This document shows, piece after piece, positions 1 through 64,000 of a stretch of DNA of 64,000 nt. The DNA comes from Pseudovirgaria hyperparasitica (taxonomy: Eukaryota; Ascomycota; Dothideomycetes; Acrospermales; Acrospermaceae). The notes beneath the pieces are model-generated. The model made no database searches, was not told the origin of the DNA, and worked only from the letters and a program-made list of their open reading frames with translations. The first letter of the stretch is position 1, and the number at the start of each line of letters is the position of its first letter. The stretch lies in the NCBI RefSeq assembly GCF_010093815.1, contig NW_022985555.1, forward strand, positions 124,001 through 188,000, written 5' to 3'. The translations under genes and the position numbers were made by a program.

Positions 1-3000
1 AAGGGAACGACTCAGGCAATGGCACACTGAGCAGACGAAGTCTGATGAGGTGTGGCATCGACACGAGATCTCAACTACTCACTGGCGAGCGAACATTCAT
101 TCGTCGGAACGTCTGAAGCATCAACGAACAGTACAGGACAATCAGGACAACCTCGGCTTTATCGCCTCTAGACTTGAGAAACTCGCACAAACACTGCAGG
201 CCCCGTGCGGTTTATTTGGTACGAAGCCGCAGTCCAAATGGCAGCTTGATGAGACAGAGGGTCGCAACCGTATGAGAATGCGAATCTTGCCAGATACAGG
301 CCAAGTACAAGAGGAATATCAACCCAAACGAAAGACATCTGAGGCTACGCCAAATAGAAACTTGAAAGTAGATGTGACGATTCCACGAGTGTCAACATCA
401 CCCTCAGCCATTGATACAACTCCGTCCGGCACAAAGTCACAAATGAAAGATGTAGACCAAAACTCGAAGGATAGTAGTACACCGGCTGAGAATGCTACCG
501 AAGAGGATGACGACTTCGAAATGGTTGATGACATTAACGAAGGAGAGAACGGATTCGAAGACAAGAACCGCAAGGTGATGCGTAGTCTTCAAATGGGTGA
601 CCAAGTCCAGCATGTGAGCAACGTTTCTCGAATCGTCGGATTAGAAGCTTGCGAAGGACTTCTTATCATCGGAAATGATTGGCTGTATCTCCTGGATAAT
701 TTTTTCCAGCGATCTGACGGAGAAATTGTTCGTGTATGGCAGGCTCCGAAAGAGGAACGCGACAACTATGTGCAGATGATTTCCGGGCGAGAGGCATCAT
801 CTTCGTCCCAAGGATCTCAGTATAACAGTGGTGAGCATGCGACTCGAAATTGGCGCTGGTCCGAACTTATCAGTATCTCAAAACGGCGCTTTCTCTTTCG
901 TGATGTCGGACTCGAGATATTTTTTGGCGATGGAAGAAGCTACCTACTCACAGGAGTTTCTACCTCCGTGAGAAATGATCTTTACAACAAGCTGAGTGCC
1001 CGAGCACCTCATATACACAATCCCAGCTCTATTGCGCAACTAGAGGGCTCCTGGCGTTTAGATGCACTACGGAATCCAGAAGAAGCTCCGCAGACTTTCG
1101 GCTCAAAGTTCGCAAACGTCTTCAACCCCTCTGCCATGTTCCCAGCTACAAAAAGATGGTTGAAAGGAGAAATCTCCAATTTCCACTACCTCATGCTTGT
1201 TAACACTCTAGCTGGCAGGACTTTCAATGACTTGACGCAATACCCAGTATTTCCATGGGTACTAGCAGACTACACGAGCGAAGAATTGGATTTGACGAAC
1301 CCACGTTCGTTCCGCGACCTCTCAAAGCCCATGGGTTGTCAGAGTGCTTCAAGAGAAGCCGAATTCAGGGACAGGTATCAATCTTTCGCTGAAATGGGAG
1401 ATCACAATGCCCCTCCTTTTCACTACGGAACGCACTACTCCTCCGCCATGATTGTCACATCATACCTCATTCGATTGCAGCCCTTTGTTCAGTCTTACTT
1501 ACTCTTACAAGGCGGCAGCTTTGATCACGCCGATAGAATGTTCTATTCGATCGAAAAAGCCTGGCTGTCTGCATCCAAAGACAACATGACAGATGTAAGA
1601 GAACTGACACCCGAGTTCTTCTATCTGCCTGAATTTCTCACGAACATCAACTGCTACAATTTTGGCACCAGGCAAGGCACAGGCGCAAAAATCGACAATG
1701 TGGTACTACCCCCATGGGCAAAAGGAGACCCGCACATATTCATTACCAAGCACCGAGAAGCTCTTGAAAGTCCTTTCGTGAGCAAAAATTTGCACCATTG
1801 GATTGACCTTGTCTTCGGATTCAAGCAACGAGGCGAAGCCGCAATCGAAGCTACTAATGTCTTTCACCATCTCTCTTATCAAGGTGCAAAGGATCTGGAC
1901 AACATTGAGGATCCGCTAGAACGTTTAGCTACGATAGGCATCATTCACAACTTCGGCCAAACACCACATCAGATCTTCTCGCGGTCTCATGTCCCCCGTG
2001 ACGACATCTCGCCAAAGTTCAAGCGTCTAGACAATGCAGCCGAGTCTCTGACCAGACTTCCTTTCCCTTTGCTCGAATCCCATGAACGTGTCGCATCCCT
2101 CTTATTCTCACAGAAGCAAGACCGCCTCCTCTGCTCAGCTGCGTTCCGGATCAACATTCCTCCCCTGTATGAACGATACATGGAGTGGGGCTTCACCGAC
2201 GACAGTGTGCGATTTTACGCCACAGACAATCGCAAGCTCCTTGGGCTCTTTGAGCATCTCCACCAAGGCCAGATCTCCTCTGCCATCTTTCTTGACAGTC
2301 GTATTATGATTACAGCCGGCGCCGACTGCACCTTATCGGCCTGGACCATGACCATGTTTGCCAAAGCCGTAGATTTGCAGCCTAAAGTCACCTTCTTCGG
2401 CCACAAAGCTCCCGTCATCACACTCGCAACGAGCCGTGCCCTGTCCACTTTCCTATCCGCAGACACAGCGGGTCACGTATATCTCTGGGATCTCAATCGC
2501 AGCGAGTTCATCCGTGAAATTGGCGACCCACGCGCAAATGAACGCGATGGGCCAGTGCAGGCTGCGCGAATCAGTAGTATCACAGGGCATATCATCTTGT
2601 GTCGCGGTCCATTGCTACAGCTTTACACGCTGAATGGCCATCTGCTACTCAGTGAGAATGTATGTGAGACAGATGACCCGGAAGATATCATCACGAGCTG
2701 CGCTGTGTACGAGGGCGTTGGCAATGAGTGGGTGAGCCGCGAGCTCATCTTCACAGGGCACAAGAGAGGGCTCGTAAATGTATGTCCCCGGTCGAGATCT
2801 CGTCCCTTTCCTTCTTGACATGAAACCTTCGTACTTATCAAGCCTCACATCACAGATTTTCACCCCCACCCCAACGCCGTTTGACCACCCCGGCACCAAG
2901 CTATGGTCCCTCACCCCTATCAAACGGCTCAACCACACAGACTCGTCCCGTGAGGACAGAACAAACTTCCATGCCGCAATCAGTTGCATCCTGCCTATGG

Positions 3001-3378
3001 CGCAGGTGGTGTATACAGGCGACGAAGACGGACGAGTAGTAAGTTATCCAATTTCAATGTACTCTGGGGGCGATGATGATGGTGATGATGCGGGGTGTTT
3101 CCGGCGTGGCAAAGTGTCGGCGCATGGTAGTAGCGAGGAAGGAGTGAGCAGGGAAAGGAAGGAAAGATGGGGATGGTGGGGTGTAGGAAAGCGGGTCATT
3201 ACCGTTTGATGCGCGCGGTGGAAACGATACTGTATAGCGCTTGGTGTGATTGTTTTGTTTTGTTGCTTTCTCCTAAACTCCATTTTCTCTACCGTCTTCC
3301 TTGTATTGCATGACATATGTACTGACTTCACATCTTTACCAGTTCGAGTGGGACTGCGTTCAGCGCTACGCAGACTGA
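1..3378 (+). CDS. BEACH-WD40 protein (Bph1/Beige/LYST-like), 3' part
   Basis: This is the C-terminal part of a large BEACH-family protein, a scaffold class that acts in vesicle and endolysosomal membrane traffic. The 5' end lies outside the window; frame 2 is open from the first bases. A PH-like domain covers about 580-1010. The BEACH domain covers about 1150-2000, with the family signatures NFHYLMLVN, RTFNDLTQYPVFPW and FGQTPHQIF. WD40 repeats start near 2200. I place introns at 2780-2855 and 3039-3342, both GT-AG and phase 0. The second skips to a 36-nt last exon (3343-3378) encoding FEWDCVQRYAD and a stop, which matches the usual end of the family, where VYTGDEDGRV is followed by a sequence like FEWDCVQR. 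Exons: <1-2779, 2856-3038, 3343-3378. The family assignment is firm; the last splice is inferred from conservation. Confidence 0.93.
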
Positions 3379-4659
3379 CTCGGTCGTTCCTGCTCTCTCT
3401 CTCTCCCACCTAATACCTCGACTCCGAAATTCTACGACTGCGGGAAAGATGATCACTACCTAGGTAGGCATGAGGATGGACGGATCTGGGAAGACACGAT
3501 TGGGTAGTGAGTGAGCATTGTGATATACATATGCTAGGATGATGTCAAACCGGGTTTGGTAAGATTGCCTTAGGTTGGTCATGGCGTTTTATAGAACAAA
3601 TGCAAAGGTGCATATACGGAACTCACTCTTATCTGCCTGTTTTTATCACGGACCTCCGGAACTGTGCATACATGCATCGCGTGCAGGTCCGCCGTGCGTG
3701 CACGTATATGTCGGTACTTGCTTGCATGAGGCCACTAATCTTATTTTCCTCGACTCTCACATTCTCGCCTCACTAGAAGCACTGCACAAACGACGCGCGA
3801 TTGAGAGATCTTATTTTATATTCCCCAAACTTAGCATTGCTTTTGCCCATTCCTATCTTCATTCTCAAACCCACCATAACCAAGGAAGCAAAGTATGTTG
3901 GTGTACACAAAATATCGAACACCACATCATAACCTTATGCGAGATCAAAACTCGACGAGAAACAAGAGAAAAAATTCCCGTACCCAGAAAACAAGTCTTC
4001 TACAAAAGAGACCAGAGATTTCTGCTAGTATTGGGTCCGAGAGACCTAGTGTAGAGGTTTGTAGAGATACAGAGTTGCTGGAGAGCAAGAAGGCGATGAG
4101 TTGAGTGGCGAAGGAAAGGGCGGTGCAGCGACAGGTGTGGGTTGTAGGTTGAAAAAAACAAAGTGTATTCCGTAACGCCGCGCAAGATCGAGTATGGTGA
4201 AAGGGCTGCAGATGCGGATAGACGATGATCGTGTTGTTGGAGCAGCGGGGTTTTGTTACGCGCCATCTCTATACTCTTCGTCGTAGGACGCGTGCTTCCT
4301 ATTGTGGTGATGTGACTCATAAAGTGGGTATATGAGAGTCAAGTAGGTTCGAATCTGCTAGTACTTCATGATATGCAATAGCCGGCACATGTTGATGACT
4401 ATGTTGGGAGCCAATGGCTGAGCCATGCGAATAACCATGAGATATAGACCATGATGGATGTCGAATCCCCAGGCGCTATCCCAGGACGGAAATCCCAGTC
4501 CATAAAGAACCTCGCACGTGAGTCGCTCATATGTTGTTGACGTGCAGCCTGAATTTGAAAATCGAAACCAAAACGCGGCCCAGAAGAACATGAAGGAAGG
4601 AGTCATTAAGCGTCATTACACGTCCCACGATGTCCGCTGGAACATCGAGGGAAGGGCGA
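3379..4659. other. Intergenic region between BEACH gene and Sho1
   Basis: These 1.3 kb separate the 3' ends of two convergent genes. They contain a short CT-rich run near 3397 and open frames that lack protein-like composition or motifs. I see no gene, RNA or repeat that I can support. Confidence 0.6.
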
Positions 4660-5776
4660 TTATAAGAGGATCAAGTAATTGCTGGGAGCGATACCAGTCT
4701 CGCCATTTGGCTTCTTAGCTTGCCACCATCTGCCACTGACGTCTGAGACCTCCAGAATGTCATGTTTTTGGAAGCTTATTTCGTTCACATCGTCGGGGTT
4801 GGCTTCATAACTGTATATAGCCTTCGCACGATACGGGTACTCAACGTTGCCACCGGCCTCGTTATTGTCATTGGTACCGTCTGTCGGAGACATGTTCTGC
4901 ATTGGGTTGGTGGTCGTTGGTCCGAAACGGGCTTGCGAGCTGCGATCTTGGCCAGGAGCGCCACCTGGGAAGCCGGAAACAGGAGAGGAGGTCTCGAAAC
5001 CGTTGAGCTGGGCTGAGGTATACATTTGCGGAGGAGGATTTGTGATCGAAGTGTCTGGTCTGGTGCCGAAAGCTTGCGAAGCCGAGCGTGAGGCCCGGGA
5101 TTGTCCAGCCTTGTGAAGGGAGAAGGAATCAACGTAAGCTTTGTGGGCAGCACCAGGTTGAGACCCATAATATAGCATCCAAACGATCTGATGGATCGTC
5201 AGCACTTGTTAGTGACTGTAAAATTGATTAAACATACGTTGACCATTGAAAGCAAAATGAAGCCGGCTGCTGCTGCTTCGATAGCCCCATTTGGGTTATA
5301 GACTAAAGAATTGACTGAAGCCGTCGTCATCACCAATGCAGCTCCGAGAGATCCAACAATCTGTTCAAATTAGCGAAGCTGCGTACGGCGTAACAAGTAA
5401 CCTTCTGTCCAGTGTACTCACAGCAACGTGATAGGTGAAGGCAGTGTCAGTGGCTTCAACAAAGAACACGCCCGAAATGCAGAAGAATTGATAGACTACT
5501 GCCCACCACTGGTAGTTTGGATAATCTGCTTGAATGGCACCGATGATTGAAGATACCAATGCGATCAGCCAGGCAAGCTATGTATGAATCAGTATCAAGT
5601 TGCAATAACATGTGGCCTAAAGTGTCGCTCACCATCGCGATTGACACGGTAGCCAGTGAGAATGGATCCCCAATAATGCGGCCAATACTGAATGATCTCC
5701 TGCCACTTGGGCTTCCGTAACCAGCCTCCATCTTGCGAAGAGAATTATGTGAACCAACAGAGCCGTAAGACGGCAT
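4660..5776 (-). CDS. SHO1: High-osmolarity signalling protein Sho1
   Basis: Sho1 is a plasma-membrane osmosensor and adaptor that recruits the MAPKK Pbs2 through its SH3 domain in the HOG pathway. Four exons join in phase 0: 5776-5633, 5577-5422, 5360-5238 and 5187-4660, giving 316 residues. The introns are 55, 61 and 50 nt. The N-terminus carries [13 protein letters not shown], close to the conserved Sho1 start, then four hydrophobic segments in roughly the first 150 residues. A Ser/Gly/Pro-rich linker follows, and an SH3 domain fills the last 60 residues ([11 protein letters not shown], then [18 protein letters not shown] and [11 protein letters not shown]). The start is the first ATG ahead of the conserved membrane block. 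Length and domain order match fungal Sho1. Confidence 0.95.
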
Positions 5777-7550
5777 GAGTCGCGATCGTACGCTGTATAA
5801 TCTGGACTGGAATGTATCGCTGGTTGCTTTTGCTCTGAGTTACAGTAGACGAAACCTGACTGTTGGCGTGACAAGTGCTGATCCGAGAGAGGAGTCTGTA
5901 AGCGTGATGAAGGAAGTAGTGAAGTCGAGCAAGGTGGAATGGAGTTGAGAAGAGCGGTCTCAGCGCCCGGCCAGAGGTGGGAAGGGTCAGCTCCAAGGAG
6001 ATATGAATCGGTGGGCGCGTGTCTGATGGTCAAATGTCGGGAGGACGGTTTCTCGATTGAGTTGCTGAGAGATGTTCGACGGCGAGTTGGTTGGAGACCA
6101 CAGTAGGACAAAATCGCAGAATCGCTCAGCGGCAGACAACAGAGTGGATGTAAGAGTCTGGAGTGATAGTCGCTGGTTGCAGGTGGAGTGGAGAGGGATG
6201 GGCGGCAGCAGAAGATGGACGCAAGTGGGTCAAACAGGTTGCAGGCAGGTTGCGAAAGGTGATTGGCTGGTGATTTGGGAGAATGGCCCGCTAAGCTTGG
6301 ACTCCCAGGGGCTGCCGCTGCGGCTTAGTCCTTCGTTCTATTGCGGGCTGGCGTGCATTTTACATACATCTATCTCTACACTAATATTATCAATCACCAT
6401 TTGGCATCCCTTCGCTCTCTTAATCATAGCGATGAATGGCACAGCAAAAATCCCTCCATGTTTCTATTGAGACACCTCACAATGCTACTGGTCATCCTCC
6501 ATACCTCTTTCGGTGCGTTCTGGCTAAGCTGGGTCATGCAAAGTCTGCATTGCCACGTAAACGTCTCGAATTGCTCTGGACTGCTGTGTATGATGCTCAT
6601 TTTGTACTGATACTCCTCCGGGATCAGTTTGAGATGGATGGCTGTTCGTGTGGCCCAGGCGGAGCTTCATCTGTTGGTTCGCCATTGATGAGAATGCAAA
6701 TGGAGCCTTTCACCGTGCTTTGTCTGCTGAACCTTGGAATGCCTCTCGTTCCTGGGCCGCACAAAACGGGCAGGGGGGCCGGAACAGGCTAGCAACATCA
6801 ACGTTTTTAAGGCGACATATATAAATAAGACCTGTCTTAAAGTCTCTAAAGTCTAAGATTGTTTCACCGCGGGTTCACGGCGAACGTCTGAGCAATACTG
6901 ACTGATAAAAGGGCCCACCTGCGCCGAACATCGCAGTTGCTGATCTGTACATTCATGCGCTCGCGCTTGTCCATGCACGTGGCTCCCGGCCGATCCGCAT
7001 GCCGTTGCGGCATGTGAGAGGCTCCCTCCTCAAACACCTTTGAAACCGTAGCATAGTTTTTCTGATCATAGCGAATGTTGCTCGCCTCAGGACCTGCCAT
7101 TTCTACAATTGAATGACATCACTCTGCTCATAATTACCCTGACGCCTCTCCATTCGTGCGATTCTCCACACTAGAGCTCTATGGGTCTCGTTCACTAAAG
7201 ACACAAAATGCGCTAGCAACTCTTCAAACCAAGAGCTGTTTACGTAGAACCTAGTGTAACGTTCAAAGCGACGTCAGTGAGGTCGCAATTTTTGTTTTGT
7301 TGACATACTGGTCCAACTTCGCGAAGACAACAAACTTGATACTGAGGCAAGGCGTCTTCGAAGGCCGCATAGATGCAAATGCCGTACTGGTACAACATAG
7401 GGCGATTGAGTGCCTCATCGGCTGAAAGCCTTGTACGTACTTCGGTCTTAAGATGCAATGTGCAGAGCGTCCAAGGGGCACTCCGACTAGGGTATACCGA
7501 CTAGTCATTCTGCAGTTGTCTTGGTGTAATTGATCCAAATCGATGCATGC
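5777..7550. other. Intergenic region upstream of Sho1
   Basis: These 1.8 kb hold the Sho1 promoter and the 3' flank of the dynactin gene. The frames open here are mostly unconvincing. A minus-strand open stretch at 7240-7458 (72 codons, five cysteines, no known motif) has a more protein-like composition than the rest, but I see no start, splice context or homology that would let me call it a gene. Confidence 0.5.
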
Positions 7551-8217
7551 TCAAGCTGATTTCCTGATCTCTTTACGGCGCACAGATCGCTCGGCTTGTC
7601 GCAGTCGCTTGTCATATTCGACCCAACATCGTCCTTGGCTAAGTACAAGTGTTTCGTTCCAGCGGTACACCAGAATGCCACTTCTTTTTTGTAGCTCAGA
7701 TATCTCCCTGGCTTGTTCCAATTGGCGTTGTTCGATTTGTGCAATGCGTGGTTCAAGCGACACCAACGATGCGAAAGACTTCAGCGGCGGGAGAGGCACG
7801 TCAGAAAGCGATGTCAGCTGGGACGCTGTAGCATGAAACTTAGGAGCTTCTAGTTCCACCAGGGCGAGCTTTTGCTGAATGTCCAACTCAGGTGCAAGAT
7901 CTTTCTCTTTGGCATCTTGAAACAACTCTGGGTATCGTGAGTCTGTCAGCACCTTGTTAGCATGGAAACCAGAGCTCGCAGCTAGAGTATGTAGGCTACT
8001 CACAAAGCTTCAAGATCTCATAAACTGGGCCTGACTGCTCCGTGAGCCGGCGAAGAGCGTGCTCGAGCTTCTGCACTCTCTTGAGGATTGGGACATCTTT
8101 CTGCCACCCTGTTGGCAAGCTCAGGTCTCCATCAAGAACAAATTGGACCCTCCGCATACGCCACTCAAGTAGGTCCAATGTATCGAGGATGACATCCTCC
8201 TCTCCCGTAGTCATCAT
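7551..8217 (-). CDS. Dynactin p22/p24 subunit (RO10-like)
   Basis: This is the small shoulder subunit of dynactin, the dynein cofactor. In filamentous fungi its loss disturbs nuclear distribution (ro-10 of Neurospora). Two exons, 8217-8004 and 7942-7551, flank a 61-nt intron that starts GTGAGT and joins in phase 1, giving 201 residues. An alternative acceptor 25 nt downstream would create a stop codon, so the upstream AG is chosen. The protein begins with a helix containing LDLLEWRMRRVQF, then PILKRVQKLEHALRRL and EILKL. The second half has the fungal p24 pattern FHATASQLTSL, SLEPRIAQIEQRQ and a charged coiled-coil tail. It is short and almost wholly helical, as expected. Family assignment rests on this pattern, without a search. 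Confidence 0.82.
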
Positions 8218-8961
8218 GATTAACTGAAGATGACAGAAATGTGTGTGAATGCGAGTGTTGCGTAGAGTGGACCAGTGGAACAGTAATTAGGCTAGGTACT
8301 AAACGATGACAGACCGCCTTGGCGCGTACAAAGGGCCCCCCAAAAGGGAGAGAAGACTCGATATGGACGGGACAGAACTTGGAGAGCAACATGCTATCGG
8401 TCGAACGTCCATGATGCGTTACCCGGAACGCTGCTAAGCCCTTAAAGATACCTTCGTGTATAGTAACTTGCTCGGTGTGTTTATAATTTACAGCTCTTTC
8501 TGCACCATTGACGTGGCCTACGATGATCAAAGGCGCGGAACCACTACAAGTATCAATAATGAAGATGCCCCATTAATCTTTACGACTGACTGGCTCCTGG
8601 TTATTGTTAACAAGAAATTCTAGTCTTAGATACATACCTACACAATGTATTTAATAATAGGTAAACTACCTCGCGGAGTGGCTTGGCGACGTGAGCACGC
8701 TGATTCGTCCTGCGCCTGAGGCATCCTTATGACCTTTCATCGCTATCACTCTTCAAGACCCCAACTTTCGTCATTGCGCAACACCCACCTTACCCTGCCG
8801 ACATCCTTACCACAGCGATACCTCTTCGATTGTTCCACTCGTTTAGCGATCAATTCCCGTGTATTAATTCGTGATCCTGTCCGCCGAGCACCCTTATGAT
8901 TCTGCTACCAAAACACGTCGGGGAAGCATGACGAATTACTCAACAGTGCCAGAACAAGCAG
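8218..8961. promoter_or_regulatory. Divergent promoter region, dynactin p22 / Avt transporter
   Basis: These 744 bases separate two divergently transcribed genes and must hold both promoters and 5' leaders. The stretch at 8720-8930 is pyrimidine-rich, as is common in fungal leaders. I see no further gene. Confidence 0.55.
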
Positions 8962-10738
8962 ATGAACATGAGAGCAGGCCAGCCAGCGCGGCATCTTCGA
9001 GAGGAAGACGGTCAGTTTGACGATGGCGTACCTTTACGCCCACACAAGAGGTTGCTCACACCTGGGTCTAGGTCCAGAAGAGGAGGGAAGAAGGACGCAG
9101 GTCCCATCGGGCAGGCAACATGGATCAGCAGTGTAATAAACCTGCTCAATACCAGTATGGAAGAATAACATCAAGTTGCAAAAGCAGATGCTAACAAAAG
9201 AATGTAGTCTTAGGAGCTGGTCTACTTGCTATGCCACATGCGCTCGCACAAATGGGCATCTTTCTTGGGATATTCGTGGTCGCGTGGGCAGGTCTCACGG
9301 CCGGATTTGGCCTATATCTGCAATCAAGATGCGCAAGATATGTAGAGCGTGGCGCGTCGTCTTTTGCTGCGCTCGCCAAACTAACATACCCGAATGCGGC
9401 CGTCGTTTTCGACGGCGCCATCGCACTCAAGTGCTTTGGAGTCGGGGTCAGCTACCTTATCATTATCGGTGATCTCATGCCTGGCGTGGTTAAAGGATTC
9501 AGCGAGAAAGCTGCAGAGACTGCATTCTTAGTGGACCGACAATTCTGGATTACTGCATTCATGTAAGCAACTGCGCTTTGCTGTAGCTACAGAGCCCTAA
9601 TGAGCTTTCTCTAGGTTAATCGTCATTCCACTAGCATTCTTACGCCGACTAGACTCCCTAAAGTATACAAGCATCATTGCCCTGATCTCCATCGCTTATC
9701 TCGTCCTACTTATTCTAGTGCATTTTATCAAAGGCGACACTCTGGAAGACCGGGGTGAAGTCCGCGTCTTCAGATGGGCAGGCCCAGTGTCTGCGTTGGC
9801 CGCGTTCCCAGTCATTGTTTTTGCTTATACTTGTCATCAAAATGTAAGGATCATGATGAGAATTCTTTCACTCTTTCTAATCTTCTCTAGATGTTCTCGA
9901 TCTTGAACGAGATTTTCGATAATTCTCAATCCAGGACTACAGCAGTAGTAGTGGCAAGCATTGGATCTGCCTGTATGCTATACATCCTCTGTGGTATCAC
10001 AGGGTACCTATCATACGGTGACAACGTCAGCGGTAACATTGTGCAGATGTGTAAGTCGGGAAACCCCATTAGTCCTGGACAAACTGCTCACACGTAGAAG
10101 ATCCACATTCTCCAGCCTCTACTTTCGGCCGGGCCGCCATCGTTGTCCTCGTCATGTTCTCCTATCCACTTCAAGTACATCCATGTCGCGCTTCCGTTGA
10201 TGCAGTCATCAACTGGCGCCCACAGCGTAACCGCGGCTCTAGCGCTGATCCATCTCCCTCTCGCACCGGCCTCCTTACCCCTAATTCGACGTCCCCTTCA
10301 CCCCCTCAGAGGACGGCCCTTTTTCAACCCAAGCGCGAAATGTCCGACATCCGGTTCGCAATAATCACGACCATCATCATTGTATTATCATACGTCGTAG
10401 CGATGACGGTCACCTCGCTTGAGAAAGTGCTCGCATACGTCGGGAGCACGGGCAGCACAACCATCAGCTTCATCCTGCCGGGACTTTTCTACTATAAAAT
10501 CTCAGACCCAGAGTCGCCACATCATCAGAAGCTGATGAAGGAAGACGACGACGAGGCGGGCTACGACGCGGAAGACTTAGAGAGCAGCGGGTTTCTGCAG
10601 GCTATAACAGATGTGAAGATGCGACGGCATTGGAGAAGAACGTTGCTGCGGAAGGCCAGTCTAGGGCTAGCTATTTATGGGTTCTTTGTTATGGTAGTAT
10701 GTCTGGGAACGAATACCTTCCTGGTCGCTGCGCATTGA
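8962..10738 (+). CDS. Vacuolar amino-acid transporter, Avt5/6/7-like
   Basis: This is a multispanning amino-acid/auxin permease family transporter (transmembrane amino-acid transporter family), probably vacuolar. Five exons, 8962-9154, 9208-9562, 9615-9843, 9891-10050 and 10101-10738, join to 524 residues with all phases consistent. The first membrane helix has the Avt signature NLLNTILGAGLLAMPHA. Further signatures are KCFGVGVSYLIIIGDLMPG, AYTCHQNMFSI, YLSYGDNVSGNI and MFSYPLQVHPCRAS. Together these resemble the Avt5/6/7 branch more than Avt1 or Avt3/4. About 11 hydrophobic segments are visible, with a cytosolic Arg/Ser-rich N-terminus and an acidic loop (DDDEAGYDAEDLE). The start is uncertain: an ATG at 8930 opens another frame that soon stops, so I chose 8962. 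The acceptor at 10101 gives the conserved MYPxSPAST junction. Confidence 0.88.
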
Positions 10739-10854
10739 TTGGGGTATTGCTCATCAATCTTAAATAAATACATTGTCAACGCCTTAATTATCATGTGCTC
10801 TTCCCGTCCCAGCTCTAATATTAGAAATCAACTCCCCTTCTTGCATTCTGACAT

Positions 10855-10874
10855 TCATCATCATCATCATCATC
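10855..10874. repeat. (TCA)n microsatellite
   Basis: A run of about six to seven TCA units lies in the gap between the Avt transporter stop and the 3' end of the convergent epimerase gene. It is non-coding. Confidence 0.9.
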
Positions 10875-10888
10875 TCAGTAGGCCATAC

Positions 10889-12104
10889 TCATAGCTTCCC
10901 CTCTCCGTCCACTGGTACCTCAGCAACTTGTGCCACGCCCTCATACGGCGGCACAACCAATCCATACCTTTCCGCGACCTCCGCTCCCAGAAAACGCCCT
11001 CCTACAAAGTGTCTTCCCCTAAACTTCTCTACCAGCGGCTTCGGCGCCGTCAGACTAATCAGCGCCCCGGGGTGATAATCCTTTCCCGGTCCCTCGCTAG
11101 GCGGGCCATGCTCAATATCCCAGCTTGAGGGTGCATCGACGGCAAGAACAGGAACGGTGGTCGAAGCGAGGGCAGCAATGACTGACGGGAACGGCTCGCG
11201 GATGGAGCCACTGAAGGAAAAACCGAAGATGCAGTCGAGGATGAGGTCGTAGGTTGACGTTGTTAGCGGGTTAGGGAGGGAGGTGACGAAGGGAACTTTG
11301 AGTGCGTGGAGTTGCGTTGTCAGACGCTGAAGGAGATCTCAGCATCGATCGAAGCAAGAAGTTTGGACCAGGTATGATCAAAAGCAATACAGTGAGAGTG
11401 ATGAGCTATGGAAGGGGTTTTCGGAAAGAGCAAGTTCGAGAGAAAACAAAAGTTTCTACGACGGTGGAAATAGTTCAGACCGGCGCTGAGAAGAGTGGAA
11501 GTCGAGACAAGGCCGGTGTTGGTTAATGTTGAAAAGTGCAAATAGACTAGACATCACGCCTCTCTAGCTTGGACATTTGACAGTCTTCATGGTAATAGGA
11601 CTGATGTGGGAGGATCACAAGCCATTGGAAGGGGTCGAAACTTAGACTGACATACCTGGTATAGCTCGTTTTTATTTTGTTTCGGGTAGTAAATAGCTGG
11701 TTGGTAGCCGTAGTGGTGGAGATGTCGTGCTGCTACGAGGCCATCGCCACCTGGATGGAGTCAGGATGTATTCCTTTCCAAACTCGATTGGGTCAGCCAT
11801 TTACCATTATTTCCTGGACCGCAAGCCACGAGGACTCTTGTACCCTTGTTCAGGGGTAGAAGTTTATAAACTGAGTAGCAATTAGCTCGGCACAAGAGGC
11901 ATCACGCTTACGCAGTTTGCAATTATTACCAGCTTGGGATACAGATAGTCCCGCTAGCTCCATCAATTGGTCGAGGGAATAAGCTCCAGTGCTCATCAGC
12001 TCTTTATCCAAGGCTGCAGCATTAGCTGCGGAGAGAGTCTAGACTTTTGGTCAATCATGGATCTAGACGACGCTACTGTTGAATCGGCTTACTCGAAGCG
12101 CCAT
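10889..12104 (-). CDS. NAD(P)HX epimerase (YjeF N-terminal family)
   Basis: This enzyme epimerises R-NAD(P)HX, a damaged hydrated cofactor, to the S form so that the dehydratase can repair it; in fungi it is often mitochondrial or cytosolic. The gene is easy to miss because its exons are small: 12104-12093, 12038-11930, 11870-11805, 11750-11656 and 11326-10889. All phases agree and give 239 residues, the usual length. Family signatures fall in order: [40 protein letters not shown] (cofactor loop), [34 protein letters not shown] and [10 protein letters not shown]. Splicing within NNG|GDG and at LYQ|RLTT is inferred from these motifs. The first three introns are 54-59 nt, but the last is 329 nt, which is odd (see findings). 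Exon 1 encodes only MALR, so the start is the least certain part. Confidence 0.9.
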
Positions 12105-12925
12105 GACTGGTGGTAATGGTGTTCCCGTTTAAGGCTGACCAATATATTGCGTCTGAGGTTGTTGCCAATCGGGTCTGAGATAGAGCACAGAATGTAAATG
12201 TTGTTGCTGTGAACGTGTGAACCCCAAGTATAAACGAGGACAACATTACATCATCCTTAAGGTTCGACACGCCAACCAATCAGATTGCTGCACTCTCAGA
12301 CAAGCAACAAGGCCTTTGAGTAGGAATCTTAAAATATATTGGCTTAGCCTAATGAACCATTTACCTCTGGTTCTAACACCGCTCTGTAAATATATAATCT
12401 TCTAGCATGTTAGCAAAGTCCTGTCAGCTCTGATGGGGAGTAAAGAAGCCTGAGGCCAATATTGCAAAAATAAATTATATATCAAAGCCGCTGCCGTAGA
12501 ATTCGCGAGTGGCAGACCGGATGTTAAGTCTACTATTTCGGCTCTGTCAACAATGTCAGTAGCGTAGTATCGGATGGCTCTATCTTGCTCCATTGTTCCC
12601 GTAGGACTGTGTCTTCATGCTAGGTCACGTTGGTAGCGTAGTAGAGTCGCGCCAAGACCTCCGCTCCGCTTGCCTTCACCACTTCCGACGCGCCGCCGAA
12701 ACTTTCATCGTGAGACTTCAATACGACCTGAGCTTCACTTCATCCTGACCTAGACCACCAACTCCAATCTGACTTGGCAACCAATAATCTCACCCCGATA
12801 CCCATCCGCATATACCTCGATCGCATCTATACATTGACATATGGTGCATTGATCCAATCCTCGCGGCGAAACCATCAAGCCTTCCATCCCCCTTCCTCAA
12901 CTCGTCCACACTACCGCTCACCACA
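12105..12925. promoter_or_regulatory. Divergent promoter region, epimerase / bS16m
   Basis: These 0.8 kb lie between two divergent genes. The last 250 bases before bS16m are C-rich and look like a leader. No gene or repeat is visible. Confidence 0.5.
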
Positions 12926-13410
12926 ATGGTCCTCCGCATTCGTCTCGCACGCTTCGGCAAGCGACACGCCCCCTTCTACAACATCGTCCTTGCACAGGCC
13001 CGGTACCGCTCTCCTCTCACCTCTCACCTCTTCTTCTTCAAACTAACGAAACCAAAAACAGTACCGCCCGCAATTCCCTGCCCATGGAAGTCCTCGGCAC
13101 CTACGACCCAATCCCCAAGCCCCCGGCCCCCGGCTCCCCGCCCACTGCACGTAAGCACAAAGACATCAAACTGGACATCTCGCGCGCGAAATACTGGATC
13201 GGAGTCGGTGCGCAGCCGAGCGACACATGCTGGCGGATACTGGGCATGGCGGGTATCATGCCGCCGAGGCCGAAGGTGCGGCAGCGGGACTCGTTGAGGA
13301 TACAAGAAGAGGAGGCAGCGAGGGCACAGGCGGAGAAATTGGTGCCGCAGGGAGTCGTTGGGGGCAGGATCGTGAAGCCTGCGGGGTTCAAGCAGAGGAA
13401 GGAGGCGTGA
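12926..13410 (+). CDS. MRPS16: Mitochondrial small-subunit ribosomal protein bS16m
   Basis: This is the mitochondrial counterpart of bacterial ribosomal protein S16, which binds 16S-type rRNA in the small subunit body. Two exons, 12926-13002 and 13062-13410, flank a 59-nt intron in phase 2, giving 141 residues. The N-terminus [20 protein letters not shown] is the S16 signature, followed by [20 protein letters not shown] across the splice. [19 protein letters not shown], then VRQRDSLR, completes the fold. A fungal C-terminal extension of about 45 basic, Ala-rich residues is present. The intron sits inside the conserved block, as often seen in ascomycete genes of this family. Confidence 0.95.
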
Positions 13411-16400
13411 GAGAGAGGAGGGACTGGGGGCATCATACGGGCGTTTTGTATATTATGCTACTACTAGATGGTCGGTACATCGCGGATCCTTGTACATATA
13501 AGTGTGAATCTTGGTCGAGTGGATAGCGTCTGCTAAAGTGATTCTGCTTATGGACTTTAGGAGGTGATTCACATGCATGCTATATGGCTAAAACTATTAA
13601 TGATGCCTCATTAGCTCCTGAGGACCGGAAACAGTAATCGCAATCCGATTGTCGTCGTTGAGCGTCCCAGGCATCTCTACAGCCCGCTGATCCTACCACA
13701 TGCCATCGGTCATTAAGGAGTAATGCTAAAAGTAATTAGTTATTTCGCGCTGTGTCCCTGGAAGGTCGAGTAGGCATCAGAACAAGACATATCTCGGCAC
13801 AGGCATTAAGTAGCTTTAGGTTGTAGTGCAGGACACGTCATGCATATACGGGAAGGTTTGAGATGAATTCCAATCGATTGACCCCTGATGTTCTGTATCC
13901 GGCAGTATGTTGCTCATCCAATAACTGTGTATCCCTTATCAGTCCTCAAAACACCTCGACAAGATGGAGGATAGATATCGTTAAGGAACTCGTAACTTCA
14001 CGGCAGGGTACCTGGAAAGGCTCACTACCTTGCAAGATTTCGAACTTAAACAGTCCGACACTCGAGCTGGAAAGTCTCATGCCATGCCCTAGCTAAACAA
14101 CAGTCAATGGTGTGTATAACTTATGGCTCTATTCATGTGTCAGGGACCATTGTGTTCAATGTCCTTCCTGGTTAGCCATCACAGGCGGATCTGCAAGTCT
14201 TGGCTTCACTAGAGCGGACCCGGGTATTCTTCATAGGCAGATGTCAAGAGGTCGAGCTGATTAGCCACGGTCACAGATGTTCAAAGTGCGGGAATCCAGG
14301 TATTACGTCTTGCATGTTCTGTCCCATACCGAGGGAGTACGCGGACCATCATCTGAATACGCGTAACGTACAAGATGTCAGCATAGCAAACAAACTTTAG
14401 GCTCACAAACTCCCGCCGAGGATAGACTATAGTATTATGCTCTTGCAAGCCATAAGCAGATCTACAAGTGGAACCAGGTACAGGGTCTAGCTGTAAGATC
14501 CTGACGCGGGGCCACGCCGAAGCTAAAGCATTCGTCGATGTACTCTACACACGCATCGTCCACAAGTGCAGGCGGGCTTATGAGCCAAGAGGCTGGCATG
14601 CAGAAGACCTTGTTTAAGTTATACATGATCGCACTTACTCGAGAGAGTTGAAGCTTGGAGCAAATGAGGAACCCCGGCGATTACGTGTTGTACAGGGTAA
14701 TTGTAACGTGTTTCGCGGGAGAGGTCCGGCGTCTCGATTGACTCTGACGGTGACCGAGAGACATGGCAGCATCTCCTGGTCTGATGGAGGTGGGAAGCTC
14801 GACGCTACCTTATCTCGCTGGTCACTCATGCTGTAGCTGATCCATATACGGGCGGCATGCCACAAGCTATCAAAGAATAACGGTCGCTGGTGCCAAGTAA
14901 GATTGCATATCCAGTTGATGGCCGTCAAAGTCCATAGCATTAGCGAACAATCTCAGCATAGTCGACGTCGATGGCCAATCTATGATGTTCTATAACCGGA
15001 CGCAGGATGTTGTCAAGACTGACTGTCATCGTGACAATGCCACATAAACTCAAAGTCGGTAGGTTATGTCCTTGGTATAGTTTGTGTCTTACCCATCGCC
15101 GTGGCTATGCAGCTTCGCCTCTCTATTGTTACAATCATCTGAGATGTTATCAAAACTCCGTATAAATTCTGAACATCGCGCTTCAGTGGGCCCTTTGATC
15201 ATGCGCATGGAGTGCTTTGTTCTTTGCCCCTTAGAAGTCCGGTTCGCTTCACGTAAAATGCTTGAGACAATCATCGTCACATTGGATGATTCCTGCATCT
15301 TACTTGGCGTACAAAGACCATAGACAAGCCAGACAGTTAGTCGTATAGACATTTTCGTACAGTCCTTGGCTACCAAGAGATCGTGAGACTTCGGAAGCTA
15401 TTGCATGCTTGAAAGAATGGCGTAACGAATGGTGTTAATGGCATCCCGGCTTGGCTCGTAGCGGTGATTAGCGCTCCTGCTTCAAACGTGGCGGTGGTAG
15501 TGAGTTGGTGAAACCGCTCGAGTGGACGGTTTGTCCCATCTCTCCGACCATCTTGCTTGAATGGGAACTTAATGACTCCTCGTGCCAAGATATCCGATGT
15601 CTACATTGTGCTCGAATCAGCGCCTAGTGACAATCTGCAACACATATCAGTTCGAACAAGGAGTATTGGTAGGGTGGTTGGCTGCACAAGCTCGTAAGAC
15701 AAGACAGCAAGCGGAAGCCAAGGTCTTGGAATAATGTAGTCTGCTCAAACAGCGTGTAAGAACGAGCAAATAGTATACTTTTTCCTGCGGCTTGTCGATC
15801 GCAGTGTTTCACGAGGTCGCCTGCTGCTGCTGGCAGGATCTCTCAACAGTGAAGCAGGTCCTTGTGACCACGCTGTTACAAGGCATACCTAGATGGTGGT
15901 AGTACCTTGACCTGGGTGGGTGTCTAACGGACTATATGAATAAACACTTGAAGATGAAGCACAATCAGGCCAAGCCGGGAAGTGGTGGCGCTTGTGCCAA
16001 GTTCTCTGGAGGAAAGCTTGAGCTTGGCCTGCCAAGACCATACATAGGTACATGTCGTATAGTTTATTCATTATGGATCGATCACCTGCATCTTGGAGAG
16101 AATTAAGGGATCAAACAACATCAATCGATCGGGTCCACATCTGCGTACTGTGGTATGCCAGCACAGCTGCCAGCGGAGTAATATAATTGCAAGTACGATT
16201 GAAACGACGAGTACGATCGAGTGCGCTGGCAGTGGGTCGATATTTTTTCACTTTGCACCAGGAATTGCAATATCGTAAAGCTGCAGCAGAAAGCGGTATA
16301 TAATTAATCAGTAGTGTAATTCCGTCCCACACGACATTAGGGCTATAGTCGTTGTCATTTTGCTAAACCAATGAGAAAGCAGCAATCGCATGATTTGGTC

Positions 16401-17406
16401 GCGTGCTCCTCCTGCACAGTACAGAGTGGGAAACGGCCTATGTAATTAGGTATGAGCATACACATACCTATGCATAATGCGTAAGTTCGCTGTCGGTATA
16501 GATCACAAAATATATCAGACGAGCCGCAATCGGAGACTATTCACCTGTATTGTGTGAAGTATGTCGAATTGGAGCTGAACGTTGTTGGTGCCGATCACCC
16601 ATCGGGCCGCGCCACAACAATTCTCAGAGCTTGAATCCTGAACCTAGTTCAATATGAGGGCTAGCAATACGAGGTCCCACGGACCCGTGTATGGACTTAA
16701 ATCCAGCCCCAGGTCGTTAAACTTTCATATAAGTCAAATCAAGCCTGTATTGTTCGTGGTACAATACCACAGACTTGCTGCTGCTATGTTGGGAATTGCA
16801 GTGGAGGTGATTTTTAGGTGGTGAACGAATCCGGGACCGGATACGACCTTCTGCCATGTACTGCTACGACGACATTATGCATAGGTGTGATTAGCGACTT
16901 CGCGCGAGACATTGATGCGGGGCGGACGGGATACATGGATGTGCTGCAGGACAATTAGATTGATGCCGGACGGTTTCGTGGAGAGAGGAAAACCCCACCC
17001 CCACACGCGTTGCTCAACGCATTCCGCATTTCACACAGACTTAGATCATTCCAGCAAGCGAGATCGCACCTTGGTCAACAAAACAGACTTGTGGCTTTAG
17101 TCACAATGCTGTGAGTGAGTTCCTTCGAGACGGAGGGGCTCTGCACGCTGTCACTTCCAGGCTGCCAATCCGAGCCTCCTGGAACTCGAAATGGACATGC
17201 GGTGTGATCTGGAAGGATAGGTCCCTGAAAGAACAAAGAACAAATAACGTCCGATTTAGCGTCGGCCATCAGCCTTTGAGTCCTCCGTTGTATACGAGCT
17301 CGGCTTGAAGATTTCTGAGAGGCCATCGGTGTTTGATGCAGCCCGCTAAAATGCAAGGCTAATGCGAGGTAATGCGAATTGGGGCCATGGCATAACCGGA
17401 GCTGGT

Positions 17407-17631
17407 TCAATACATGCAAGTCCGCAGATCCAACAGGCAATCGACAACAGTACTCGCTTCGAGAGTGGGAACGATCCTGCAGCAGATCATCACGATGAGA
17501 GAAGCATCAAGGCGAAGGTAAGTCTGGCATACAGTGAGGATTGCGAAAAGTAACAGAACTCCTTCTGAACCGTTTGCGCCAAGAAGTACAAGCAGCGTGG
17601 CCAGAGAAAGGAAGCCCCAACGTCTTTGCAT
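17407..17631 (-). other. Possible short secreted ORF (doubtful)
   Basis: A minus-strand frame of 74 codons starts with an ATG followed by a textbook signal-peptide layout: MQRRWG, a hydrophobic core LSLATLLVLLGA, then NGSEG. The remainder is hydrophobic, with four cysteines, and no family is recognisable. It lies alone in a gene-poor region, a setting in which small effector-like genes occur, but such frames also arise by chance. A GT at the sequence TCACTGTATGC could be a 5' splice site, so the true C-terminus may differ. Confidence 0.2.
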
Positions 17632-19286
17632 GGGCGACCTAGTAAAAAAGATGCGGCATACTCTCTCTGTTATGGCTCGGATTATGTATGCACACAGCAG
17701 AGTATAATAAAATAGAAGAACAGAGGTACTTCAAGCGGAACTACTGCCTTCTCCGGCGTACATGACCAACAGGCTCGTAGGCTGATGCATTTCATCTATA
17801 TGCAAGCGTTACATACCACACCTCGTTCTTAGTCGAAAAAGCAACCGAGTATCTCATTATTGATGTTAATCGTTCTATTCAGGAATCCTGGGAGATAGGC
17901 GCGGGATACCACTTCAGTATTAGCTCCGAAACAAAGCAGGCTCGAGCACCTGCAGCCGCCAACGTCATGAGAGAGATATCGCCATTGCCGCCCGGGTCGT
18001 TAGCATCAGCGTCCAGAATATGCCCGCAAAGGAAAGCTGCTCGAATTGAGCGCAGCTGTGGCATCATAGTAAAAGACCTGTTCTTCTGTCCTGTGACTTT
18101 TGTTTTTGATATCATTGACCTGATCTGAACGTTGACGGAATGCAATCAGACAAGGATTCTTTGTATGACGTTGTCAAAGGAGCCTTTCTAACACATGCCT
18201 GAATCAGCGTAGATAGTGTCTGATATTTGTACATGTTTGTCCCGTAAACGGTTACCGGTCTGTTCCTTGATTAGACAAGAATGTGACTCGCGATACAATG
18301 TGTCTAAGCGACACGCATCGCGTACACCACATGCCTAACAGGAATCGTGATCCGCATCACTGGTCCGAGAGGAGGGACTATCAGGACTCGATTTGAAATC
18401 TAACATCGTCCTGTCCTTCGAGACACCAGAGTTGGGGACAGTCAGCGTCGCAAGCCATCCTACCATGAAGATGCAGCAACGGGCCACGAGATACTAGTTT
18501 GGTCTTCTAGAAGGCTTCGGACGGTCCGTGGTTGGATTTGGATGGACGACTACGGGTCTATCACGGCCACGGAACATATTTTATAAGCTCCTGAGACAAC
18601 GACAGTGCTGGATGATAAATGTGCCGATCAGTCAGGGCACCGGACATTATTCACAGCTGTCTGCGCTTGTTGGCATGTTTTACATTAGCAATGCAGTAAT
18701 AAACCGTCTAGTGCTGTTCCCGCCTTGCCCTCACTTTTCACTTTACTGCAGAGAGTCCAGACTGGCGACGGGACAAGCCCTATTGATTACTGTAGGTGCC
18801 TCTAACAATTAGCTAGCCCTTAACGTTAGCCCTAATAAGGCCCCCTCATCCTCTCACATTCAATCCCATGGCTCATGCCACTCCAGCTCGCTCTCCCAAC
18901 TGCTGTATCGCCGGCCCAATGCACGCCATCATCGCCCCCTCCCCCCCTCCGCCGGTCGCCGCGGCGCCGCCCATGGATTCTGATGACCCTCTACTCTACT
19001 TAGCGCCGCCCACACACGCCAACCTTCACCTGCTGCACGCCTCCTCCCCCGCCCGCCGCTCGCTGCTCGTGTTCGTTCATTAAGCATTCATTGCTCGCGC
19101 CCACTTGTCCATCGGCCGAGTCTTATCCCACGGTTTGTAACCTAGATAGTGATTAGAGAGCGCTGAATCGAGTGAAGTTCAGTAGTGTTTCAAGGGAGGA
19201 GGCGTCCGCAATCAATCGCAGGTATTAATAACCTTCATCGGCCTGAGCAAAATGGCTGAGATGAGAGAGTGACAGCCGGTCTTATT

Positions 19287-19373
19287 CCAGTCCCAGTCCC
19301 CAGTCCCCAGTTCCCAGTTCCCAGTTCCCAGTAATTACCTAGTCTTTTCAGTCTCAGTGCCAGTGCCAGTGCC
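19287..19373. repeat. Short tandem CAGT(T/C)CC and CAGTGC repeats
   Basis: Six to seven imperfect copies of a 7-nt CCCAGTT/CCCAGTC unit (19287-19332) are followed by three copies of a 6-nt CAGTGC unit (19355-19373). They lie about 700 bases upstream of the kinase start, in probable promoter or leader sequence. Confidence 0.8.
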
Positions 19374-20039
19374 CCCCAGCAGGAAGCCTTTGCCCACCTA
19401 ATACCGCCGCCCACTCCCAGCTTTGCCTCTCTCTTCAGAAGAGCTTCCATGCTCACCCCTTCACACAAGCCTACCACCACACACAAATACCTCTATCCCG
19501 CCCCATGGTTTGATGGATGAATCCCCACTCGCCTTTTCGCTCTTGCTGTCTTCATCTGCTGCCCACTTCCATCGCTTTCCGACTCTCCACTCTACACAAG
19601 TCTTTTCCTCGACCTTATAACAATAACAACATCCGCAACACCGTCACACCGTCACACATCCTCTTAGCCTTTCACCCTCTACCTCTCCAACCGCCGCCTC
19701 CACAGACGCTCCGTACTTTGGATGGCGGATCTGCTGCGCATCGATCCCAGACCTCCTCCCAGATTTCGTGGTTACACGGGCTCTGATATTCACGTCATCA
19801 GGCATTCTTCCTCGACCGCTCTCGACTCGGAATATCACTCAACCAGCTCACTGCAAAGAGCATAGCACGAGTACTTCCGACTAACAACCCCGTTGACACA
19901 CGCTACACCTGTATTTATCCGTCCGTGTCTGCTCGCCAAGCCTGTGTGGACGTTGTGTCGCCGAGGACCGCTACACCGCTTTCGCTGATCACATTCGCGA
20001 CGCATCCATTCTTACAGGCCAAGACACCAAGACATAGCT

Positions 20040-22154
20040 ATGTCGACTGCACAATTTGAACTGCGCTCCGCCCCTAGCCCGGCACATCTCGCTGATGTGC
20101 CCGGCCTGGCTCATCCCACAAATCATACCTCCTCCGGCCCGCCTGCATACAATCGCAACAAGCCTGTACCTATACCTGAAGAAGAGGAGAACAACGATAC
20201 AAGTAGTGAACCCCTTGAGCCTCTCACTCCTACAGAGTTCCAGTTTGGACATACTTTCAAACCTCAGAGCTCACATCATAACGGTGCAGTACACTCCTCC
20301 GCGAATGCCGTTCCATCACCGAAAGCCTTCTACGACTCAGAGCCTCGTCCACGGCCTACTCCGAGATCAACAAATCTGTCCGAAATGTCGCAGACCTCGG
20401 TCGAATCTGCACCCGTCGCGAAGAATGGCATTGGCAAAGTGTTTGGCTCTGTTCGCAACAAGCTGATCCGCTCGAGATCGAGCAAGGCCGACCTCAGCCA
20501 ACTGCCAACAGTCAATACCAACATACCCCGAACAACGGTTACTCCTGCCAGCGCTGTCATTCCACGTAGACTGGGTGCCTGGCCCGCGAAAGAGTCACCG
20601 CGCACATCAGCCACTAATTCTCCACCTTCTCCTAGCTCACCCGCCAACAATCATGACCATGATCCGATGGGCGATATCCGGAACCAACTAGACTCTCAGA
20701 AGCAAGTCAACAACAAGCCGAGTTCCGATCAGAAATACAAGTCCTCAAACTCTCTTACCCGCCTCCAGTCTGCAACAGACACACGTCCGAATAAGAGTAA
20801 GACTTTCGCGTTTGGGAAGAATAAGAGACCAGAAAGACAACGTTCAGCTAGCACAGAGAGCATTCCAAAGCAGAGCCATGACTCCGATGAGCCTCCCGTT
20901 CCTCTTTTTGGTACTTTTTCGAAACACGCTGCTGAGGGTACTGGAATGAAGGCACGACGCTTGAGTACAAGCTTGCCGGATGAGTTTAACGTGGACTACT
21001 GCGAGCTGGACACTGAGTTCAAGAGAGCGAGCCTACTCCCAGGAAAGCGTGGAAAGCGACTTGGTGTTGGCGCTACTGCAGAAGTCCGGATTATGCAAAA
21101 GAAGGGATACTCGGAGGATCTCGTTGCAGTGAAAGAATACAGACTTCGAGATAGAACCGAGAACGAGGACGAATATTTGAAGAAGATCAAGTCCGAGTTC
21201 AGTATCGCCAAGGCGTTGAATCATCCAAACATCGTCACCACGGTACGCCTTTGTACCCACGGTAAACCAGCTCGTTGGAATCACGTTATGGAATTCTGTA
21301 ACCATGGCGAGTTATATGCCTTGGTTGAGCGTGGCTTGTTCAAGACGCATTATTCGCAAGGAGACCGCCTATGTTTCTTCAAGCAGATTTGCAGAGCTGT
21401 CGACTATCTCCATAGTCATGGCATTGCCCATCGCGATATCAAATTGGAGAACATACTGATGGACAAGAATGGAGGGTTGAAACTCTCCGATTTTGGAGTG
21501 TCGGAAGTTTTCTGCGGTGAGCATCCGGGTCTACGTGCTTCTGGTGGACAGTGTGGAAAGAACATGGGGGAAGTACGGTTGTGTCACCCAGGCCTCTGCG
21601 GTAGCCTCCCCTATGTCTCTCCAGAGGTCTTGAGGAAAGATGTCGAATATGACCCTCGACTCCTGGATGTTTGGTCTACTGCTATTGTCTTTGTCACCAT
21701 GACCTTTGGAGGGTCTCCGTGGCAATCTGCGACAGAAGTAGATCAATATTACGTGCGCTTCGAAGCTGGATGGGAGGCATGGCTCAAAGAACACCCTGAT
21801 GGCATCATCAGAAATGTCTTGGACTCATCTCCTCTGGTTGGTCCGCTTTTCAGGCGAATCGAACCGCCTACTATGCGCAAGACGATCCTCCAGATGCTAC
21901 ATCCAGATCCCTCGAAACGTATCACAATGAAGGAGGTAGTTTCATCGGGCTTTTTCCTGGGACTCGATTGCTGCACACCGGAGAGCTACGAAAATCCCAA
22001 CTGGGGTATGAACGCGGCGGAACGGGGCGCCAGTCGAATGGCACAGCTTGCCACAAGGCAGATTGTAAAGAAGCATCATCACATTCCTCCGAAAGAGGTT
22101 GGTAAATTTTCTAAAGGCATTACACATAGGTTCGACATGGGTGATGGAACTTGA
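20040..22154 (+). CDS. HAL4: Ser/Thr protein kinase, Hal4/Sat4 type
   Basis: This is a single-exon kinase of 704 residues from the fungal Npr1/Hal family. Hal4/Sat4 and Hal5 stabilise potassium and nutrient transporters at the plasma membrane and confer salt tolerance. The first 320 residues are Ser/Thr/Pro-rich and disordered, with basic patches (KVFGSVRNKLIRSRSSK). The kinase domain runs from about residue 338 to 640: glycine loop GVGATAEV, catalytic lysine in LVAVKEY, HRDIKLEN near 463 and DFGVSEVF near 484. The activation-segment insert with HPGLCGSLPYVSPEV and the DVWSTAIV and FGGSPWQSA motifs are typical of the Hal4/Npr1 group. All catalytic residues are present. Which member of the group it is (Hal4, Hal5, Ptk) cannot be settled without a tree. 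Confidence 0.9.
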   Translation: MSTAQFELRSAPSPAHLADVPGLAHPTNHTSSGPPAYNRNKPVPIPEEEENNDTSSEPLEPLTPTEFQFGHTFKPQSSHHNGAVHSSANAVPSPKAFYDSEPRPRPTPRSTNLSEMSQTSVESAPVAKNGIGKVFGSVRNKLIRSRSSKADLSQLPTVNTNIPRTTVTPASAVIPRRLGAWPAKESPRTSATNSPPSPSSPANNHDHDPMGDIRNQLDSQKQVNNKPSSDQKYKSSNSLTRLQSATDTRPNKSKTFAFGKNKRPERQRSASTESIPKQSHDSDEPPVPLFGTFSKHAAEGTGMKARRLSTSLPDEFNVDYCELDTEFKRASLLPGKRGKRLGVGATAEVRIMQKKGYSEDLVAVKEYRLRDRTENEDEYLKKIKSEFSIAKALNHPNIVTTVRLCTHGKPARWNHVMEFCNHGELYALVERGLFKTHYSQGDRLCFFKQICRAVDYLHSHGIAHRDIKLENILMDKNGGLKLSDFGVSEVFCGEHPGLRASGGQCGKNMGEVRLCHPGLCGSLPYVSPEVLRKDVEYDPRLLDVWSTAIVFVTMTFGGSPWQSATEVDQYYVRFEAGWEAWLKEHPDGIIRNVLDSSPLVGPLFRRIEPPTMRKTILQMLHPDPSKRITMKEVVSSGFFLGLDCCTPESYENPNWGMNAAERGASRMAQLATRQIVKKHHHIPPKEVGKFSKGITHRFDMGDGT

Positions 22155-25100
22155 TGGGGATTTTGAAGTCTATACCTCGGCGTTTCACGGCTCGGTTGCT
22201 CTACAATACACATTTCCTTCGCACGATCTTACGTTTTCAGCAACATGACCTGTTCGGGTGGAGTTCGAGTACACTAGATTGTATTGGTTTCCCTTTCTTC
22301 CGGGGCGGACTTATTATGTTTGGGGAAAAGGCGCATAAAGGGAAACCTGGGTCGGCGGCTTTTGTGCTACCAAAATTTTGTTCAAACGGGTGATGGTTAG
22401 ATGTCCTCGCAGGAAGATACTCTTGTAACACTGTAACGGTCGATATAATATAATACCCATCACATGTTGCTTCCATATCCACTGGCTCCTGCTTCTGCCC
22501 AGATCCACCCCTTTGATTGGACGTGCCATTATTGATGACTATGACGATCTAGGCTACACGCTTCTTGCCAATCGGGTCCGGCACTTCAGACACATTCACC
22601 TGCATATATACATCACAACTTTAATTACACCAAGGTACATGGTAGCTCAGGCCAGATAAATCAGGCTTTCTTCACGCTTTGGTCATAAATCACGCTACGG
22701 CTTCATTGGGTACGGAGCACCGCGTACAGCGCACACCAGCCCAACAAGGAGAGTCTTGTAGGCGATCCATCCGACGTCCACTGAGTGGGAGACCATGCCG
22801 CCGGCGCGTACCGGTGCTGGGTCAATCGGAGACATCGTAGATGAGATTGGAAGACAATATTATCTTCACAGTCAGAGATTCCAAACATCATAATGTTAGC
22901 TACGTCTTGATGAGACTCGACACGGGCTTTCACCATTCCGCTTATTTAGGCATTATCTGCAGCCAAGCCTTCCGCCAACAGACGCCGAACGTTCTTGGAG
23001 TTCTTGGAACGTCCAGTAATCAATTAGGCTGAGATAATTAGCCTGCGAGTGCTCTTTCAATTCCTTGGAAGGCGTGCACGGCGGGTGATGGTTGGTGGCG
23101 ACACCATCCAGCTTTCCCCTTGTAAAATATCTCTCAAGTCCCTCCATCAACCTCTCAAAACATAGGATGTACGATTCAACGATCTCTGTATCCCGAACCA
23201 CGGCAACTGCAATTCGGCTTGCGCGGATGACGCGGCACTAGATCAGTAGATGACCTAATCTTATCAAGATAAGGATCACGCAGGGCTATTACAGCATCAG
23301 AACGGTCAGCGTGCCGTTCAGCATGCCGAACCCTTTGTACGTTTTGCGATTCACGACGCAGTCACGCAGGGCAGAATCGACATTTCTAAGCCAATCCGTA
23401 GTGCTCTACTAGCTGACAAGCTACAAAGCGGACCTGCCTGATGACACCATAGCTGGACCGCCGTGCAAGCTTGCACGTGCGACGACAAATGTGTGGTCTT
23501 ATGACTCCTGGTCAACATCAAACGTCATTCGTCATTCGTCTCACAGCTCTGATACCTGGAGAGAACTTTGTATTGCATTTGATTTGGCGAGGAGCTTCGA
23601 AAGGATGAATCTGCGGCAGAGTCTTGTTCTTGTCTTACCTGCATTATTGCCGCGCGTCTGGGCATACTTGCATGTAGGCTCTTGTGGGCATCGACTCCCA
23701 ATTAATCACCGCCGTGCATTCGAAGGCATGATGATGCCTCTTGCTGACGTTATTCTTCTCACCAGGCCAGGTAGCAATAGCCGACACCTTCTTTCGAGAA
23801 TGAACGACATGCAGAACACAACTTGACCTACTCGATGGCAATGCTACATGTGCAAAAAATGTCAGATTTTGCGGAAGTTCACACATCCGTCTCATTAGGC
23901 GGAAAAAACAAATGGCTAACAGATGCCCTAATAATATATATCATCTCTGCCAAGACAGCGCCAAGTGACTCTCCGCCTACATACTCGATCGGGCACGTTC
24001 GAAAATTCCCGCTGGACACCGCCGAGGCTCGCAGATTTTCGGTCTTCTTGTCAACTGCAGAAAGTCTCATGAAAAGAGAGTCTAGCAGCCAAGACTTGGG
24101 CTTCTGAGATAGCCAAGAAATAATACATTGTCTTTGCAGGGACAAGCAGGGATGCGGATAAGAAAAAGCGGCCCGAGATCGTGATGATCTTCCCAGTCAG
24201 TCTGTTTCACATGTGGCAATCTGATGCGGATCTGACTTCTTCGTTTTAGCTAGGTCTGGGAAATACCGTATACGCCCGAGGTTTGTGGTAGGGACGACTT
24301 AGCAGCTTCCGGGCCCCTCATATCTTCGTGGAAGCTATTACCGCTTCTAAACGGACAATATCTGCATCGTGAATTGAATGATCAGTGCTTCGTGTGTAGC
24401 ATCTGAAACTGGCTAACTGATATGACGATGATCGAGCCACATAACGGCATCTAGAAGGCCAAGTACGTCCCATTTGGACACGACCGTGTACTCTACCAGA
24501 CTCTGAACCTTCTTCCAGTAAATAACTCACCGTCGTGTGGTGAGGAACAGCATGGCCATTCATAGCCGAAACGAAGCTGGGGGGGGGCACGAACTATACA
24601 ACGATGACAGACCGTAGACTAAGAGAACCTCAACCCTCTATAGGTATATAAGCCGCAATGGTAAGCTCGAAACGTATACTCCGGACCAGTCTATGCACGA
24701 ATCCGGCGTTCCCTCAAATCACACAGAAACTCTTTCGGGCCGCAATTAGAATCCTTCGTCCTAAAACCACCCAAAAATAGTCTACCAGCCTAATCACAAT
24801 CAGAATGATCCATCTACAAGAAGGAAGCAGCTCAACCAAAAAAACGAATAGAGAGCAAGCTAGCTATAAGTAGTACCTCAAATTGCCTCGCGTTGAAACA
24901 ACACCTACATCCATCGCTTTTTCTGCGGTATTTTTTTTTTCTCAAGCGCCCACAACTTGACGCTTTTGCCAAAGACCACAACATTGCTTTAGCTTCCCAA
25001 ACTCCCCGAAAATCCTGAAGGATCAATGTCTGACCTAGGAAAAACCCCTCCCACAGATAGTTCTGGGTATCGTGCACTTCTATGCGGCTTTGAGAAAAAG

Positions 25101-25718
25101 ATCCCAATGTTTTCTTTTTAATTCGCGCAATGAAATCCTACATGTAGAAGAGGTCTTCATCCTTCCTTCCTTCGTTCGTTCAGGAATTTCTGTCACATCA
25201 TTATCATGCTGAACTGCTTTCAGGAGCATAGTCGATGCCAGATCCAGGTTGCTATGATGTGATTGATGTCCAGAACTATTTGAGAGCCTGCGAAATCAAA
25301 CATACTTCTCGTGCGCATGGATCGCAAAAGTTGGCTACTGCCTAACAATGAGTCCTGATTCATTTCATACTGTAAATGCAGCTGAAGCCCGGACATAAGA
25401 ATAGGTACTTATTATAGTATATTAAATGTGAAACCCTTAGTAGAAGACTTCTTATAGATAGATGTATGATATATATACTAAGTCGAGTTCTCTAAATAAC
25501 ACTCTAATTGTCTACTATTTAGAGATAGTATAGCTAAGGATAGATTTATATAGAATAAGAGGATCGAAGAATTATTCGTGTATAACAATACTAGTATGAT
25601 CATCTATTAACCACGTTATAGAAATTTCCATAGAGTGTGAAAGAGTAAAGAGAATACCATTAAGAGTGAAACGGAAAAGTAGAGTTGGGAAGACGCAAGA
25701 ACAAAATGCAAAATGTAA
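22155..25718. other. Gene-poor region upstream of tRNA-Gly
   Basis: These 3.6 kb hold no gene that I can support. A plus-strand frame from about 23605 encodes a 73-residue peptide with a signal-like start (MNLRQSLVLVLPALLPRVWA), without other support. From about 25400 the sequence turns strongly AT-rich. Confidence 0.5.
25400..25640. repeat. AT-rich low-complexity block
   Basis: About 240 bases next to the tRNA are dominated by TATAG, ATAGATAG and similar TA-rich words, very unlike the coding DNA around them. Such composition is typical of RIP-mutated or decayed repeat DNA in ascomycetes, but I cannot identify the source element. Confidence 0.5.
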
Positions 25719-25800
25719 TGCATGATCCGGGAGTCGAACCCGAGCCATTTGCTTGCGCCACAAGTGGAAGGCAAATATCCTACCGTTGGACCAATCATGC
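25719..25800 (-). tRNA. tRNA-Gly (anticodon UCC) with 11-nt intron
   Basis: Read on the minus strand, the 82-nt sequence folds as a tRNA. A 7-bp acceptor stem GCATGAT/ATCATGC is followed by discriminator A, and the D arm carries GGT...GGTAGGA. The anticodon stem is TTTGC/GCAAA, and the T arm holds TTCGACT. The stem encloses 18 bases instead of 7, so an 11-nt intron is placed at the canonical site after position 37. Loop bases CT-TCC-A then give anticodon UCC, glycine. Mature length would be 71 nt plus CCA, normal for tRNA-Gly. Internal A and B boxes are present. Confidence 0.9.
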
Positions 25801-26234
25801 AATGATTTGATGTAAGCCGAGGACTCATGATCATTATATAATGATTACCATTGATTTAGGAAAAGCGTGTGAGGGTGTAATCAGCATTCCGCCCAGCATT
25901 CTACTAGAAGCTGGTGAAGTCTTATAGATAGTAATTCAAGTACTGCTCCTCTAGGCATGTTTGACTAAGAAACGTAATCCATATCATGGATAACTTGTTC
26001 ATGGCCTTGGAAAAAGCCCAAGCATAGGAAATGTGGATCGAATCATAGGGCCTTAAAGTAAGGTAAGTATCTAGCAAGATCTTCTCTTCGAAGTATCTGA
26101 AACAATCAGCACAAGATTGACATGCTCTCTAGCTGTCTTCCTCTAGTGACACGGACCTCTATAGATGATGTATAGAGAAGAGAAATGGGTTACAGATAGG
26201 AAGTCCATCAATCAATGCGACGTAAAGTATATTG
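25801..26234. other. Interval between tRNA and inverted-repeat element
   Basis: These 430 bases are AT-leaning with no open frame of note. They may contain decayed repeat DNA continuous with the AT-rich block beyond the tRNA; nothing specific can be assigned. Confidence 0.4.
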
Positions 26235-26276
26235 ACGTCCATCCCTAGGTTATGGGACGCACCCCGTTATGGGACA
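26235..26276 (+). repeat. Left terminal inverted repeat
   Basis: This 42-bp sequence starts ACGTCCATCCCTAGGT and ends GGGACA. It matches the reverse complement of 31222-31263 at 36 of 42 positions; mismatches include several C/T exchanges. Confidence 0.85.
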
Positions 26277-27110
26277 GACTGCAGGTACTTTGAGATTGAG
26301 CGACTCTAACCCTCTGAGCGCATTAGATTAATCTACATCCTTCTATTAATAGTTTCTTTACCTACTATAGACTGCACGTACCCTTAGAGATACAAAAATT
26401 ACAACGTTGTTGACGCCTGCCTACCTGATGCAGTAGAGCCTTCTCTTATGCCGGGATTGAGGCCTACGCTGTACAGCGCTGCATTAGCCTCGAAAACCTC
26501 TTAAATTGACAGACTGGCTTTAACTAGACCTTAGAATGTTACTTTAGGAGCGAGAAGTCACTATTAGCCTTGTGGCCATCGTCGCGCGCTTGTTTATGCG
26601 TGGTTGCCACCCTGGTCAGTACTTAAGACGGAGGCAGCTCGGAGCGCTCTCGACCCCGCACTTGAATAGGATTAGCGTGTAATCTATCCCGGGGTTCGAA
26701 AGCACGTGTTTGTGGCTGTGCGGAATCATGGCTATGCTGACAAATCTTTGCCGGTGCCCACAGTCATGTGACCGATCGACAAGCGTATGTTTAGCTGAAA
26801 ATTGCTTAGAGTGGGTTGATAAAAGAATGCAGCAACTTGATGCTATATAGTGTAAGAATGAAGGGAGCTGGGCCGTATTCTAAAACGCTTAGCTATCATT
26901 GTCATGATCCCAGTTCAAGTCGGCAAGTCATCCCGTGACGGCACATATGTGGCGATTGAGAGAGGTATGGAAACGATAAGCAGCGAGCTAGACCGTGATA
27001 GCCCTGGTACATGCATAGGTGAGCTGCGGGGCAAGCAAGTCTAAGTTACTTAAGCTGAGCTCCTGCTGTCCAACCAAGGCTTTTCTGCCACGCTTCTACG
27101 CCTTTTCACC

Positions 27111-27479
27111 ATGTGTCGGTATACTACAGCCGATATCAACTATTCCCAGTGTCGATTACCAGCTCAACATAAGATCGTGAAACGTCTTCACAAGAGATGT
27201 GAAGCTTCTCCGAAGCCAGGACCAAGATGTGAGAGCTCCACGTATGATCCGGCTCTTGGCACAAACCTACCTTCAAACCGAAACGCTCCATGCAGGTTTT
27301 GTCGAGATTCAGGCATAGTCGTACAGGTGCAATATGAAGATGTCAGTTATATTATATGCATCGTCTACATGAAACCATCTGACTGTACAAATAGCATGAC
27401 CTTCATGGTTGAGGAACCAGCCTGGAAGGAGAGTGTCGATGGGATACAATGGATACCATGTCATGCATTGTACTTATAA
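27111..27479 (+). CDS. Small Cys-containing fungal ORF, function unknown
   Basis: This 122-residue frame begins MCRYTTADINYSQC. It resembles a widespread fungal class of short proteins that start MCxxTTxxYxC and carry further Cys pairs; here C14, C31 (RCE), C40 and the CRFCRD motif near residue 61 follow that spacing. No enzymatic motif, signal peptide or membrane segment is visible. It is transcribed towards the kinase gene, and the two stop codons are only about 30 bases apart. The function of the class is unknown to me. Calling it a gene rests on the N-terminal motif and an intact frame; confidence is moderate. Confidence 0.5.
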   Translation: MCRYTTADINYSQCRLPAQHKIVKRLHKRCEASPKPGPRCESSTYDPALGTNLPSNRNAPCRFCRDSGIVVQVQYEDVSYIICIVYMKPSDCTNSMTFMVEEPAWKESVDGIQWIPCHALYL

Positions 27480-27509
27480 ATATCTCCTAGCCAGCATATC
27501 TCTAAGCAC

Positions 27510-28316
27510 TCAACAAATCCTCAATGACCTTAAAGCATTAAAGAAAACCGCTTTCACCCTCCCGTAGCCAGAGTTTACTTTCCTAGTAGCCAGCAAGCTA
27601 GCTCGGAGTTCTTGAAGAACTTCATCCATAGTATCGAAAGTACCATTCCAACAATCCTGCATCAATTTACCCAACAGTATATTTTCGACTTCTGGAAATT
27701 GATTCTCAGCATATAGCTTTTTGACACGGATCATTCGATCCTCAAAAGGAAAAAGCTCGTCGTATGGTTGTCTGCCCGTTATAACTTCGTATATCGCGCA
27801 GCCAAATGCGAAGATATCGGTCTTCCGGCTAATTCTCGGGGTAGATTCCTTATAACTAAACCACTCATAGCAGGCTCCTGCATCTTCCCCATCAATGCTA
27901 CTGCCTTCGAAGTCTATAATCTTTAGGCGGTCCTGAACTATAATCCAATTATTACATCCAATGTCAGCATGAAGAATGCCATTGTTGTGCATGTATCGCG
28001 TTCCCTCTGCAGCATCGTGTAGCCAGCGAACTTTTGTATGTAACGGGATCAGGTTCGCTCCGCTTCCTTGAATCACTGTCCGAACGGTTCTACCACGTTC
28101 AAGAATAAGGCCGTCGTGCGTTGCACCTAAGTATCTTACAATATTTCCATGTAGTCCCAGACGTTCGAGTGCTCGACGCTCAATGTCGATTCCCTCTCCG
28201 TGGAACTCCTTCAATATTCTTTCCTCATCGATCGCGTATATGACTCCTGATCCACCGGCTGCAAGGAATTTAAGACTTCCATAGTCTATAGCCTGGTCTT
28301 GCATGTGCTCCTCCAT
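27510..28316 (-). CDS. Small protein kinase-like protein carried within the element
   Basis: This intact, intronless frame encodes 268 residues that are almost entirely a protein-kinase domain. The glycine loop is AAGGSGVIYAI (about 19-29), the candidate ATP lysine is K36 (ILKEF), and E46 or E51 could serve as the helix-C glutamate. The catalytic loop is HADIGCNNW (116-124), so the usual Arg of HRD is Ala while Asp118 and Asn122/123 remain. The DFG motif reads DFE (135-137). Lobe-C landmarks KTDIFAFGCAIYEVITGRQPY and DCW are conserved. The variant DFE and missing HRD arginine suggest a non-RD kinase or weak activity, though similar variants occur in fungal expanded kinase families. Its place between the inverted repeats, next to the transposase and in the same orientation, suggests transposon cargo. 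Confidence 0.85.
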   Translation of the reverse strand: MEEHMQDQAIDYGSLKFLAAGGSGVIYAIDEERILKEFHGEGIDIERRALERLGLHGNIVRYLGATHDGLILERGRTVRTVIQGSGANLIPLHTKVRWLHDAAEGTRYMHNNGILHADIGCNNWIIVQDRLKIIDFEGSSIDGEDAGACYEWFSYKESTPRISRKTDIFAFGCAIYEVITGRQPYDELFPFEDRMIRVKKLYAENQFPEVENILLGKLMQDCWNGTFDTMDEVLQELRASLLATRKVNSGYGRVKAVFFNALRSLRIC

Positions 28317-28888
28317 GTTCCGAAGGTCGTGATCTCATGCTTCTCGGGCATGAGATAGGAAGCGCGTAGGTTCTATCGTGCGAGGTGCGTTAGGCAAGGA
28401 TTGTGATCGAGGGAGCCGGCTCGTCAACGCTTCGGGGTTTGCGAACTTAGAGCTGTATCGCGTGAAGGGGTAGGATCGCTTCGGACAGTGGGATGCAGGC
28501 GAAACGATAGGAGAGCCGCTTTCGTCTTTCGAGCAATACAATAGGCAGGAGTAATCGTTTTGCGGGTTAAGTGGCCTCGTCTTTGTCGCTGTACGTTGTC
28601 GACATGGATTGCGATGGTTGTTGATCGAGTTATATACTGGTGCGCGACGTGTCGGCAGCGCACTTTTGGAGGCTGACTTAGCCCAAGTTGTCGCGCCATG
28701 GCGTATCGCATTATCTCGGGATTTCTTCGGTGATTTGGGCAGTTTTTGATTGAATATCTGTAGTAGGGATAGCGCCAAACACCTGTTACCAACGAAGCTG
28801 TAAGCAATGGCACCGACACATCTTGAAGTAATTGGTCATCAGTCTAAACAGCATGTTCAGTTCTAAACGCTTAGCAAGACGCATCCTC
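28317..28888 (-). other. Spacer between transposase and kinase, with overlapping frames
   Basis: This 570-base spacer has two overlapping minus-strand open frames of 131 and 147 codons (28424-28819 and 28335-28778), both rich in Arg, Pro, Thr and Ser. Neither has a recognisable motif. The openness of two frames at once points to base composition, not to coding. It would contain the kinase promoter. Confidence 0.45.
28332..28356. promoter_or_regulatory. Perfect 9-bp hairpin upstream of kinase ORF
   Basis: ATCTCATGC and its exact inverse GCATGAGAT flank a 7-base loop, 16 bases upstream of the kinase start codon. In the transcript it would fold in the 5' leader. A role as operator or translational control element is possible but unproven; chance is also possible. 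Confidence 0.4.
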
Positions 28889-30672
28889 CTAATACATTTT
28901 TGCAACCGGCGCCATCCATAGCACTCCTGCGGCTTCTGCTGCCTGAACATCGCTCACTCTTGCGACTTTTCGCTTTGGCACAGATTGTTTAGCCCCAACA
29001 TCGAGTGAGTTCGCCTCGCCTTCCAGCGCAGTACTCTTGCGCTTCCTACCACGGTTTATCGTACTTGCAGACGTCGTGGCTTCTGCCGCGTCCTGTGTAG
29101 CCTTTTTAGACTTCCGAGAAAGTCTTGCCTTAACCTTAGCCTCATTAGCAGCGTCCTCTTCGGCACGCTTTAACCGTTTTTCTTGGAGATGCTCATAAGT
29201 AAACACCGTCCCAGACCCCTGTTCTAGTATAATTGCCTTAGTCGATCTGCGGGGTTTAGCTTCGTTATTGATCGTCGTCAAAAGTTGAATGCGGTTTTGC
29301 TGAAGAGCATTCTTCGTCAAGGATAATCGGGCAGCTTTGGCGAATTTTAACAGGTGTCGTTCTAGACTCTGCTTGCTTGTTTCGTCAAGAGTATGAGCAT
29401 CCCTCTTCAGAATCAGATCTTGCAGCGACGTGAGGCCCTCTGCTGACACTGGTGTCACAGGCGTTTGCAGTACTGCATCTTGCTGACAAGGTGCTTCGTT
29501 GATTATCGATACAGTCAGTTCAGTCGCTGGTCTCGGCACAGTCCTAAGTACTCGCTCTGGGTTGAATGGAAACAAACCACTTGCAGTATAACCAGCCTTG
29601 ATGTTCTTCGGCGTGAACGCTCGCTCCCTCGCAGGCTTGTATAAAGAGGTAAAATGCTCCTTGCCAGTAGTATTGACACCTCCTCGCTCAATCGTTCCAC
29701 CTGGTCGCGGTACGCCGCCTTTAACGGGGCGAATACAGCAACGTCGCAAGGCTGAAGCTTGTGGGATGTATGGGAGGGGAGACGACATAAGATGATGTTA
29801 TTTGCGAAACAATACTCTAAGATCTCAAGAGTCTCATGCGTCCCAAAGCCGTCAAGAATTAATACGCGGGGTCTCCCGTTAGCACGTTCTTTAGTCTCAG
29901 GATCAAATACTCGCTTAAACCACTGCAAGCTAATGTTGGAGTCGGTATATCCAGATTCATTGCACGCATATTGCCACCCGGGAGTAGGAAAGACTGTCCA
30001 GTTGCTTCGATGGGTGGTAGCCGGCCAAATAATCATAGGGTTCAGATACCTACCGTCAGCGCTAATACACTCGACAGCCGTAACCATTGTTCGCTTCACG
30101 CGCGCGCCTCTATAAGTCCGTGTATCATCCTTACCTACGAGGACTTTTACAGAGCCTAGCATCGATAGCATGACCCCAGTCTCGTCCATGTTATAGAAAT
30201 TCTCTGCTAGGATGGCGGGATCACCTAAAACCCTACCTATCACCTCGAACCAGTGTATCATCTTTCCACCGATATTCCTGTCGTGGCGGTTCCAGTCTAG
30301 CGCCGTGACGCGTCTGGCTGCCGTTTCTGGGTTGCGCTTCTCAAAAGCCTTTGCCCAGTTCTTACTCGGAGGCTTGAGGGGCCTGTCTGCCGGGGGTCGC
30401 GCGCGGGTGGCTACGAAGGCGAGGGAGGGAATGTACTTGATTCGTACAGGCTGTCCGAGATCTGACATCTGTAAGATGAACTTCACGAGGGCACTCTCTT
30501 CCCACGGTGTTAGGTACTGCTGGCTTTGGGCCTTGTCCTGCATCGAGGGTCCATTATGCGCGCGACGATGGAGGGTACTTCGAGCGACTCCGCTGTGGTC
30601 TGCTAGAGCACGGTACGATCTAGGCACACCGGGAGGAACTCCTCGTGCTAATGCTCGCCTTGCCTTATCCAT
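28889..30672 (-). pseudogene. Pogo/Fot1-type DDD transposase, frameshifted
   Basis: Transposase of the Tc1/mariner superfamily, pogo/Fot1 branch, which cuts and pastes DNA between inverted repeats. The first frame (30672-29515) has an N-terminal helix-turn-helix (YRALADHSGVARSTLHRR), a CENP-B-like second DNA-binding domain (TPWEESALVKFILQM, NWAKAFEKRNP) and the catalytic core. The core aspartates are D163 (NMDETG), D274 (LILDGFGTH) and D310 (LQPCDVAVF), giving DD35D spacing. At about 29680-29700 the frame shifts by one base; the C-terminal part continues in the frame 29788-28889 (GGVNTTGKEHF, GLFPFNPERVLR, then a Lys/Arg-rich tail). So this copy is probably inactive, unless the shift is a sequencing error. 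N-terminal sequence upstream of 30672 may be incomplete. Confidence 0.9.
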
Positions 30673-31221
30673 GATAAGTTAGTAACAGTCTATAGGGCGA
30701 ATGCTGTCCGCTCGCCTGAAGGCATCGTGAGGCATTGTAGCCACAAAGGACACATTCCAGACCCGAGAGACCCGTGGCATGCGCCACACTTATTTCTGGA
30801 CATTGGAGATAGGCATAGCGCGATAATTTAATACGGATCATGTAAGCAGCTTAATATGGCTAGTGTATTTTGTTGTAGCGGGGGACTATTCTGCGCATTC
30901 TTATCTCTTGAACGGACCTCCCGGCATCAACGCTCCTAGTGTCAAAGTAGCTTCCAGCACCGGGAAATATACCTTTAGTACTTTTACTTCCTTTCAAGAC
31001 CTCCGAATGACTAACAGAGTCACAAATTCGCAAATAGACAGGGGTGAACCAGCGAGGGATCAACTAATAGCCTTCAGAAAAAGATCAACAACATAAGCAC
31101 CGTTGCAGAAATCCTGTTCGGAGTCTAGCTTCTGAAGGAACAATAGCTACAGATTCGTATACGCTAACTACAACTCTATAAACTTATAATGGAGATGTTC
31201 CGGACCTCCGAATTGCAAAAG

Positions 31222-31263
31222 TGTCCCACCTCAGGGTGCGTCCCATGACCTAGGGATTGACGT
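31222..31263 (-). repeat. Right terminal inverted repeat
   Basis: Reverse-complement partner of the left repeat at 26235-26276, with 36 of 42 positions identical. Read outward-in on the minus strand it starts ACGTCAATCCCTAGGT and ends GGGACA. Just inside it are copies of a GACCTCCG word (31204, 30997, with a variant at 30914) that may be subterminal motifs. Confidence 0.85.
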
Positions 31264-31743
31264 TGGATCGTTGTTGCTTGAAACCGCGCACAGGCCATAA
31301 TGAGCGACGCGTTACCACAAATATTCCTTCGCGAGTATCTCAATTGACCAGTCCAAGGGTGTGAGCTTTACATGTTGAGCGATTCGAGCGATGGAAATTT
31401 ACAAACGGTATGCTGAACATGGCGGGCAAGCACGTCAAGCACCACAGGTTTCGTCAATGTTTCCGCGTTGTATGCGTTCATTGTTATCCTACACATTATG
31501 GTATTACCGCTATCGTGCCATTAAAACTCCAAGGCACCCACGGCCTTTCAATCAAACACCTCTGATGTAAAACCACTAGATCGTAAGTATGGTGATGTGC
31601 ATAGATCATGTATTGTGGTGAAATAGAAGTTGATCCGAGACATCAATCGCACAAACTAGACTCATGAATGGCGTATTCACGCGGTTTGAAGCTGCGTGAT
31701 TCAAACGCTCCGTTACATTCTCCATTAGCTCTGTGGCCCACCG
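31264..31743. other. Interval between element and NCE102
   Basis: These 480 bases are the 3' flank of the NCE102 gene and the DNA outside the right inverted repeat. No gene or RNA is visible. Confidence 0.5.
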
Positions 31744-32366
31744 CTAGACCTGGCTCATTGACGGAGCCCCACGGCGGATACCTCCAATACCACCACGCAT
31801 ATTAACGTTACCGCCACCACCCATGATGGATAGAACAGTAGTAGCAGCGAACGTGGCAAATCCGAACCAAAGGAAGGCGGTGGATGCCTGCGCCTCACGA
31901 CAACGCTTCATATGTGGGCCACCGTTCGTCACGACGTTGGTGCTTGCGTAGCCCTAGAAACCTGTTAGTGTCACATGCGCCTGAGTGTTGTGAGTTGAGT
32001 ATTACCTCATTGCTGCAGCTGTGGGCGCCGAGGTAGGCAGCCGTAGCAATACCGCCGATAAGCCAGAATAATGTATTGAGGCCATCTAGAGCCATGGTAA
32101 CGATTGGAATGGCCATGCCATCCTTGATGGAGGTTGGTATAAGGTAGATCAGAGACAGCATACCGAAAACGGCAACAAACATGTCGTAGTTGATGATGCT
32201 AGGATTGCCGGCGTACGCATCGTGGATAATGTTACCAATGAGAGATATGAGCAGGAGAGTCCATAGGAACTGTTTGCACAGTGTCAGCTATTTGGCGCTT
32301 TGTTGTGGTTAGCCGCAGTTAGGTAAATACCTGGAGGGCTCGTAGGCCAGTTTGGACGACAGACAT
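31744..32366 (-). CDS. NCE102: MARVEL-domain protein Nce102/Fhn1-like
   Basis: Nce102 is a four-helix membrane protein of eisosomes, senses sphingolipids and was first named for non-classical export. Three exons, 32366-32331, 32269-32006 and 31953-31744, all phase 0, give 169 residues, the usual length. It starts MSVVQTGLRALQ, with the second exon opening FLWTLLLISLIGN. Four hydrophobic segments follow, with the MARVEL-type signature DALNTLFWLIGGIATAAYL-like block (here MALDGLNTLFWLIGGIATA) and CREAQASTAFLWFGFATF. The C-terminus is Gly/Arg-rich, as in Nce102. The two introns are 61 and 52 nt. In the last intron an alternative AG lies 8 nt upstream but would break frame. Confidence 0.93.
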
Positions 32367-34475
32367 GATCGGGTTGAGTGAGAGGATAAACGTTTAGCGG
32401 TAGGAGTGATGGTGATGATAGTATAGCGCGACGGTACGTGGAGGTGGTGCGTGCAGGAGGTATGGAGGAGGAAGATTGTTGGTTTATGTAGTGTGGTGAA
32501 AGAAAGAGAGCGAAACAATGATCCATGACGGATGGGCGCGGCGAGTGAGCAGTGACGTCGTGCAGACCAGCTCAAGCTCGGCGGGTGGATGTGGCAGATC
32601 AGGGCCTGTGCAGAAGCTTTTTCGTCTTTGACCCCGGGCAACGCCCTCCCGAGCGCATCAGGCCATTCCCTTTCACACTATAGATTTCACCCATTAACGC
32701 GTAGTGACGCATCATCATCATTATTGCGACCAGAAAGGCAGTCTGATCTCGTAGCGGGCTCGTCATAATGTCTTCTAGACCAACCTTATATACCCATAAT
32801 TTCGCCTGATAGTTCCTATTGCACGTCCGTACCTTCGAGAGACATGAAACCAGCCGACAGACTAGATCGGAGCACGATGCGTGCGGAATGTACTCGGCGG
32901 CATGTACTCGGCGGCAGATCCTACTTTGTCCCTGCTGGTGTATTCCTAGGCACAGGTCGCATTCGCATGCCTCAGACTCCCTGCAGCTGCAGCTGCAACT
33001 TCAACGATGCGCGTTCCTGGAGACGGATTGGAGACAAACCTATTTGCGTATCACGCTCTGTCGGCATTCTTCGGTCAAGCATAAGAAGAACAAGGCACGT
33101 GATACAACCACTCTCGTCGACCGAGTCAGCGACTAAGCGGGGCTTTCGAAAGCTTGGTCAGCTGAAAAGATGAGTCTTGATGAGATGCGCACTTGAGGAA
33201 TCGAAACAAAAACCCCAGCTTTATCCAGTTCTTACCGTAATCGAAATGAGGCACCTCGACAGAACCCATCTGCTCGAGCATAGCTGTCGCTCAGTTTGCC
33301 AAACACGACGGTATCCCAACTTTGCTGTTCTTACTACATGCTGGAGTCCTCTTACGTGCCTGAAGAGGTTTGGCGCCAGTGTCGGTGCTGGTGCCGGTGT
33401 CGTGGTCCGGACTCCGGGGTCTCTTGACATCCTCTTGAAATCCATTTATCTGTGGGGCTGACGACCTGTTATGCGCCTTCTCCTTATGGACACCTGGTTC
33501 TTGTACCTGGCGAATGCTGATAAACTTATAGTGCTCCAAACATATAAGAAGTCGTCGTATGCCCTCAGTGTGTAGGGTTCCTGCAATCTTCGGACGGGAC
33601 TGTAACAAAAATGAGACAGTGCGGCTATCTACAAGGTCTTCCGAGTTCTCTTAGATTTGTCTCCTGGATTTTCCCCGAATCACCTCAAAGCACACTGCTC
33701 AGCGGTTTACATTACTTCTCCTCCTGCCCAGTGTATAGGCCATCTTGCCTGGGACTGGCTTTACAAAGTCGGTGTAGAGCACTCAACGGAAACTACTTCG
33801 GCTTAATTGCATTAACAGTGATAGTGGTAGGGCTGTAGTCTTGTACATAGAATGAACTGTCATCATTGACGATCCGCCTGTGCTCTGGTACTGCTCCTGA
33901 AGTTCTGCTGACTTGCTTTGCTTAGAGCCACCTGCTACCATGGATGATCTAAGGTTCCTTCTACACCCAAGCTAGACCCAATGTAGACACCGCATCCCAG
34001 CTGTGCTCCGCGAGAGGGGCGGTGCAAGATTAAAGTCATCGTCGCATTTATGACTACGGCTTACTTATGACTGGACTTCGTCCGCTGCCTGGACACCTGG
34101 TTATCTTTTCTATTCTACCTCACATTATCGTGCACTTGACCAAAGCTTGGGCTTCAGACTCCTCAAGTCTTGCAATATACCTGGACACTCCTCTTCGAGC
34201 GTCTCATCAGCTTTGAGTAAAAAAAGCCGTACCCAACGTTACCTCTATTGCTCAATCGACGGAGGACGACGTTTCTCATACCAAAAGGTATAGTCCTCCA
34301 GGTTCACTGTACGCTTCAGACTCGTCTTGAAGCTCCAATTACATGAATTGGAATCACTTTTGGTGTTTCCATCGAACCTGTTCTTACGAATCACCAGAAC
34401 GTCCCACACCAACGATACGAAATCTTGCTAGAACTTTGTTCACTCGGTAATCAAATAAAAACAAACAATCACGAC
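32367..34475. promoter_or_regulatory. Divergent promoter region, NCE102 / zinc-cluster-like regulator
   Basis: These 2.1 kb separate divergent genes. A short CTGCAG-rich run (CTGCAGCTGCAGCTGC-like, near 32983) and a long leader upstream of 34476 with one short upstream reading start are visible. No additional gene can be supported. Confidence 0.5.
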
Positions 34476-36065
34476 ATGTCTTCTATTCAGTCTTTCCGCA
34501 TTTTCCGGGCCACTGGTGCCGACGGCTTCTCCCTTGACGCTCATGCCAAATTCGTCTTCGAGCCCGCTCTCGAGTCCGATGAACTTTTTGATGCTCTACG
34601 ATGCTCCTACCCAGAAGTCAAGACTCACGCCGAGCGAAAGCGCCAAGCTGTTCTTGACTTTCTCGTTCAAGAACGTGAGGCTGATATGAGAGCCTTAGAC
34701 CGGCTCATCAGCGGCGAGTCCACATCCCCAGTCCAGTCCTGGAGTTCGCAAAGTGCTGGACAGACCCCCGCTACAACCTCATTTGGACCCTTCCCTTCTA
34801 CAAACTCAACCCAAGCCTCTCCCGTTGCCATTACACCAAATTTCACGGCTAGCGACTCCACAACTACTGCATCTACGCCTTCAAATCCCGCATTCCACGT
34901 TTGGAATGCCTCTAGCAACAAGCCCGTCAAGCTACATAAGCGTAGATGTATGACTGACGCGGAGAAGGAAGAGTATCGCCAGCGACGCATAATCGGATCT
35001 TGCGAGTCTTGCAAACAGAAGCGGAGAAAGTGCCGCCATTATGAAACCGCTGCAAACCAAGCTGTTGCCAAAGGCAGGTCGAGCAAGCGATCCAGATCCT
35101 CGAAGACTGCTTCAACTTCTCGGACGAGCATGTCGAAGATGGCGAGTACCAGCGGCTCAAGCAGCTCTTCGCCGTCTGAAGCAGCAACACAGTCTTTCAA
35201 TGATTCTCCGGCATATCATACGAACTTTGGAATGGATGGCTCAAATTTTGATTTCGACACTGAACTGTCTGGCCAGCTCTTCCAAGGCGACTTCGCTCTC
35301 TTCAACGAACCCACCGAAGAGGACTTCTTCAGCAATGCTATGCTTCCATTCGACAATACTCAAAACTTCTCTTTCTTTAACAGTTTTGACTCGAACTTTG
35401 ACTCTACAACATATGCAAATAGCACATCTCAAACAACAAACCCGAATGGCACAAGCCAGACTGTAATGTCAGATTGGCTCACAGCGCCGGCACTCCATGG
35501 ATTTGTTGATTCCACAGCGCCATCCTCACAACTACATTTGAATGCGTCACCAAACGAAGTCGATATCATTTGGGGCGACGACAACGCAAATGCGAATCGT
35601 CACCAATTACACGACTTGAACAATACCGTCCTTGCGACCAACCGCCGCGATGGCCAGGAAGAACCCATACCCTCAATTGCACGAACCGAAAGTAATTCGT
35701 CAAGTACAAGCGATAGCGATCCACGCCCTGGCGTAGTACGAGAACCTAGGCGGACAACGTCCGCCCTGGAGTATTACGCGACCCCAATCTCGTCCACGCC
35801 CTGCAGCATCGACAATTGCTCCCCAGGAGCCGAAAATGCACCTTCTTCGTGCCAATCCAGCGAGGAATCAAGTTGCGAACCGACCTGCCGTGCGATATTG
35901 ACGTGTTATCTTGCGTACATGGCGCAGATGATGCAATCCGCGAGTAACTTGAATGCAATCTTTCACGCTGCTGTCAGTGTACTGGGAAGTGTGGAAGGAC
36001 AGAGGATAGTCCGCGGTATGGACCAGACGGTCGTGGGTACTGACAGGATGGTCGCCGTTTCTTAG
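34476..36065 (+). CDS. Probable transcription regulator with half zinc-cluster motif
   Basis: This single-exon gene encodes 529 residues. Near residues 152-190 it has a basic block followed by a cysteine motif: HKRRCMTDAEKEEYRQRR, then GSCESCKQKRRKCRH. This gives C-x2-C-x6-C-x-H, the first half of a Zn2Cys6 cluster with a histidine in place of further cysteines. A fungal family shares this motif, and a DNA-binding role is inferred. The N-terminal 60 residues are conserved-looking (FRATGADGFSLDAHAKFVFEPAL) with a coiled segment (AERKRQAVLDFLVQEREAD). The rest is Ser/Thr/Asn-rich and disordered with acidic-aromatic patches resembling activation domains, ending in a helix with CEPTCRAILTCYLAYMAQMM. 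I prefer the ATG at 34476 over an in-frame upstream start at 34425 because of its context and because the preceding residues look like leader. Confidence 0.7.
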   Translation: MSSIQSFRIFRATGADGFSLDAHAKFVFEPALESDELFDALRCSYPEVKTHAERKRQAVLDFLVQEREADMRALDRLISGESTSPVQSWSSQSAGQTPATTSFGPFPSTNSTQASPVAITPNFTASDSTTTASTPSNPAFHVWNASSNKPVKLHKRRCMTDAEKEEYRQRRIIGSCESCKQKRRKCRHYETAANQAVAKGRSSKRSRSSKTASTSRTSMSKMASTSGSSSSSPSEAATQSFNDSPAYHTNFGMDGSNFDFDTELSGQLFQGDFALFNEPTEEDFFSNAMLPFDNTQNFSFFNSFDSNFDSTTYANSTSQTTNPNGTSQTVMSDWLTAPALHGFVDSTAPSSQLHLNASPNEVDIIWGDDNANANRHQLHDLNNTVLATNRRDGQEEPIPSIARTESNSSSTSDSDPRPGVVREPRRTTSALEYYATPISSTPCSIDNCSPGAENAPSSCQSSEESSCEPTCRAILTCYLAYMAQMMQSASNLNAIFHAAVSVLGSVEGQRIVRGMDQTVVGTDRMVAVS

Positions 36066-36667
36066 CATGTCCTCTCTTGGATAGATTAATAACGGTATAG
36101 GAAAGAAAAGGACACTAGCTACTAGCTGAAACTGTAGATTCATGGCTTTGTCATGCTTGATATGAGGCCTAAACTCTTCCAAGATTGAAGGCGAAGGAAC
36201 AGAGTAACAGCTAGACAGATCAATTGCCCTTCATATTGGGTTTACACTTCACCGTGCTCCACGTCAGCTTACTTTTGGTGCCTCACTTAGTGGACGGGTC
36301 AAGAAACAACCGTGACCGTATAGTCTTATTGCTACTCCAGCTGGATTGGCGCATCGCAGCGTATGTACTCTAGGACGTTTGGCTGGGGAGAGGGCCCTCA
36401 CTGTTGTGACCATTATTCATGCCACCGTCGGTGATATCGACAACTAAGCTACTTGCTCCCAAAACGGCCGAACCGCAGTCACAATGCCGACTACCTAGCT
36501 ACCAGCGGCTTAGGACCTCCCTCATCGCAAGGAGGGAAAAGTGATGCTTAGGTGCTAAATCTCATAGCCGGCGATGAAACAAAAAGTGACTACTGTGCAG
36601 CCCCTCTAAACGAACCCACTGTTGTGTCTCTTGCTCAGCAGGTCCATGCAACCGGCCCAAGTATCAA
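36066..36667. other. Intergenic region between convergent genes
   Basis: About 600 bases between two convergent gene ends. No ORF with protein character, RNA or repeat is visible. Confidence 0.5.
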
Positions 36668-38917
36668 CTAGCTCATATCTTCCGAATTCTCCTCCCCTGT
36701 ATCCCCCTCACCAGATCCGTTGTTCGATCCGATCATCCTGTGCTGCGAATCCTGCAAAGCGTCTGTGTGTGGCGGTGTTTCGACTCTCGACTCAACCGAT
36801 CTGAGGGAAGCCGTTGCCCTCTGCGCGTCTCGCAACTGTATCATCCTTTCAAGGCGATCTTGTGACGCATTTGTAGCATACAATCGCTGTCTAAGTAACT
36901 CCGCTTGTCGTAGAAGTTCGATCAGTTCCGATTCTTGGTCCGCGTTTCCAGTGTGCTGTGCTGCGAGCTGTTGTAGCTGACGTGTCGGCCTGTTTCCTTG
37001 CTGAGCGGCATTGATACCATCAAGTCTTGCTAGTTCAAGGGTTAATCGCCTGGCGTCTGCTCTATTCTCTGCAGTCATTTGAGCCAACCGTTGTGCGGGA
37101 CTCATTTCGTTGGCATGAGCAATATTTGGCATACCGTTTAATGCAGCTCGTCTTGCCCTGTTCTCACGGGTATCTGTGATTGAGCCTGGCACACCAGCTC
37201 CGATGAAAGTCCTGTTTGATTCTGGGCGTACAGGGAGAAGTATTGCTGCGACCGGAGAGATCGCTGGATGCAAACCAATACACTGCTGAAGACCCACCAC
37301 ATACGTCCAAATATTCAACAACATCGAGTAGCACTGGGTTGCACTGATCGATAAGGTGTTCGATAGGTTGTGAGTGGTTATGAAACGCCGCAGAAGCTGT
37401 TCCCAATACAAGTATTCTTGGTGAGGCGATTCACCGACCTGGAGGCGACCACCGATAGGCTCCTGGTTGTGCATGAGTGCAACCTGATCATCTATAAGCT
37501 CCTCCAGAGTCCTCATAGCTATCAGGGCTGAATGTGCAGCTCTAGAGGCTACTATACCCTCTGATAGACCTCCATTGTCTCGTTCATCGACCACTGCTTC
37601 AAGGCTTCTGATAGCGGCAGTTGCATCCGGACGATATACTCCATTCTGGATCGAAGCTATCATCGCGACCGGCGCCGCAAGGGGATCTGATGAAGAAGTA
37701 GTCGCCTGCGTACCTAGTAGAGGCAGTTGTGCTATCGAATGTTGGATCTCAGTGTTCGGTGCCGAATTCGAATTTCTGTGAGTAACTGGAGCTGGTGTTG
37801 TCACGGAAGCTCGGGCAGAGTTACCGGACCGTCCTGGCTCTACTGCTGGCATATGCGGCATACGAGGGCCCGGCAGCGATATCGCAACATCTCTGACACT
37901 AAGTCTGTTCTCAGAGGCATGATAAGTTCCACCGCTTGGTACGATGGAATCGACAACTGTCTCAGTAGTCCTAGCTGTGCTTCGTGCCTCCTCTTCAATC
38001 TGACGGGCTAATCTGTCAGTAAGTCTATCACACTGGTTTTGTATTCTAGCTGCTTCTCGTTCTGATTGCCTCAGAGCACGCTGGCGCGCTCTTGCAAGCC
38101 GGATCACCTCCCTTTCCGCTTGTCGTGCAGACTGCTCCCTGCCTATCCTGTAGTCGTCTTGGATTCTCTTGTACGTCGCTTGGCATGCCTGTCTGAGTGT
38201 CCATCCGCGCTCCAATATTAAGAATCGTATCTGTGCAATGCGGCCTCTTATAACCATTCCGGGGTTAGAGTGGAAGTCAAGTTCGTCGTCCGAGTAGTCG
38301 AGGTGTGATTCGACTTGTTGCTGGAGCCAAGTCTGTAATATTTCTGTTTGATAGTCCCTATATTCCGCAAAGCTGGAGAAATTAAAGATGCTCATGTCAG
38401 AACTTCGTGCATGAACTCGTCGTGAATAGACGTCGGGCGCGCCATCCCTCTGAGTCTCGATGTCACCGACAGTACTGTCCGTCTCCATGCATTCTTGGAG
38501 ATATTCTTGGAGATATGGAGATATATGTGACACCGACGGCGGACTTCTGGGGGCGGTGGCGAGTTCAATGCTACTAATTGAATGGCTGTACGATTCTTCA
38601 TAGCTGTAGACTCCGGAGCGGAGCGCTGAAATCACCTCTTGCATGACGGCGTCAAGGTGTGGAACGTTTTGTGTACCAGATGCTGCAGTCATTGGAACCA
38701 CAATGATGGGAATTGAGCCAGTTAATGAGAGACCGCGTAGTGAGACAGGATGACCAAGGACTGTAGTCGCCTCTGTTCCTCCTGGACCTACGAAAAGATC
38801 TGTGCGTTGTGCGATTTGCGATGCGAGAGCATTGCGTAAAGCTGTATTCAATGCTACAGGCAAACGTGTAGATCGAAGACTATGGCGACCGTCATTGGAG
38901 GGTTGGTCACTCATCAT
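36668..38917 (-). CDS. Uncharacterised 749-residue protein with coiled coils
   Basis: A long uninterrupted frame encodes about 749 residues from the ATG at 38917; the frame is open 60 bases further upstream but only to a non-ATG start. I do not recognise a family. Residues 55-110 have a hydrophobic, globular look (VGPGGTEATTVLGHPVSLRG). A charged helical region, RQAEREVIRLARARQRALRQ, and its continuation lie near 260-320. A second coiled-coil-like region lies near the C-terminus (ESELIELLRQAELLRQRLY). The centre is Ser/Thr/Pro-rich. There is no signal peptide or membrane segment. Composition is rich in Arg, Ala, Gln and Ser. The length of the frame without stops makes it almost certainly a gene. 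It may be lineage-restricted. Confidence 0.75.
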   Translation of the reverse strand: MMSDQPSNDGRHSLRSTRLPVALNTALRNALASQIAQRTDLFVGPGGTEATTVLGHPVSLRGLSLTGSIPIIVVPMTAASGTQNVPHLDAVMQEVISALRSGVYSYEESYSHSISSIELATAPRSPPSVSHISPYLQEYLQECMETDSTVGDIETQRDGAPDVYSRRVHARSSDMSIFNFSSFAEYRDYQTEILQTWLQQQVESHLDYSDDELDFHSNPGMVIRGRIAQIRFLILERGWTLRQACQATYKRIQDDYRIGREQSARQAEREVIRLARARQRALRQSEREAARIQNQCDRLTDRLARQIEEEARSTARTTETVVDSIVPSGGTYHASENRLSVRDVAISLPGPRMPHMPAVEPGRSGNSARASVTTPAPVTHRNSNSAPNTEIQHSIAQLPLLGTQATTSSSDPLAAPVAMIASIQNGVYRPDATAAIRSLEAVVDERDNGGLSEGIVASRAAHSALIAMRTLEELIDDQVALMHNQEPIGGRLQVGESPHQEYLYWEQLLRRFITTHNLSNTLSISATQCYSMLLNIWTYVVGLQQCIGLHPAISPVAAILLPVRPESNRTFIGAGVPGSITDTRENRARRAALNGMPNIAHANEMSPAQRLAQMTAENRADARRLTLELARLDGINAAQQGNRPTRQLQQLAAQHTGNADQESELIELLRQAELLRQRLYATNASQDRLERMIQLRDAQRATASLRSVESRVETPPHTDALQDSQHRMIGSNNGSGEGDTGEENSEDMS

Positions 38918-39438
38918 AACAGCACTCACAGTGTTGTCGAATAAGTTGTGGGGATAAGGGTGGAAAGAGAAAGACAAAGACAGTGAGAGGGGGAGAGAGG
39001 ATCTATCAAAGGTGAGCGCGAGATCAGAAATCGTTGTTTTTGTTTGTCACACGCAGACCCCTGCAGTTGCACTGAGCTTTTCACCCTACACTTAAGTAGT
39101 ACTCAAGCCCATCAAAAGTATCCAATAAGAAGAGATGGCTAAGAAGATATGAAATGCGTGAATACACTTTGGATGATATACAATGAAAGATTCGGTATAT
39201 TACTTGGATGCTGTTGACGCCCTCAAGAAAAAGAAGCAATACAAGGGAGACTTCGTCCTGTCTATTCCACATCGCCTTCAAGGGCTCATGATGTTGATTA
39301 CACAAGTAGTAATGACGCTAAAACAGGATTCCTCCAAAAGCTTCAAGAGCGCCTCGCAAAGTGGTACACGATTATTTAAAGCATTACAAGAAAGGAATAC
39401 ACAGTCACATAGAGGGATGAGGGGCGTTGCTCCTACCC
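38918..39438. other. Intergenic region upstream of the 749-residue protein
   Basis: This stretch of 520 bases holds the promoter of the uncharacterised gene and the 3' flank of the DUF7726-like gene. Nothing else is visible. Confidence 0.5.
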
Positions 39439-40552
39439 CTAACGGCGTCCGCTTGGAACTATGGTGACCTTTCCATATTTATCTTGGACCGGGACAGTGC
39501 CCTGTGGACAAAAATAGGACCTTCCGGCAGGTCGAATCGTATCAACGCCTCCAGGGTACTTAGTTTCCATGTATACCCTATCCTTACTCTTCGGCTTCTT
39601 TTCTGCAATACGAATCTTTTCAAAGAGGCAGTACGAAGCGTAGTAAATGCAACTTGTATTCCCCGAATTAGGTCCCTTTTTGCTCCGGAAGTCGGTCAGT
39701 TGTTTTGATTGAATCTTGCGGGTCTCGGTGTGATACTGGGCCATCAGATCTCTGAGGAACTGTGCTTGCGTAATGCCTTCTGATCGGAGGTGCGCGCCGA
39801 TCTTGCGCCGTATTTCATCGCAGGTATCATAAACCGGCACTTTATCCTCCAACTCCCCAGGCAGTTGGACAGCTTTTGCATTCTGGGCCCTTTCTTCGGC
39901 CTTTGACGGGGCTGGTGCAGGTTCCCCTGCAGCTGTGACAACCTTTTGCTTCTTTCTCGGCATCGGAATGCCCCTGAGCTCTCTTAACCTGAAGAATTTC
40001 CATGCTGAGTGGTAGCATTCAGAGTTTGCACCCTTGTATGGTCCATTCTGTCCCATAAAGTTGCGATAGGACGGACCGCTGACGTTGATAGCTTTTTGAA
40101 ACTCCCCAACCTTCATTTCCCCAGAATCAAGGAAGTTATTGATCCTAGCACGGACTTGGTTGCAATTCAGTACCGGACCCATGGTGAAGTCCACATCGTC
40201 GGAATCCGCATCTACTGAAGCAAGGTCTGTAGATGCGGGGCGTTTCCGCTGTAGCCCATTGATATCCTGTATTGAGACTGCATATCCAGGGCGCCCCATG
40301 GCGCCTTGAGGTACCGCGTTTGAATTGGGGTCTGTTCGTGGTTCTGTGTTGAGAATTGTCCCGAGGTAAGATGGGCGGGTCCGTAAAGAGTCTGTCGGCT
40401 TCTTTGCTAATTCGCTAAGAGAGGAAAGAGGAGGTAATTGAACGTTTGAGTCACGTTGACCCAAGGCCTGGCGATTGATCTATGGATTCACGTCAGGTCA
40501 AGGATTCCGGGGGGGGCTTGCACGGAGAATTTACAGGCGGAAGTTTTGACAT
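39439..40552 (-). CDS. Nuclear-type protein with two tandem DUF7726-like domains
   Basis: The long second exon (40467-39439) has no ATG at its start. A short first exon 40552-40535 encoding MSKLPP fits in phase across a 67-nt intron (GTAAAT...CAG), giving about 348 residues. Two copies of a domain of about 70 residues are visible. Copy one spans VLNCNQVRARINNFLDSGEM to SAWKFFRLREL; copy two spans YDTCDEIRRKIGAHLRSEGI to SYCLFEKIRI. Each has the pattern C-x2-[VI]R-x-[KR]I, a helix, FQKAI/FLRDL, then a K/GP-x-S/N motif and an aromatic helix. This resembles DUF7726 of ascomycetes, which looks like a helix-turn-helix fold; DNA binding is inference. Between the copies sits a basic stretch, PRKKQKVV, a possible nuclear signal. 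Exon 1 is a prediction only. Confidence 0.72.
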
Positions 40553-41088
40553 CTTCAACACGTCCCCTCGGAGTAGATGATGACTGCAAATCAAAAGTGG
40601 AGGTCTATCAGGTGCACACGGTGAGAACTGGTCCAAAAAGTGATATGATTAATCGATCAGAGGGATTGTTGGTGAGGATCGTGGACCGCGTCAGAGACAT
40701 GACAAGATTTTGTTTATGGGTACGCGAGTCCTCCGCGAATGCACGTGCAGATAGACTACGCCAATTCACGCCACCCCTGACCTAAATCAAACATAGCTAG
40801 TCTTCGGACCTCAGAATAGTGCCACAAGAAGCAATAATGATAGCGGCACAGATATATAGCAAGCCACTACAAATAAAAACGTCGCAGGTAGGAGCGGTGT
40901 ACGCTACCAACAGGAGAATGCCTGGCGGACATGTGCCATTATACCTAGATCTGATGCTTAATTGCAGATTGGGGTATGTGTACTGCGGCCGGTCAGGACG
41001 GTGTGATGCATCGTTTGCTTGAGTTGAGCCACAGTGCCATGGACCGCAGACGTCAATATAGTACTCATTTAAGGTCGATACCTATACC
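40553..41088. other. Intergenic region
   Basis: These 536 bases contain the promoter of the DUF7726-like gene and the ALG13 3' flank. No gene is visible. Confidence 0.5.
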
Positions 41089-41793
41089 TTAGTCGAGGAA
41101 CCCCAGCTCCTCATCCATGACACCACTCAGACCTTTCGTAAGTCGATGGGTACCACTGTTGACGGGTGGCCACTCTCTACTTCGCTTTTGCATGCCTTCT
41201 GCTTGCTGCAACGCATTTGGAAGATCTCTAGCGGAAAATCAGAGTAGACCTAACTGGGATATTTTGTGACGGGTACTTACCCAACCCTACCGTATACAAC
41301 ATATCCTTGGTCCTGTAATGCCTTAGCTAGCTCGGTTTGATGGTTGTCCATGAGAGCTTCATTTGGCACTACAATCAGAGTCGCGCCAACACGAAGGGCG
41401 GCGAGGATTGATCCTGATCCTGTCAAGATTAGATGTCTGCAAGAAGAATCATCCGTACAAAACCGTACCAGCATGACTGATTACGAGTCCTGTTTCATCA
41501 TTGAGGCTTCCTCTGGCAGCCCTCATGTCATCATCGATGCCGTCTATTTTGAAATCATATCCCGAGATTTGGAGTCCAAGATTAGACAAGAGAGCTCTAT
41601 TGCCCAAAATACGATCGAAGTGATCCTTGCCATCTTTGCCGTACTGCACTACAAGATGTGTGAAACCCAGGCTAGCGAGGGCTTTGAGAAACGAAGGGTC
41701 AAGGCACTCGACCAACAGCTGATCAAAGGATGCGGTTGCGCCGATAGTGACGAAGCATAGTCTTTTTCTGGACGTTACATCGCTCCCAGGCAT
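41089..41793 (-). CDS. ALG13: UDP-GlcNAc transferase catalytic subunit Alg13
   Basis: Alg13 is the cytosolic catalytic subunit that pairs with membrane-bound Alg14 on the ER. It adds the second GlcNAc to the dolichol-linked oligosaccharide of N-glycosylation. Three exons, 41793-41469, 41419-41281 and 41227-41089, join in phases 1 and 2 to 200 residues, the normal size. Signatures are [18 protein letters not shown] at the start, LVVQYGKDG, the GT-B nucleotide-sugar motif [14 protein letters not shown] across the first splice, and [18 protein letters not shown] with GYVVYG. An in-frame stretch upstream of the start is open to 42138 but overlaps the divergent promoter and next gene, so the ATG at 41793 is preferred. 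Confidence 0.95.
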
Positions 41794-41989
41794 ACTGCAC
41801 TGTGTCCCAACAAAGTCCAAAAGAGCATACGAGAACTGAAGGATGCTTGCATCGAATATTGACACTAACAAATCATACCTGAGGTAGTACTTGGGTACTG
41901 CCGAAGAATACCCGACCTCCGCTCCTTCCGCAAATTTGAAGCTCCGAATGTAGCTCCTAGAGTTGATCCATCCGTCTACAGTCACGGCG
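41794..41989. promoter_or_regulatory. Bidirectional promoter ALG13 / mS35
   Basis: Only 196 bases separate the start codons of ALG13 and mS35, so the two genes must share a compact bidirectional promoter and short leaders. No clear TATA box is visible. Confidence 0.75.
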
Positions 41990-43491
41990 ATGGAGCGAGC
42001 ACTTACTCGAGCCTTCAATGGTTCGCGAAAGTCTCCATTTCGGCGGAAGCCTACTGTTACATTCTCCCAATGGCAACGAACACTTACTTCTACGCGACAA
42101 TACCGCGCAAAGGAAGACAAAGACGATAATATTTTCATGGGCGATCAGACGGAAGCCCATACAGAGGAAGGCAATGGAAGCGTTTCGAAGATGGATCAAG
42201 AGAAGAATCCTACGAGACTGAAGGATTCCAAATCAAGAGATGCCTTCCTCAGGAAACGGATGAAATTGATCATGAAAGAGGAGCAATCAGAAGATGGATA
42301 TCGCCTGCCTAGCAAGGCCGAGAAAGCCCGTGAAACATTCAAATCCGAGGAGGCATTCGATGATTTCACTAATGACGGTGTGGAAGGTGGTGATGTAGAA
42401 GAACTTACGGCAACGACATTCAACTTGCCTTCTCGAAGTAAAAAAGGTGGCAATGAGGTCAAAATGATCTTGCCATATCGCAGGACTATTGGGGATGATA
42501 CCCTGAAACAAGGAGAGACAATAGGCCTTCAGCAGGCGCACGAAATGGGCTTGGTCGACAATGTATCGACCATATTGCAAGACTCCGAGGAGCCTTTCGA
42601 TGACACTTTCCCGCCAGAAGAGGCTTATCGGGATGACGATCTAGGGTACTGGGCTGAGGGACAGGATGAAAGCGAAAGACTCCCTGATGATGAATTTTAT
42701 GGCGATGATATCGCTACTCCAGGTCATACAGAACTCGAGACGCACCGTGAAATGAGAGAGTTCGCAAGGCTTATCACCTGGGATCTACCTCTACTTGGAT
42801 GTATGTATTGTTGGTGCAGTCATGTAAGAACAGTAAAGCTAACGACCATACAGCTCTCACGAAAAGCTTCACACCTCCAACCCTAAACCAACCCCTACGA
42901 TTCCGCTATACTACATACCTTGGGGAGGATCATCCTGCCGCCAACAAGGTTACCGTTGAATTCAATCCAAACGACTTGCCAGACTTAACATATGAGCAAA
43001 GGGCCACGCTCATCAAGCTTTGTGGACCACGTTACAACCCGGAGAAAGAGGTGGTGAAAATAAGCTGTGAGATGTTTGATACGCAATTACAAAACAAGCG
43101 GTGGCTATTGGACACGACCAACGCTCTCGTCAAGGAAGCTAGAGAAGGCCAAGATTCGTTCGCGGATATCCCTTTCGACTTTCGCCACCACAAGCCCAAG
43201 CCCGTCTATAAGTTTCCCAACAAATGGATCTTGACCGAAGAGCGCAAAGCAGAATTGACAGCAAAACGCAAACAGTCTGATGAAGCCGAACAAGCCAGGA
43301 GAGAAGGCAACAAGCTCATAGACGGCGCGGCGCTGGTCAGAAAACACCACGCAGCTACACCTGCATTGCCATTGTCAGACAGAAATGGCAATCCACTGAC
43401 AATTGAAGAGCCCGTGGCGGACCTTGTCATGGCAGAGCTGTCACCACTGAACAATTACCGAGGACGACGGCGTTTCAAGCGAAATACGTAA
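41990..43491 (+). CDS. RSM24: Mitochondrial small-subunit ribosomal protein mS35 (Rsm24)
   Basis: This is a mitochondria-specific protein of the small ribosomal subunit. Exons 41990-42800 and 42854-43491 join in phase 1 across a 53-nt intron, giving 482 residues. The N-terminus is basic and hydroxylated (MERALTRAFNGSRKSPFRRK), consistent with a mitochondrial targeting peptide. A charged variable region follows, then the mS35 core: MREFARLITWDLPLLSLTKSFTPP across the splice, LRFRYTTYLGEDHPAANKV, and LPDLTYEQRATLIKLCGPRYNP. It ends with a basic tail (YRGRRRFKRNT). The splice restores the conserved PLLS-LTKxF run. Name assigned from this core by memory of the family. Confidence 0.9.
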
Positions 43492-44563
43492 TCTTGTTGT
43501 GAGCTGTATCCAACCTGTATAATATATAGCATCATCCAAATCCATGTACAAATTGTGACCAATGAATTAAACATCCGCTTGTCTAATCGGCATTCAACAA
43601 AACTGTTGTGGAAAAGGAGACCTCACTATTTTGCCAGTGCTGCTTGATCATCTCGTCTCCGCAGATCGGCCCTGGAAACAGCGATCCAACCTTGTAGTTG
43701 ACATGGTGATCACATGAGCGTACGGAGTACCGCTTCGCTTACGGGTATACGGGTTGCTCAGAAGACTAATGAGAGGGCGCGTGTGAGACAAACGAGGGTA
43801 GGTCAAGGCTGCATTCTGTCTTGAGTCCGTGTCTCAAGAGGCGGATGCAGGCATATCCGGTAAGACTAACCTAAAAACCTTCATCGTTTCATCAGGTCGA
43901 TACGTGTACGAATGAACCTTTTTTTTTTCTGGAAATGTATCGATCTAGATCCCAGTCCCAGTCCCACAAACCATACCATTTCCCCAGAATCCCCATACAC
44001 AGTATAGCAAAGCCACGAGCCGTGAGGGCTCCACGCAAATTCCCCATTCCCAGCTGAAATCGTCCCGCCCCCCGCGCTTACGGGTCCGTCCCGCTCGCTT
44101 AGCCACGTCGCTCCACCTACGTAACCCGCTCTCGGTGCCCTCTCGACCTTCCGCAAACGGAAACTCGTTGTGCACCATATCTCCAAGGAATTCAGGCGCC
44201 AAACACGGACCGAGTACTCGTTTTCGCTGACGCTCACCACCACGGCCCCGTCTCACCTTACCTTACCGTGCGTAAGACAGGGCAGTATGCTAACAGAGAA
44301 TGTGCTTACGGATGTGATGTAGTGACAAGTATGTCTCCTTGCGTAAATCTGCCGGTCCGGTGGCGGACAACGCGCCAGTCGGGGAGCCAGCGTAGCCAAG
44401 GAAGTCAGTTTGCGTGACGAAGGGAGCTGTTACAAAGTCTATATACCAGAGACGAGCCGGCTGTTTGAGGTGATTCCGTGTCGTTGTCGTTGTATCTTTG
44501 TGCTGTATAAGTCGTTGATGCCCTAATTGCCCCTGCCCCTTTGCTAGATGTCAAGGACTCACG
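43492..44563. other. Intergenic region upstream of lipase
   Basis: About 1.1 kb between mS35 and the lipase gene. Minus-strand frames at 43881-44256 overlap each other and lack family character. A T-rich run occurs at 43919-43930. No gene supported. Confidence 0.5.
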
Positions 44564-45675
44564 ATGCCTCTCACCACCACCATCATCACGTTCGTGATCT
44601 ACGCACTGGGCGTGTACGCTGTGCCATCGCCTAGAAGACTGGAATCTCGAGGTACGCGCAGCAGTATACTCCATCGCGAGAATAACAGCGTTGACGGGGG
44701 TCGACTTTGCTAACCATGGCTCGACCACATACACAGCCGTCGATGCAACCACATTCACCGCGCTCTCGCATATGGAACAGTTTGCCGCCGCCGCCTACTG
44801 CCCAGGCAATAACAACTCTCCCAATACCAAACTCAGCTGCGCACCCGCCGATACATGCCCACTCGTCGAAGCAGCGAATACAAACACACTCTTTGAATTC
44901 GAGAAGTCGGTTTACCTCCCCTACCCCCCTTATATATCACTCGCCTCGAAACGGATACTCCATGTACATCTCTTCCCTGTCCGCGCACATACTGACGGCA
45001 AGCAGCTCCCTCATCACAGACGTCACTGGCTACGTCGCCACCGACACCACCAATTCCCTCGTCGTCGTCTCCTTTCGCGGCAGCCAGTCAGTGCGCAACT
45101 GGATCTCCAACCTCAACTTCCTACTCGTCCCTACCGATCTCTGCGCTACGTGTTTCGCTCATGACGGCTTCTGGACCTCGTGGGCTGAGGCGCGGAGTGG
45201 CGTCCTCGCCGCCATAATGACCGCTGCGAACTCGCATCCTGGGTTCCAGCTCGTTGTCACCGGGCACAGTCTGGGCGGCGCGATTGCGACCCTGGCCGCT
45301 GCGGAGCTGCGGAAGAAGGGCTATACGGCGCAGTTGTACACGTACGGGGCGCCGCGGATTGGGAACAAGGGAATTAGTAATTTCATCACGACGCAAGGTG
45401 GCAACTTTAGAGTCACGCACAAGAACGATCCGGTGCCGAAGCTGCCGCCGAGGTTGGGATATGTGCATATTGCGCCGGAATATTATATAACGAGTGCGAA
45501 TAATGTTACGGTGACGCCAAGTGATATCCAGGTGTTCCAGACAGGAGATAGTAGCTCTGGGAATGCGGGCGATGGGGGTCTGGACACGGACGCCCATGGG
45601 TGGTATTTTAATAGAATTTCGGCGTGCTCTGATGGTGACTTTGAATTGAAGAAGAGGGACGAGGAAAAGCGTTGA
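44564..45675 (+). CDS. Secreted class-3 lipase (feruloyl-esterase A-like fold)
   Basis: Extracellular alpha/beta-hydrolase acting on triacylglycerols or related esters. Exons 44564-44651, 44689-44905 and 45006-45675 join in phases 1 and 2 to 324 residues. A signal peptide (MPLTTTIITFVIYALGVYA) is followed by a propeptide ending LESR, a likely Kex2-type site. The lipase-3 core has QFAAAAYC, FRGSQSVRNW, the nucleophile elbow GHSLGGA, YGAPRIGN, the Asp in NDPVPKLPP, and the His in DAHGWYF. All triad residues are present, with conserved cysteines for disulphides. The C-terminus is short and charged. Intron 1 would be 37 nt, unusually short, but the spliced sequence RLESRALTGVDFA fits the family; intron 2 is 100 nt. 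Confidence 0.9.
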
Positions 45676-45861
45676 GGGCTTTCCCGTGGCTGTATAGGAG
45701 TGATGAGATGAAATGAATGGCTACAAGTCTGTATTTGAGGAATCAATTGTATCTTTGTATTGAGCTTCTTACCATGTTAACCATACTACACTTTTGACAC
45801 CTCCATGCACCTACACTGCCCAATCTGCGCCGCCATAATGATATCGCTTAGAGGAAGAGGA

Positions 45862-47005
45862 CTACTGGGGTGGGATATAGGGGTTCACAAGCATATCGCT
45901 GAACCTGCAAGAAACCGTTAGCAGGGTACATGTTTAGCAAAGGGAGACTTACTTTTCTAACTTCTCCTTTCCTCTCACCTCCTCCACTAGCAGTGGCATC
46001 TTGACTACATTGAACTCATCATACAACTCCTCGATTTGGTCCAGATATTTCTTCTGCATCTTCCGACGCGCGTTACACTGTTCACACTCATTGTCTTTCT
46101 TGGGAAATAGTAGCTGATTCACCACAATTGCATGCGTGTCGATCTGATAACTGCTCAACTCCTGAATCATTCTCTCCGTTTCGTACAAACTTAGGAATTC
46201 TGCGATGCATACGCACACAAATGTCGTCATATCAGCGTCCTTGAATTGCGTGTTTACTTCTGATATAGTCTCGCGTAGCGTCTCCATCTTCGATAGAATG
46301 TCGTCGAGGCTCTGGCCGTTGGGCAATCCACCGCGCGCGCCTAGCACGCTGTTCAGCATGGGACCGAATTGAGATGAGAGTTGTGAGAGCTTTGCAAGAG
46401 CCTTTTCCATAACGGTAGGAAACTGGAGAAAGCGAAGCGTGTGGCCTGTCGGCGCGGTATCGAAAATTATGACCTCGTAAGAGAGCGATTTGACTTGCTT
46501 AAGCACTTCTGCAAAAGACATGGCTTCATCGACACCCGGAATCTGCGATACACCACCTTCATCAGCCTCCGAATTCCCATAATTCTTGCCTTTGTATACT
46601 CTTCACACGTACACTGAACGCCAAGTCCTGCATCATGCCTCCCATACCCCCGGCCATGCCGGCGAGCGGATCCTCGTCTTCTCCTCCTCCCGCCAGAAGA
46701 TCTTGTATACTCCCGTTTGGATCGATCTCCATGGCGCTCAGGTTATCAAATCCATTGATGAGTCGCGCATCTTTGCCAAATTTTTGGTTGAATGCGTCCG
46801 AGAGGTTGTGCGCTGGGTCGGTCGAGATGAGGAGGACTGATTTGCGATGCTTCGCGAGTTGGATAGCGAGTGAGCAGGAGGTTGTGGTCTTGCCGACACC
46901 ACCTTTGCCACCTACGAAGATCCAGCGAAGGGTTTTCTGGTCAAGTATGGATTGGAGGGTGGGCTCTAGGATATCGTCGTCGACGAGAGTCATGGCGTCT
47001 GACAT
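45862..47005 (-). CDS. GET3: Tail-anchored protein targeting ATPase Get3
   Basis: Get3 is the cytosolic homodimeric ATPase that receives tail-anchored proteins and delivers them to Get1/Get2 on the ER; it also acts as a redox-regulated chaperone. Exons 47005-46613, 46542-45953 and 45904-45862 join in phases 0 and 2 to 341 residues, matching the family's length. Visible are the deviant P-loop GKGGVGKT (33-40), switch [11 protein letters not shown], the A-loop/switch [12 protein letters not shown], and the zinc-binding CEQC (Cys284, Cys287). The C-terminus ends [14 protein letters not shown] Met/Gly-rich stretch ([13 protein letters not shown]) is in the expected position before the client-binding helices. 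It is convergent with the lipase gene, 186 bases apart. Confidence 0.97.
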
Positions 47006-47581
47006 GATGTTTTAGGTGGGGCACAGGTGCCGTCGAGAAGGAAGTTCTGTGTGTGAGAACGAACTCGCGATTCGAGTGAAAATTAGAAGAGAACAGGGTG
47101 GAATACCGAAGAAGACAGCTTAGGTGAATGTTTGGCCGAGATCTGGATCTGAGGGCAATGCGCGTGGGAGGGGCAAGCCGCAACTGTAGAATTATGCGCC
47201 TCACCGTCATGCCGCGCGCAGCATCATTCTGCGCTGTGGCTGTGCACTCAACAGTATATTGCACTTCAATCAGTAGCACTTCAACTATATTGTAACTCGG
47301 AAAATGAAGACGTCTATCTTTCTGCACATGGAGGAAGACACGTCATCTAGTGTCTTATTGCCTGCCGTACGTGTAGTTTCAAACGCCCCCTAAGAAGCGC
47401 TCCGAGCCGAACTGGTCTACTTGAACGCTGCTTACACGCTGCATTCCCACACCAATCCCCATGATTTGAATCAAAATGTCTTTGAAAGGTGGGACGAGAA
47501 TGATACATCGTCCCATGACAGTGTGCGCCAGAACACCGGTGATGCCCATAAACTTCCCACATCAATAGGATGACAACTCAC
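47006..47581. other. Intergenic region between GET3 and ISWI
   Basis: These 576 bases hold the GET3 promoter and the ISWI 3' flank. No gene seen. Confidence 0.5.
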
Positions 47582-50500
47582 TCACCTGCCCTTCCTGCTC
47601 TTGGTTTTGATCTTGGGTGTAGACCTGCCCTGAGGTGTAGACTTGCCTTGCGGCGTAGCCTTGCCTCTTGCCCCAGCGGATCCTGTTGATGCTACGCTCA
47701 CAGCACGGGAAGTAGCAGCTGACGTGCCTTTGCTGCCCTTTTTGTTGATATCAAGGTGTTTGTTCTGCGGCACAGGTCAGTTTGATATTCAATGTGGCTA
47801 GCTTCAATTTTTCTTACTTGTACGCCATTTTTCGCCCGCTTCTTCGCTGGGACGTCCTCGTCCTCGTCCTCATCTTCTTCGATCGCCCTCTTCTTGCCGA
47901 AGCCATTGAGGAGCTTGCTGTCGTTGCCTGCAAACTCTTTTACAATCGTACTCAGTAGTGTGGTACAACGCCGACTGATTTCTGATGTATTCCTACTGAG
48001 CATGAACCAGTCAAAACGGAATAGAGGCGACTCCCGGATCTCGTTACGGATGTTTTCGTGGATGTGTTCAGTGTCGACGCCGTACTTGTCCAGCATCACA
48101 AGAAGAAAGCGGTCTTCTTCTTCGGTATACACCTTCTTGGTTGTCGCTGGTGTGCCGTACTGGATTCGAAGTTGCTGGAGAGGAGCCCTGTACATGCCTA
48201 TCTTCTTTCGAAGCATCTTACGTTGGAATTCGGTCTTGCGAATATGTTCCTCTCCGGTTTCGATGGTCGCAATGTTTTTCTCGTAACCATCGATCTCTGT
48301 GTATCTCTTCCAGAAAACTTTTGCATACGCCTTGATCTGGTCGGCGTCTTTCCCATCCACCTCATTTGAGATACCAGTATAATTGTCACGACCGTACTTG
48401 GCCGATCCATTGATGAACTGTTGAAAATCACGTCGATTCCATTCCGGGAAACCTTCTTCAACGAGTCTCTCTTTCTCGGCCTTCTCTTCTTCGGTCAGTG
48501 GTTCAGCTTCGTCGATCTCCAGCTGGGCGAGCTGTTGGTTATTCTCCCGCTCTTCCAATGTGTCGTCCTCGCCTTCATCAAGCGGAGCTTTCAGGTTGTT
48601 CTCCTTCCGGTAGAAAGCCGTCTCCTTCTCCTGTAGCTCATTGAGTCTTGGGTCGAAGAATTGATAGTCATGCGTCGTAGTTTGCTTGGGCGCACGAGGT
48701 ATCCTTGGCCTCGTGTCGGCTGTACGCCCACCAGTCATCAAAGCCTGTCTGTAATACTTATCCATGGAATAAGACTGTTCTTTGCGTTCGCGCTTCGCAG
48801 GGTGAATCCATGCAATCACTCCATTGTCCTTCTTTTTCTGAGGTACAAAGCTTTCACCATTCCACTCGTAAGCTGACTCGGATGTAAAGTTTTGTAGGTC
48901 ATCAAGGCCGAGTTTTTCGTATTTGGCGTTCAGTTCGGCGGTACGCTCTTCACCTCGTCTTAGGATAGCCTCCATATCATCATCTGTGAGGTCGCCCTTG
49001 CCACTCAGGGCGCCAGTGGCGCCTTGAGATTCAAAAACTTTCTCGGCACCATGCTGAATCATACTGAGGAGCTCATCCTTGCCCGCAGCTTTGCTTTGCT
49101 TCGCTTCGGCTCGGCCTTGTTGAATGACTAGCTGGTCCAATCGTAGTTTCTGTGCCGCTCGTTCCAAAACCTTTTCTTCGATGGCATTCTCGGTTACAAA
49201 CCTGTAGACGACTACTTGCTTTGTCTGACCAATCCTATGAGCACGATCCATGGCTTGGAGGTCGGCTTGAGGATTCCAATCGCTGTCGAAGAGAACCACG
49301 ATATCAGCCGACGTCAAGTTGATACCCAAGCCACCTGCGCGAGTAGTGAGAAGGAACAAGAACTTCTCAGAGTCTTTTTTGTTGTACTCGTCAATGGCCG
49401 AGATACGGTCTTCATGAGCAGTAGAACCATCGATACGACAGTATTTGAACTCGCGCATGATGGAGTAATCCTCGAGGATGTCTAGCAATCGGCTCATCTG
49501 AGAGAAGATGAGGACACGACTACCCTGTGCCTTCATGCGAACCAGAAGTCTGTCAAGCATAACCATCTTGGCAGCGTTCTGTACAAGATGCTCCCCGGTG
49601 GTGAATGGTGTTGGCTCAGCACCATCGAATAAGTAGGGGTGATTACAACACTTGCGAAGTTGCATGACGATATTCAGAAGGCGAGTTTTCGACTCCTTCT
49701 TCCCACCAGCTCCGTTGACAGCGTCGATGTCTTTTTCCAGTATCTTCTTGTACCACTTGACTTGCATCTCCGACATGCCGATGTAAAGATTGATTTCCTT
49801 CTTCGGGAGAAGGCTTTTTTCTACGTCACTCTTGACCCGACGAAGAAGGAAAGGTCGCAGCACCTTGTGTAGCTGCTGTACTACGGTATCCGAATCTGAG
49901 CCCTGCCCCGAGAACCATTCGTCGAAAGCCTCAGCATCGCCAAAGACATCGGGCAAGAGGAAGTTGAGCAAAGCCCACAACTCGTGCAAGTTATTTTGCA
50001 ATGGAGTACCAGTGATAAGCAGTCTGTTGCGGGAGTTGAATACACGGATGATCTCGGCCAGGGACGATCTTTCGTTCTTAATACGATGCGCCTCATCAAT
50101 AATGATATATTCCCATGCAATCTTTTTAAGGTGAGTCTTCTCTCGGAGAATCATCTCGTAACTCGTGATGCAAACATCGAAATCCTCGGGAGTCAATCGA
50201 TCAGCGATCAGTTGGGCGCGCTCATCTTTCGCTCCCTGGAGAACCAGAACGTGGACTTCGGGAATCCATTTCGCGAATTCGCGAGCCCAATTATCGAGAG
50301 TCGACTTCGGTACTGCAACGAGATGCGGCCCCTTAATGTCGCACATGAAGCGAAGGTATCCTATGAAGGAGATTGTCTGAAGTGTTTTACCCAAACCCAT
50401 TTCGTCTGCAAGAATCCCTGAGATACCATTCTCATGGAGTGAGATCAGCCAGTTCAGACCTGCAACTTGGTAGTCTCGCATCTTGCCACCCTTGATGTAT

Positions 50501-51296
50501 CCAGGCGATTCACGAAATGTCGTGCCTTCACGGGAAATGCCATGCTTTTCGTCGTGTATAAGCTGTGCGTCTTCTTCAGCTTCGGTTTTCCGCTTGGTCC
50601 CCGCGGCTCCTCCCTTGCGGCTAGCAGCCTTCTTGGCCTTTCTCTCCTTCTCTTCGTCTTGTCGATCAATTTCCGCCATAATCTCTTTGATGCGCGGATT
50701 GGGATTCGTGTCAATGAAGTGACGGAATAGATCAGTAAGTCCAAGGAGATAGCGAAAGCGTCGTACCGAGTCATCTTCCTGTTCAGTAGTCAGATAAGAA
50801 TGCTCACTGCGAGAGAGGGATCGCGCGAATTGAACAGCACACTAACCTTGGATTCATTCAAGCGATTGTGCTTTTTTCCAAACATACTCTTTCGCAGCTG
50901 GAAAGCTTCTGAGCGCCTCTTGCGCCCATCGGTATCCCCAGCTATACTACTGGCTGAAGTGTTCGGGTCCATATCTGAGTCCTGAAACACGTATTAGCTC
51001 GCGTTCCCATGCACAACTTTTTTTCGAACTCAGGTCGCGTACCGTGTAGTCCGGTGTGTCTTGAAAATCCTGTACCATATGACTGTCAGCTTTGCGCGCG
51101 ATTTAATTGGCAGGTTTTATGAGAATTCCGTCTGGCGGTCAGGCGCGCGTGAGAAAGTTATAGAAATCGCGTCGAAACCACTTACATTCGCGCCATTGCC
51201 GTTCGCGTTACCATTCACGTCAGAAGCGTCGGCCATGGACGTATCTTCGGTCGAAGGCTCCTCAGAAGGAACATTGCGAGTGCGCGAGGGCGCCAT
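47582..51296 (-). CDS. ISWI: ISWI-family chromatin-remodelling ATPase
   Basis: Nuclear SNF2-family ATPase that slides and spaces nucleosomes. Five exons: 51296-51186, 51069-51043, 50981-50847, 50778-47818 and 47764-47582, all phase 0, giving 1138 residues. The N-terminus has the ISWI AutoN-like segment ([16 protein letters not shown]). The ATPase has [14 protein letters not shown] (Walker A), DEAH in [23 protein letters not shown], and the helicase-C motifs [13 protein letters not shown] and DRAHRIGQ. The HAND, SANT ([18 protein letters not shown]) and SLIDE ([27 protein letters not shown]) modules follow. An acidic run and a basic tail with repeated TPQGKS-like units end the protein. Exon 2 is only 27 nt. 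Whether it corresponds to Isw1 or Isw2 is not settled. Confidence 0.96.
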
Positions 51297-52737
51297 GCTG
51301 CCGGCCTGAGCCTGCTGGGGCTCTTTGAAGATATAAATTAATGCTGCGGAGGTGCCTCACGACGATATTTGATGTTAGAAGGGACGTGATTGTAGGACGT
51401 GATGATTTGGTGGACGTGTCGTGGTTTGAAGAAGGTGGTCTACGTTTGAAAGAAGTGAGAGAATGAGGGTGGTGGGTTTAGAAGTCAAGGTGTAGAAGGT
51501 AAGGCAAGGAACGCGCTTACGCTTCTTGTCTTGGCGACATTCATTCCCGACTATCTAGCTACAATTATGGACCCAGTCACTTCTACGCAAATCCATAATC
51601 CTTGTCCCTCCAAGTCACGCTCACGCTCTGTGTTTGCAACCTATGAATAGACCTGGTATTCTTGCATTGCTTGTGGGTAACTTGAAGACATGAAAGTCAT
51701 CGCTATTCACTTTAGATGATAGACAAAGTAGACAGACTGAAAATAGAATTCAGAAACCTACGACTACAAAGTATCAAAGACTCCGATTCATGTAACTGTT
51801 GTTTCTTAGTAGTGATAAGCCATCAAAAAATGCTTCTCACAGATATGATGGATATCTGGGGTAAGTCTTGTATACTTCGCCATGTTTATAGAATCGTGCT
51901 ATAGCCCGGCTGAGCTGTATTACGCGTTTCGGTCATCTCCACCGGCCACCTAATCCAGAAAGGATTGAATAGGGGAGCATCAATGGCCGTATCTCACCTG
52001 AGCTGGGTATGTTGTATATTACTAGCCGTATACATGGTTGGCCGTGATAGGGGCTCCTACGATGAACCAGAAGAACAGGATATGGTCGCACGCGCCATGC
52101 ACACCATAGCAAAAGCCATCAGCGATACATCCTGTGAGCTTTTGGAGAACAATGTGTACAGCGTCTAAAACTGGTGTTTGTTATCCAGTTGACTCATATG
52201 CACATGTGAATCAAGCATAGACATGATTCTGAGTGCAAAAGGCCATGCGGTCACCTCAGTGCATCACCATGATTGCCCAGCGTTTCCCCGGGTATGAGAC
52301 TATCTATGGTTAACCAGTTGAGTTGAAGTTAAGGTTGTGCAAACGGGGAATGGGATACAACATGAATTTATCGTAATAAATGCTCTGCCAGCCGATGTAA
52401 ACAATGACATCAGAGGCGTATAGACACCAGAATAGCGCCAAAGCTTCCTCCATGCTTTGCTATTGCCGTTCCGTTGATGCAAAAATACAATGAGTGAACA
52501 GGCGCTGACGAGATTCCAGCCGTTGGTGACAAGAGATTTAGGTATGCAAAAAAGTGGCGGATTGCTGTCTAGGGACGAGGTTGGAGCACCACGTGACTTG
52601 TACTTGCCTCTTTTGGACTCTAGCGCCTTGGCAGACTTATAAGGGTCGCCCTCTCAAATGGCTCGACCATAGCAAGCTTCACAAAATATGAACTGTATTC
52701 AGGATTCGTACAAATGCCTGTTAACTAGACTTACCCT
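51297..52737. other. Intergenic region upstream of ISWI
   Basis: About 1.4 kb: the ISWI promoter and the 3' flank of the amidase gene. Frames present are short and lack protein character. No RNA gene or repeat identified. Confidence 0.5.
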
Positions 52738-54693
52738 CTACCAGCGCTTATACAGCACATCTCCACCATCCGTACTACTCATACCGGCCTTAGAGACGTC
52801 AACAATGCCTGCATCCAAGAGTTCCTCAACCAGGGAGAAGATCATGCCATCGCATCCTTTTGCAGCCATGAAGTCAACCGTCAAGGGCAAATACTCCACG
52901 TGTTTAGTGATTGTGGAATTGTAGGCGGTTTGTCCGACTTCATAATGTTAGCATTGCATGGATTAAGACGATATGCACCTACTGGGAACAACCATGTCTG
53001 GAACCTCCGCCATGACAGATATTCGACTGGTCGCGAAACCCAAAGGAACTCCTGGAAGGTCACGATATTCGTTCCTGTACGTCGTCGACCCGCCAGTCGG
53101 ATATAGCATAAGTGAATTCGAGCATGTCTCTGCGTCTGGTGCTAGAACCCTACTGTTGAACCAGTCCATGAACGTGGTCTTGTTCGCTACGGCTTGCTCG
53201 ATGGTCTCTGCCGATGTGTCTCCATAGCCCCATCGGCTGATGGGTACTGGGTCAACGAAAGGCTCACGACCGCCGTGACCTATTGCATAATCGGCGTAGA
53301 AAGGATCCCGTACAAGACGTGTTTGCTCTTTTGCTATCATCAGAGCATATGTGGTATTCAGAAGCTCCGAGAGTGGAGCAGACGAGGGGTTATCGACTGC
53401 CCAGGATGTGGCAATGTCGAAGGCAGATACTCGAGCGCCTCCTAAGAATCTTGAAAGCTTGCTCAGGAATCGAAGGTACGTGAGACTATAGTCGTCGGTA
53501 CTGTTCGACGGAGGAAAGTCCAATGTCAAGAGATTTGATGGATACAACGATGTGAACGTAACGTTTTCTTTGTACAGGGCCTTGGCGGCAGCCGACCAGA
53601 TCTTCGGATCCCTCGTGAGCAAGCCAGCTGTATCTAGCTGCGGAGCCAAGGGCATAGTGTTATCAAGTTCAACAAGCCCCCAAGTTGGTCTGTTTCCAAA
53701 GAGACCTTGCGCAGCACTTGGGCCTCGCACTGATCCTCCAGTGTCCGATCCCAGCGTAAAGTCAAGCCACTCGTAAGCGCCTTCTCCAGCACCAGGTCCA
53801 GTCGATGAGGATGATCCATCCTGATAGCCATCACCACGAGGGTTGAAGGGTGAATGATAGTCGACCCAGTCCGCAGTCGCCGTCTCGCCATTCGCAAATT
53901 GGCTAGTCTTCATCTTTCCAACAACGACTGCCCCAGCCTCAATCAAATTCTGCACGGGAAGGGCAGTCTTGTTGGCCGCAGGATACAGATGGTACCAGGC
54001 ACGATTTCCATTGCTGGTCTTCAAGCCTGCGATATTATAGATATCCTTCACGCCAAGGCGGAGCCCGGCCAATGGTTTCTCGATAGTTTTGGCAAAGTAT
54101 AGACGGGAAGGAACTGCCACAGCCAGAGACTGGCCAGGGAGATTAGCTGGCAAAACGTAGTGAGATCCATCAAGACCTGTGAAACTTGTTTCGGTGAAAG
54201 CGCCTTGGACATCGGAGTACAGCTTGTACGCTTGATGGAGGGTTCCTGTAGACGTGACAAAATAGGGGCCGCAGGGTATCGTGGTGGTGTTCAATGTCAA
54301 GGAGCGGACTACAATGACCCCTGGTCCATAATCAACACGACTGTGGTTGCGCGCCATATTACCCTGGAGATATAAAGCTCCCAGGAAGCCGCTCTGAAAC
54401 ACATCGTCTTCAGTCTCCCATTTGGCTGCCAATGCTGCAAGTTCCTGTTGAGTAGAAACGTGTGATGCAGGCGGAAGGACAGTGATTGGTGTTAGACCAA
54501 GTGGTAGCGCTCTGCCTAGCCAAGAAAGCTTTCCAACGACATCAGATGGGACATAGTAATGGATATCGTTTAGTATGACGGTCTGTCCAGTGGTCGAAAA
54601 CGATGTAGTGGCCGCAGCGAGTGAAATGAACAATGTGAGCAATGCTACGATCAAGGTCCGAGGCATAATGACTGAACTCAGACTAGATGCCAT
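52738..54693 (-). CDS. Secreted amidase-signature family enzyme
   Basis: Hydrolase of amide bonds with the Ser-cisSer-Lys triad. Exons 54693-52983 and 52937-52738 join in phase 1 across a 45-nt intron to 636 residues. A signal peptide ([20 protein letters not shown]) starts the protein. An N-terminal region of about 190 residues without assigned role precedes the amidase core. The core holds Lys216 (LGVKDIYN), the cis-Ser in [10 protein letters not shown] (about 294-297) and nucleophile Ser321 ([12 protein letters not shown]). The intron lies in the last conserved block ([15 protein letters not shown] after splicing). Many Asn-x-Ser/Thr sites suit a secreted or vacuolar protein. The natural substrate is unknown. 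Either of two Met residues (1 or 10) could start it. Confidence 0.9.
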
Positions 54694-55349
54694 AACAAGG
54701 GAAACTGGGATCGAATTGACCGAGAGAAACGCTGGGGCAAGGCAGCCATTATATTACACGATCAAAGCATGAAGCCTTACGAGGTACCTAGACGGCGATC
54801 GCACGCCGTGAGGAGCCTGAGCCCCTACAATTGGTCGTCAGAGCGTCGACAAACAGAGCGAACGGGGTCCTCATTGGAACGACGAGGCCCATACCTGACA
54901 TAGCCGAGTCAGAAATATGTTGGATGACGCGAGTGTTGTTCACCGTGTGGGCATTTCCTAGAAGTTGAACCGCTCTGAGCGTTATACGGCCCGGGCCATA
55001 TAGTCAATATATGATACAAAAAACTCACAAATACGACATAATTGGACTCAAGTAGCATTGATGTTCAATGCGCGACCGATGATTGTGACCATTGGAATTT
55101 GTTGTCATATCAGCGTATCTCGTTTGTAGACGGGCGTTATCTCTGCCTTGCCCACTTGTTTTAGTGGGTATGATTCGGCCGAGATTAATTACAAGGGAAG
55201 AAATCCATGCACTCTTGGCAGCAGTAATCTGCCAATTCAGATACGCGTAACCAGAAACATGGCTAATAGATGTTGACTCTTAGGGTGCCTAATAGCTCAG
55301 CTTATACGTGCGTGAATGCAATTTTCTATATACTTGAAGATGGCTATGT
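54694..55349. other. Intergenic region
   Basis: These 656 bases hold the amidase promoter and the 3' flank of the PLP-enzyme gene. Nothing further seen. Confidence 0.5.
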
Positions 55350-56610
55350 CTAACCGGGAACGTTCTCCGCAATTCGTTTGCCGTCCCGCCCTAGAACGCC
55401 TACTGCTCTTTCTGCTACCTTATCTGGCACGGCAAAAAGTTTACTTATAGCTTCGAGTGTCGTATTACCTCCACTGAACACAACACCGATATTCCAGCCC
55501 TCTGGACCAGCCTCCTCCTCGACCAATTTGCGGAAGTCCTCATTATATAGACAGACGGCAATGGCTACAGCAGCGCTGGGCTCGATGAAGACTTTCATAC
55601 GCTCCATCACGAGCTTCATTGCCGCTTTAATCTGCTCCTCAGTGACGCTATACACACCACGCACTTTATTGTTGTCCGAGATGATGGTCCACGGAATCTT
55701 GCCCACCGGTGTCCGCAGCCCGTCTGCGATCGTCAAAGTCTTCACAGAAGTAATTCGTTCGCCCTGTGCGAGTCCTCTTTCTGCATCGTTTCCTCCTTCA
55801 AAGCGTGGCTCTGCACCAAAGACGAGTGTTCCCGTACCTGAAAGTGCAGTTGCGACCCCTGACAGCATTCCTCCTCCTCCACAGGGCGTTATGACGGCGT
55901 CGAGATTCTTGTCTTTACTCCTACCCGTAACACTGAGCTGAGGTTCTTTGTGTATTAAGTCGTCTACCTGGCTTTCAAGTTCCAGAGCCATTGTTCCTTG
56001 TCCAAGCATGATGTTGGGATGGTCGTAAGGAGGGACCATTATGGCACCGGTGCGAGCAATTACGTCATTAGTGACTGCTTCCCGCTCCTGTGAAGTCGAG
56101 CCACTGAAGATGACTTCTGCGCCGTAGCCTTTCGTACCGGAAATCTTAGAAGGTGTTGAGATAGTAGGCATTACGATGTAGGCCTTCACGCCGCGAGTGC
56201 GGGCGGCGAGGGCTAAGGCTTGTGCATGGTTCCCTAGCATCTCGTCAACATGACTGTGAAACAACGACTCTGCATCCAGCAGGTGTCTTACCTGAGCTAT
56301 GCGTAACCACGCCTTTGCTCAGCTCTTCTTCCGTCAGCCTGGACAGCGCATGGAACGCCCCTCTGGCCTTGAAAGCGCCAATCTTCTGATAGTTTTCACA
56401 CTTGAAGAAGAACCGTATCTTCGGCCTCGCAGGTTGCTGGCCTTCCCACTCAGTGCCTTTCAATACATCTTGGGATTGAGGTTCTGAAGCGAACCCCGAA
56501 AGCGTTGTAGAAGTCAGCACGGGTGTTAAATGGATGTATTGCTTGATCCGTTCGTGTGCTTCTTGCACAGATGTGCGCGTCAAGGGCGGCGTTGCGGAGA
56601 TGTCACCCAT
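55350..56610 (-). CDS. PLP-dependent serine racemase / threonine dehydratase-like enzyme
   Basis: Fold-type II pyridoxal-phosphate enzyme that probably dehydrates or racemises serine, threonine or a related hydroxy-amino acid. Exons 56610-56292 and 56233-55350 join in phase 1 across a 58-nt intron, giving 400 residues. The PLP lysine lies in FKCENYQKIGAFKARGA, the substrate loop is THSSGNHAQALA across the splice, and the phosphate-binding glycine loop is PCGGGGMLSG. FSGGN near the C-terminus is the cofactor pocket end. There is no ACT domain, so it is not the isoleucine-pathway Ilv1 type. It is longer than yeast Sry1 (about 326 residues), with a 30-residue insertion in the N-terminal half and a C-terminal extension. 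The exact activity cannot be read from sequence. Confidence 0.88.
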
Positions 56611-58250
56611 TGCGAATGCGATGAGGGGTCAACGGCAGAATAGAGGACAGCGGGACAGGTTGAATGAAGCCGTTGAACGCTGAGTCATCTCCAACAAAGA
56701 TCATGTTTTCCATACTTATCCTCGACTAGGCCCGAAGCTTCTAGACTAAGGATATTAGTCAAATGGAGTCCGCACTTTCAGAGTTGCTGACATCGGCTTC
56801 GTGAGACAGAGGAGAAGAACAAGAAGACGACGACGACGGCGACGATGACGCTCAGGCCAAACTAAATATTTGACCAGTTCTCCGATTCAAGCCTGCCAAC
56901 GAAGATGGCAAGACGCAAATCCTGCTTGCATGCACCATACGACAGTATTCCTGAAGACAAGCGTCCTGTCATGGGATTTGAGCAATGTGACATGTTGACG
57001 CTGAACTGAGAAAGTTCCTCAGTAAATGTTGAAATAATTGCCGTATTCAGACTAGCGTAAATGCGCGCCCCAACCTCATGATTCGGAGATTCCCATGTCC
57101 AGAGAGATTGACCTCAACTCCTGCAATCATCATCGCTGTTCCCTGCAATATGCTAGGCTACATCGGGCTGAAGACGCTGCCCCGGTATAAGACATTTCAA
57201 TCCCAAGAATTCGGTGAATAGACATCTGGAAATGCTCCAGTGTCCTATCCCTTTCGTCTTCGAGAACACAAGCCACCAACCACAACCACCCAAACCAGCA
57301 GCTCGTCCCCTCCAAATCTCCCCCAGTACAACCTGATCAAACCCATCACCACCCAGATTCCACACAACTACAACAGCAACAACCAAATTCCCCATCTCTC
57401 AATCAATCCGCTGTGCCGGGTCGTGTGTATCCCCATGTGCCACCATGTGCCTTACTTCCCTCCCTTTCTCCCAACCCCCCCTGGCGCCAGCTAGCTAGCT
57501 AGCTACTTCTGGGTTCTGACAGGACGACGACGACAACCATGACGGTAATAAGCGAAAAGAAGTCGGGTATCGTCGCACTCGTCCGTGCCGTCTATGTATT
57601 TGTGTCTCCGCTATCCTTTCCGATCATGGAAAGGGATTGGGGGGTAGGGGACCGGGAACGGTGAAACCCTCAGCCATTTGCACCGTGACGATGGATTGCT
57701 TGTCTCACGAACAAACGGCAGCAGCGGCTGTGGCGGTGGTGCCAAGCTAATGTAACGCACAATCTTACCATCTTCAGGGTTTTAGCAGCTGAATTTGGGG
57801 GGACTGGTGTGTTATTTACCATATGGACTTCCAGATATATGGATGGATGGATACGTAGGGCGTATATAGTGCTCAGGAAAATAGGTCTCTTGGCGATGTC
57901 GCACACACTGGGTGGCTGCTGCTAGGAGTACCGCGAGACTGACAAGCTGTCGTTGTGTACATACGGAAAAAAATTGTAATTTCCAGAGGGGCGAGACAAG
58001 ACTTCGCAGACATACTGATATCACAGCTTTAATGTCCAAAAGAAGGAAAATTAGGGCTGTGGTTTCTCGTCTGCTGCAATGCGATGTCACAAAGTTACCA
58101 TTTGAGTGTATTTATTAACATTCATTGTGTCATTATTAGGAAGTCTAAAGGTTAGGAATAATCCTTAGCAATACAAATGACAAGTCGAGTGAAGCCTCAG
58201 GCTCTTCCAAGCCTAGACTGTCATCTCTCACTGCATCTCGGCACATGACG
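56611..58250. other. Intergenic region, 1.6 kb
   Basis: This region holds the promoter of the PLP enzyme and the 3' flank of the sedolisin gene. A GACGAC-type trinucleotide run lies near 56823-56850, a CCAAACC/CACAAC-rich stretch near 57260-57400, and a GCTA tandem run at 57487-57503. No gene is supported. Confidence 0.5.
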
Positions 58251-60077
58251 CTACTTGCCACAAGACTTCTCCTTCAGCACATCGAACAGCGGCGTGCCAA
58301 GGCCGGTGACAGGATCCCAGCCCTTGGTAGCATTCCATGAGGCGTATGGTACAAAGGGCGTCGGCAGGCCAGAGTAGATATCTCGGCCGGTACAGCCAGT
58401 TGAGCCGCCGTTGACGATATCAGTAAAGCCCTCTTTACCACCAGAGTAGATCCACGGGTTCAGGAATCCAAGCTTGGGCTTGCCAGCATCGATCCTTGCG
58501 CTGTTGAGATCCGCAATGATACCAGCGACAGCAGGGCAGGAGGCAGATGTTCCACCGACGAGAATGTCGAGACCCTTGTCAATAACGTGGAAACGGTTGG
58601 ACTGTGCCGCAAGGTCCGGGAAACCGCGACCCGTAGGATTATACAGACCCTTCCAACGGTCGCCAAGGATGCTCAGGTAGCCTTTCACGGCCGAATCCTG
58701 GTATGATGGCCGAGGGAATATATCAGAGAAGCCACCGGACGAGAAGCCAATCGCGACTTCGGGCTCAACCTGAGTAGTTCCTCCGACAGCTGTCACGTAG
58801 GGACAAGCAGCTGGAAAGATTGGCAGGAAGCGAGTGGTGTTCTTCCCATCGTTGGTCTGGCAAGCCGAACCGACGCCAGTGTCACCAGAAGAGTGAAGGA
58901 CTGAAACACCTCGAGCGCCGAGATGTCCGTACATGTCACAAACAGTCTTTGCGTACTCTTTGGGCACACTCTGTTCATCCTCACCATATGAAGTTGTGAG
59001 GACTGAAGGGAGATCTTTGTCGGGTAGAGCAGATAGGTACTTCAAGAACTCCATATAAGGTTCATTCTGGTTGTCTTCTGGGTTTGGCTGGTCCAAATCA
59101 GGGACGAGGATACCACGACCGCCGGTTGAGTAGAATTTCTGGGGGATTGGCGCAGATAGACCAACGGTATATTGTATGTCAAGACTGGCCTCAACGCTGT
59201 CTGAAGTGCCAAGTTGATCAGTCGTGCCTCCGTTGATGCTCGTGACAGTGAAGCTTTGATTGATGGCGTTCTGAGCATACAGAGTCTCGAACTGTGCTAA
59301 GTCTGTGAAACGTGCAAGCTGGTCCAGGTATCCTGTCACACCAACAAAGCCGTTCTTAGGGTTTGCTTGGAAGTTGCCAACCTTGTAAAGACTCCTGAGA
59401 CAGGCAGGCGTGATTGTGGTATTGCAAACAGCGGCAGCGACATCGTCGACAAGACTCTGAGCGCTGAGAGCACCCGGAACATCCTCGACCTTCTCTATGC
59501 GGTGAACAGAATTGAATTGAGGGCGGAGCTGGCCAAACCGGGTAGTCGGTTGAATCATACGAACATATTGATGGAGTTTCTCTGGTACAGAGTACTCCAG
59601 TGTGCGAATCTTTGAAACACCTTCGCGGACGGTACTTGCATAGGTCTTGAATTGCGACTTCAGAATTGCCTCAGCCTGGTTAATGGTAGCAATGAAGCTG
59701 ATCCATTCACCATCATCCTCGATCTCGTCAGCTTGGATGCCAGAGGTCGTCAGCCAGTCGATGACGGAATCAGTAGCTTCCTTGGAAGGCCGGATGAGAT
59801 CCTTGAGCTCCTCACGCTTCAAGTGCTGGCCGTACTTTGGAGAGCCTGGAGTGGAGATCTCGTAGAGAGTCTGCTCAAAGAGACCAGGGTTTGGCTCCTT
59901 GATAGCAATGCGGAAAGCCATGCGCGTGTCCGGATCTGGAACGCCAATCGCTTTCCAGCCCTCTGGAACAGCATGAAGACTTTCCATAACGGCCGACCTG
60001 ACACGGCTGATGGTACTCCTGCCATGGACAGCAGCAGTCAGGGACAGAAGCCCTGTGACGAGTGCGAAAGCCCTCAT
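58251..60077 (-). CDS. Secreted sedolisin-family tripeptidyl peptidase (S53)
   Basis: Acid serine-carboxyl peptidase that removes tripeptides from protein N-termini outside the cell. One exon encodes 608 residues. A signal peptide (MRAFALVTGLLSLTAAVHG) is followed by a pro-domain of about 180 residues with the S53 propeptide pattern (LYEISTPGSPKYGQHL). In the mature enzyme the triad is Glu296, Asp300 (SVEASLDIQY) and Ser511 (GGTSASCPAVAG), with oxyanion Asp399 in HSSGDTGVG. The C-terminal calcium site is present (FTDIVNGGS and GWDPVTGLGTP). All key residues are intact. It resembles the Aspergillus SedB/SedC group; which one is not decided here. Confidence 0.96.
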   Translation of the reverse strand: MRAFALVTGLLSLTAAVHGRSTISRVRSAVMESLHAVPEGWKAIGVPDPDTRMAFRIAIKEPNPGLFEQTLYEISTPGSPKYGQHLKREELKDLIRPSKEATDSVIDWLTTSGIQADEIEDDGEWISFIATINQAEAILKSQFKTYASTVREGVSKIRTLEYSVPEKLHQYVRMIQPTTRFGQLRPQFNSVHRIEKVEDVPGALSAQSLVDDVAAAVCNTTITPACLRSLYKVGNFQANPKNGFVGVTGYLDQLARFTDLAQFETLYAQNAINQSFTVTSINGGTTDQLGTSDSVEASLDIQYTVGLSAPIPQKFYSTGGRGILVPDLDQPNPEDNQNEPYMEFLKYLSALPDKDLPSVLTTSYGEDEQSVPKEYAKTVCDMYGHLGARGVSVLHSSGDTGVGSACQTNDGKNTTRFLPIFPAACPYVTAVGGTTQVEPEVAIGFSSGGFSDIFPRPSYQDSAVKGYLSILGDRWKGLYNPTGRGFPDLAAQSNRFHVIDKGLDILVGGTSASCPAVAGIIADLNSARIDAGKPKLGFLNPWIYSGGKEGFTDIVNGGSTGCTGRDIYSGLPTPFVPYASWNATKGWDPVTGLGTPLFDVLKEKSCGK

Positions 60078-60370
60078 GGCTGCAGATTAGGAATTTAGGA
60101 TAAAGCAATTGGTGAAAGAGAGTCGGGGCTCAACGGGTATGAGCTTGAGACGTCTGTTGGCAGCGAGGAGAGGAGTCTGCCAGACAGGTGGGCTGAACGG
60201 AGAAAAGGGAGAGCATGTCGGGGAATGGGTAATGATATAGGTGCTATGCACCTAGGTACAGGTCCATTGGAGCGATCTGCACCTGGCCCAAAGAGAGGGA
60301 GGTACCTGCCTGTTCTACAATCCATAGTTCCAGTGTAATGTTGTGTGCAGAGACAGGTGGAGAAGCAGGT

Positions 60371-60410
60371 GGGAGGGGGTATGGGGGGCATGGGGGGCTT
60401 GGGGGGGAGG
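60371..60410 (+). promoter_or_regulatory. G-run tract, possible G-quadruplex, upstream of sedolisin
   Basis: Five G-runs of three to seven bases lie within 40 bases on the plus strand, separated by 1-5 bases. This meets the usual G3+N1-7 quadruplex pattern. It lies about 300 bases upstream of the sedolisin start codon, on the strand opposite to the gene's coding strand. A regulatory role is inference. Confidence 0.5.
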
Positions 60411-62204
60411 TACGGAAGTACAGAAAGGGAGAGAGGAAGCAGAGACCAGACATGTCCCGAGTGGATGAGGCGGCGCCTGTACACAACGAAGCTTGTAACT
60501 CACACTTATCTGCCCTACAATGAATGGTGTATGGGCTATGCTTATGAGGTTGAGCTTCCTCTTTAGGCGGTAGATCGTCTGTAGATTTCTACCATCTCTG
60601 TGGACGCCTCGACATGGAGCTATACCTAGTCCTCTAACCTCGGACAAGAGACAAGAGCTTCTGAGAGTCTTTGGCATCAGTCGATCTGTTTGACAAGTCT
60701 GACAGTAATAGGATACGCGGAGTGTGTCGATTGACGGGCCATTACAGGCACAATTTCATGGAGGACCGTGACAGTGATGATGACGGCGATGGAAGGACAT
60801 TGAGAGTCTCGTGAGAAGCATCACTATCGCTGTTATGACTATACCTTGTCATGATCGTCATGCACGCGACATCGACCTGCCAGTTTCCCATCTGTGGCGC
60901 GGGCGGTTGTCGAACGGCGCAGACCGAGTGGGGAATGACGTCCCAGCTAGGCAATCCACCCTACAGAGCAGATTAAGCTGTGGAGAGCGATAAAGGTAGA
61001 TTAAATCCTTCCAGATATCAATAACAAGTACTGGACCCTCTGCCTGCCCCTATTGTCTCTATCTCGGTCTCGTACCTTTCAGTGTTAGCTAACTATTAAT
61101 TGTTATCCATATTAACCCACGGGCGCAAAGGGTCCAGACGCGGGGCGGGCAGTCGAAGTATTAATCGACAACTGGGTTTTGCCCTGTTCCTGTGAATGCA
61201 TCGTCCACCGAATACTGCCCTCCTAAGTTGACGCTGGCAAGTACCTACCTAGCTAGGCAATCCACTAATTCTCGGCTGCCCAGTCGCCCCGCCATCGCCG
61301 CCATCGCCGCTACCGTTCCCACTAAGCCCTGGCTCTCGGCTTGCGCGATTCAAGCATTCTTGGTCCTGCAGCCAGCATTCTTGGGACTGGGATGAGGCAT
61401 CGTCAGCCCCCAACAGGACGATACGTACGTACTGTACATAATCACTTTGCGGCACATGTGGCGTAATTACCACTTGTCCCTCACCGCTAGTACTAATCCT
61501 ACATCGCCCTTCTCCCTTCGAGAATAGATTGATTCTTGGACGTCTAATCAATGGATCAGCTCTTTTCCGTGTGTCTGCTTTGGTGTGTGGGAGAGAACGT
61601 AAGAAGAATTCTCGTGATGTTGTCAGTATCAATGCATCTTCCCTTCGCCAGCCCAATCGATGGCAGCTTAATTATGCTCTTGTTGTCTGCTTTGAGTGAG
61701 CCCATGCGCAACTGTCCATCCGCATTACCGCCAAAGCTCTTATAGCGCAGCGCCGCTTGATGATTTCGTTCTTTCGACTTCGTTTGAGGCTCGTGCCTAA
61801 AAAAGCAAAATGCTGCTGCCGCTTCTCATATTCCATGCTCTTTCTCTGCCACCGCCATGGACGGCTATTGACTTCCAAAATCTATATTTCCGTTACCTCG
61901 GTAAGGAATAGTGTAGATGAAATCCAATTCGCAAGGCACGCCGGAGAGCGTGATACTGAAGCACAGCTGGCATATTGTCCCTAGTGAGTCATCATTAGTG
62001 GAGTGAGCAGCATTAACTCGCGCCCTTTTACACGACTGCACCACCAGTACTCTGGGCAGCAACATGAAGAAGGCGCTTCCCAATGTCGTTACTCTTCGAA
62101 CCTGATAAAAAGGCTTGGGCAAGAGCATCCAGACATGTCTTAGGCGAGGCTGAAATGAGACAATATGTGGGAAATTCGTGACAGTGGACGATTGCGTGCT
62201 CGAA

Positions 62205-62249
62205 AATCATGAAGGATAGAATCATGAAGGATAGAATCATGAAGGATAG
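62205..62249. repeat. 15-bp tandem repeat, three exact copies
   Basis: AATCATGAAGGATAG occurs three times head to tail without mismatch in intergenic DNA. Exactness suggests recent expansion, so it may vary in copy number between strains. Confidence 0.95.
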
Positions 62250-63820
62250 TGGCACTTATATCTGTTCCGCTAGGAGTCGAAAATTTTCCAACACCGATAA
62301 TGCTACTGCCAATGTGGAGAAGAAAAGTCCAGGCTGATGCAACAGCGAACCTACTCTTATCTTCGGACTTGGTGCAACGCGCCTAGTTTCACGGAGAGGC
62401 AGCGTTCTTTCAAGTCTGCGAAATATACTCGGAGCTCCTGGTGACGTGCTATTTCGATCTAGCGGTGCAGAGAAACATGATGGGTATCACTCAAGGTGCT
62501 AAAGACGACCACTTGCGAGCGCGTCGACTCAAAACTCGTACATGATTTCTGTCTACTGCAAAAGATGATATCCGGCAAGAATCTATCCAGAAAGAAGAAG
62601 GGAGCTAGTGTAAATATCCATGAGTGGCGTTTCTAGTTTTTAGGATGAGCATTTGCCTCTTCCGTTTGGCTCCTGAGCAAATTGATGTAGGGCAGTGCCT
62701 AATCTAAGAATGCGAACGATTATCCAGGTTCAGACTAATGGAAGTTTGATGAAGTAAAGGCACTTGCAAAAGTTGATGTTAGTTACATACCTAGGATAGC
62801 CTTTCCATAATGAGGCACATCACGTAAGTGGAGCTTAGAACCGGTGGGGCGCTTGAGTGGTTGGAAAAGCGTCTTAGGCTGTCCCTCCTGAACTTGCAGT
62901 CAGCACACTCCCCCTTAATACCATGAGTTACTCAGAATGATACCTAGGTACTCAAGGACGGGATGCTGATACTGCAGGGTGTATAATCTCGTTTGACACA
63001 TTGGTGATAGTGCGTACGAAATCACAACTATGCTGCAGGGCACAAACTGTGATAGACTGCTGGAGTTGTCAATGATTTGACCGGACAGGGAACGTGCAAG
63101 TTCTCTTCATGCCATGAATCTCAGGGTGAATCCAATTCATATTATTATTCGAGTTCAAGATTTGGATCAGACGAACATGAAGGACTGGTTAATAAACTAT
63201 CTAGTTGTAGTTCATCGTTCTACTGCTTGAGTCGTGCTTATAGTTACTGAAATGGGCTGAGTCGTACTTGGCATGAACTTGAACCTACCAATCATGATGT
63301 ACTGTCAAGTGAATACTTGGCATTTTCATCACGCTTCAAAATCGATCCATATTCCATCAAGAGTCTTTGATTTCCCTGCAGGAACAACAGCAGACCAGAT
63401 CTGGAAACAAGCTCGAGTTGGAAAAGTGGTATGACTGCAAGATAATGAGGGGAGCAGGGATCCATGCGAGTGAAGCTGCAGCAACATGCTGAAACCAATA
63501 ACTCTTTTAATTACAACATGACATGTGAAGTCCCTTCTGCAAGAAAAGAGTTTAGTGCTGAGCCGTCCTGGCCGCATCAGGATATGTATCATTTTGTTCA
63601 TGCGAAGCGATCAGCGTTGCGTAGTCTTAGTGGAAATGGCGGGATTGAGAAGAGTCGTGTCGACATAGCAGCTCTTCAAACGCCTGTGCTACTTGTATAA
63701 GAGACTGAAGTTCATGATTTTCAGAACAAACCAGCCTTCATCTGTAAACAAGCTCTTCGGTCCTCTCTTCTGCTCTCAACGTCGAAAAGAACCCACCTTC
63801 TACTTTTCTTGGCATCAATA

Positions 63821-64000
63821 TGCGTTTCTCGATCATCACATCCGTCCTCTTCGGCGCAACTGTCATTGCGTCACCTGCAACAAGACGCCAGGAACTATCC
63901 GACACTGGTGCTCTTGCCGACCGGTTCAGTTCGCTTCTCGCCAATGTTGGAGCCCTGGGCTCACAGGGAACGTCTCTTGAAGGTGCCACACAGGGAACGT
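63821..64000 (+). CDS. Secreted protein, 5' part (cut by window end)
   Basis: An ATG at 63821 opens a frame that runs off the window after 60 codons. It begins MRFSIITSVLFGATVIAS, a clear signal peptide, followed by PATRRQ, a possible dibasic processing site. The mature start is ELSDTGALADRFSSLLANVG, then Gly/Ser/Thr-rich residues. The family is not recognisable from this fragment; small secreted proteins and cell-wall proteins begin this way. The preceding 100 bases are pyrimidine-rich, as in a fungal leader. Confidence 0.7.

Follow-up and report, generated by a model that had tools for sequence, protein, structure and literature searches.

Gene carriage by fungal Tc1/mariner elements, which the initial annotation of the present locus had taken as known, is in print for Pyrenophora tritici-repentis, where an open reading frame (ORF) is sequestered between the terminal inverted repeats (TIRs) of a Tc1/Mariner element; the family is reported to have 46 members, 31 of them almost identical and with both coding regions full length (PMC3538342). 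The unit described here is similar in being a fungal element with a non-transposase ORF inside its TIRs. The Pyrenophora cargo, however, has osmosensory transporter coiled-coil domains rather than a kinase domain, and its amplification was demonstrated, whereas the present unit is known from one copy; the word "kinase" does not occur in the main text of that paper (PMC3538342). The hAT elements with histone H3, amplified in Pyrenophora and Pseudocercospora, are also a case of transduplication, in that a host gene was captured between TIRs (PMC3538342, PMC6710886). They differ in superfamily and in their H3 cargo, and the Pseudocercospora element is described as ~9.5 kb with a 20-bp TIR and an 8-bp target site duplication (TSD) (PMC6710886). 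In Coccidioides, transposable elements are preferentially associated with genes bearing protein kinase terms; this is an association of neighborhood, and is not known to involve kinases inside TIRs (PMC5872316). Among the matches listed in our literature search, which took in few subscription papers, partly as excerpts, no pogo or Tc1/mariner element was reported to enclose a kinase. Ant1 of Aspergillus niger is a ~4.8-kb Tc1/Fot1-class element with an amdS-like sequence, a cargo unlike the kinase found here.

The DNA analyzed was a single stretch of 64 kb, referred to as the window. Two inward-facing 42-bp inverted repeats were present where they had been annotated, with an end-to-end length of 5029 bp (26235-31263), and a gene other than a transposase lies between them (Table 1). 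The arms are identical at 36/42 positions and mismatched at 6/42. When the whole window was scanned for inverted pairs no more than 10 kb apart with a common 8-mer seed, this was the sole pair scoring above 29/42, the score of the runner-up. When the window was simulated ten times as a first-order Markov sequence, the top scores were 28 to 30, and the match of the arms is far above chance. Searching with each arm (at 42, 26 and 30 nt) turned up no additional copy of either end in the window or in the interior of the unit, where the top match to either end was 17/30 and no nearer end was found.

Table 1. Window coordinates of the features of the candidate element and its flanks
Feature	Coordinates	Strand	Remarks
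TG adjoining left end	26233..26234	.	Possible 2-bp target duplication, noncanonical (not TA)
Left terminal inverted repeat	26235..26276	+	Starts ACGT; 36/42 against right end; two TTATGGGAC motifs at 26250 and 26267
Left end-to-kinase interval (1.2 kb)	26277..27509	.	Contains the unsupported 122-aa Cys ORF
Small Cys ORF	27111-27479	+	122 aa; without coding support
Protein kinase ORF, candidate cargo	27510..28316	-	268 aa, intact; Pfam Pkinase; catalytic motifs
Transposase-kinase spacer	28317..28888	.	A normal element would be expected to end about here; no end-like sequence (top interior match, 17/30)
Probable transposase C-terminal part, other frame	28889..29788	-	From ORF list; motifs ERGGVNTT and FPFNPERV
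Fot-type pogo transposase, first part	29515..30672	-	N-terminal region and complete DD35D triad; Pfam DDE_1; Asp 163, 274 and 310
Right terminal inverted repeat	31222..31263	-	Starts ACGT when read on minus strand
TG adjoining right end	31264..31265	.	Partner of 26233-26234

According to a survey of Sclerotinia, all of its Tc1-mariner families but one have ACGT ends, as do the DAHLIAE 1 and 2 families of Verticillium, and the Sclerotinia TIRs are 36 to 70 bp long; the one non-ACGT family is that labeled TcMar-Pogo by its authors (PMC4188875). With 42 nt and ACGT starts, the present TIRs fall inside this range and resemble those of the Mariner_SS families of Sclerotinia, which differ in being 1.4 to 2.3 kb long with a transposase and in having TA as TSD (PMC4188875), as against 5029 bp and a kinase here. 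The initial annotation had regarded pogo elements as normally ~2 kb with a transposase only. While ~2 kb holds as the norm, the published range for the pogo superfamily is 1.20 to 5.20 kb, with transposases encoded by one or two ORFs (PMC7386202), and 5.03 kb alone is therefore not outside it. What departs from the transposase-only layout is the kinase ORF that is enclosed as well.

The first transposase ORF matched Pfam DDE_1 with an E value of 1.1e-32 (113.4 bits against a cut-off of 22), and its second and third catalytic aspartates are 35 residues apart. This DD35D arrangement is shared with ordinary Fot elements, being reported in almost all Fot transposases (PMC7386202). A match to HTH_Tnp_Tc5 was weak (E value of 0.021; 15.2 bits, below the cut-off of 22.2), and HTH_psq was absent among the five Pfam families listed for the transposase at E values of up to 10. 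A transposase is enclosed, as had been claimed, but not as one intact ORF, since it is split over two overlapping ORFs in different frames, with a single frame change in the overlap, downstream of the catalytic triad. The second ORF had no Pfam match at an E value of 0.001 or less; from the order of its motifs we take it to be the continuation of the Fot transposase, and because the order of Fot motifs runs on across the junction, a frame change is preferred over an intron. An intron is reported in six Sclerotinia Tc1-mariner families (PMC4188875), and the present transposase may have one instead. With one frame change and a reading that is otherwise open, the transposase is not an old relic. 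Judged from this predicted frame change, the copy is probably nonautonomous and would now move, in all probability, only with transposase supplied by another copy.

The kinase ORF, annotated beforehand as intact, proved to be so: it runs without internal stop on the same strand as the transposase, and it matched Pfam Pkinase (PF00069) with an E value of 7e-14, its 52.3 bits exceeding the cut-off of 31.7. Its motifs GGSGV, ILKEF, IERRAL, HADIGCNN, DFEG and DIFAFG presumably correspond to the Gly loop, Lys, Glu, HAD..N, DFEG and DxFxFG of kinases. Pkinase_fungal (PF17667), which we take to be FunK1, scored 16.1 bits, below its cut-off of 24.1 (E value of 0.0049), and by that cut-off the predicted kinase is not FunK1. 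The codon score of the ORF was z=3.7, although codon score is a weak discriminator here, one antisense frame of the kinase being nearly as high (0.09 against 0.11 in frame). On a synonymous codon scale, the kinase (-0.031) and the first transposase ORF (-0.026) ranked below nine host ORFs (-0.001 to 0.109), which are the same nine on which the scale was trained. A single-sequence AlphaFold model of the kinase was unusable (mean pLDDT of 35.8).

That the ORF is intact and has its catalytic motifs whereas the adjoining transposase changes frame could be read as a sign that the 5-kb element is real and that selection keeps the kinase as a permanent component of the element family, in which it aids transposition or the host and is not an occasional passenger. 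A single intact ORF beside a single frame change is a weak sign of selection, and we hold this reading to be very improbable. Most likely, the kinase is a passenger.

The small Cys-motif gene of the initial annotation did not survive scrutiny. The ORF exists, but its codon score was the same as that of shuffled sequence (z=0.3), and ATG ORFs of at least its length are frequent by chance: a set of 20 second-order Markov sequences had 12.6 of them per 64 kb, or 0.24 per 1.2 kb. It was therefore not counted as a gene. Small Cys-rich families of similar look exist in Dothideomycetes.

Both flanks of the unit are TG, rather than the canonical TA or TAA, and the chance probability of two dinucleotides matching in this way is 0.063. 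Ordinary Fot elements have TAA or TA as TSD (PMC7386202), and the Mariner_SS families have TA (PMC4188875). In Paracoccidioides, 61.6% of insertions are reported to be specifically at TA, so insertion at other sites does occur (PMC2836289). Because the flanks are TG, the unit is not classed among standard Fot elements, and "Fot-type" is applied to the transposase only. The unit sits in the stretch (25801 to 31895) that separates a tRNA-Trp gene from a MARVEL-domain ORF, an interval of ~1.1 kb with the element excluded. Judged from its genes, the window is fungal; it encodes Get3, for which the nearest entry in a PDB listing was 3ibg, presumably the Aspergillus fumigatus Get3 structure.

The explanation to which we give somewhat better than an even chance is a 5.0-kb Fot-family element, inserted as one unit near the tRNA-Trp gene, with the kinase captured earlier. 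An ancestor of the element would have taken up a host kinase gene between the transposase and the left end by transduplication; binding of both ends by the transposase would then have led to cut-and-paste transposition of the whole unit, which would have landed between the tRNA-Trp gene and the MARVEL-domain ORF. The original proposal of a pogo/Fot1 transposon with its own kinase and Cys gene is supported in part: the matched ends start with ACGT, a Fot-type transposase and a kinase are enclosed and no nearer end was found, but the Cys gene is unsupported and the flanks lack the canonical TA/TAA duplication. As points for a single unit we counted the 36/42 arms, ACGT ends, DD35D, the matching TG flanks, the lack of other end copies and of close copies in the window, the otherwise open reading of the transposase, and the low codon scores of kinase and transposase. 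Counted against it were TG/TG as such, the 6/42 arm mismatches, the non-ACGT TcMar-Pogo family (PMC4188875), the differences in TpA/ApT and GC between kinase and transposase, and the commonness of such kinases in fungi.

Several of these points bear on a rather unlikely alternative, in which one family inserted twice: a normal right element of ~2 kb lost its left end, a second copy survives only as the left arm, and the kinase gene between the two was resident there. TG is a noncanonical target, and the arms differ at 6/42 positions. Kinases of this kind are numerous in fungi, so that one beside an element by chance would not be rare. Transposase and kinase also differ in TpA/ApT (1.03 and 0.77, respectively) and in GC (0.515 and 0.449). 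Two insertions would, however, require inverted order and the loss of two inner ends, and no remnant of either was seen, as the top interior match attests; the equal TG flanks would then be due to chance.

TpA/ApT exceeded 0.96 in 4/64 of the 1-kb bins (26001, 29001, 30001 and 44001), three of which overlap the element, and the composite RIP index was 0.01 and 0.06 in the two transposase bins. In a Cochliobolus study, TpA/ApT above 0.89 was taken as RIP, and Tc1-Mariner elements had values of 1.04 to 1.08 (PMC4112212). By that threshold, the transposase would count as RIP-touched and the kinase would not, and a kinase multiplied alongside the transposase might be expected to bear the mark too.

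A base composition of its own would likewise suit a kinase segment added later, in place, by nested insertion or repair, to an element that arrived in normal form and was at no time transposed together with the kinase. The bulk of the extra length (~2.65 kb) is found to one side of the transposase, the arrangement expected of an added block. This sequence of events is nevertheless decidedly unlikely, as no convincing second pair of ends surrounds the kinase. A 16-nt inverted pair (27105-27120/28812-28827) does flank it, but pairs of at least 14/16 in 26277-28888 numbered 1.5 against 0 to 2.5 in ten Markov versions, and the pair is thus no more than expected by chance.

Relatives of the putative element were sought in the window and in virus and prokaryote collections. 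No close copy of the element, kinase or transposase was found elsewhere in the window by blastn at E values of up to 1; tblastn gave one weak kinase match (E value of 0.068), within a kinase gene at 19989-22151. Searches with the kinase and with the first transposase ORF gave zero and seven pattern matches in IMG/VR and fifteen and twenty-three in the GTDB genomes, none of them a relative. Neither the TIR pattern in IMG/VR nor a general pogo motif pattern in the virus and prokaryote collections had a match. As these collections hold viruses and prokaryotes and single-sequence queries catch close relatives only, the negatives say little on fungi. One match to the kinase motif pattern (L001) was rejected as chance, with stops beside the motif and a tblastn E value of 0.59.

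Gene capture by fungal transposons is already known, and the kinase as cargo is what differs here. Should the kinase be a passenger of a single copy, the locus would add one more example of fungal transduplication. It is doubtful, and in our estimate improbable, that it represents a Fot/pogo lineage with active kinase cargo, spreading it within and between fungal genomes as one source of the large, scattered kinase expansions in filamentous fungi. With a kinase enclosed by its ends, a pogo element would offer a direct, testable route for kinase spread.

The 42-nt inverted pair initially annotated as the ends of a pogo/Fot1-class transposon was reproduced in coordinates, length and identity (36/42). 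It lay far above background: when the 64-kb window was scanned from seeds for pairs separated by at most 10 kb, the next best scored 29/42, and the best pairs in 10 first-order Markov sequences of window length reached 28 to 30. The outermost 30 nt of the arms agree at 28/30 positions, and both arms start with ACGT. In the excerpted text of a Sclerotinia study (PMC4188875), the Tc1-mariner families of that study share these first four nucleotides, except for one labelled TcMar-Pogo, and have terminal inverted repeats of 36 to 70 bp; the Verticillium DAHLIAE 1 and 2 families likewise have the ACGT end. The arm coordinates therefore match a known kind of element end.

Features of the candidate element and its surroundings
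Feature	Position	Strand	Evidence
Second protein kinase gene	19989-22151	plus	Pkinase, 165.4 bits
tRNA-Trp gene, anticodon cca	25718-25801	minus	ARAGORN
Left arm	26235-26276		inverted pair
Cys ORF, 122 aa	27111-27479	plus	no coding signal
Kinase ORF, 268 aa, no stops	27510-28316	minus	Pfam Pkinase, 7e-14
Transposase, probable continuation in different frame	28889-29788	minus	ORF list
Transposase, first ORF	29515-30672	minus	DDE_1, 1.1e-32
Right arm	31222-31263		inverted pair
ORF with two DUF7726 stretches (domain of unknown function)	39442-40479	minus	domain match

Read from the right end on the minus strand, the transposase is followed, after 572 bp, by the kinase ORF. The transposase has a DD35D triad (Asp 163, 274 and 310), typical of almost all Fot transposases according to excerpts of PMC7386202, and a weakly recognized DNA-binding domain (HTH_Tnp_Tc5, 15.2 bits, under the cut-off). 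Since a single frame change lies C-terminal to the third Asp, the present copy probably encodes an enzyme missing its normal C-terminus; alternatively, an intron may occupy the same place.

The kinase ORF, intact as initially annotated, contains the Gly loop, Lys, Glu, HAD..N, DFEG and DxFxFG motifs, and none of 20 second-order Markov sequences, each 64 kb long, produced an ATG ORF of 268 aa or more. Its codon score was coding-like (z=3.7), with one antisense frame almost equal (0.09 vs 0.11). A FunK1 identity was rejected (16.1 bits vs a Pfam cut-off of 24.1), and the predicted structure (pLDDT 35.8) was too poor to use. We give very little credence to the kinase being a selected part of a 5-kb unit inserted whole. 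The annotated Cys-motif gene was not borne out, its codon score (z=0.3) and length being those of a chance ORF.

A standard element would be expected to end soon past the transposase stop, because Sclerotinia elements measure 1.4 to 2.3 kb with untranslated stretches of 32 to 202 nt (PMC4188875, in excerpt). No nearer end was found inside the element (best interior match, 17/30 nt), nor a second copy of either arm in the 64-kb window. The sole partner found for the right end lies 5 kb off, past the kinase, so that the one pair of ends detected in the window encloses the kinase. TG stands directly outside both arms; as two dinucleotides agree by chance with a probability of 0.063, this weakly supports a single insertion, but it conflicts with the canonical TA or TAA target site. 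TAA was reported at 341/385 Fot elements (PMC7386202), and 61.6% of such elements in Paracoccidioides inserted specifically at TA (PMC2836289), so non-TA sites are also used. Of the two main rivals to whole-unit insertion, the first, two separate insertions whose inner ends were then lost, seems unlikely.

The other, a kinase added later in place, seems less likely still. The transposase has a TpA/ApT dinucleotide ratio of 1.03 and a G+C of 0.515, against 0.77 and 0.449 for the kinase, a result against the whole-unit reading. In Cochliobolus, ratios >0.89 were read as RIP and Tc1-Mariner elements gave 1.04 to 1.08 (PMC4112212, in excerpt); if that reading applied here, the contrast would point to different histories in repeated DNA or to a late-joining kinase. 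Because the ratio also depends on codon content, we count it as mild counter-evidence that slightly lowers our confidence in the whole-unit reading. Ratios >0.96 occurred in 4/64 1-kb bins, three overlapping the element (26001-27000 and two in 29001-31000); the fourth, 44001-45000, may hold another transposon remnant.

The element lies 433 bp from the tRNA-Trp gene and 631 bp from a MARVEL-domain ORF, an interval of ~1.1 kb without it. Some transposons prefer tRNA neighbourhoods; a single case is uninformative. The bin directly to the left (25001-26000), containing the tRNA gene, has the lowest G+C of the 64 (0.387). The second kinase gene, ~4 kb to the left, is not an evident source of the enclosed kinase, since their likeness is marginal (tblastn E=0.068). 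Other window proteins (BEACH, SNF2 with HAND and SLIDE, ArsA-type Get3, nearest to 3ibg, amidase, pro-kumamolisin and PALP) suggest a filamentous ascomycete.

No relatives of the kinase or transposase were found in IMG/VR or GTDB, virus and prokaryote collections where the queries reach close relatives only, so this absence has little bearing on fungi; a single kinase-motif match was dismissed as chance. In the accessible text on Pyrenophora tritici-repentis, a Tc1/Mariner family of 46 members, 31 almost identical, carries between its TIRs an ORF containing osmosensory transporter coiled-coil domains (PMC3538342), whereas the cargo here is a kinase. Histone H3 is carried by hAT elements (PMC3538342, PMC6710886), and pogo elements span 1.20 to 5.20 kb with one or two transposase-encoding ORFs (PMC7386202), again in excerpt. 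Gene carriage and size therefore fall within known bounds; a kinase cargo was absent from the matches listed in the open-licence literature, as excerpted, and is the part without precedent found in print. On balance, we lean towards insertion of the 5-kb unit as a whole, in which the predicted kinase would have entered the tRNA-Trp to MARVEL ORF interval as a passenger.
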